The notes beneath the pieces were generated by a model, which worked only from the letters and a program-made list of their open reading frames with translations, ran no database searches and was not told the origin of the DNA. A stretch of 32,131 bases of DNA from Sulfurimicrobium sp. Its GTDB lineage: Bacteria; Pseudomonadota; Gammaproteobacteria; Burkholderiales; Sulfuricellaceae. The stretch covers positions 1 through 32,131 of the forward strand of contig JAUYFW010000188.1 in NCBI GenBank assembly GCA_030690835.1, read 5' to 3'. Both the position numbers and the translations under genes were made by a program. This document shows positions 1-32,131 of this stretch, piece after piece. Within the stretch, counting starts at the first letter, position 1; each line of letters starts with the position of its first letter.

Positions 1-414
1 GTCGATGACCTCGCCGCCATGCCGAACCAGACCGTAGCCTGGTACGGCATACGCAACTATCAGGCGCGCAATTTCATGCGCGATCAGATGCGGGTGGGGG
101 ATCAGGTGTTCTTTTACCATTCCAGCTGCGCCGAACCGGGCATTATCGGCCTGGCTGTGGTGAGCAAGCTCGCCTACCCTGACCAGACCCAGTTCGACAC
201 CAGCAACAAATATTTCGACCCCAGGGCAACGCCTGAAAATCCGCGCTGGTTCAACGTGGAGGTAAAGCTGGTGAAGAAAACGCGACTGCTGGGCATCAAG
301 GAATTACGCGGTTATCCCGAACTGGAGCACATGCGTATTTTGCAGCAGGGCAACCGTCTTTCCATTACGCCGGTCGACCCCAAGGAATGGGAATTCATTG
401 CAGGGCTGCTGTAA
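1..414 (+). CDS. EVE-domain protein, C-terminal part (5' end outside window)
   Basis: The reading frame is open from base 1 (V-D-D-L-A-A-M-P-N) and ends with TAA at 412-414, giving about 137 residues. The text after the first Met (NQTVAWYGIRNYQARNF, then MRVGDQVFFYHS and GIIGLAVVSK) matches the EVE domain, a PUA-like fold that binds modified bases in DNA or RNA. Family members of about 150 residues begin with a YWLMKSEP-type stretch about 15 residues earlier, so the true start is probably just upstream of the window and the Met at 19 is internal. It converges on ftsY with a 14-nt gap. The family is clear; the substrate is unknown. Confidence 0.85.
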   Translation, partial: VDDLAAMPNQTVAWYGIRNYQARNFMRDQMRVGDQVFFYHSSCAEPGIIGLAVVSKLAYPDQTQFDTSNKYFDPRATPENPRWFNVEVKLVKKTRLLGIKELRGYPELEHMRILQQGNRLSITPVDPKEWEFIAGLL

Positions 415-428
415 AGGATTGGCTACGG

Positions 429-1397
429 CTACTCGAACAAGGCCGCAACAAATTCCTGCGCCACGAACGGGCGCAAGTCGTCGAGTTTTTCTCCCACACC
501 GATAAAACGCACGGGTATCGGCCGGCTGCGCGCGATGGCGGCGATGATGCCGCCCTTTGCGGTGCCGTCCAGTTTGGACAACACCAGGCCGGTAAGCTGC
601 AGCGCGTCGTCAAAAGCCTTGACCTGGGCCAGGCCGTTCTGGCCGGTGTTTGAATCAAGCACCAGCAAGACCTCATGGGGTCCACTGGGGTCGGCCTTGG
701 CGATGACGCGTTTGACCTTTTTGATTTCTTCCATCAGATGCATCTGCGTCGGCAGACGGCCGGCGGTGTCCGCCAACACCACGTCGATGCCGCGCGCCTT
801 GGCGGCGTGGATGGCATCGAATATCACCGCGGCTGAATCGCCGCTCTCCTGGGCGATCACCGTGACATTATTTCGCTCCCCCCACACCATCAACTGTTCT
901 CGTGCCGCAGCGCGAAACGTATCGCCCGCCGCCAGCAACACCGATTTACCCTGGGACTGGAAATACTTGGCCAGTTTGCCGATGGTAGTGGTTTTCCCGG
1001 CACCGTTCACGCCCGCCAGCATGATGATGAAGGGGCGATGACCGGCGATATCCAGCGGCTGTTCCAAGGGCTGCAGCAGCGCCAGCAGGGATTGCTGCAC
1101 CGCCCCTTTGAGCTGTTCCGCTTCGGTCAAGCCTTCGCGCCTGACGCGCGCGCGCAGATCGTCGAGCAAATACTGGGTCGCGGCCACGCCGACATCGGAG
1201 GTGAGGAGGATGGTTTCCAGTTCCTCGTACAGTTCCTCGTCTATCTTGCCGCCGCTACTGAACAAATTCGTCAGCTTCCTGCCAAATTGTTCCCGCGTGC
1301 GTGCGAGGCCTTGTTTCAGCCGGGCCGCCCAGCTTTCGGGTTTGCTTTGCGATTCTTCGGCGGCAGTCGGTTCGGATTTCTTGAAGAAACTAAACAT
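429..1397 (-). CDS. ftsY: Signal recognition particle receptor FtsY
   Basis: SRP-family GTPase that docks ribosome-nascent-chain/SRP complexes at the inner membrane. The 322-residue protein has a short charged N-terminus, a helical N domain (about 25-115) and a G domain with GVNGAGKTTT (about 129-138), DTFRAAAREQL, the DTAGR switch and the SKLDGTAKGG guanine-specificity loop. The acidic A domain is short compared with E. coli FtsY, as in many betaproteobacteria. The start chosen is the ATG at 1397 (MFSFFKK), typical of FtsY; upstream in-frame sequence to 1451 has no family resemblance. It is transcribed away from the M16 peptidase operon. Confidence 0.97.
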   Translation of the reverse strand: MFSFFKKSEPTAAEESQSKPESWAARLKQGLARTREQFGRKLTNLFSSGGKIDEELYEELETILLTSDVGVAATQYLLDDLRARVRREGLTEAEQLKGAVQQSLLALLQPLEQPLDIAGHRPFIIMLAGVNGAGKTTTIGKLAKYFQSQGKSVLLAAGDTFRAAAREQLMVWGERNNVTVIAQESGDSAAVIFDAIHAAKARGIDVVLADTAGRLPTQMHLMEEIKKVKRVIAKADPSGPHEVLLVLDSNTGQNGLAQVKAFDDALQLTGLVLSKLDGTAKGGIIAAIARSRPIPVRFIGVGEKLDDLRPFVAQEFVAALFE

Positions 1398-1414
1398 GGG
1401 CGATCGGGTCTGTC

Positions 1415-1442
1415 CTGATACAGCAGTGGAATGGCTTATAAT
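1415..1442 (+). promoter_or_regulatory. Candidate sigma70 promoter of the M16 peptidase operon
   Basis: CTGATA (1415-1420) and a perfect TATAAT (1437-1442) are separated by 16 bases and lie about 45 bases before the GTG start at 1488, in the divergent gap between ftsY and the peptidases. Identified by eye only. Confidence 0.5.
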
Positions 1443-1487
1443 CGACGTCATTTTATCCCGAACAGATGTTTAATAGTAGGAGGTTGC

Positions 1488-2852
1488 GTGTTAAGAAAAA
1501 TGTTGTTGGGCGTTGCACTGCTCGGACTATCCGGAATGGCCACGGCAAACCCTTATGAATACAAGCTGGCCAACGGCCTGAAGCTTGTCGTCAAGGAAGA
1601 TCCGCGCGCGCCGGTGGTGGTGTCGCAGATCTGGTACCGGGCGGGCAGCATGGACGAAGTGAACGGCACAACTGGTGTCGCTCATGTGCTGGAACACATG
1701 ATGTTCAAGGGCACGCACAAGGTGCCGGCGGGGCAGTTTTCCAAAATTATCGCCGAGGCGGGAGGACGCGAGAACGCCTTCACCAATCACGATTACACGG
1801 CTTATTTTCAACAACTCCAGGTCGACAACCTGCCGCTGGCCTTCAAACTTGAAGCCGACCGGATGACGAACCTGGTGTTGACGGAGCGGGAATTTTCCAA
1901 GGAAATCAAAGTTGTCATGGAAGAGCGCCGCATGCGCACCGATGACAACCCGCAGTCGCTGGTGCATGAACAGCTCAACGCGCTGGCCTTTGGCGCCCAT
2001 CCCTACCACCACCCGGTAATCGGCTGGATGGACGATCTGGAAAACATGCGCGTGGAAGATGCCCGCGCCTGGTATCAACGCTGGTACGCGCCCAATAACG
2101 CCACGCTGGTAGTGGTGGGCGACGTCAAGCACGATGCGGTGTTCCGCCTGGCACAACAGCATTTCGGAGCGCTCAAGCCTCGCGCCCTGCCGCCCCGCAA
2201 ACCGCAGAATGAGCCGCTGCAGCGCGGCATCAAGCGAGTGACGGTGAAAGCGCCGGCCAAGCTGCCTTATGTCGTGATGGCCTATCGCACACCGGTATTG
2301 CGCGACGTAACCAGGGATTGGGAACCTTATGCGCTGGAGATTCTGGCGGGCGTGCTCGACGGCCATCCCGCGGCGCGGCTGAACCAGTCGCTAGTGCGCG
2401 AAAGCCGTCTGGCAAACGATGTCGGCACCGGCTACGATGATATTTCCCGTGGCCCCGGACTGTTCATGATCGAGGGCACCCCGAGCGAGGGCAAGAGCGT
2501 GACCGAACTGGAACAGGGCATTCGTAACGAAATCGCCAAACTGCAACTCAATGGCGTCAGCGAGGAGGAATTACAGCGCGTGAAAGCACAGGTTGTGGCG
2601 GCGCAGGTTTATCAACGCGACTCCATGTTCTATCAGGGCATGCTGATCGGCAATCTGGAAAGTGCGGGCCTGTCCTGGCGCGACGAGAAAACACTACTGG
2701 AGAAACTGAATGGCGTGAGCGCGGAACAGGTCAAGGAAGTTGCCCGCAAATACCTGCAGGACGATGGTCTCACGGTAGCCACGCTCGATCCCCAACCGCT
2801 CGATGGCAAGAAGCCGTTGCAACCCTCGGCAGGAGACCGCCATGCGCATTAA
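1488..2852 (+). CDS. M16 family zinc metallopeptidase, catalytic subunit
   Basis: Exported zinc peptidase of the pitrilysin/PqqL-like M16B family, 454 residues. A signal peptide (MLRKMLLGVALLGLSGMATA) is followed by the N-terminal M16 domain with the inverted zinc motif HVLEH (66-70) and the downstream Glu of the VVMEERRMR block (about 146); a second M16 domain fills the C-terminal half. The GTG start at 1488 is chosen because AGGAGG (1478-1483) precedes it and the signal peptide follows directly; the ATG at 1500 is the alternative. It overlaps the next M16 gene by 11 nt. Such pairs form heterodimers with one active and one inactive subunit, presumably degrading periplasmic peptides. Confidence 0.93.
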   Translation: MLRKMLLGVALLGLSGMATANPYEYKLANGLKLVVKEDPRAPVVVSQIWYRAGSMDEVNGTTGVAHVLEHMMFKGTHKVPAGQFSKIIAEAGGRENAFTNHDYTAYFQQLQVDNLPLAFKLEADRMTNLVLTEREFSKEIKVVMEERRMRTDDNPQSLVHEQLNALAFGAHPYHHPVIGWMDDLENMRVEDARAWYQRWYAPNNATLVVVGDVKHDAVFRLAQQHFGALKPRALPPRKPQNEPLQRGIKRVTVKAPAKLPYVVMAYRTPVLRDVTRDWEPYALEILAGVLDGHPAARLNQSLVRESRLANDVGTGYDDISRGPGLFMIEGTPSEGKSVTELEQGIRNEIAKLQLNGVSEEELQRVKAQVVAAQVYQRDSMFYQGMLIGNLESAGLSWRDEKTLLEKLNGVSAEQVKEVARKYLQDDGLTVATLDPQPLDGKKPLQPSAGDRHAH

Positions 2853-4170
2853 ACGAACCGTCCATGTCTGGCTATGGAGCACTTTGGCACTCCTGTTTTC
2901 GGGCATTGCCCACGCCGGCCTGCCGATCCAGCACTGGCAGAGCGCCAATGGCGCCCGGGTCTATTTCGTGGAAAGTCATGGCTTGCCATTGCTCGACGTA
3001 AGTGTCGAGTTCGATGCCGGAACGCGCCGCGATACGGCGGAAAAATCCGGCCTGGCGAATTTGACCTCGCACATGCTGGATCTCGGGGCCGGCGGGTTGT
3101 CGGAAGAAGATATTTCACGCCGGCTCGCCGATGTGGGCGCGCAACTTGGCGCCACGATCGACCCGGATCGCGCCGGCATGACCTTGCGCACCCTGAGCAG
3201 CACGCGGGAACGCACCCAGGCGCTGAATTTGATGACCACAATCCTGCAGCAGCCCGACTTCCCCGCAGCGGCTCTGGAGCGCGAAAAAGCGCGCGTCATT
3301 GCCGCATTGCAGGAAGAGGACACCCAACCCGGCCCGATCGGACAAAAAGCCTTCCAGGCCGCGCTCTACGGCACCCACCCTTACGCGCTTCCCGGCGCCG
3401 GCAAGACTGCAACGGTATCCCTGCTCCAACAACAGGATGTGCGCGATTTTTTCCGCCGGCATTACGTTAGCGAATCCGTGGTCATCTCCATCGTGGGGGA
3501 TGTGAGCCGGGCCGAGGCCGCCAGCATCGCCGAACAACTCTCGGCCGGCCTGCCACGCGCAAATAGCGCCTTGCCGCCCTTGCCCGAGGTCACGCCACTC
3601 CCCCAGGCTGAATCCACCCACCTTCCGCATCCCGCCAGCCAGAGCCATATATTGTTGGGAATGCCGGGCATGAGCCGTAAGGACGTGGATTATTTCCCGC
3701 TCTTCGTCGGCAACTATATTCTCGGCGGTGGCGGTTTCGCTTCGCGCCTGACCGATGAAGTGCGCGAAAAACGCGGACTGGCCTACAGCGTGTACAGCTA
3801 TTTCATGCCGCTGGCGCAACCGGGGCCGTTTCAGATTGGTCTCCAGACGAAGCGTGATCAGGCGAGTGAGGCGCTGAAAATTACTCTTGCCACACTTCAC
3901 CACTTTGTCGCCGCTGGCCCCACTGCGGCGGAATTGCGCCATGCCAAGCAAAATCTGATCGGCAGCTTCCCATTGCGCCTCGACAGCAACCGGAAAATCC
4001 TCGGCTATCTGTCCCTGATCGGCTATTACAACCTGCCGCTGGACTATCTCGACCAGTTCGTCAAAAACGTGGACAAGGTCACGCTGGCGGAAGTGAACAG
4101 CGCTTTCAAACGCCGCATCGACCCGGAAAAAATGGTGACGGTCATCGTTGGCGGCGATGGCAAGAAGTAA
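2842..4170 (+). CDS. M16 family peptidase-like protein, non-catalytic partner
   Basis: A 442-residue exported M16 protein with signal peptide (MRIKRTVHVWLWSTLALLFSGIAHA) and two M16 domains. At the usual zinc-site position it has HMLDL (about 77-81) instead of HxxEH, so the metal site and catalytic Glu are lost. The R/Y region of the second domain (EKRGLAYSVYSYF) is intact, as expected of the substrate-holding subunit. The ATG at 2842 has AGGAGA six bases upstream and overlaps the end of the catalytic subunit gene, implying translational coupling and equal stoichiometry. That the two form one protease is inferred from family precedent and gene order. Confidence 0.92.
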   Translation: MRIKRTVHVWLWSTLALLFSGIAHAGLPIQHWQSANGARVYFVESHGLPLLDVSVEFDAGTRRDTAEKSGLANLTSHMLDLGAGGLSEEDISRRLADVGAQLGATIDPDRAGMTLRTLSSTRERTQALNLMTTILQQPDFPAAALEREKARVIAALQEEDTQPGPIGQKAFQAALYGTHPYALPGAGKTATVSLLQQQDVRDFFRRHYVSESVVISIVGDVSRAEAASIAEQLSAGLPRANSALPPLPEVTPLPQAESTHLPHPASQSHILLGMPGMSRKDVDYFPLFVGNYILGGGGFASRLTDEVREKRGLAYSVYSYFMPLAQPGPFQIGLQTKRDQASEALKITLATLHHFVAAGPTAAELRHAKQNLIGSFPLRLDSNRKILGYLSLIGYYNLPLDYLDQFVKNVDKVTLAEVNSAFKRRIDPEKMVTVIVGGDGKK

Positions 4171-4702
4171 CCGTGTTCGCATCGTTGGTGGCGCCTGGCG
4201 CAGTCGCCTGCTGCCCTTCCCCGATGTACCAGGATTGCGGCCCACCCCGGATCGGGTCCGGGAAACGCTGTTCAACTGGCTGGGCCAGTTGATGGACGGC
4301 AAGATCTGCCTGGACCTCTTTTCCGGCAGCGGCGCGCTGGGTTTCGAGGCGCTGTCGCGCGGCGCCAGGCAAGTCGTGATGGTGGAGCGTGACCCCAAGG
4401 TGGCACACTCCCTGCGCGCCAATGCGGCAACCCTGAACGCAGAAAATTGCGAACTGGTGGCGGCGGATGCGTTAAAATTCCTCGCACGGGAAACGCGCTG
4501 CTTCGATATAATCTTCGTCGACCCGCCTTATGATTTGCATCTCTTGCCGCGTGTACTACCCAAGTTGCTGGCTCGCCTGAGCGACGATGGCATGGTTTAC
4601 GCCGAGTCGGACAGGGTTTTGGAAGTGGGGCCGGAATGGCAGGTTTGGCGCAGCGGTAGTGCCGGCCAGGTGCATTATTATTTACTCAGGAAAGCTTGTT
4701 AG
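4157..4702 (+). CDS. rsmD: 16S rRNA (guanine966-N2)-methyltransferase RsmD
   Basis: SAM-dependent methyltransferase that modifies G966 of 16S rRNA in the 30S subunit. The 181-residue product has VRIVGGAWRSRLL and LRPTPDRVRETLFNWL at the N-terminus, the SAM-binding LDLFSGSGALGFEALSRGA, and the catalytic DPPYD. The start is the ATG at 4157, overlapping the preceding M16 stop by 14 nt; a TTG at 4148 is possible but adds only three residues. coaD follows 3 nt after its stop, the common rsmD-coaD pairing. Confidence 0.95.
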   Translation: MARSNRVRIVGGAWRSRLLPFPDVPGLRPTPDRVRETLFNWLGQLMDGKICLDLFSGSGALGFEALSRGARQVVMVERDPKVAHSLRANAATLNAENCELVAADALKFLARETRCFDIIFVDPPYDLHLLPRVLPKLLARLSDDGMVYAESDRVLEVGPEWQVWRSGSAGQVHYYLLRKAC

Positions 4703-5457
<755 letters not shown>

Positions 5458-5471
5458 TATTTTCCGGACGC

Positions 5472-5510
5472 AAAAACCCCCTGCGGATATTGCCATCCAC
5501 GGGGTTTTTT
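5472..5510. terminator. Bidirectional intrinsic terminator between ferredoxin and dynamin-like gene
   Basis: AAAAACCCC (5472-5480) pairs with GGGGTTTTT (5501-5509) and an inner GGAT/ATCC extends the stem. The A-tract and T-tract at its two feet suit convergent transcription ending from both sides: ferredoxin stops at 5457 and the GTPase at 5515. Confidence 0.85.
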
Positions 5511-5514
5511 GTTT

Positions 5515-7473
5515 TCAGGCAGCCAGTTGCTGGGGAGCGCTGTCAAAGTCCAGCGCCTGCTCCATCTGTCGGTGCAGATTGCGCAGGTCGTCGAGTTGAG
5601 CGGCGATAACGGCATCCATCTGTTCCAGCTCGGTAATACGGTCTTCCAGGGTATCCGTCGCCTTGTGGATGCGCTTGATGCTTTCCAGACGGCGGCGCAG
5701 TTGTAGCTGGTGTTCGCGCACCTGGGTTTCCATCGGCGCCATGATCGCCCTCAACCAGTTTTCCACATCGCGGTTGGCCACTTCATAGACGTGAATCACG
5801 CGGCTGGCGATGGTTTCGAAGAACTTGGTGGTTATGGTGAACTGCTCGTTGGTGAGCATGTTCAGTGCCGTATTGAAATGGTCGTTGTAACCTTTTTCCA
5901 GCTTGGCGACTTCCTTCAGGTATTTCAGCGTCGAGAAAGGCTGCGGGGCATTTTGCGACAGGCCATGCTCCTCGCTGAACTTCTTGTACATGCTATCCAT
6001 CATGCGCTTGATTTCCTCGATCTGCTGGCCGGACTTGTTGATATTGTCCGTCACATCCTTGAAGAAATTGTTCATCGCAACGCTGATGCCCTTGCTGAAA
6101 CGGCTGCTGACCATGGCATCGCGGGTATTTTTCACTTCCACCTTGAGCGCATCCATGCCGAGATGGGTGAAGAGAATGTTGGTTTGCTGCGAGAACACGC
6201 TGCGTAAGGCCTGAAAGCGCTGCAGACCTTTCTCGAAATTTTCCTTGTCGAGCTTGACCTTCTCCATCATGTGCTCGATCACGTCCTGGTTCTTGCCGCG
6301 CAGGCCCTTGAGTTCGTCTAGTTGTTCGCGCACCCCGCTCATGCGCGCATCGAGGATGGAATGCGTCACGCCCATCAGGTCTTCGACTTCGCTCTGGGTG
6401 TTGTCGCGCACGATTTCCTGCTTGGAAGGAATCAGCTCGTCGGTCAGCGCCTTTTCCAGCGCCGGCAGCCGGCTTTTTTCGAGCAGTTCGGGATCATGAT
6501 TAATCTTTGCCAGCAGTCCCTTCTGCGCGGAAATGGGGAAAACCTGTGATGATTTGATCCCCAGCAGTTCGGCGCTACTATTCACCTGAGACTGGATTTC
6601 GCGCTCGATTTCCTCGCCGCTCTTGAGCTCGTCCCATAGGCCGTCAATCTTGTTCATGACTACCAGCCGGCCCTTTTGGCGCCCCTGGGGATTGCCCACA
6701 TAATCGCGCCACACTTCGATGTCGGTCTTGGTGACGCCGGTATCCGCCGCGAGCATGAACAGCACCGCGTGGGCGTTGGGCAACATGTTGATGGTGAGTT
6801 CCGGCTCGGTGCCGATGGCGTTGAGACCGGGCGTATCGAGAATGACCAGCCCCTGTTTCAGCAAGGGGTGCGGGAAATTGATGATGGCGTGGCGCCAGCA
6901 GGGAACCTCGACCGTGCCGTCAGCCTGCACGGTGAAGGCGCTGTCGGCATTGTTTTCGTCATAGAGACCGTAGCGTGCAGCGTCTTCCTTGCTCACGCGC
7001 TTGACCTGGCTGACTTGCTGGAAGGCGGTCAGCATGCCTTCGGCGGAGTCAGTATCGAGCGGAAAAACCTGCCACTCGTCCACGTAGCGCTTGTATTCGG
7101 TGGTCGTGGTATCGGTGGCGCGCGTTTCGATAGGCAGCAATTGAATGCAGGATTCGCGTCCATCCTCGTACATCAGCTCGGTGGGGCACATGGTGGTGCG
7201 TCCGGCACTGGAAGGCAGCAGACGCAGGCCGTAGCCGGCGAAGAAAATGGCGTTGATGAGCTCCGACTTGCCGCGCGAGAACTCGGCCACGAAGGCCACA
7301 TTGAGCTTGTCATCGCGCAAGCGGTCGAGAATATGCTGAATGCGCAGATCGCTCTGGCCGTCGTTCAGTTCCTGCTCGTTGAGCCAGTTGCGATAGTCGC
7401 CGATACTGTCGGACAGACCGGTGCGCCAGGCGCTGTAGGCTTCGAAGTGTGCGACCAGATTCTGGTTTGTCAT
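5515..7473 (-). CDS. Dynamin-like GTPase
   Basis: A 652-residue bacterial dynamin-family protein. The GTPase domain lies near the N-terminus: P-loop EFSRGKS (about 65-70), a G2-type Thr in GRTTMCPTE, G3 ILDTPGLNAIG and G4 VMNKIDGL. The remaining about 350 residues are mostly helical with coiled-coil character (LDARMSGVREQLDELKGL; LRRRLESIKRIHKATDTLEDRITELEQ), matching the middle/effector stalk of such proteins. Family members remodel or protect membranes; no transmembrane paddle is obvious. GGGAG precedes the ATG at 7473. It is a single-gene unit facing the ferredoxin operon, so context does not reveal its role. Confidence 0.85.
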   Translation of the reverse strand: MTNQNLVAHFEAYSAWRTGLSDSIGDYRNWLNEQELNDGQSDLRIQHILDRLRDDKLNVAFVAEFSRGKSELINAIFFAGYGLRLLPSSAGRTTMCPTELMYEDGRESCIQLLPIETRATDTTTTEYKRYVDEWQVFPLDTDSAEGMLTAFQQVSQVKRVSKEDAARYGLYDENNADSAFTVQADGTVEVPCWRHAIINFPHPLLKQGLVILDTPGLNAIGTEPELTINMLPNAHAVLFMLAADTGVTKTDIEVWRDYVGNPQGRQKGRLVVMNKIDGLWDELKSGEEIEREIQSQVNSSAELLGIKSSQVFPISAQKGLLAKINHDPELLEKSRLPALEKALTDELIPSKQEIVRDNTQSEVEDLMGVTHSILDARMSGVREQLDELKGLRGKNQDVIEHMMEKVKLDKENFEKGLQRFQALRSVFSQQTNILFTHLGMDALKVEVKNTRDAMVSSRFSKGISVAMNNFFKDVTDNINKSGQQIEEIKRMMDSMYKKFSEEHGLSQNAPQPFSTLKYLKEVAKLEKGYNDHFNTALNMLTNEQFTITTKFFETIASRVIHVYEVANRDVENWLRAIMAPMETQVREHQLQLRRRLESIKRIHKATDTLEDRITELEQMDAVIAAQLDDLRNLHRQMEQALDFDSAPQQLAA

Positions 7474-7573
7474 GAATGCTCCCGTGGCCTGTCATCGGCA
7501 ATGCCATCGTACTTTAGCATAAAAAATAGATTAATCAATGGTGTCCGTGGGTGTGCCAAGCGTTTTAGCCCCC

Positions 7574-7684
7574 CACGCAATTTGCGTGCCACTAACTGGC
7601 ATGGCGAAGTGCCGCCCCAAATCATGAAACAGCACTTCGCCATGCCAGTTTCCCTCTCTCCTAACTCTCTCCCGGGGGGAGAGA
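7574..7684. repeat. Cluster of three perfect inverted repeats between mutM and the dynamin-like gene
   Basis: Three hairpins lie in a row: CACGCAA/TTGCGTG (7574-7580 and 7582-7588, one-base loop); a 19-bp perfect pair starting AACTGGCATGGCG (7594-7612 with 7632-7650, 19-nt loop); and TCTCTCCC/GGGAGAGA (7666-7673 with 7677-7684). No coding sequence is present. It may be a small MITE/REP-type repeat or a transcription end for mutM. Confidence 0.8.
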
Positions 7685-7714
7685 TGGACGCAGGCTCGCT
7701 ACGCGAGTTTCACG

Positions 7715-8530
7715 TTAGCGCTGACAATCGGGGCAGTAAAAGGTCGAACGCTGGCCCTGCCTTAATAAACGGATGGGGACACCGCATTGCCGGCACGGCT
7801 CTCCGGCACGCCCATATACGAAATACTGCTGCTGAAAATAACCCGGCTTGCCGCTGCTATCGACGAAATCGCGCAGGCTGCTCCCCCCGGCGGCGATGGC
7901 CAGTTGCAACACTTCCTTCACCGCCCGCGCCAGCTTGTCACAACGCGTCACGCCGATACGGCCAGCCGGGGTGGCGGGCCTGATGGCGGCACGGAACAGG
8001 GCTTCGTTGGCGTAGATGTTGCCCACGCCGACCAGCAGATGAGCATCCATCAGCATTTGCTTGATACTGCCCTTCTTGCCGCGCGTATGGCAATAAAGCC
8101 AAGCACCATCAAAATCGCTCGTCAGGGGCTCCACGCCGAGGCGCGCCAGCAGGGGGTGACGCAGCGGGTCAGTTTCTACCCAGATTACGGCACCAAAGCG
8201 ACGCGGGTCACGCAGACGCATGCAGAAAGCGTTTTCCAGCACCAGATCGAAATGGTCATGTTTTTCCGCCGGAGCAGCGGCAGGCACAATGCGCAGACTG
8301 CCGGACATGCCCAGATGCAGGATGAGCCAGCCCTGGCCGCAATCCATTAGCAAATATTTTCCGCGCCGCTCAATGCCGCGGATGAGCAAGCCGGGCAGAA
8401 TATGCCCCAACTCCGGCATGACGGGAAAACGCAAACGGGCATCGCGCACGATAACGGCACGGATGCGCTGGCCGCTCAGGTGCGGTGCGAGCCCGCGACA
8501 GGTGGTTTCGACTTCCGGCAGTTCAGGCAT
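7715..8530 (-). CDS. mutM: Formamidopyrimidine-DNA glycosylase MutM (Fpg)
   Basis: Base-excision repair enzyme removing 8-oxoguanine and formamidopyrimidines, with AP lyase activity. The 271-residue protein starts [14 protein letters not shown], so the catalytic Pro2 and Glu3 are present; it has the ERRGKYLL lysine region, the H2TH region with [12 protein letters not shown], and a C-terminal zinc finger [10 protein letters not shown]...CPDC. The ATG at 8530 overlaps the stop of the upstream GldG-like gene by 8 nt, so it is probably translated from the ABC-transporter mRNA, an uncommon neighbour for mutM. Confidence 0.97.
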
Positions 8531-9863
8531 TGCGGCGGCGCCAGACGAATATCGCGGCGCTGAAGAACAGCAGGGGCAAGCCGATCAGAAAGCCCAGCGC
8601 GAGCGCCACGGCAGCCGATTTACCGAGGCTCAGCGTGGCGTCCAGGGTGTTTTTTGGCTGGATGGTAATGAGATTGGCATCCCCCGCCAGCCAATTGACA
8701 AGGTTGATGCCGAGATCGAGATTTCCGCCATTGCCCAGGTAGGCGTTGGCAAGAAATTCGCCGCTGCCGATCACTGCGATGCGCTGGCGCCCGTCCTCGC
8801 TGTCTCTTTCCAGCACGCGGCCGATCACGACCGGGCCTGCAACGTCCCGCCTCGGGTCGAAAGCGGCATGTTCATCCGCCGGGCCGCTTTCAACCCAACT
8901 GGGCGCGGCCGTCTCGATGAGCGGCGTAACGTGCCAGTCCGGATCATCGTTGACGCCAATGGCACGGGCATGGGGAAAGACCGTAACGAGATCGAATCGA
9001 GCGGTCACGGGATGCGGCCCATACTGCGCCGCCACGGCGGTTGACGGGGCAAAACCCAACTCTTTCGCGGCCGGGTCGATGACCATGCCGGGCGTCAACA
9101 ACAAGCCCAGCATTTCCGCCACCGGCTGCAGGCCGTGCAAGGCGCCGGGCTCGATCAGCCACAACAGATTCCCGCCGCGCGCCAGATAGCGCTTGATCTT
9201 GTCCGCTTCGCCCGGCAGGATTTCTGCCTGCGGCTGGGTCAGCAGCAGCACGCTGACATCGGCGGGCACTTCGGCAGCCACGGCAAGACTCAACGGCGCG
9301 CCACGAAAACCCTTATGCGCCAGTTGACGGCCGAATTCGCCCAGATCATGCGGGGCGCCACCATCCAGCTTGCGCTCGCCATGCCCGGTGAGCGCCATCA
9401 CCAGCCGCTCATGGCCGCGTGCGAGCCGCATCAGGGCATGGGTGAAATCCTGCTCGTTGAGCGTGGCGAGATGCTCGCTATGGCCACGATAGCTCAGTAC
9501 CAGTTCGCCATTGACCTGCACGCCAGCGGCACGGGCGAGTTGCGCTTCCTGGGCGGGGTCAACGAATTTGAATTTCAGATCAGGCTTGAGTCGCTGATAG
9601 CGGGCGACAAAATCGCGAATCGGCAGGCGCAGATCGCCATATTGCGGGTCCTGTAGCGTGGCGTAAGCGGTCACTTCAAGCACACCTGGCATGGTATCGA
9701 GCATCTTTTGACTCACCGGGCTCAGGGTGTGGCGAGCGTTCTGGGTGAGGTCCCACTGCCAGTGATAGCGCTGGGTCAGGAAGCCCGCCAAGCCCACGGC
9801 AACCAGGAACAGCAGCAATAAAACCGCCTGGTGGCGGCGCAGCCAGAAGCGCAAATTTCTCAT
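8523..9863 (-). CDS. GldG-like ABC transporter auxiliary protein
   Basis: A 446-residue membrane-anchored protein with one TM helix near the N-terminus ([19 protein letters not shown]), a large non-cytoplasmic part and a C-terminal TM helix ([26 protein letters not shown]). The layout and the [25 protein letters not shown]-type text fit the GldG/ABC_transp_aux family that accompanies GldA-GldF ABC-2 exporters. The ATG at 9863 overlaps the permease stop by 4 nt (ATGA). In-frame sequence further upstream lies inside the permease gene and is not used. The exported substrate is unknown; gliding is not implied. Confidence 0.85.
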
Positions 9864-10597
9864 GGCAGCCGGTCCCGGTCCAGGCGCAGCACGGTCAACA
9901 CCAGGAAAGTCGCCGTGAACAGCAGGAAATAGCCCACATCGGCCGTATCCAGCAGGCCGCGATTGCTGCGCCCGAAATGTTGCAGCAGCGACAAGGCATG
10001 CAGCGGAGCGATTTCCTGCGACGCGATGTCGAGCAGCCACAAGCCAAGCGCGGCACCGATCCCGCTGATCGCCGCCACCGCCGGGTGGGCGGTGAGGCTG
10101 GAGAAATACAGGCCGAGGGCGGCAAGACAGGCGGCCAGCAGCACCAGGCCCAACAGGCCGACCAGCAGCAAGCCGATATCGAGCGGCCCGCCCGCCAGGA
10201 GAGCAAGCGCCATGGCCGCGGCAAGCGCGATGAGCAGGCAGAGAAACAGCCACAGGCCGAGGAATTTGCCCATCACGATGGCGCCGAGCGACAGCGGCGC
10301 GGAAAGCAGCAGCGGCAGCGTGTGGTTGCGGCGTTCCTCGGCAATCAGGCGCATCGCGAGGACCGGCGTAATCACCAGCAGAATCATGGCGGTCGCGCCG
10401 AACAGCGGGGCCACGACCATTTCCGTCACCCCGGGCGGGTTGGCGAGCTGGAGCAATTGGCCCTGTACGTTGATAAAGGCGTCCACCTGGTTGAGGAACA
10501 GCCAGGCCAGCAGCAGTTGCAACACGCCCAGGATGATCCACGCCAGCGGTGAGGCGAAGAGAATCCTGAGTTCCTTGGCGGCGATGGTGGCGATCAT
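9860..10597 (-). CDS. ABC-2 type transporter permease (GldF-like)
   Basis: A 245-residue integral membrane protein beginning MIATIAAKELRILFASPLAWIILG, with six hydrophobic segments typical of ABC-2 permeases and a cytoplasmic loop AMRLIAEERRNHTLPLLLSAPLSLGAIVMGKF containing the conserved ExRxxxTLxLLLSAP motif. Its ATG at 10597 overlaps the ATPase stop by 4 nt (ATGA), and its own stop overlaps the next gene in the same way, so the three proteins are coupled as one exporter. Confidence 0.9.
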   Translation of the reverse strand: MIATIAAKELRILFASPLAWIILGVLQLLLAWLFLNQVDAFINVQGQLLQLANPPGVTEMVVAPLFGATAMILLVITPVLAMRLIAEERRNHTLPLLLSAPLSLGAIVMGKFLGLWLFLCLLIALAAAMALALLAGGPLDIGLLLVGLLGLVLLAACLAALGLYFSSLTAHPAVAAISGIGAALGLWLLDIASQEIAPLHALSLLQHFGRSNRGLLDTADVGYFLLFTATFLVLTVLRLDRDRLP

Positions 10598-11370
10598 GGC
10601 GGGCTTTCCTGGCGCGTAAGACGGACGAACATTTCTTCCAGGCCATTGCCAGCGACTGCGCGCGGGCCATCCTCCTGCCACTGACGGCACAGGTCCGCCA
10701 TGCCGCCGCTATACACCGTGCGGCCTTGATGCAGGATCAGCACCTGGTCGCACAAAGCTTCGGCCTCGGCCAGGATATGGGTGGACAGAATCACGCCATG
10801 GGTGCGCCCCAGCGCCCCGATCAACTCGCGAATCTCGCGAATCTGCAGCGGGTCGAGGCCGGCGGTGGGCTCATCCAGAATGATCACGGACGGGTTGTGG
10901 ACGATGGCCTGGGCAATGCCCACCCGTTGCCGGTAACCCTTGGAAAGGCTGCCGATCAGCCGCTGCGCCACATCGTCCAGGCCGCAACGCCGCAGGGCCT
11001 GCCTCACCGCCGCATCCAGATCCGCCTTGGGCACGCGGTGCAGGCGCGCGGCGAAGCGCAGAAATTCGCCCACCGTCAGTTCCCGGTAGAGGGGCGGGAT
11101 TTCGGGCAGATAGCCGAGATGGGCCTTTGCCGCCTCGGGTTGCTCGCTCAAATCCACACCGCAGATTTCGACGCTGCCCGAGCTCGGCGCAAGATTGCCG
11201 CTCAACATCTGCAGGGTGGTGGATTTGCCGGCGCCATTGGGGCCGAGCAGGCCGAGCACCTCGCCGGGATGCAAATCCAGATCGAGCGCGTCGACAGCAA
11301 CCCGCGCGCCATAGCGGCAACTGAGCTGGCGCGCGCGCAGCGAAGGCAAGATGTCGGGCTGAGGGCTCAT
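10594..11370 (-). CDS. ABC transporter ATP-binding protein (GldA-like)
   Basis: A 258-residue nucleotide-binding subunit. Walker A GLLGPNGAGKSTT, Q-loop region LGYLPEIPPLYRELT, signature LSKGYRQRVGIAQAI, Walker B VIILDEPTAGLD and a switch His (LSTHIL) are all present. First gene of the four-gene exporter/mutM operon. The ATG at 11370 has no good Shine-Dalgarno (upstream is AT-rich), so the start is less certain than the identity. Confidence 0.95.
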   Translation of the reverse strand: MSPQPDILPSLRARQLSCRYGARVAVDALDLDLHPGEVLGLLGPNGAGKSTTLQMLSGNLAPSSGSVEICGVDLSEQPEAAKAHLGYLPEIPPLYRELTVGEFLRFAARLHRVPKADLDAAVRQALRRCGLDDVAQRLIGSLSKGYRQRVGIAQAIVHNPSVIILDEPTAGLDPLQIREIRELIGALGRTHGVILSTHILAEAEALCDQVLILHQGRTVYSGGMADLCRQWQEDGPRAVAGNGLEEMFVRLTRQESPP

Positions 11371-11455
11371 AAATATAACTTGGACATCCGTTCAAAGTGG
11401 CAAATTCAAGGTGTTGTGCCTATACTTGGCGGGCGTTAAGTAAAAGCAATTTTTA

Positions 11456-11564
11456 GTTTTGAATGTTCAATGTTGAATGGTGGAATGCGCTTCGCGTGTG
11501 ATCCAAATGCCGACGCGGCTTGCGTCGCACATACATTAAACGTTCAACATTGAACATTCAAAAC
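11456..11564. repeat. Long inverted repeat with 24-bp arms between divergent operons
   Basis: The left arm at 11456-11479 (GTTTTGAATGTTCAATG...) pairs with 11541-11564 over 23 of 24 positions around a 61-nt spacer. The arm itself is built of 7-base units (TTGAATG, TTCAATG, TTGAATG). The spacer holds a further small hairpin, GACGC/GCGTC. It lies in the 230-nt gap between the ABC operon and the TPR lipoprotein and could be a miniature mobile repeat. No gene is seen in it. Confidence 0.85.
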
Positions 11565-11607
11565 CGAATTACTTTGTTAATTATACTTGAGACCCCGAGC
11601 ATCCAGG

Positions 11608-13332
11608 ATGCCTACCTTGAAACTTGAACCCATTCTGCTGGCGGCGTCCCTGCTGGCCTTGTCCGCATGTGCTCCGGCGCCGCTGAAAGCCCCGCTAGCC
11701 GCTGCTCCTGCCCCTGCCGCCGAAACGAAAAAACCGCTGCTGCCGAATCAGGAGCTTAGCGCGCAGACCCTTTATCAATATCTGGTCGGCGAAGTGGCGC
11801 TGCAACGCAACCAGCCGGAACTGGCGGCCGAGGCCCTGCTGGACCTGGCGAAAACCAGCCGCGATCCGCGCCTGGCCAAGCGCGCTACCGAAACCGCGGT
11901 CCAGGGACGGCAGGCGAATCAGGCGGCCGACGCGGCAACGCTATGGCAATCGCTGGACCCGGACTCGCCCCAGGCCACCCAGGCCGCCGCCGCATTGCTC
12001 CTCAACAGCGGCCGCTTGAGCGAGTCGCGCCCTTATCTGGAAAAAATCATTGCCGGTGAAAGCGAAGGCCGCGCCAATGGCTTCCTCCACCTCAACCAGA
12101 TGCTGGCGCGGCAACGCGACCGTGGCGCAGTGCTGGAACTGGTGCGCGACCTGGCCAAGCCCTTTCCCGAGGTTGCCGAGGCCCATCTGGCGATTGCCCA
12201 GGCAGCCTGGAGTGCCGGAAAGCGCGACGAAGCACTGGCCGAATTGCGCCAAGTGGAAAGTCTGCGGCCAGGCTGGGATTCTGCCGCCCTGTTCCGCGGG
12301 CTGGTACTACAGCAAACTTCCGCCTCCGATGCGCTGGAGTTCTACCGCGCCTTTTTGCACGACTACCCCAAAGCGAAGGAAGTACGACTCGCCTACGCCC
12401 GCTTGCTGGTAGGCGAAAAGCAGTACCGCCAAGCGCGCGCCGAGTTTCAGCGCGTGATGGACGATGCGCCCAATAACCCCGACGTAAGTTTTGCCATCGG
12501 CCTGCTTGCCATGCAGGAAGGCGACCTCGAAGCCGCGGACAGCTATCTGCGGCAAGCCCTTGGCGCCGGCCATAAAGACCGCGACATGGTGCGCTTCTAC
12601 CTCGGCCAGGTTGCCGAGGAACGCAAACACATGGATGAAGCCGCGAAGTGGTACAACAGCGTGGAACAGGGGGAGCACTACATCAACGCCCGGATCCGCC
12701 ATGCCGGCCTGACCGCCAAGCAAGGCAAGCTGGACGAAGCGCGCCAGCAGTTGCAGCAGATACAGGTGCAGAACAACCAGCAACGGGCCCTGCTGATTCA
12801 GGCCGAAGCCCAATTGCTGCGCGAAGCCAGGATGTTCCAGACAGCCTTCGATGTACTGGACAAGGGCCTGGAAAAGCTGCCCAACCATCCGGAGCTGCTA
12901 TACGACCATGCCATGGCGGCGGAAAAACTGGGCAAACTCGAGGTGATGGAGAAGGACTTGCGCCACCTGATCCAGCTCAAGCCCGACAACGCCCATGCCT
13001 ACAATGCGCTGGGTTATGCCTTTGCGGAGCGCGGCACCCGCCTCGCTGAAGCACGCGAACTGCTGGAAAAAGCCACCGCCCTGGCGCCGCAAGACGCCTT
13101 CATCATGGACAGCCTGGGTTGGGTCTATTTCCGGCTCGGCCAGCACGCCAAAGCGCTTGAATTATTGCGCCACGCGCTGGAACTGAGCCGCGACCCGGAA
13201 ATCGCGGCGCATCTCGGCGAGGTGCTGTGGACACAGGGACAGCACGACGAAGCGCGCGCAGTGTGGCAGTCTGCCTTGAAACGGGCGCCGGAGAGTGAAG
13301 TTTTACGTAATGTCATGCAAAAATTCAAGTAG
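11608..13332 (+). CDS. TPR-repeat lipoprotein
   Basis: A 574-residue protein with a lipoprotein signal (PILLAASLLALSAC, lipobox LSAC) followed by an Ala/Pro linker and repeated TPR units from about residue 50 to the end, for example EVRLAYARLLVGEKQYRQARAEF, DVSFAIGLLAMQEGDLEAA and AYNALGYAFAERGTRLAEA. It would be anchored in the outer membrane as a protein-interaction scaffold. The gene overlaps lolB, and this TPR-lolB-ispE order is common in betaproteobacteria. The ATG at 11608 is preferred; an in-frame TTG at 11587 is an alternative. Exact role unknown. Confidence 0.88.
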   Translation: MPTLKLEPILLAASLLALSACAPAPLKAPLAAAPAPAAETKKPLLPNQELSAQTLYQYLVGEVALQRNQPELAAEALLDLAKTSRDPRLAKRATETAVQGRQANQAADAATLWQSLDPDSPQATQAAAALLLNSGRLSESRPYLEKIIAGESEGRANGFLHLNQMLARQRDRGAVLELVRDLAKPFPEVAEAHLAIAQAAWSAGKRDEALAELRQVESLRPGWDSAALFRGLVLQQTSASDALEFYRAFLHDYPKAKEVRLAYARLLVGEKQYRQARAEFQRVMDDAPNNPDVSFAIGLLAMQEGDLEAADSYLRQALGAGHKDRDMVRFYLGQVAEERKHMDEAAKWYNSVEQGEHYINARIRHAGLTAKQGKLDEARQQLQQIQVQNNQQRALLIQAEAQLLREARMFQTAFDVLDKGLEKLPNHPELLYDHAMAAEKLGKLEVMEKDLRHLIQLKPDNAHAYNALGYAFAERGTRLAEARELLEKATALAPQDAFIMDSLGWVYFRLGQHAKALELLRHALELSRDPEIAAHLGEVLWTQGQHDEARAVWQSALKRAPESEVLRNVMQKFK

Positions 13333-13879
13333 CTGGCTTTGGCTGCTGTGCCTGCTGCTGTTGGGGGGGTGCGCCGCGCCGCCAGTCAGGCAGATGGGAG
13401 CCGCCGTGGCGCCCGAAACATTTCAGTTGCAGGGCCGCATTGGCGTGCGCTACGGAACGGAAGGTTTTTCCGGAAATTTCAGCTGGCGGCATGGCATTCA
13501 GGACGACGAAATCCTGCTGCTCACTCCTCTGGGGCAGGCAGTGGCGCGCATCGAGCGCGATGCGACGGGCGTGAAGCTGGACACCCCGGATGGCCACTAT
13601 GCGGCGCAGGACGTGGCCGAGCTGACGCAACGCATACTGGGCTGGCGCCTGCCGCTTGACGGGATGCAATACTGGGTGACCGGACAACCGGCACCGGACG
13701 GGGTGGCAAGCATCTCCCGCGACGCATCCCTGAATATCACCCGCTTGCGGCAGCAGCAATGGGAAATCGAATATCCCGCTTATCGGGCGCAGGGCGCCTA
13801 CGTCTTGCCGGCCCGCGTCGTGATGCGCAACGGCACCCTGGAACTCAAGCTGGTGGTGGATGAATGGATCTTGCCGTGA
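13310..13879 (+). CDS. lolB: Outer-membrane lipoprotein insertion protein LolB
   Basis: LolB receives lipoproteins from LolA and inserts them into the outer membrane. The 189-residue product has its own lipoprotein signal ([15 protein letters not shown], lipobox LGGC), then the beta-barrel start [24 protein letters not shown] and the conserved [14 protein letters not shown] and [16 protein letters not shown] regions. The ATG at 13310 is chosen over an in-frame GTG at 13295; it overlaps the TPR gene by 23 nt. Seven G residues at 13363-13369 fall within the signal-peptide codons. Confidence 0.92.
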
Positions 13880-14712
13880 AAAACATCACCTATCCCGCTC
13901 CCGCGAAACTCAACCTGTTTCTCCACGTCGTGGGCCGCCGTCCGGATGGCTATCACCTGCTGCAAAGCGTGTTCCGCTTTCTCGATCACGGCGACCAATT
14001 GCACTTCAAACTGCGCCAGGACGGGCGGATAACGCGCACCACCGATCTTCCCGGCGTCCCGCAAGAAAAAGATCTGGTGGTGCGTGCCGCGCGCCTGCTG
14101 CAGGAATCGACTGGCTGCACGCTCGGCGTCGAGATTGCCGTGGAAAAACGCCTTCCCATGGGCGGCGGCCTGGGCGGGGGCAGCTCCGATGCGGCGACGG
14201 TGCTGCTGGCACTGAACCGTTTATGGCATTTGAACCTCACGCGCGCCGAATTGCAACGTCTGGGCTTGCAACTAGGCGCGGACGTGCCGGTGTTCGTTTT
14301 CGGCGAAAGCGCCTTCGCCGAGGGGGTGGGCGAACTGCTCCAGCCCGTCAGCCTGCCGCCGGCCTGGTATGTGGTTATCGTGCCCCCGGTGGCGGTGGCG
14401 ACTGCGGAGATTTTTGCAGCGCCGGAATTGACACGCGACACGACTTCGATCAAAATGTGCGACCTCTCGATAGCCCAGCTTCGCAACGACTTGCAAGCCG
14501 TGGTTTGTGCGAGGTATCCCGAAGTGGCGGAATGCCTCGACTGGCTTGAACAGTTCGGCAATGCCAGGATGACGGGGTCAGGCGCATGCGTATTCGCTGA
14601 ATTCGCCACGCAACACGAAGCGAGCCGGGCACTGGCAAGCAAACCTGCGAAATGGCAGGGTTTCGTGGCGCAAGGACTTGACCGGCATCCGCTGCGGGAT
14701 TATGCAGACTAG
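13864..14712 (+). CDS. ispE: 4-diphosphocytidyl-2-C-methyl-D-erythritol kinase IspE
   Basis: GHMP kinase that phosphorylates CDP-methylerythritol in the MEP isoprenoid pathway. In 282 residues it has the N-terminal [21 protein letters not shown] motif, the glycine-rich ATP loop [14 protein letters not shown] (about 99-112) and the C-terminal [14 protein letters not shown] motif. The ATG at 13864 overlaps the lolB stop by 16 nt. tRNA-Gln and prs follow, a standard betaproteobacterial order. Confidence 0.97.
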
Positions 14713-14717
14713 ATCAT

Positions 14718-14792
14718 TGGGGAGTCGCCAAGTGGTAAGGCACCGGATTTTGATTCCGGCATTCGTAGGTTCGATCCCTACCTCCCCAGCCA
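14718..14792 (+). tRNA. tRNA-Gln (anticodon UUG)
   Basis: A complete 75-nt cloverleaf. The acceptor TGGGGAG (14718-14724) pairs with CTCCCCA (14782-14788), followed by discriminator G and encoded CCA. The anticodon stem CCGGA/TCCGG encloses loop TTTTGAT, giving anticodon TTG at 14750-14752, and the T-loop is TTCGATC. It sits 5 nt after ispE, so processing from an ispE or longer transcript is likely. No integrated element abuts it. Confidence 0.97.
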
Positions 14793-14799
14793 TACATTC

Positions 14800-14826
14800 A
14801 GGGGCGGGCATTCCGCCCCTTTGGTT
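14800..14826 (+). terminator. GC-rich hairpin after tRNA-Gln, possible terminator or attenuator before prs
   Basis: AGGGGCGG (14800-14807) pairs with CCGCCCCT (14813-14820) around GCATT, followed by TTTGG and then TTTTTA. The T-run is interrupted, so it may only reduce read-through into prs 28 nt later. Confidence 0.6.
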
Positions 14827-14853
14827 TTTATATTCGCTGAGATAGGCACCCTC

Positions 14854-15804
14854 ATGGCGTACGGCAGCATGATGGTTTTTACCGGCAACGCCAATCCACG
14901 GCTTGCCGAAGAAGTGGTCAAGCACCTCAACCTCCCACTCGGGCGCGCGGTAGTCGGGCGCTTTTCCGATGGCGAGGTGATGGTAGAGCTGATGGAACAC
15001 GTGCGCGGCAAGGATGTGTTCGTGCTGCAGTCCACCTGCATGCCCACCAACGACACCCTGATGGAAGTCATGGTGATGGTGGACGCCCTCAAGCGCGCTT
15101 CCGCCGGGCGTATCACTGCCGCCATCCCCTACTTCGGCTATGCCCGCCAGGATCGCCGTCCCCGCTCCGCGCGCGTGAGCATTACCGCCAAGGTGGTGGC
15201 CAACATGCTGCAGGGCGCCGGAGTTGACCGTCTGCTGACCATGGACCTGCACTCGGATCAGATCCAGGGATTTTTCGACATCCCGGTGGACAACATCTAC
15301 GCCTCCCCGATTTTGCTCGGCGACGTGTGGAAGCATGACCACAAGAATCTGATCGTGGTATCGCCCGACGTGGGCGGCGTGGTCCGCGCCCGCGCACTGG
15401 CGAAGCGCCTGGAATCGGATCTGGCGATTATCGACAAACGCCGCCCCAAGCCCAACGTGGCCAAGGTGATGAACATCATCGGCGATGTGTCTGGCCGCAC
15501 CTGCGTGCTGATGGACGACCTGGTCGACACCGCCAACACCCTGTGTGAAGCAGCCGCAGCCTTGAAAGACCACGGCGCGGTAAAGGTAGTGGCTTACTGC
15601 ACCCATCCGGTACTATCCGGCAGCGCGGTGGAGCGGGTGATGAATTCCCATCTGGACGAACTGGTCGTCACCGACACCATTCCGCTCCGCGAAGAAGCCA
15701 AGGCCTGCGGACGCATCCGCCAGCTTTCGGTGGCCGAACTGCTGGCCGAAACGATGCGCAGAATCAGCAACGAGGACTCGGTGAGTTCCTTGTTTATGGA
15801 ATAG
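14854..15804 (+). CDS. prs: Ribose-phosphate pyrophosphokinase
   Basis: Makes PRPP from ribose 5-phosphate and ATP for nucleotide, His and Trp synthesis. The 316-residue protein shows [14 protein letters not shown], the ATP-binding [14 protein letters not shown], the metal-binding [12 protein letters not shown], the [13 protein letters not shown] loop and the PRPP loop [13 protein letters not shown]. Start ATG 14854 ([12 protein letters not shown]) matches the usual family N-terminus; earlier in-frame sequence belongs to the tRNA terminator. The downstream neighbour rplY is conserved. Confidence 0.97.
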
Positions 15805-15855
15805 CGGTCAGCTGTCAGCCATCAGCGGTCAGCTTGAAACTGACGGCTGACCGCT
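15803..15855. repeat. Direct and inverted AGCGGTCAGC repeats between prs and rplY
   Basis: AGCGGTCAGC occurs at 15803-15812 and 15824-15833, and its inverse GCTGACCGCT at 15846-15855. The first copy can pair over 16 positions (15803-15818 with 15840-15855, one G-U), while the second competes for the same arm. This resembles short intergenic dispersed repeats. Confidence 0.75.
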
Positions 15856-15860
15856 TGTCA

Positions 15861-15886
15861 AACCGCCTGGTCGCGGGCGGTTTTTT
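15861..15886 (+). terminator. Intrinsic terminator of prs
   Basis: AACCGCC (15861-15867) pairs with GGCGGTT (15876-15882), followed by a T-run to 15886. The rplY start is 21 nt further on, so rplY either has a promoter within this short gap or depends on read-through. Confidence 0.8.
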
Positions 15887-15906
15887 GTTAACTTTTGGAG
15901 TAAAAA

Positions 15907-16521
15907 ATGAAAACTGAATTTAACGCAACCTTGCGCACGGTGCAGGGAACGGGTGCGAGCCGCCGTCTCCGTCGTGCAGGCAAAGTACCGGCCATCGTCT
16001 ATGGCGTCGGCCAGGATGTCGCGGTGATCGAACTGGATCACAACGAAATTTACCACGCCCTGCGTCGCGAAACTTTCCACGCTTCCCTCCTCACCATGAA
16101 CCTGGGTTCCTCCAAGGAACAGGTCGTGCTGCGCGATTACCAGATGCATCCTTTCCGCCAACAGGTGTTGCACGTGGACTTCCAACGCGTGAACCAGAAC
16201 GTGAAAATGCACATGAAGGTGCCGTTCCACTTCGTCAACGCCGACCTGGCGCCGGGCGTAAAACTGACCGGTGGCACGGTGAACCACGTCATGACCGAAG
16301 CGGATGTGAGCTGCCTGCCCAAGGATCTGCCCGAATTCATTGAAGTGGACCTGGCGAACCTGGCCGCGGGCCATTCCATCCACCTGTCCGAAATCAAGCC
16401 ACCCGAGGGCGTCGAATTCGTACAACTGGTGCATGGTGACGACGCTGCCGTGGCAAACATCAAGGTACCGCGCGGCGGCGCAGCGGCTGCCGAGGGTGCT
16501 GAAGAAACAGCGGCTGCCTGA
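15907..16521 (+). CDS. rplY: 50S ribosomal protein L25/general stress protein Ctc
   Basis: 5S rRNA-binding ribosomal protein of the long TL5/CTC type, 204 residues. The N-terminal L25 domain ([33 protein letters not shown]...) runs to about residue 95, followed by the beta C-terminal domain ([32 protein letters not shown]) and an acidic Ala/Glu tail. GGAG precedes the ATG. It is flanked by terminators on both sides; pth follows in its usual partnership. Confidence 0.97.
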
Positions 16522-16524
16522 CCC

Positions 16525-16587
16525 TTCCCGCGCCTTGGCGCGGGAAAACAAAAAAGCCCGTCACTCCTTGATTGACGGGCTTTTTTT
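16525..16587 (+). terminator. Double hairpin terminator after rplY
   Basis: A first hairpin, TTCCCGCGCC/GGCGCGGGAA (16525-16546, two-base loop), is followed by AAAAAAGCCCGTCA (16550-16563) pairing with TGACGGGCTTTTTT (16573-16586) and a T-tract to 16587. The second hairpin is a strong intrinsic terminator and could also act on the opposite strand. Confidence 0.9.
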
Positions 16588-16620
16588 ATCAGCTTTTTTA
16601 TCAATGGAGATAAAACGCAG

Positions 16621-17205
16621 ATGCCTGGTATTCGGCTGATTGTCGGCTTAGGCAACCCCGGCCTGGAATATGAATCCACCCGCCACAACGCCGGTTTCTG
16701 GTGGGTGGAGCGCATTGCCGCCGCCCGAAAAGCCCTGTTCAACGCGGAAAGGAAATTCCATGGCCAGGCGGCACGCGCCCACCTGGACGGGCATGAAATA
16801 TGGCTGCTCAAACCGCAAACCTTCATGAACCGCAGCGGTCAGGCCGTGGGGGCGCTGGCGGGCTTCTACAAAATCGCGCCGGAAGAAATCCTCGTCGTCC
16901 ATGACGAACTGGATCTGCCTCCCGGCGATGCGCGTCTCAAAAAAGGCGGCGGCCACGGCGGCCACAATGGGCTCAAGGACATCATCGCCCATCTCGGCAC
17001 GCCCGACTTCTGGCGCCTGCGCATCGGCATAGGCCACCCTGGCGACAGAAACCAGGTGGTGGATTACGTCCTTCATCCCGCGCGCCGCGAGGAACAGGAT
17101 TTGATCGAAGCAGCCGTGGACAGGAGTCTGCCCCTGCTGCCGCACATACTGGCAGGCGACTTTTCCGCCGCCATGCTGAAACTGCATACCAAGGCAGAGA
17201 AATGA
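16621..17205 (+). CDS. pth: Peptidyl-tRNA hydrolase
   Basis: Releases tRNA from drop-off peptidyl-tRNAs. The 194-residue protein has the N-terminal [21 protein letters not shown] with the catalytic His, [44 protein letters not shown] and [20 protein letters not shown] precedes the ATG. Its TGA overlaps the next ATG by 4 nt. Confidence 0.97.
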
Positions 17206-17945
17206 GCAAACTGCCTCTTGAACGCATCCTGCAATCGCAAGGATTCGGCACTCGCAAGGCCTGCCGGCAACTGATCGACGGCGGTGAAGTCGCGATCGCC
17301 GGTGAGACGGTTAGCGGCCATCGCGCCGTTTTCGAAACCAGCGGCCTGGAATTCACGGTTTTCGACGAAGCGTGGGTTTACCGCGAGCATGTTTACATCG
17401 CGCTGCACAAGCCCGCCAATTTCGAATGCTCCAGAAAACCCAGCCACCACCCCGGCGTACTGTCGCTGTTACCGGAACAATTTACCTGGCGCGATGTACA
17501 GCCGGTGGGCCGCCTCGATCACGACACCACCGGGCTGTTGCTGATGTCCGATGATGGCGCCTTTATTCACGCCCAGTCCTCCCCCAAGCGACACATCCCC
17601 AAGGTCTACGTGGCCACCACGCATGAGCCGGTGACGCCCGCGCTGGTCGACCTGCTGCTGGCCGGGGTGCAATTGCACGACGAGCCCGCGCCCCTGGCAG
17701 CGTTGACCTGCCGCCAAATCGCCACGCATCAACTGGAAATCGTGCTGGAGCAGGGTAAATACCATCAGGTCAAGCGCATGCTGGCTGCCGCTGGCAATCA
17801 TTGTAGCGCCTTGCAACGCTCGGCGATCGGCGCGTTGACCCTCGAAGCGCTGGCCCTGGACGCGGGAACCTGGTGTTATCTGGACGAGGCACAACTGGCT
17901 TTGCTGATGCCCGATCCGGAACGGGTCAGACCCCCTGCAACATGA
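17202..17945 (+). CDS. RsuA/RluE-family rRNA pseudouridine synthase
   Basis: A 247-residue protein with an N-terminal S4 RNA-binding domain ([29 protein letters not shown]), then the pseudouridine synthase core with [11 protein letters not shown] and the catalytic-Asp motif [18 protein letters not shown], and [15 protein letters not shown] near the C-terminus. It isomerises a specific uridine in rRNA. The closest functional class is probably 16S Psi516 (RsuA), but RluE-type specificity cannot be excluded by eye. Coupled to pth by an ATGA overlap. Confidence 0.9.
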
Positions 17946-17968
17946 AACACGCTCAACCGTTTAAACTA

Positions 17969-17997
17969 TTGTCTTGCCGTCACGGATCGGCTATTCT
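17969..17997 (+). promoter_or_regulatory. Candidate promoter of the Arg-Arg-rich small protein
   Basis: TTGTCT (17969-17974) and TATTCT (17992-17997) have a 17-nt spacer, about 100 bases before the ATG at 18097, leaving a fairly long 5' leader. Confidence 0.35.
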
Positions 17998-18096
17998 CAA
18001 TTCATAACAAAGAGTTGCTGGCAAGCTCCGCCACCCGCTGCTTGCCGCATGAAGCGCTCAGTCGAGCGCAGCGCTCAACCAAAAAAGGAGAAAAGC

Positions 18097-18330
18097 ATGT
18101 CGGGCAACCACAAAAATCGTACCGGCTTGGACCGACGCAAGCGCGATATCGGACCGCCAGCAGGCTGGAAGGAACGCAGGCGCAACCCCGAACGCAGATT
18201 GCCAGAAGTGGAGGAAATCTCGATCGAGGAGTTCAAGCGACTCATGTCGGCAAACAGCCCCTCAACGCCGGACCAGCCTGCCAGCGAGGAAGAAAAACTC
18301 TTCGATTGGGATGAAGTCAGGAAGTTGTAA
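18097..18330 (+). CDS. Small highly charged hypothetical protein
   Basis: A 77-residue hydrophilic protein. The N-terminal half is strongly basic with repeated Arg-Arg motifs (GLDRRKRDIGPPAGWKERRRNPERR) and the C-terminal half is acidic (EEISIEEFKRLM...SEEEKLFDWDEVRKL). There is no membrane segment or known domain. The start is the ATG at 18097, preceded by GGAG (18087-18090) after an A-run; in-frame codons upstream to 17974 lack a good site. Function not recognised. Confidence 0.75.
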   Translation: MSGNHKNRTGLDRRKRDIGPPAGWKERRRNPERRLPEVEEISIEEFKRLMSANSPSTPDQPASEEEKLFDWDEVRKL

Positions 18331-18343
18331 GCGCCGCCGCACT

Positions 18344-18372
18344 TTGGAGCAAGTGATCCGCCGCGCTATAAT
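18344..18372 (+). promoter_or_regulatory. Candidate promoter left of the Fic islet
   Basis: TTGGAG (18344-18349), a 17-nt spacer and a perfect TATAAT (18367-18372). No long gene follows; only the short frame at 18397. Its sequence resembles the promoter at 20086-20115 on the other side of the Fic gene. Confidence 0.45.
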
Positions 18373-18396
18373 TGCGGATTACCCGGAGGCGCGTTC

Positions 18397-18486
18397 ATGC
18401 GCAAGCACGGGAATTCCGCGACATCCGTGAGCGAGTTTCCTCACGCACAGAACACATATCGCAAAATAATTGTTTTGTCTTACTAA
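18397..18486 (+). CDS. Possible 29-codon open frame upstream of the Fic gene
   Basis: An ATG at 18397 preceded by GGAGG (18385-18389) begins a 29-residue frame (MRKHGNSATSVSEFPHAQNT...), ending TAA at 18484. It follows a plausible promoter. It could be a leader peptide, or the start of a gene cut by insertion of the Fic unit: its last codons fall in the AT-rich DNA that carries the Fic promoter. Coding status is uncertain. Confidence 0.25.
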   Translation: MRKHGNSATSVSEFPHAQNTYRKIIVLSY

Positions 18487-18532
18487 GGATAAAATATAAT
18501 CATTTTGTGCTGTCACAAACTATTTTGTGACA
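18462..18532 (+). promoter_or_regulatory. Promoter and palindromic operator of the Fic gene
   Basis: TTGTTT (18471-18476), an 18-nt spacer and TATAAT (18495-18500) predict initiation near 18507. Over and just after that point lies a 9-bp perfect palindrome TGTCACAAA/TTTGTGACA (18511-18519 with 18524-18532). ATTTTGTG occurs twice exactly 20 bases apart (18502, 18522), and CAAAA/TTTTG (18462-18466, 18473-18477) flanks the -35. This is the layout of a repressor-controlled promoter. Confidence 0.6.
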
Positions 18533-18564
18533 ACCGTTTCTTAATTTTGCCCCTTTACTGCCTT

Positions 18565-20064
18565 ATGAATCCTATCGGATACGCTTGGTTGATACGCCAT
18601 TTCGGGCTATTCGAGTGCCCACTTGTGGTGGAATCTCAGCTTAGCACCCGGCTACGCACCAGTCAGCGGGCGGACGGCTCCGTCCAGCACGAATATCCGC
18701 CACAATATGAACCTGAGCAAAGCGTTACAGGCCACCTGGAATTTGCACTGAAACACGACGGCGTGAACCTGTGCGCATTGCGCGATGTTTTTCTGGCTTG
18801 CGGCCCCGCCCCCATCGAGGGTGCAATTCATGCACGCCCTACCAGTCGCTATACTCGTTTGATGGGGTTCTTCTATGAGATGACAACTGGCCAGTCACTT
18901 GATCCAAGCCTGGAGATTGGTGGAAACTACGTGCCAGCCCTTTCCGAAAACGATTATCTGGCTTCACCCACGCCAACTCGCAACCAGCGCTGGCGCGTCC
19001 TGGATAACCTGTTGGGCGACGGCCGTTACTGCCCAACCATACGGCGCACCGAATCGCTTGCCGAGGCTCTCGCTATGCCCTTGCAAGACGAGTTGGAGGG
19101 GTTGGTGAATGACTTTCCGCCTGAGCTGTTCCAGCGAGCATCAGACTATCTATATATCAAGGAAACCCGCTCCACCTACGGTATCGAACGAGAAGCCATG
19201 CCACCAGCCGATCGTACGCAGCGTTTTGTGGCGCTGTTGCGTTCTGCTGGTGAAGGAGCTCTACAAACCCTGCTATCGGAAGCAGAACTGGTTAAACGAC
19301 AGAATCTCATCGTTGATCCACGTTATGCCATGCCGTCGTTCCGGCCGGACCAGAATTATGTAGGAGAGCAATGGCCAGACTACAGCCAGCGAATTCACTA
19401 TGCATGCCCCCCGCCCCAATTCGTCGGCAGTCTGATGGCTGGCTTGGCGGATTCGGCCGAGCGCTGTATGGGCCTTCCGGCAATTGCAAGAGCTGCGGCA
19501 GTGGCGTTTGGATTTGTGTTTATCCACCCCTTTGAAGATGGTAATGGACGGCTCCATCGCTTCCTGATTCACGATGTATTGCATCGGGACGGCCTTGTCG
19601 GGCGCGGCATCATGCTACCCGTTTCAGCCACCATGCTGCGACGTATGGTGGATTACGACGCATCGCTGGAACATTACTCGCGCCCGCTCATGGAAGGATG
19701 GGTGTCCTACGATCTCGGCCAAGAAGGGAAGATGACGATCACCAACCCTGATCAGATCGAGGGTTATTACCGCTTCCCCGACCTGACCACCCAAGTGGAA
19801 TATCTTGCAGATACGGTGGCGCTTTCCATTCGAGAAGATTTTGCCGAAGAGCTTCGATTCCTGCGCGGCTTCGATGCTGCTCGACAAAGCATACGGGAAA
19901 TCATCGACATGCCCGACCGCCGCCTGGATTTGCTGTTGCGATTACTACACCAGAATGAAGGGCGGCTTGCCAGAGCCAAGCGCGAACAGTTCGCCGAAGT
20001 TTTGGACGAAGAACTTGAGAAAATCGAGAAGATATTTTCCGAGTCCTTTGGTGTCGCCCCATAA
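18565..20064 (+). CDS. Fic-domain protein (putative AMPylase)
   Basis: A 499-residue Fic protein with the complete active-site motif HPFEDGNGRLHR (encoded near 19528-19563), which in this family transfers AMP or another phosphate-linked group to a target protein. The N-terminal about 250 residues resemble no domain I can name; after the Fic fold the C-terminus (PDLTTQVEYLADTVAL..., RRLDLLLRLLHQNEGRL) is helical and may be a DNA-binding or regulatory tail. The ATG at 18565 lacks a good Shine-Dalgarno; in-frame sequence back to 18505 overlaps the operator. The gene is visibly more AT-rich at its 5' side than its neighbours and sits alone between conserved genes, suggesting acquisition. No antitoxin gene is adjacent. 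Confidence 0.88.
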   Translation: MNPIGYAWLIRHFGLFECPLVVESQLSTRLRTSQRADGSVQHEYPPQYEPEQSVTGHLEFALKHDGVNLCALRDVFLACGPAPIEGAIHARPTSRYTRLMGFFYEMTTGQSLDPSLEIGGNYVPALSENDYLASPTPTRNQRWRVLDNLLGDGRYCPTIRRTESLAEALAMPLQDELEGLVNDFPPELFQRASDYLYIKETRSTYGIEREAMPPADRTQRFVALLRSAGEGALQTLLSEAELVKRQNLIVDPRYAMPSFRPDQNYVGEQWPDYSQRIHYACPPPQFVGSLMAGLADSAERCMGLPAIARAAAVAFGFVFIHPFEDGNGRLHRFLIHDVLHRDGLVGRGIMLPVSATMLRRMVDYDASLEHYSRPLMEGWVSYDLGQEGKMTITNPDQIEGYYRFPDLTTQVEYLADTVALSIREDFAEELRFLRGFDAARQSIREIIDMPDRRLDLLLRLLHQNEGRLARAKREQFAEVLDEELEKIEKIFSESFGVAP

Positions 20065-20085
20065 TCTACGGTGTAAGGCTGGCTT

Positions 20086-20115
20086 TTGGATCAAGGCTTC
20101 CGAGAGAGTTATAAT
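20086..20115 (+). promoter_or_regulatory. Candidate promoter of ychF
   Basis: TTGGAT (20086-20091), an 18-nt spacer and TATAAT (20110-20115), 37 nt before the ychF ATG. It lies directly after the Fic stop codon. Confidence 0.5.
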
Positions 20116-20152
20116 CGCCATTATCTGACACTAAACTGATACAAGGATTTCC

Positions 20153-21244
20153 ATGAGTCTCAAATGCGGTATCGTCGGTCTGCCCAACGTCGGCAAGTCC
20201 ACCCTGTTCAACGCCATCACCAGCGCCGGCATCGCGGCTGAGAACTACCCCTTCTGCACCATCGAGCCCAACGTCGGCATCGTCGAAGTACCTGACTCGC
20301 GCATCGATTCGCTGGTAGAAATCGTCAAGCCGCAAAAAGTGCAGCACGCCATCATGGAATTCGTCGACATCGCCGGCCTGGTGGCCGGGGCGAGCAAGGG
20401 CGAAGGCCTGGGCAACAAATTCCTCGCCAACATCCGTGAAACCGATGCCATCGTCCATGTGGTGCGCTGTTTCGAGGACGTGGACGTGGTGCATGTGGCA
20501 GGCAAGGTCGACCCGATTTCCGACATCGAAGTGATCAACACCGAACTGGCGCTGGCCGACCTGGACACGGTAGAGAAGGCCGTGCTGCGCAGCAACAAGC
20601 TGGCCAAATCCGGCGACAAGGATGCGCTGCGCATGATGGCGCTGCTGGAAAAAGTGCGCGCCACGCTGGACCAGGGCCAACCCGCCCGCGGCATCAATCC
20701 GGACAAAGATGAAGAAGCCCTGCTCAAGCCGCTGTGCCTGATGACCATGAAACCCACCATGTACATCGCCAACGTCGACGAAGGCGGCTTCAGCAACAAC
20801 CCGTTCCTGGAAAAAGTGGAACAGCACGCCGCCCGGGAAGGCGCCCCCGTAGTCGCGATCTGCGCCGCGATCGAAGGCGAAATCGCCGATCTCGACGAAG
20901 CCGACAAGAAGGAGTTCCTCGCCGACATGGGCCTCGAAGAACCGGGCCTCAACCGCGTCATCCGCGCCGCCTACAAACTGCTCGGATTGCAGACCTACTT
21001 CACCGCCGGCGTCAAGGAAGTGCGCGCCTGGACCATCCATATCGGCGACACCGCCCCGCAGGCCGCGGGCGTAATCCACACCGACTTCGAACGCGGCTTC
21101 ATCCGCGCCCAGACCATCGCCTTCGAGGATTTCGTCGCCTGCAAGGGCGAACAGGGCGCCAAGGAAGCCGGCAAGATGCGTTCGGAAGGCAAGGAATACG
21201 TGGTGCGGGACGGAGATGTCTTGAATTTTCTGTTCAACGTTTAA
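20153..21244 (+). CDS. ychF: Redox-regulated ATPase YchF (Obg family)
   Basis: Conserved ribosome-associated P-loop ATPase of the translation-factor class, 363 residues. It has [15 protein letters not shown] (about 8-22), the [18 protein letters not shown] switch, NVDEGG in place of the G4 NKxD motif (the basis of ATP rather than GTP preference), and the C-terminal TGS domain ending [23 protein letters not shown] lies upstream of the ATG. The mobile element begins within 200 nt of its stop. Confidence 0.97.
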
Positions 21245-21261
21245 GCGGCTTTTCGGATTTA

Positions 21262-21275
21262 CGCGAACCAACGCG
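21262..21275. other. Possible integrase core-type site near the element's left end
   Basis: CGCG (21262-21265) and CGCG (21272-21275) flank AACCAA, a short inverted pair 18 nt after the ychF stop, followed by AT-rich DNA containing TCAAT/ATTGA. This is where an attL would be expected, but no second copy is in the window. Confidence 0.25.
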
Positions 21276-21350
21276 GACAATAATATCCATAACAATCAAT
21301 GTATTGATATAGATATTAAGCCGTAATCGTCCGATTATTACCGTTGTCAG

Positions 21351-21428
21351 CCGGGTGTCAACCGGGTACGATACCGGGTATGTGGTCAAAACCTGGGTAG
21401 AAAAAACCGGGTATGGCGCGAAACCCGG
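21351..21428. repeat. CCGGGT-type repeat cluster upstream of the integrase
   Basis: ACCGGGTA occurs at 21361-21368, 21373-21380 and 21406-21413, with variants CCGGGT (21351), ACCTGGGTA (21391-21399) and the inverse ACCCGG (21423-21428). Such a cluster immediately before a P4-type integrase would suit arm-type binding sites or an autoregulatory operator. Confidence 0.7.
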
Positions 21429-21437
21429 AGACCTGCC

Positions 21438-22706
21438 ATGTTGAACGACACCCAATGCCGCAATGCCAAACCCAAAGACAAGCCCTACAAGCTGAAAGAC
21501 AGCAACGGGCTGTATCTGGAAATCAAGCCCAACGGCGTCAAGGCATGGCGCTATCGCTTCGAGTTGCGCGAAGACGGCAAGATCAAGGAGAGCGTCTTTG
21601 CCATCGGCGACTATGCCAGCGCCCCCAGCGGCGAAATCCCGGAGGAAGTCAAGGCGCGGCGGGACGGCAGGCGCTTTACGCTGGCCGAGGCACGGGACGA
21701 GCGCACCAAGGCCCGCGCGCTGGTCAAGCAGGGAATCAACCCCGCGCAGCATCGGCAACTTGAGCGCATCAAGCGCGCACAGGAAAACGCTACCACCTTC
21801 GAGGCCGTGGCCAAGGAATGGCTGGCGCTGAAGGACTGGGAGGAAATCACCAAGAAACGCCGGCTCGATATGCTCACCCGAGTCGTGTTCCCCACCATTG
21901 GCGAGTTGCCGGTGAAGCAGGTCACGCCCCCGGTCATCCTCGGCATTCTCAAAAAGGCCGCCGAGAAAAATGGTGTAACCGTCATGGATGAAGCCAAGCG
22001 CACCCTGTTCGGCATCTTCGAATTGGCCGCCGAAACCTTCCGCGTCGATGCCAATCCCGTACATCAGTGGCGCGAAGCACTGCCGAAGAACAAGACCCAA
22101 CACAAGCGCCCGTTGGAGACTGCCGAGATCGGCCAACTATTGCGCGACTTCGATGGCCACGGCGGGAGACACGAAACCATCACCGCGTTTCGCCTGATGT
22201 GGCTGACGCTCACCCGCCCCAGCGAAGCCGTCGAAGCGAAATGGGAAGAATTCGATCTGGACGCGGCGATCTGGCGCATTCCTGCCGGTCGCATGAAGAT
22301 GCGCAGGGAGCATGTCGTCCCCTTGCCCACGCAGGCCGTGGAAATGCTGCGGGTGCTGCATGGCCTGACTGGTCGCCATGCTCACCTGTTCCCGCACAGG
22401 GACGACAAGACGAAGGCGATGGCGACGGCATCGTTCCGTCAGGCTTTGAATGTGCTCGGCTGGGCGGGCAAATACAGCCCCCATGCCACCCGGACAACGG
22501 GCAGCACGCGCCTGAACGAGCTGGGGTATGTGGCCGACTGGATCGAGCGCCAGTTGGCGCACGCCGAACCCAATGCGGTGCGGCGCACCTACAACCATGC
22601 CGAGCACCTGGCCGACCGCGCCAAGATGATGCAGCAATGGGCTGATATGCTCGATACTTGGAAGAAGGGCGACAACAACGTAACGCCCATCAGGCAGGCA
22701 GCATAA
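21438..22706 (+). CDS. P4-type tyrosine-recombinase integrase
   Basis: Catalyses site-specific insertion and excision of the element. The 422-residue protein has the N-terminal DUF4102 arm-binding domain (LNDTQCRNAKPKDKPYKLKDSNGLYLEIKPNG), a core-binding SAM-like region (TFEAVAKEWLALKDW...) and the catalytic domain. Visible catalytic residues are Arg in LTLTRPSEAVEAKWEE, HATR (HxxR box), LAHAE and the nucleophile Tyr in RRTYNHAEHLADR. GGAGA precedes the ATG. All key residues appear intact, so the enzyme may be active. It reads away from ychF into the element. Confidence 0.95.
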   Translation: MLNDTQCRNAKPKDKPYKLKDSNGLYLEIKPNGVKAWRYRFELREDGKIKESVFAIGDYASAPSGEIPEEVKARRDGRRFTLAEARDERTKARALVKQGINPAQHRQLERIKRAQENATTFEAVAKEWLALKDWEEITKKRRLDMLTRVVFPTIGELPVKQVTPPVILGILKKAAEKNGVTVMDEAKRTLFGIFELAAETFRVDANPVHQWREALPKNKTQHKRPLETAEIGQLLRDFDGHGGRHETITAFRLMWLTLTRPSEAVEAKWEEFDLDAAIWRIPAGRMKMRREHVVPLPTQAVEMLRVLHGLTGRHAHLFPHRDDKTKAMATASFRQALNVLGWAGKYSPHATRTTGSTRLNELGYVADWIERQLAHAEPNAVRRTYNHAEHLADRAKMMQQWADMLDTWKKGDNNVTPIRQAA

Positions 22707-22995
22707 CGGACGAGAAAAACCGCCCTTGATTTTGTACGGGCAATGGCGGCCCCCAACGGAGTCGAATTGCTCCGTAGCGCTTACGATGCCATCACTGCAC
22801 CCGCTCCCCGGCGACATGGGGGCCGAGATACCACTGTCGGCGCAGTAACTCAGTGACCTGCATCTCGCCGAGTCCGAAGCGATAACCGGACTGAGGCCGA
22901 TCTCCACGCCAAAGCAGGGAAAGTTCTGGAGGCAACGGTGAATTACGCCGTGGCCGCCCTATCCGAATTCGCGGCGACACGGCATGGAGATCGAC
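22707..22995. other. Non-coding gap between integrase and AlpA-like gene
   Basis: No convincing long gene. It contains CCGCC...GGCGG with inner GCCC/GGGC just after the integrase stop, and the hairpin ACGGAG/CTCCGT (22756-22761 with 22770-22775). A 22-codon GTG frame at 22938-23006 has a strong GGAGG (22928-22932) and overlaps the alpA-like start; it may be a leader or a degraded gene. Confidence 0.5.
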
Positions 22996-23220
22996 ATGAC
23001 CACTGAACACAACACCTCGCGCCTTCCCGAAACCGGCTTCCTTCGCCTGCCGCAAATCATCGGCGATCCGAAGACGGGTATTCCTCCCATCATCCCCGTC
23101 AAGAAAACCTGCTGGTGGGATGGCGTCAAATCCGGGCGCTTCCCCAAGCCGGTGAAACTTGGGCCGCGTGTTACCGCGTGGCGAGTCGAGGACATTCGCG
23201 CCCTGATTGCATCGGCATAA
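22996..23220 (+). CDS. AlpA-family transcriptional regulator / excisionase-like protein
   Basis: A 74-residue winged-helix MerR-like DNA-binding protein: GFLRLPQIIGDPKTGIPPIIPVKKTCWWDGVKSGRFPKPVKLGPRVTAWRVEDIRALIA, with the recognition-helix region, the RFPKP motif and the WRVEDI end typical of AlpA. These proteins activate the integrase or act as a recombination directionality factor. The ATG at 22996 is chosen because TGGAGA (22985-22990) lies 5 nt upstream; the ATG at 22984 is an alternative. Confidence 0.88.
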   Translation: MTTEHNTSRLPETGFLRLPQIIGDPKTGIPPIIPVKKTCWWDGVKSGRFPKPVKLGPRVTAWRVEDIRALIASA

Positions 23221-23231
23221 GGGGCGGCGAC

Positions 23232-23399
23232 ATGACCAAAAACAACAAGGGCCGCGCCCCCGTTCAGGACGCGACCCCAAAGACTGCCGATAGCCGTAAT
23301 CATACAGGAACCGATCCGATGATAGGCTGGTTCAATCTCGCCAAACCTTCACGCACCCGCCAGCAAAAGCGCGGATGCCAGAGAGGGGCGCGGAAATGA
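23232..23399 (+). CDS. Small basic hypothetical protein
   Basis: A 55-residue basic frame (MTKNNKGRAPVQDATPKTAD... ending KRGCQRGARK) between the AlpA-like gene and the primase. Its TGA overlaps the primase ATG (ATGA, 23396-23399), which supports translation as part of the same operon. No domain is recognised and the Shine-Dalgarno is poor (GGCGGCG). Confidence 0.5.
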   Translation: MTKNNKGRAPVQDATPKTADSRNHTGTDPMIGWFNLAKPSRTRQQKRGCQRGARK

Positions 23400-25771
23400 C
23401 CGGCGATATTGAACGCATCCGCGAAGCCCTGCAATTCATGCCTGTCGGCGGACACGATGAGCGCGTGCGCGTGGCCTGCATGGTGAGGTCTGAATTGGGC
23501 GACCTGGGCCGCGACTTATGGGACGAATGGCGGGCCGGGCGCGGCGACGATGAGGCGGCATCCGTCTGGAAGAGCGTCCGGGCGGGCGGCAAGCTGACTA
23601 TCGGCACCCTGTTCTATGAAGCCAAGGCGAACGGCTGGCGCGATGATGGAATGCACCAGAAACCGACACCCGAAGAGCTTGCCGAGCGGCGGCGCATTGC
23701 GGCGGAACGGGCCGCAAAAGAGGAAGCCGAGATAGCCCGCGAACGTACCGACACGGCGAAAAAAGCGGTGGCGATCCTGAAGGCGGCAACCGAAGCGAAA
23801 GCCGATCATCCCTACCTTTCGCGCAAGCGGGTTTCACCCGTGGCAACCCTGCGAGAGATTGATGCGGGCGCGGCGGCGGCGATCTTGGGCTATGCGCCGA
23901 ACTGTCGCGGCGATGCACTGACCGGGCGCTTGCTGGTGGTTCCAGTCAAGCAAGGCGATGGCATATCAACGCTGGAACTAATAGACGGCAACGGGCGCAA
24001 AGCGGCGCTGGCCGGGCGCGGTAGCAAGGTGGGCGGGTATTGGGCAACCGAACGTCTGCCCGATGGCGACGGCGCGGGCCTGACCCTGCTGATAGGTGAA
24101 GGCGTGGCGACCGTGCTATCTGCATCGGCGGCAACCGAGCATCCCGGCATAGCGGCGCTATCGTCGGGCAACCTGCCGACCGTGGCGAAGGCGATGCGCG
24201 AACGCTATCCGCAAGCGGTGATAGTGATTCTGGCCGATCTGGTGAAGGCAACCGGCGAGCCTGATCCCCATGCAATCGAGGCAGCAAAAGTCGGCGCTGG
24301 CGGCACGGCAATCCCTGACTTCGGAAGCGACCGCGATCCCGACATGAAGGACATGAACGACCTGTTCATTCTTGGCGGCGCGGAAGCCGTAGCGCAAGCC
24401 ATAGCGAACGCGAGCGCACCCACAAGGGGTGAGTACCAACCCGGCAATGATGACGCGCCAGCGGTCGAATATGCGCGGAATGTTGATCTGATCCGCGCCA
24501 GCGACGTGACACCTGAGCCGATTGCATGGCTTTGGAATGGCTGGCTGGCGGCGGGCAAGATGCACGTCTTTGGCGGCGCACCAGGCACCGGCAAGACGAC
24601 GATCAGCATGGGCCTGGCGGCGACTGTGACAACCGGCGGACGCTGGCCGGATGGCACCCGATCCATTGCCGGGAACGTGGTGATCTGGAGCGGCGAGGAT
24701 GATCCCGCCGATACATTGATTCCCCGGCTGGCCCTGTCTGGTGCTGATCTATCCCGCGTCTACTTCATTGCCGAGATTCGAGAGGGCAACGAGCGGCGAT
24801 CCTTTGACCCTGCCCGAGATATGGAACCGCTACGGCGCAAGCTGGCCGAAATCGGCGGCGTGAAATTGCTGATCGTTGATCCTGTTGTTTCGGCAATCGC
24901 GGGAGACAGTCACAAGAATGCAGAGGTACGGCGCGGACTGCAACCATTGGTTGATCTGGCCGGTTCGATGCGCTGCGCCCTGCTGGGTATCACGCACTTT
25001 TCCAAAGGCACCGGGGGGCGTGATCCGGTAGAGCGATTGACTGGAAGCCTAGCCTTCGGCGCACTGGCCCGCGTGGTATTGGTGGCGGCGAAGCACCAGG
25101 AGGAAGGCGAGGACGGGCGCACTGTGCGGCTGTTTTGCCGTGCCAAGTCCAACATTGGCCCGGATGACGGTGGCTTTGAATACGACTTGCAGCAGGCTGA
25201 ACTGAAAACGCATCCGGGCATTTTCGCATCGTCGGTGCTGTGGGGTGAGGCGGTGGAAGGTGCTGCGCGGGAACTGTTAGCGACGGCAGACGCGACCGGC
25301 GACGATGGCGAAGGCGGCACCCTGGCCGATGCCAAGCGGTTTCTTTCTGATCTGCTGGCGGATGGCCCATTGCCGACCAAAGCCATCAAGGCGGATGCGG
25401 ATGGCGCGGGGTATTCCTGGGCAACGATCCGGCGAGCGCAAAAGACGCTTGGAATTGAGCCGGTGAAGGAAGGCATGAAAGGTGGATGGGTTTGGCGGAT
25501 GCCTGGGCAAGAGGCAGCGAAAGCGATCCTTGAAAACGCGAAGATGCTCAAAAATGCTGAAGATGCCCAACGAAAAGAGGTGAGCACCTTCATGGTGATC
25601 CGGGCGCGGTGGAGGTGGAGGTATGACCCCGGCGACCATCATCCTCGCGGCGCAATCGGAAGGGGTGAGGCTGGCCCTTTCCCCTACTGGAACCATCAAG
25701 GCGACCGGCGACGGCGCGGCGGTGAATCGCTGGCTGGCAGTGATCCGCGAACACAAGGCGGAAATCATTGA
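23396..25771 (+). CDS. Primase-helicase (PriCT-2, Toprim and RepA-like AAA ATPase domains), probable 3' frameshift
   Basis: Replication protein of the element, 791 residues as it stands. It begins with a PriCT_2-like domain (DIERIREALQFM...LGRDLWDEWRAG...WKSVRAGGKLTIGTLFYEAKANGW, about 1-75), then a coiled Ala/Glu region, a Toprim domain (LLIGEGVATVLSASAAT...ALSSGNL...VIVILAD, about 205-330; its acidic motif LADLVKATGEPDP looks unusual) and a RecA/RepA-type ATPase with Walker A GGAPGTGKTTI (about 393-403), WSGEDDP and Walker B LLIVDPV (about 490). The last about 50 codons read through into the next gene in another frame and look non-protein-like (ARWRWRYDPGDHHPRG). In the -1 frame the text EHLHGDPGAVEVEV ends at TGA 25624-25626, overlapping the next ATG, so the natural end is probably there. 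One copy of the 23-base motif lies at 24287. Confidence 0.88.
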   Translation: MTGDIERIREALQFMPVGGHDERVRVACMVRSELGDLGRDLWDEWRAGRGDDEAASVWKSVRAGGKLTIGTLFYEAKANGWRDDGMHQKPTPEELAERRRIAAERAAKEEAEIARERTDTAKKAVAILKAATEAKADHPYLSRKRVSPVATLREIDAGAAAAILGYAPNCRGDALTGRLLVVPVKQGDGISTLELIDGNGRKAALAGRGSKVGGYWATERLPDGDGAGLTLLIGEGVATVLSASAATEHPGIAALSSGNLPTVAKAMRERYPQAVIVILADLVKATGEPDPHAIEAAKVGAGGTAIPDFGSDRDPDMKDMNDLFILGGAEAVAQAIANASAPTRGEYQPGNDDAPAVEYARNVDLIRASDVTPEPIAWLWNGWLAAGKMHVFGGAPGTGKTTISMGLAATVTTGGRWPDGTRSIAGNVVIWSGEDDPADTLIPRLALSGADLSRVYFIAEIREGNERRSFDPARDMEPLRRKLAEIGGVKLLIVDPVVSAIAGDSHKNAEVRRGLQPLVDLAGSMRCALLGITHFSKGTGGRDPVERLTGSLAFGALARVVLVAAKHQEEGEDGRTVRLFCRAKSNIGPDDGGFEYDLQQAELKTHPGIFASSVLWGEAVEGAARELLATADATGDDGEGGTLADAKRFLSDLLADGPLPTKAIKADADGAGYSWATIRRAQKTLGIEPVKEGMKGGWVWRMPGQEAAKAILENAKMLKNAEDAQRKEVSTFMVIRARWRWRYDPGDHHPRGAIGRGEAGPFPYWNHQGDRRRRGGESLAGSDPRTQGGNH
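24287..24309 (+). repeat. Dispersed 23-base motif, copy 1 (inside primase gene)
   Basis: Begins AAAGTCGGCGCTGG and ends ACGGC. It is read in frame as K-V-G-A-G-G-T-A at about residue 298, between the Toprim domain and the ATPase. Confidence 0.8.
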
Positions 25772-26369
25772 CGTACTGAAAGTCGGCGCTGGTGATACGG
25801 CGACCGCTTCCCGCTGGTGGCTGATTCACTACCCCGACCGCGATCCGGTGGAAATGGCCTGCTGTCCCGAGGCGACCCATGCCGAGATTCTGGAACGGCA
25901 CCCGGACGCGGTAGCGGCGGAGCCTTTTACCCCTACCATCCGGCAACCATCGGCACCCATGACCGCCGAAGCGGAAACGGCAATCCGGGAATGGCTGGCA
26001 CTGATCGAGGAAACCGACCCGGCGACCATTGCCGAAGTGATAGGCCAGTGCCAGCGGGATACGGATGCGCGGGACTACTTCACCCGGCGAGCGGCGGAGG
26101 AGTTACCGAAACCTGACCCCTTCCCCGATGACCGGCGCACCTGCGACCAATGCGCGAACCTGATAGCCCAGCGATGCCAAGCGGCGAAGCGTGGCGAGAT
26201 TGTGGCGGGACGGAACTATGAGCCGATCCGCGACCTACCCCGGCGCTGTGAAGGCTACGCACCGGGCGCGGCTGATGCCGACCGGCGACCGGGCCGGAAA
26301 CGCTGGTTCTCAGTCAATCAACCGAAGGATTTCGACACAATCGGAGGCGAGCATGGGCGGGCGAGGTAG
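25623..26369 (+). CDS. TubC N-terminal-domain-like hypothetical protein of mobile elements
   Basis: A 248-residue protein. Residues 1-50 (ATIILAAQSEGVRLALSPTGTIKATGDGAAVNRWLAVIREHKAEIIDVL) look like a TubC-type docking domain. Next comes KVGAGDTATASRWW, containing a copy of the dispersed motif, then HYPDRDPVEMACCPEATHAEILERHPDAV, and a C-terminal Cys-rich stretch (TCDQCANLIAQRCQAAKRG...RRCEGY). GGAGG (25611-25615) and a second GGAGG (25617-25621) precede the ATG. I know the family only as a recurrent neighbour of such primases; its role in the element is unknown. Confidence 0.8.
   Translation: MTPATIILAAQSEGVRLALSPTGTIKATGDGAAVNRWLAVIREHKAEIIDVLKVGAGDTATASRWWLIHYPDRDPVEMACCPEATHAEILERHPDAVAAEPFTPTIRQPSAPMTAEAETAIREWLALIEETDPATIAEVIGQCQRDTDARDYFTRRAAEELPKPDPFPDDRRTCDQCANLIAQRCQAAKRGEIVAGRNYEPIRDLPRRCEGYAPGAADADRRPGRKRWFSVNQPKDFDTIGGEHGRAR
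25779..25801 (+). repeat. Dispersed 23-base motif, copy 2 (inside TubC-like gene)
   Basis: AAAGTCGGCGCTGG, four variable bases (TGAT), then ACGGC. It is read in frame as K-V-G-A-G-D-T-A at about residue 53, exactly at the joint between the docking-like domain and the rest of the protein. Confidence 0.85.
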
Positions 26370-26751
26370 CGGGCGATTCGGGGAACGGGGCGGTAGACCG
26401 ACGACAGGCGATGCCTTGCGCGTGACCATCGGCGAGCTGCTACTTGGTCGGCTGATGCGCAATATCGGTGTGCTGTTTCTGACAGATGACCGAGTGCTCA
26501 TCAACTTCTTCGGTTGCCGAACGGTTGAGGCCGGACTCACGACCACGCGGCATCGCAACGGCGGGCCGCGCCGCTGGTTCGCCTGCCCGCGCTGCGACAG
26601 ACGTTGTGCCGTGCTGTATCTGCGCGGCGGAGCGCTAGCCTGTCGGCAGTGTCACGGGCTGGTCTATGCCAGCCAGCGAGAGAGTTACGCTAGCCGAAAG
26701 CTGCGCGTGCAAATTCTGCGCGAGTGGCAGGCATATCGGTCAAGCGGCTGA
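26353..26751 (+). CDS. Zinc-ribbon hypothetical protein
   Basis: A 132-residue protein starting MGGRGSGRFGERGGRPTTGD, a Gly/Arg-rich N-terminus, then a beta-rich middle and a zinc ribbon CPRCDRRCAVLYL...ACRQCHGLVYASQRES. Such proteins are common on phages and integrative elements and probably bind nucleic acid. GGAGG (26343-26347) precedes the ATG, which lies inside the 3' end of the previous gene (17-nt overlap). It ends one base before the stop of the convergent gene. Confidence 0.78.
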   Translation: MGGRGSGRFGERGGRPTTGDALRVTIGELLLGRLMRNIGVLFLTDDRVLINFFGCRTVEAGLTTTRHRNGGPRRWFACPRCDRRCAVLYLRGGALACRQCHGLVYASQRESYASRKLRVQILREWQAYRSSG

Positions 26752-26940
26752 CTAGCTGCTGTTGCGCCGCGCCCAGTTGAGTATGGCCGCCTCCATGCGC
26801 CCGAAGAGCCCCTTGCCCTCGAAGCGGAATTCCTGACGATAGTGCTTGTGGCCGCAGCCGTCGATGACGATGGGGTCGTCAGGCGGGAAGGCGGGGAAAT
26901 GGAATTCCCGATTGGGGACTTGCTCGCTGGCCTCAGTCAT
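26752..26940 (-). CDS. Small hypothetical protein, last gene of the seven-gene envelope operon
   Basis: A 62-residue soluble protein (MTEASEQVPNREFHFPAFPP...GCGHKHYRQEFRFEGKGLFGRMEAAILNWARRNSS). No known domain; the His/Cys cluster GCGHKHYR is the only notable feature. The ATG at 26940 overlaps the stop of the upstream membrane protein by 8 nt, indicating coupling. Its stop directly abuts the stop of the convergent zinc-ribbon gene. Confidence 0.6.
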   Translation of the reverse strand: MTEASEQVPNREFHFPAFPPDDPIVIDGCGHKHYRQEFRFEGKGLFGRMEAAILNWARRNSS

Positions 26941-27187
26941 CGACAGTGCTCCGGGTGAATTGCTGGATTTCCGCATTTTCCGCCGCATCCTTCTTGAATT
27001 GTTCGATAGCAAGCCGCCCACCGACCATTGCGCCGAGTGTGAATGTCAGCAATGCCCACCCGCCGAGAAAATACACGCCAGCCCCCAAGGCGGCAAGGAA
27101 CAGCATGGCGCTACCCGGCCCTTTGTTGATCGCATAGTTGAACTGGACGAAGCCTGCTACGAAGAACAAAACGGCATGGCCGATCAC
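26933..27187 (-). CDS. Small membrane protein
   Basis: An 84-residue protein with hydrophobic segments IGHAVLFFVAGFVQFNYAI and AMLFLAALGAGVYFLGGWALLTFTLGAMVGG (two or three TM helices) and a charged tail EQFKKDAAENAEIQQFTRSTVDD. It starts with GTG at 27187, overlapping the upstream stop (GTGA). Not recognised. Confidence 0.65.
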   Translation of the reverse strand: MIGHAVLFFVAGFVQFNYAINKGPGSAMLFLAALGAGVYFLGGWALLTFTLGAMVGGRLAIEQFKKDAAENAEIQQFTRSTVDD

Positions 27188-27621
27188 GAGCGGCCCTTCT
27201 CGTCGGTCTTCTTCTCCACCAGGTCGATGAACGCCTGGCTGATCTCCTGATTCATCTCGGTGTAAAGCTTGTGCATTTCCTTGAGGTGGAGTTCCGCTTC
27301 GCTTTCTTCTTCCTCTTTCTCGTATTCTTCATCATCATTCTGGATGGTCGATGGCGATGGTGGACTCTGGCTCAGGCCGTACATCTCGGCCTTCTCCCAA
27401 CTCGACAGGTGGCTCAGGCCCGGCTCCAGCTTTACCCGAATTTCCTCCCGCTCCTGCGCCTTGAGTGCATCCAGATATTCGCCGGACGCGATCAGTTCCT
27501 TGACCGACTGCGGCCAGCCCAATGCCCATCGGTTGGCGATCTCGATAGCCGTGTCGGACATCTGGCCGATGGCCTGCCGTAGTTCCTGCGGATACTGGCG
27601 AGGGTTGTGGATGGGTTGCAT
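27184..27621 (-). CDS. Acidic coiled-coil hypothetical protein
   Basis: A 145-residue soluble protein: an N-terminal helical half (YPQELRQAIGQMSDTAIEIANRWALGWPQSVKELIASGEYLDAL...), then a very acidic stretch (NDDEEYEKEEEESEAELHL) and a helical end (LYTEMNQEISQAFIDLVEKKTDEKGRS). No signal peptide. It lies between two membrane-protein genes with gaps of 5 and -4 nt. Possibly the cytoplasmic partner of the membrane proteins; function not recognised. Confidence 0.7.
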   Translation of the reverse strand: MQPIHNPRQYPQELRQAIGQMSDTAIEIANRWALGWPQSVKELIASGEYLDALKAQEREEIRVKLEPGLSHLSSWEKAEMYGLSQSPPSPSTIQNDDEEYEKEEEESEAELHLKEMHKLYTEMNQEISQAFIDLVEKKTDEKGRS

Positions 27622-27626
27622 GGTCG

Positions 27627-28631
27627 TTATCGCCCAACATTTCTTACCAAGGGAATGCGCCTGTTCAATTCGTCTCGCTTTTCGTTCATGGTCTTCGGGT
27701 CGGCGCCGAGTTCTTGTATCTTGTCAATGGCGGCAAAATCTTCATGGGAAACCGGTGCGGGCGCAAACCATAGCTTGACGGCAATAGCCAACGTAGAGGC
27801 GGCAATGATGCCGAGCAAAGCACGCTCAAGACTGATTGCTGGCAGTTTCATGGTGCTCAGGCGTGCCACAAACTGCGCTGGGGTTGCCAATACCGAGTGT
27901 GCATCGGTGCTGGCAGTGGCTTTGCTTTTTGCCTTCTGCCGCCCGAAATAGACACCCAGTCCCGCGCCGAGCACGGCAGACCAAATCGCTTTTCCCATCA
28001 TCGTTGGGATGAGTTGCTTGAAGGCACCGGGAATTTCTGGCATCAGGGCATCCATGGCAAAGGCCCAGGCAGCAATCACGGCTGGCCCGCCGATGGCGAG
28101 ACCCGCCAGAAAGCCGACGACTTGGCGCCAGAGCTTCAGTTCAGACCTGTTGAGCAGAAAGCCAATAGTCCAGGCACCGCCAAATGCAACTACCTGTAGC
28201 AGGACGCCGTACAGCGTCACGGAGCCTGCGATCAGAGACTGTGCGGAATCGCCGGGCGTCCCCTTGGCGACATTTACCGGTGGTGCAGGTATATCGGGCG
28301 ATACGTCCATTCGCCGCAGGAATTCGGTACGCACTTCGGCGAATTCACTGGTCAGGCCATCTGCCACGACATGCGGGGCAATCCAGTAATCGAAATAAGC
28401 GACCTTGGCTTCGGCCTGCTTGGCAGGGGGTAGTGCCTGGAACTCCTGTTTGGTCGCAATGTCGCGCCACTTCGGAGCTTTGGACAAGTCAGGCAATAGA
28501 TCGCTGGCGGGTGTGCTCTGCGTTGGTGCTTTCGGCGTCTGGTCAAAGAACTTGGACAAGTCCTGACTATCACCCTGGCCGGCAAACACGGGCTGGGTCA
28601 GTAGCATGAAAATCAGGATGAATAGCCGCAT
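27627..28631 (-). CDS. Multi-pass membrane protein with cleavable signal peptide
   Basis: A 334-residue protein. A signal peptide (MRLFILIFMLLTQPVFA) leads to an about 110-residue external part (KWRDIATKQEFQALPPAKQAEAKVAYFDYWIAPHV, resembling the short motif seen in phage and virion-like proteins), then four TM segments at YGVLLQVVAFGGAWTIGFLL, VVGFLAGLAIGGPAVIAAWAF, MMGKAIWSAVLGAGLGVYF and ALLGIIAASTLAIAVKLWF, and a charged end. The start at 28631 is chosen because the signal peptide begins there. Largest member of the operon and its likely membrane core; no family recognised. Confidence 0.7.
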   Translation of the reverse strand: MRLFILIFMLLTQPVFAGQGDSQDLSKFFDQTPKAPTQSTPASDLLPDLSKAPKWRDIATKQEFQALPPAKQAEAKVAYFDYWIAPHVVADGLTSEFAEVRTEFLRRMDVSPDIPAPPVNVAKGTPGDSAQSLIAGSVTLYGVLLQVVAFGGAWTIGFLLNRSELKLWRQVVGFLAGLAIGGPAVIAAWAFAMDALMPEIPGAFKQLIPTMMGKAIWSAVLGAGLGVYFGRQKAKSKATASTDAHSVLATPAQFVARLSTMKLPAISLERALLGIIAASTLAIAVKLWFAPAPVSHEDFAAIDKIQELGADPKTMNEKRDELNRRIPLVRNVGR

Positions 28632-28636
28632 CGCTG

Positions 28637-28981
28637 TTACCGCCGTAGATCGACGTCGTTTTCGCAACTGATGGCCGACGTGCGCGTTTCCGTGTCGCGC
28701 CAGACCATGCAGCGCTTCGATTCAACCATCGGGAAATCTTCCGGTGCCCATGCGGCAGGTAGCGGAACGTCGATGACAAGCAGTTGCCCATGTTGTGTCT
28801 CGAAAACTCTTGTTTCTGCTTTCGCGGAGTTGAGTAGCCGAGCTGCTCTTTCCTTGCGGGTCTGTGCTCTGGCCGCCGCTTCCCGCTCGTTCTTCTTCGC
28901 GGTATCGCTCCACCAGATGAACACAGCCAGTGCCAGCGATCCGATGACAACCCACATGGCGATTTTCTTGAACGATTCCAT
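28637..28981 (-). CDS. Single-TM hypothetical protein
   Basis: A 114-residue protein with one N-terminal TM helix (KIAMWVVIGSLALAVFIWW), a basic coiled segment (KKNEREAAARAQTRKERAARLL) and a small C-terminal domain with two cysteines (KRCMVWRDTETRTSAISCEND) that could form a disulfide outside the membrane. Five nt separate it from the next gene and 2 nt from the previous one. Confidence 0.65.
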   Translation of the reverse strand: MESFKKIAMWVVIGSLALAVFIWWSDTAKKNEREAAARAQTRKERAARLLNSAKAETRVFETQHGQLLVIDVPLPAAWAPEDFPMVESKRCMVWRDTETRTSAISCENDVDLRR

Positions 28982-28983
28982 AC

Positions 28984-29394
28984 CTACCGCCCAACGATGG
29001 CATCCAGAACCCTGCCCTTGTCATCGACGCACACGCCGCCACCGCCCGATCCATCCGACGTGAATTCGCAGCGTAGTCCGCGCCCGGCAGGCGACGACAG
29101 AATGGCCTTGACGCTTGCTGTCCCGCCAGCACTGACGACCGTTCCCGTCATGACGCCGGTTTTCGCGCCGTATTGCTGAATGACTCCGAAGCTGTCGCTC
29201 GACCCAGTACGCACCACTGGCCCGGTGAATTGTTCGCCGTCGATGGTGATGGTCATTGTGCCGGCGCCTGTAGCGCTGCCTTGCACCGTGCCGGAATACA
29301 CCTTGCCAGAGTCGCGCGGCATCATCTGCACGAAGCCGGTACAGCCGGACAAGATCAGGGGAGCAACGCATGCGGCAACGATCATTTTTCGCAT
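28984..29394 (-). CDS. Lipoprotein with Gly-rich beta domain
   Basis: A 136-residue lipoprotein: MRKMIVAACVAPLILSGC (lipobox LSGC), then a beta-rich domain (GKVYSGTVQGSATGAGTMTITIDGEQFTGPVV...FTSDGSGGGGVCVDD) with two later cysteines. The start at 29394 has GAGG six bases upstream; the ATG at 29406 (adding MRYA) overlaps the previous stop as ATGA and is equally possible. Not recognised beyond lipoprotein. Confidence 0.72.
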   Translation of the reverse strand: MRKMIVAACVAPLILSGCTGFVQMMPRDSGKVYSGTVQGSATGAGTMTITIDGEQFTGPVVRTGSSDSFGVIQQYGAKTGVMTGTVVSAGGTASVKAILSSPAGRGLRCEFTSDGSGGGGVCVDDKGRVLDAIVGR

Positions 29395-29402
29395 GGCGTA
29401 CC

Positions 29403-29753
29403 TCATTTCCGTATTTCAATAACTGAGTCGGCTTCCTTGCGAAGCTTCGGACGCTTCAACTCGGCATCATGGGAGTCAAGGCACATGAATTGAACTTCGG
29501 CGGATGGCATCCTTGAGCCAATCAAGGCCTCTACCTGATTCGTGCCTACCACTTGGAAAGTTTTCCCTTGTGAATTGCAAAACTCATTTGCTTCGCGGAA
29601 AACATCAGCTTTAACGCTGGAAGCCGCAACAAAAGCGCCACCCGCACTTTGCTTAGAAATCATGTACGTGTCTTTACCAATGGGCACTGGCCCGCTTGAG
29701 GCGCAACCTGTCAATGACAGCACGCTCAGAGCGGCGACAACGGCCTTTTTCAT
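29403..29753 (-). CDS. Lipoprotein, first gene of the seven-gene envelope operon
   Basis: A 116-residue lipoprotein starting MKKAVVAALSVLSLTGC (lipobox LTGC). The mature part (DTYMISKQSAGGAFVAASSVKADVFREANEFCNSQGKTFQVV...EVQFMCLDSHD) has two cysteines and resembles small periplasmic lipoproteins often seen on integrative elements. The ATG at 29753 suits the AGGGA signal; the ATG at 29759 is too close to it. Divergent from the XRE regulator, which may control the operon. Confidence 0.72.
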   Translation of the reverse strand: MKKAVVAALSVLSLTGCASSGPVPIGKDTYMISKQSAGGAFVAASSVKADVFREANEFCNSQGKTFQVVGTNQVEALIGSRMPSAEVQFMCLDSHDAELKRPKLRKEADSVIEIRK

Positions 29754-29759
29754 GGACAT

Positions 29760-29835
29760 TTCCCTAATGTTCTTGGTGTTGGAGTGGGTATCGTATCCCG
29801 TGGTATCAAGTTCAGCAAGTATTCAGCATGACGGG
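29760..29835. promoter_or_regulatory. Divergent control region of the envelope operon and XRE gene
   Basis: A 76-nt gap between oppositely oriented genes. GTATC occurs three times (in GGTATCGTATC and GTGGTATCAAG), which could be binding sites for the XRE protein. No strong -10/-35 pair is seen by eye. Confidence 0.35.
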
Positions 29836-30081
29836 ATGGCAAGACCATCTCCAATTCATGCTGGCGACCCTGCACTTGTAGGCATCGGGCGGGCTATTCG
29901 CGAACTGCGGTCGACGATCGGGCTGTCGCAAGAGGCGCTGGCCCACGAGGCCGGTGTTGATCGCAGCTACATGGGCGGTATTGAACGCGGCGAGCACAAC
30001 ATGACCATCATCAACCTGCTGCGCATCAGCCGCTGTCTGAAAATCACTGTCAGCGAGCTATTGCACCGGGCGGGTGTGTAG
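29836..30081 (+). CDS. XRE-family helix-turn-helix regulator
   Basis: An 81-residue Cro/C1-type DNA-binding protein: IGRAIRELRSTIGLSQEALAHEAGVDRSYMGGIERGEHNMTIINLLRISRCLKITVSELLH is a complete five-helix HTH_3 domain. The ATG at 29836 is the simplest start; the frame is open upstream into the divergent gene. Its position suggests it represses or activates the envelope operon and itself. Confidence 0.85.
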   Translation: MARPSPIHAGDPALVGIGRAIRELRSTIGLSQEALAHEAGVDRSYMGGIERGEHNMTIINLLRISRCLKITVSELLHRAGV

Positions 30082-30095
30082 CCGATAGTTGCTGG

Positions 30096-30118
30096 AAAGT
30101 CGGCGCTGGCAGGACGGC
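30096..30118 (+). repeat. Dispersed 23-base motif, copy 3 (non-coding)
   Basis: AAAGTCGGCGCTGG, then CAGG, then ACGGC, 14 nt after the XRE stop codon and outside any convincing gene. Confidence 0.85.
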
Positions 30119-30198
30119 GGCAGATTCGATGCCTGAGTGCAGTGCGATTGAAGAGCCGACGAGCCGGGATTACACTGGTCGCCCTGGAGCAATGAACC

Positions 30199-30441
30199 AT
30201 GCCGCCCAACGATCCACCGACAGCAAATCAGCCGCAACCGCCGAGCAATGCATCGGCGGTCATCCCGCATCCCGCGATGACGGAAACGCAGTTGCAGGCC
30301 ATCGAGAGGTGCAAGCGGGAGACCGGAACCGACATGACGCCCATCGTGAATCTGGTGATGCGAATGCGCGAGAACCCAAAGATCGAGCAAGCCTTGACAC
30401 AGGCGATGGCGCAGGTCAAGAAGGATCACGTGCAGGCATAG
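30199..30441 (+). CDS. Small hypothetical protein
   Basis: An 80-residue protein with a Pro/Asn-rich start and a helical rest (TETQLQAIERCKRETGTDMTPIVNLVMRMRENPKIEQALTQAMAQVKKDHVQA). GGAG lies about 10 nt before the ATG. No known domain; the helical part reads like a genuine protein. Confidence 0.5.
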   Translation: MPPNDPPTANQPQPPSNASAVIPHPAMTETQLQAIERCKRETGTDMTPIVNLVMRMRENPKIEQALTQAMAQVKKDHVQA

Positions 30442-30457
30442 CGCCCACGATGCATCG

Positions 30458-30727
30458 CTACTCTCGCCGATCAATTCGGCGCTGGCGGTTCTCGTAATAG
30501 CGGAGAAGAAGTCTGCCAACGGGGAGCAGAACACCACGTTCCAGCAGATCACCCAGCCGGTGCCAGAATCTCAACTGAACGCCCCGGCGAATGTCGAAGG
30601 CGTGACGAGGAAGCGAATCATCCACTGGCGCTCGGTCGGACTCGGGCCAGTGATGAACGGTAGGAATCTGGTCGGCGATCTGCCAGTAGGCCTTGCCGGA
30701 ATTCTCATCAATAGGCGCGTTGGACAT
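30458..30727 (-). CDS. Small hypothetical protein
   Basis: An 89-residue frame (MSNAPIDENSGKAYWQIADQIPTVHHWPE... GVLLPVGRLLLRYYENRQRRIDRRE) with a basic C-terminus. It follows the 63-residue gene by 4 nt, so the two may form one unit. A 13-base partial match to the dispersed motif (30476-30488) lies in its last codons. Not recognised. Confidence 0.45.
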   Translation of the reverse strand: MSNAPIDENSGKAYWQIADQIPTVHHWPESDRAPVDDSLPRHAFDIRRGVQLRFWHRLGDLLERGVLLPVGRLLLRYYENRQRRIDRRE

Positions 30728-30731
30728 GGCG

Positions 30732-30923
30732 CTACTCGGTTGGGGCGCGCATGCGGATGTGGGAGACATTCCCTTCGTCGTCGATGAAGTGGCGGCAAAT
30801 GTTCATCGTCGCCGGTTCTGCCTGCACCTTGTTGCCGGAACGAGGTTCGGCGCGCTGAGCCGGGACGCTGGCCGGTGCAGACCCCTTGGCGAACAACTTG
30901 ATGAAACGCGCGATCAGATTCAT
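30732..30923 (-). CDS. Small hypothetical protein
   Basis: A 63-residue protein: an amphipathic N-terminus (MNLIARFIKLFAKG), an Ala/Pro/Arg linker and NICRHFIDDEGNVSHIRMRAPTE. GGGGG precedes the ATG. Followed closely by another small gene on the same strand. Not recognised. Confidence 0.45.
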   Translation of the reverse strand: MNLIARFIKLFAKGSAPASVPAQRAEPRSGNKVQAEPATMNICRHFIDDEGNVSHIRMRAPTE

Positions 30924-31071
30924 GCCGGCCCCCGTGATAGGAAAACCCTCGCAGGACTCTCTGGGAAGCAGGCCGAGCCTGACTTGATCCAGCCGTTTAC
31001 GAGGACAGCACCGAGCAAGCCCGATGCGCGATCAAGTATAGCTAATGCCAACGGGACTGGCGATAGCGCCA

Positions 31072-31094
31072 AAAGTCGGCGCTGGCGAGACGGC
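31072..31094 (+). repeat. Dispersed 23-base motif, copy 4 (non-coding)
   Basis: AAAGTCGGCGCTGG, CGAG, ACGGC. The preceding AGCGCC pairs with GGCGCT inside the motif, giving this copy a local hairpin. Confidence 0.85.
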
Positions 31095-31230
31095 ACCACC
31101 AACTGACTGCCCGGCGCAGCCGGCCAGCGAGCGCGCCGCAAGGCGAGCAAGCGCGGCCCAACGGTTGAACGTAAGCCACGGGTGCGCAGCACTGGATAGA
31201 CAAATGCACAGCGCCGAATAGCGCAGTTGT

Positions 31231-31454
31231 CCGGGCTGGGGCGCAAGACATAACAGACCATTACCCGAACCCGAGAGGGCGCGCAGCGGCCCAAGCCGGG
31301 AGCAGCTTTGCTGCGGTAGGCGCAGCGGCTTTGGGTAATGCGCTGTTATGTTCAATCGCTTGCGATTTACCCCGGCCCGGCAGTGTGCAATTGAGCGTAG
31401 CGAACCGGGCAGGTTGTTCCCGACGTAGCCGCTGAAGCCGTGGGCGGCTTTTTT
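31231..31454 (+). ncRNA. Candidate structured RNA: large palindrome plus terminator
   Basis: A hierarchical stem pairs CCGGGCTGGGG (31231-31241) with CCCCGGCCCGG (31370-31380, one G-U), ACATAACAG (31248-31256) with CTGTTATGT (31343-31351), and ATTACCC (31260-31266) with GGGTAAT (31333-31339). Inside lies GCAGC-TTT-GCTGC (31302-31314); AATCGC-TT-GCGATT (31354-31367) is an alternative small hairpin. A strong terminator ends at 31454. The 5' end is unknown and could begin near the motif at 31072. No Rfam family is recognised. Confidence 0.5.
31427..31454 (+). terminator. Intrinsic terminator in the gene-poor region
   Basis: AGCCGC (31427-31432) pairs with GCGGCT (31444-31449) around an 11-nt loop and is followed by TTTTTT (31449-31454). 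No protein gene ends here on the plus strand, so it implies an untranslated transcript. Confidence 0.75.
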
Positions 31455-31503
31455 GCCGACGGCGCAAGCGGCGGGCAGTACGCGACCAGGCCAGTCAAGG
31501 CCA

Positions 31504-31526
31504 AAAGTCGGTGCTGGCGAGACGGC
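31504..31526 (+). repeat. Dispersed 23-base motif, copy 5 (non-coding)
   Basis: Identical to copy 4 except T for C at the ninth base (AAAGTCGGTGCTGG, CGAG, ACGGC). It opens the second structured unit. Confidence 0.85.
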
Positions 31527-31561
31527 GATAGCGGGAGAGACAAAGCCAGTGGCGCAGCCTC

Positions 31562-31779
31562 TGGCGTGGTGGAGCACCCGACACGGTAGCCGCCTGCAAG
31601 CCGCAAGCCGGCGAGCAGACTTACCGCTGGCCAGCGCAGTGGCGCAGCGGCGCAGGAGGTGCGGCGGTGATCGGAGGCACGAAGCCAGTGCGCAGGGTTT
31701 GCGCGCTGGCGGGGTTCAGTCCGTGATGCGGTAGCCCGGCAGGCGGCTTGCGACGTCCCGACTATGCCACCACACGCCA
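31562..31779. repeat. Second large palindromic unit
   Basis: Outer stem TGGCGTGGTGG (31562-31572) pairs with 31767-31779 through CCAC and CACGCCA with a two-base bulge; inner stem AGCCGCCTGC (31588-31597) pairs perfectly with GCAGGCGGCT (31739-31748). CGGTAGCC is repeated directly inside (31584, 31730). Smaller hairpins such as GCGCA-GGGTT-TGCGC lie within. There is no T-run at its end. Confidence 0.65.
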
Positions 31780-31868
31780 AAAGCAAGCCGCATGACGGGC
31801 GGTCGGAGGGAAGATTTACCCATGACTACCACTTGCTAGTTGATACCATAATTTGCTACCATGAGGCC

Positions 31869-32123
31869 ATGAAGCGAAAGCACCAGCGCACATTGGAATT
31901 GATCTTTTCCCGGCCCGTTTCGGCGAATGTTCGCTGGGCCGACATTGAGGCGCTGTTCGTCGAGTTGGGCGGGCAGGTGGCCGAGCGGGAAGGATCGCGC
32001 GTGCTGGTGCGTTTGTTTGGCGACAGGCGGGTATTCCACCGACCGCATCCCGAGCCGACTACGGACAAGGGCGCGGTAGAGGCCGTCCGCAAGTGGCTCG
32101 AAGAACACGGAGTGAAACCATGA
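31869..32123 (+). CDS. hicA: HicA-family mRNA interferase toxin
   Basis: An 84-residue toxin of a type II toxin-antitoxin pair, cleaving mRNA when unbound. The sequence MKRKHQRTLELIFSRPVSANVRWADIEALFVELGGQVAEREGSRVLVRLFGDRRVFHRPHPEPTTDKGAVEAVRKWLEEHG has the double-stranded RNA-binding-like HicA fold with the catalytic His in FHRPHP. The ATG at 31869 is chosen by family N-terminus; TGAGG lies close upstream. TTGCTA occurs at 31833 and TTGCTACC near 31853, possible operator repeats. The TGA overlaps the next ATG. Confidence 0.93.
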   Translation: MKRKHQRTLELIFSRPVSANVRWADIEALFVELGGQVAEREGSRVLVRLFGDRRVFHRPHPEPTTDKGAVEAVRKWLEEHGVKP

Positions 32124-32131
32124 ACACCATG
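32120..32131 (+). CDS. hicB: Start of HicB-type antitoxin (truncated by window end)
   Basis: ATG at 32120 overlaps the hicA stop (ATGA) and four codons (M-N-T-M) are visible. HicB antitoxin normally follows hicA in this way; identity is inferred from position only. Confidence 0.55.

Follow-up and report, generated by a model that had tools for sequence, protein, structure and literature searches.

The window, by which we mean the whole stretch of 32,131 bases analysed here, joins a chromosomal portion ending in ychF to an integrated element that begins with a tyrosine integrase. Five copies of a bipartite motif with the consensus AAAGTCGGCGCTGG-N4-ACGGC lie on the element, whereas the host chromosome itself is motif-poor. 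As judged from sequence, ychF ties the contig to a motif-poor host genus. The features are as follows.

20153..21244, plus strand: ychF, the last chromosomal gene ahead of the element; 92% identity to same-genus genome G016
21438..22706, plus strand: tyrosine integrase, the left end of the element past ychF (Phage_integrase, E 2.5e-21; Arm-DNA-bind_3, E 3.7e-21)
23375..25771, plus strand: primase/helicase of the element (AAA_25, Toprim_3, PriCT_2)
24287..24309, plus strand: copy 1, exact, centre CGGC; frame K-V-G-A-G-G-T-A of the primase/helicase gene
25779..25801, plus strand: copy 2, without mismatch, TGAT at its centre; read as K-V-G-A-G-D-T-A within the linker of a TubC-like ORF
30096..30118, plus strand: copy 3, without mismatch, CAGG at its centre; lies 14 nt downstream of the stop codon that ends an HTH regulator gene
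30472..30494, plus strand: degenerate copy, caatTCGGCGCTGGcggttctcg; the left arm retains TCGGCGCTGG, the right arm is gone
31072..31094, plus strand: copy 4, without mismatch, CGAG at its centre; probably outside coding sequence
31504..31526, plus strand: copy 5, T at position 9 as its single mismatch, CGAG at its centre; probably outside coding sequence

A pattern scan recovered exactly the five positions, plus-strand orientation and equal length of 23 letters without indels that the original prediction had described, and no further copy with up to three mismatches was found on either strand of the 32,131 bases scanned. Shuffled sequence gave a mean of 0.08 copies and never more than one (100 shuffles), compared with the five found. 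The same prediction also proved right in that the 21 kb of chromosome hold zero copies, that a 13-base partial copy is present (the degenerate copy, which lacks its right arm), and that the first two copies are read in the frame K-V-G-A-G-x-T-A in two proteins, the primase/helicase and the TubC-like ORF. Copies 3, 4 and 5 overlap mechanical ORFs only, and the regulator gene before copy 3 has an HTH_3 match. Because position 24 (and in some genera also 25) shows a genus-specific preference, constraint extends over about 25 nt rather than 23. The first base of copy 2 is also where nucleotide homology with two relatives starts. As general recombination joints the motif edges were rejected: 2 of 122 alignment ends fell on them (control mean 0.41, largest 3) and, in a second set, 1 of 190 (control mean 0.82). 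An RNA family was discarded as well, Rfam at gathering thresholds returning only one tRNA, distant from the element.

Beyond the window, the motif was counted at up to one mismatch in a sample of 199 genomes of one family, 21 of which carry 158-660 copies each; these are all the sampled members of six genera, and one further genome uses a dialect of the motif. Over the 21 rich genomes, 4,395 copies are forward and 4,369 reverse, and the backwards motif, used as a control, occurs twice in the same genomes. A class-wide sample contained the motif in 13 of 369 genomes, with at most three copies each apart from the window's own genome. Motif users cluster on the YchF tree, with 2 label changes against 10.2 after shuffling (0 of 500 shuffles as low), and dialects are genus-specific, position 8 for instance being G in most genera but A in G448; the samples are small, one comparison drawing on between 3 and 33 sites for each genome. 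Two plasmid-like contigs of the motif-rich genome G040 have no copy, against 33 expected. The motif is thus a chromosome-wide repeat of a Rhodocyclaceae-type group and not the element's own signal. Background frequency genome-wide, named beforehand as a result that would speak against a special motif, did not occur, as chromosomes hold hundreds of copies. Conversely, the strong enrichment in the element family with fixed polarity that had been anticipated gave way to a host-lineage signature on both strands; polarity is fixed for the element in the window, but not elsewhere, where motif-rich genomes are strand-balanced.

Coding copies account for 119 of 182, of which 51 are in the K-V-G-A-G frame and 35 in the reverse A-V-x-P-A-P-T frame (P = 1e-14), whereas random positions spread across all six frames. 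The non-coding share, 63/182, exceeds that of random positions (98/492; P = 1e-4). Polar motifs of the Chi/KOPS type are over-represented, non-palindromic and chromosome-wide, and the motif resembles them in all three respects, but it shows no strand bias by chromosome half: with halves of the motif-rich G167 chromosome assigned by GC skew and figures summed over the sample, the strands count 52 plus and 48 minus in one half and 43 plus and 44 minus in the other. On this balance a replication-polar signal was rejected, and the suggestion of a Chi-like one is not supported. In the sampled megabase of G167 there is no strong regional clustering, though 2 of 41 chunks are site-free, and along one 200-kb stretch the sites are spaced more regularly than chance would give (CV 0.58, n = 44).

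The origin of copies can be followed at orthologous sites in G167 and G040. Exact G167 sites with a G040 orthologue align without gaps in 17 of 18 cases, and exact G040 sites in 8 of 8. All eight of the latter are also exact in G167 (null expectation 1.94, P = 3.9e-6), while 8 of the 18 G167 sites are exact in G040 (null 3.73, P = 0.015) and 10 are not; the two directions share the same eight sites. Divergence in the two directions is 0.080 and 0.000 at the fixed positions, 0.194 and 0.156 in the centre, and 0.119 and 0.111 in the flanks. On these alignments, copies originate by substitution in place, with the fixed bases held while the N4 centre drifts. Such conservation at the DNA level fits the recognition site put forward by the original prediction.

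The same alignments weigh against a small mobile unit of the REP/MITE type, or an excision scar, spread by the element or by a transposase of the host, a reading we consider very improbable. REP/MITE-like repeats are dispersed with sharp boundaries, and the motif is likewise dispersed and sharp-edged, in hundreds of copies, with some related repeats being longer hairpins that have motif arms in common. One orthologous pair (L097 and L044) differs by a 21-nt insert within the motif, and two G167/G040 sites within a hairpin-repeat region are gapped. It was pairwise inserts of this kind that first suggested an insertion or excision scar. Against it stand the ungapped orthologous sites, which bear no insertion signature, the empty plasmid-like contigs, and the scarcity of longer forms with inserts, of which there are five named examples; a crude automatic filter listed 26 candidates against 455 short forms, though in many of the 26 an ordinary copy just has an ACGGC after it by coincidence, and the 455 double-counts overlapping loci. 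The primase relatives agree. Where the window protein reads KVGAGGTA, three close relatives (71-78% identity) have RSVGGKLA (L389, L391) or RSVGGLLA (L390) at equal length and without the motif, although several distant relatives (32-55% identity) align with gaps at this place. On these relatives and the orthologous sites the scar reading was rejected, and the footprint of a tiny insertion unit proposed earlier is not supported. Protein constraint fails too, given the RSVGGKLA relatives and the use of several reading frames: L388 does have KVGAGRTA, but homologues are not invariably KVGAG, the outcome that had been named as favouring such a constraint.

Slightly less probable still is a site belonging to the element itself, for its integrase, nicking or packaging. 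Five co-oriented copies within 10.9 kb would suit it, as would the orientation of neighbours less than 2 kb apart, which among the matches listed are 15 same and 2 opposite in motif-poor genomes, the corresponding numbers for G167 being 9 and 14 (P = 0.003). At 2-5 kb, again among the matches listed, the ratios do not differ (11/6 against 46/24), some pairs beyond 5 kb being left out of this sample. However, hundreds of copies occur in G167, G040, G408 and G415, where no primase relative was found (E 1e-30), and the stretches around two relatives, L498 and L499, contain no copy.

The reading that we regard as probable is that a group of Rhodocyclaceae-type bacteria marks its own DNA throughout the genome with this motif, which would most likely serve as a DNA uptake sequence of the DUS/USS kind. 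What the sequences show is abundance, strand balance, restriction to related genera, dialects, insertion-free origin, frame bias, absence from two plasmid-like contigs, and centre drift beside conserved fixed bases; features of this kind are hallmarks of the DNA uptake sequences known from Neisseriaceae and Pasteurellaceae. What we infer is how the element came to the window, that a receptor binds the motif, and that uptake is biased and drives its spread. A putative DNA receptor on the cell surface, part of the type IV pilus/competence machinery, would bind AAAGTCGGCGCTGG and ACGGC, the two fixed arms, whose distance the free 4-base spacer keeps constant. Point mutation would create copies, and molecular drive would spread and restore them because motif-bearing fragments are more often taken up and recombined; they would persist chiefly in intergenic DNA and, within genes, in frames whose translation the protein can accept. 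The element presumably resided in a motif-rich lineage, gained copies in place and then integrated beside ychF of a motif-poor host, where its copies would be passengers.

ComEC, the DNA uptake channel, is present in 26 of 26 genomes examined, as uptake would require, but in motif-rich and motif-poor ones alike, and pilins of the ComP_DUS family occur in 18 of 18 and in 14 of 15 genomes regardless of the motif, the sole genome without a match being the dialect user G448. ComP_DUS is therefore no marker of motif use, and that competence genes do not separate rich from poor genomes speaks against uptake. Copies on the integrating element and in at least 120 stretches of viral contigs also speak against it, since one would expect mobile DNA to be poor in a strict self-tag. 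Querying plasmid and phage collections with the consensus gave partial matches only, in 16 plasmid records and 2 phage records, no matched place covering 80%, and a near search for the element in plasmids found nothing. Also counting against uptake, the motif-free plasmid-like contigs come from one genome, 10 of the 18 exact G167 sites have an inexact counterpart in G040, and one motif-using genus is uneven (20 copies in G428, 1 in its genus mate G484).

The motif could instead be the site of an intracellular protein of chromosome organisation or DNA metabolism (nucleoid, segregation, repair, recombination) under ordinary selection, which we think unlikely but well short of negligible. Most of the same properties would be expected of a strongly selected protein site found all over the chromosome. 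In its favour are the distribution over whole chromosomes, fixed bases that are conserved while the spacer is free, lineage restriction, the two smaller contigs being empty, and the even spacing in the 200-kb stretch. Against such a site stand the lack of replication polarity and of strong regional clustering, the many coding copies in preferred frames, the genus-by-genus dialects and the great strength of the consensus, each Mb of the G167 sample having 72 sites that are exact and 78 with one mismatch. Redfield et al. call a consensus of such strength anomalous for regulatory-protein sites, in the portion of PMC1626085 concerned.

Neisseriaceae DUS are 10-12 nt long, whereas the uptake signal proposed here is 23-25 nt, bipartite with a free 4-base spacer, and fewer in copies. 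Inverted pairs are common for DUS; in G167 they are chiefly one repeated 54-bp hairpin family. As in the DUS described in part of PMC3630211, there are many exact copies, coding and intergenic, in dialects tracking phylogeny. The same part of that source gives 943 to nearly 6000 copies of the dominant dialect for most species cited, so that 158-660 falls below DUS counts and tells against uptake. Like the USS of Pasteurellaceae, the motif has a strong consensus and a long extended form (a 29 bp USS construct is mentioned in a section of PMC1939737) and arises by substitution rather than insertion; for USS, an excerpt of PMC1626085 states this origin and puts 65% of copies in coding sequence, compared with 119/182 here. 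It differs in sequence and lineage; for USS the receptor is a predicted one, ComN/PpdA (PMC12616744, in part).

Parts of PMC1939737 and PMC7811141 present uptake specificity as a trait of two families, and no report of uptake sequences in Rhodocyclaceae was found in the open-licence literature searched. We lean, somewhat less firmly, towards the view that environmental bacteria of the Rhodocyclaceae type evolved uptake signals for their own DNA independently, as the third such system. On this view the tag is longer and bipartite (14 + free 4 + 5-7 nt), genera have their own dialects, and integrating elements bring the tag to foreign hosts. If true, finding a differently built tag in one more lineage, the third, would show that such self-recognition evolves repeatedly, and would offer a fresh system in which to co-vary tag, dialects and candidate receptor. 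The tag could also serve as a tracer of gene flow, here marking DNA probably from one group that moved to another. The group would moreover be environmental, in contrast to the animal-associated Neisseriaceae and Pasteurellaceae; record titles of the motif-bearing groups point to groundwater, lakes and sludge as their likely habitats.

All five copies of the 23-nt motif (14 fixed bases, a free N4 centre and ACGGC) listed in the original prediction were found on the plus strand of the integrated element, and no further copy occurs elsewhere in the window at up to three mismatches; chance predicts 0.08 copies in the window. The copies and neighbouring features are as follows.

23423-25771: primase/helicase gene
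24287, 25779, 30096, 31072 and 31504, plus strand: motif copies
25623-26369: TubC-like gene
31248-31351, last kilobase of the element: 26-nt inverted repeat, arms 85% complementary and 52 nt apart; a relative (80%) lies in locus L497
31764-32123, close to the contig end: small gene with a match to a PHROG 'toxin' family (E = 5.1e-24)

The element begins with a tyrosine integrase, and its other end lies beyond the contig end. Its left neighbour, ychF, shares 92% identity with the ychF of a genome from the same genus, so the chromosomal part of the window fits the host's family. Five copies in 10.9 kb compare with 1.9 expected at the density of G167, a motif-rich genome (P = 0.04); for an element selected for its five copies, this is only mildly above a motif-rich chromosome.

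The window's genome holds 13 copies at ≤1 mismatch, on a handful of contigs, against none for the reversed motif (backwards control). Its assembly is 6.4% contaminated, so copies on other contigs may be partly foreign, whereas the window's own copies share one contig with host chromosome. Any copy at all is found in 9 of 22 genomes of the host family, in 26 of 399 in an order-level sample and in 13 of 369 in a class-wide sample, where the maximum is three copies, the window's own genome excepted. Another family within this order differs: 82 of 199 genomes (an even draw from a larger group) carry the motif, and 21 carry 158-660 copies. These 21 are every sampled member of six genera (6, 5, 4, 4, 1 and 1 genomes), and their summed strands hold 4395 and 4369 copies, with a backwards total of 2. 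The next count, 50, belongs to G448, which uses the dialect AAAGTCGACGCTGG-N4-ACGGC, a consensus derived from 209 kb of contigs selected for holding matches; with position 8 free and two mismatches allowed, the whole genome contains 284 dialect copies vs 1 in the control. Genome G428 has 20 standard copies and 48 under the relaxed search, but G484, a 79% complete genome of its genus, has 1 and 3. Among the matches listed, exact copies fall in 120 named loci; 98 of these are titled Sulfuritalea, Rugosibacter, Sulfurisoma, Rhodocyclaceae or Rhodocyclales, and the other 22 have different titles. The motif also occurs in at least 120 stretches of viral contigs, as virus DNA or host flanks; one such contig (L222:883-2238) holds the exact motif five times, with the first four copies at intervals of exactly 316 bp, which probably represent a tandem repeat.

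In a protein tree of YchF from 30 chosen genomes, 14 of them motif-using (12 rich, G448 and G428), motif use requires two label changes; shuffled labels need 10.2, and none of 500 shuffles came this low. A single origin may be possible, though it falls short of being shown, because this is one gene with several forks open and one change suffices in 7% of bootstrap trees.

A 1.0-Mb sample of G167 contains 187 sites at ≤2 mismatches (72 exact, 78 with one mismatch and 37 with two), whereas the backwards control gives none, and one at three mismatches. The consensus is AAA(G/c)TCGGCGCTGG-CGGG-ACGGC-AC, with a loose bias at positions 15-18 and <0.25 bits in the flanks outside 0 and +25. In other genera, for which each genome contributed between 3 and 33 sites (one of them from a single 20-kb stretch), G prevails at position 24 and other centres occur, such as YRAC in G546; the window's copies have A at this position in two cases and G in three.

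By a home-made codon-usage score, usable for 182 of the 187 sites (five near chunk ends were dropped), 119 sites are coding-like and 63 are not, vs 394 and 98 of 492 random positions (P = 1e-4), drawn at 12 per chunk so that the single long chunk is under-sampled. Random positions occupy all six frames, whereas coding copies prefer K-V-G-A-G-x-T-A (51) and the opposite-strand A-V-x-P-A-P-T (35), the remaining four frames together holding 33 (P = 1e-14). Two of 41 chunks lack a site, and orientation bias is absent in both chromosome halves as defined by GC skew (52+/48- and 43+/44-). In G040, of the same genus, the two smaller, plasmid-like contigs (149 and 103 kb) with TraG_N, TraC and TraI_2 domain genes carry no copy at ≤2 mismatches, vs 33 predicted from chromosome density; their G+C is 0.55 and 0.58 vs 0.63. 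Neighbouring copies <2 kb apart are co-oriented in 15 of 17 cases in motif-poor genomes, a small sample among the matches listed, vs 9 of 23 in G167 (P = 0.003); at 2-5 kb the two do not differ.

How copies arise was assessed by aligning G167 and G040 over 200 kb apiece, which spans 26 of 47 and 22 of 31 sites, respectively, at ≤2 mismatches; two of the spanned places, within a hairpin-repeat region, contain gaps. Stricter criteria left a usable orthologue for 18 of the 32 exact sites in G167 and for 8 of the 11 in G040, ungapped in 17 of 18 and 8 of 8. All eight G040 sites are also exact in G167, where flanks predict 1.94 (P = 3.9e-6), and 8 of the 18 G167 sites are exact in G040, with 3.73 expected (P = 0.015), the same eight sites underlying both comparisons. 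Divergence is 0.080 and 0.000 at fixed positions, 0.194 and 0.156 in the N4 centre and 0.119 and 0.111 in flanks. As nearly all orthologues are ungapped and fixed positions diverge less than N4, the alignments indicate that the fixed bases are retained as the spacer diverges, and that sites are gained and lost by substitution. Redfield et al. (PMC1626085) concluded from a test of this kind that uptake signal sequences (USS) are not insertions.

The footprint of a small inserted unit, also proposed for the motif, is not supported at the window's primase: KVGAGGTA faces RSVGGKLA or RSVGGLLA at equal length in three relatives (71-78% protein identity). Another motif-poor host has a relative with KVGAGRTA, and distant relatives (32-55%) align here with or without gaps. 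Because the nucleotide alignment with close relatives permits small compensating gaps, patch replacement is possible, whereas insertion of 23 nt is not. The TubC-like copy is uninformative on origin, since it lies within a linker whose length varies among relatives.

Both genes look mosaic. The primase/helicase has a joint near 24437-24506, its N-terminal 350 residues resembling G427/G480 relatives and its C-terminal helicase half G512 (87%). The TubC-like gene appears chimeric against L495:10010 and L497:12135, with 86-87% identity from the motif's first base and unrelated N-termini upstream; in L497 another motif-like stretch, KVGAC, lies upstream. As motif edges are not general breakpoints, this joint may be a single recombination event.

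Taken together, the motif's properties are those of DNA uptake sequences (DUS): it is abundant in one lineage, lies on both strands, has a strong consensus, originates in place, occupies tolerated reading frames, comes in dialects and is absent from G040's two plasmid-like contigs. In the best-supported mechanism, a putative pilus-borne receptor would favour uptake of motif DNA, and molecular drive would spread the copies. The main rival is that the motif is the site of an intracellular chromosome-binding protein. Competence genes permit biased uptake but lend it no support, because motif-poor genomes carry them too: all 26 genomes examined have ComEC, and pilins of the ComP_DUS type occur in 18 of 18 and 14 of 15. 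Open-licence literature yielded neither an uptake sequence for Rhodocyclales/Rhodocyclaceae nor the motif's letters. Under the uptake-sequence reading, the window's element would then be a carrier of the motif.

Some Rhodocyclaceae MAGs have hairpin-like inserts, called by eye, inside motif copies (L097:688(+), L076:3913(+), L124:6236(-), L044:7022(-) and L082:6439(+)); in 4.3 Mb of DNA, one insert core lies within a motif in 3 of 4 occurrences and another in 2 of 2. G167 has a 54-bp hairpin repeat (for example, at 209053, 213592, 227993 and 1963720), tandem in places, which opens with the motif's left arm, contains a right arm that is motif-like and inverted, and closes with a complete or nearly complete motif. 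Convergent arm pairs number 9 in this genome vs 0.6 expected, mostly from this family. The first 200 kb of G040:C1 include a CRISPR-like array, with overlapping 10-/12-mers such as CAAAGGGATT occurring ~58 times each.
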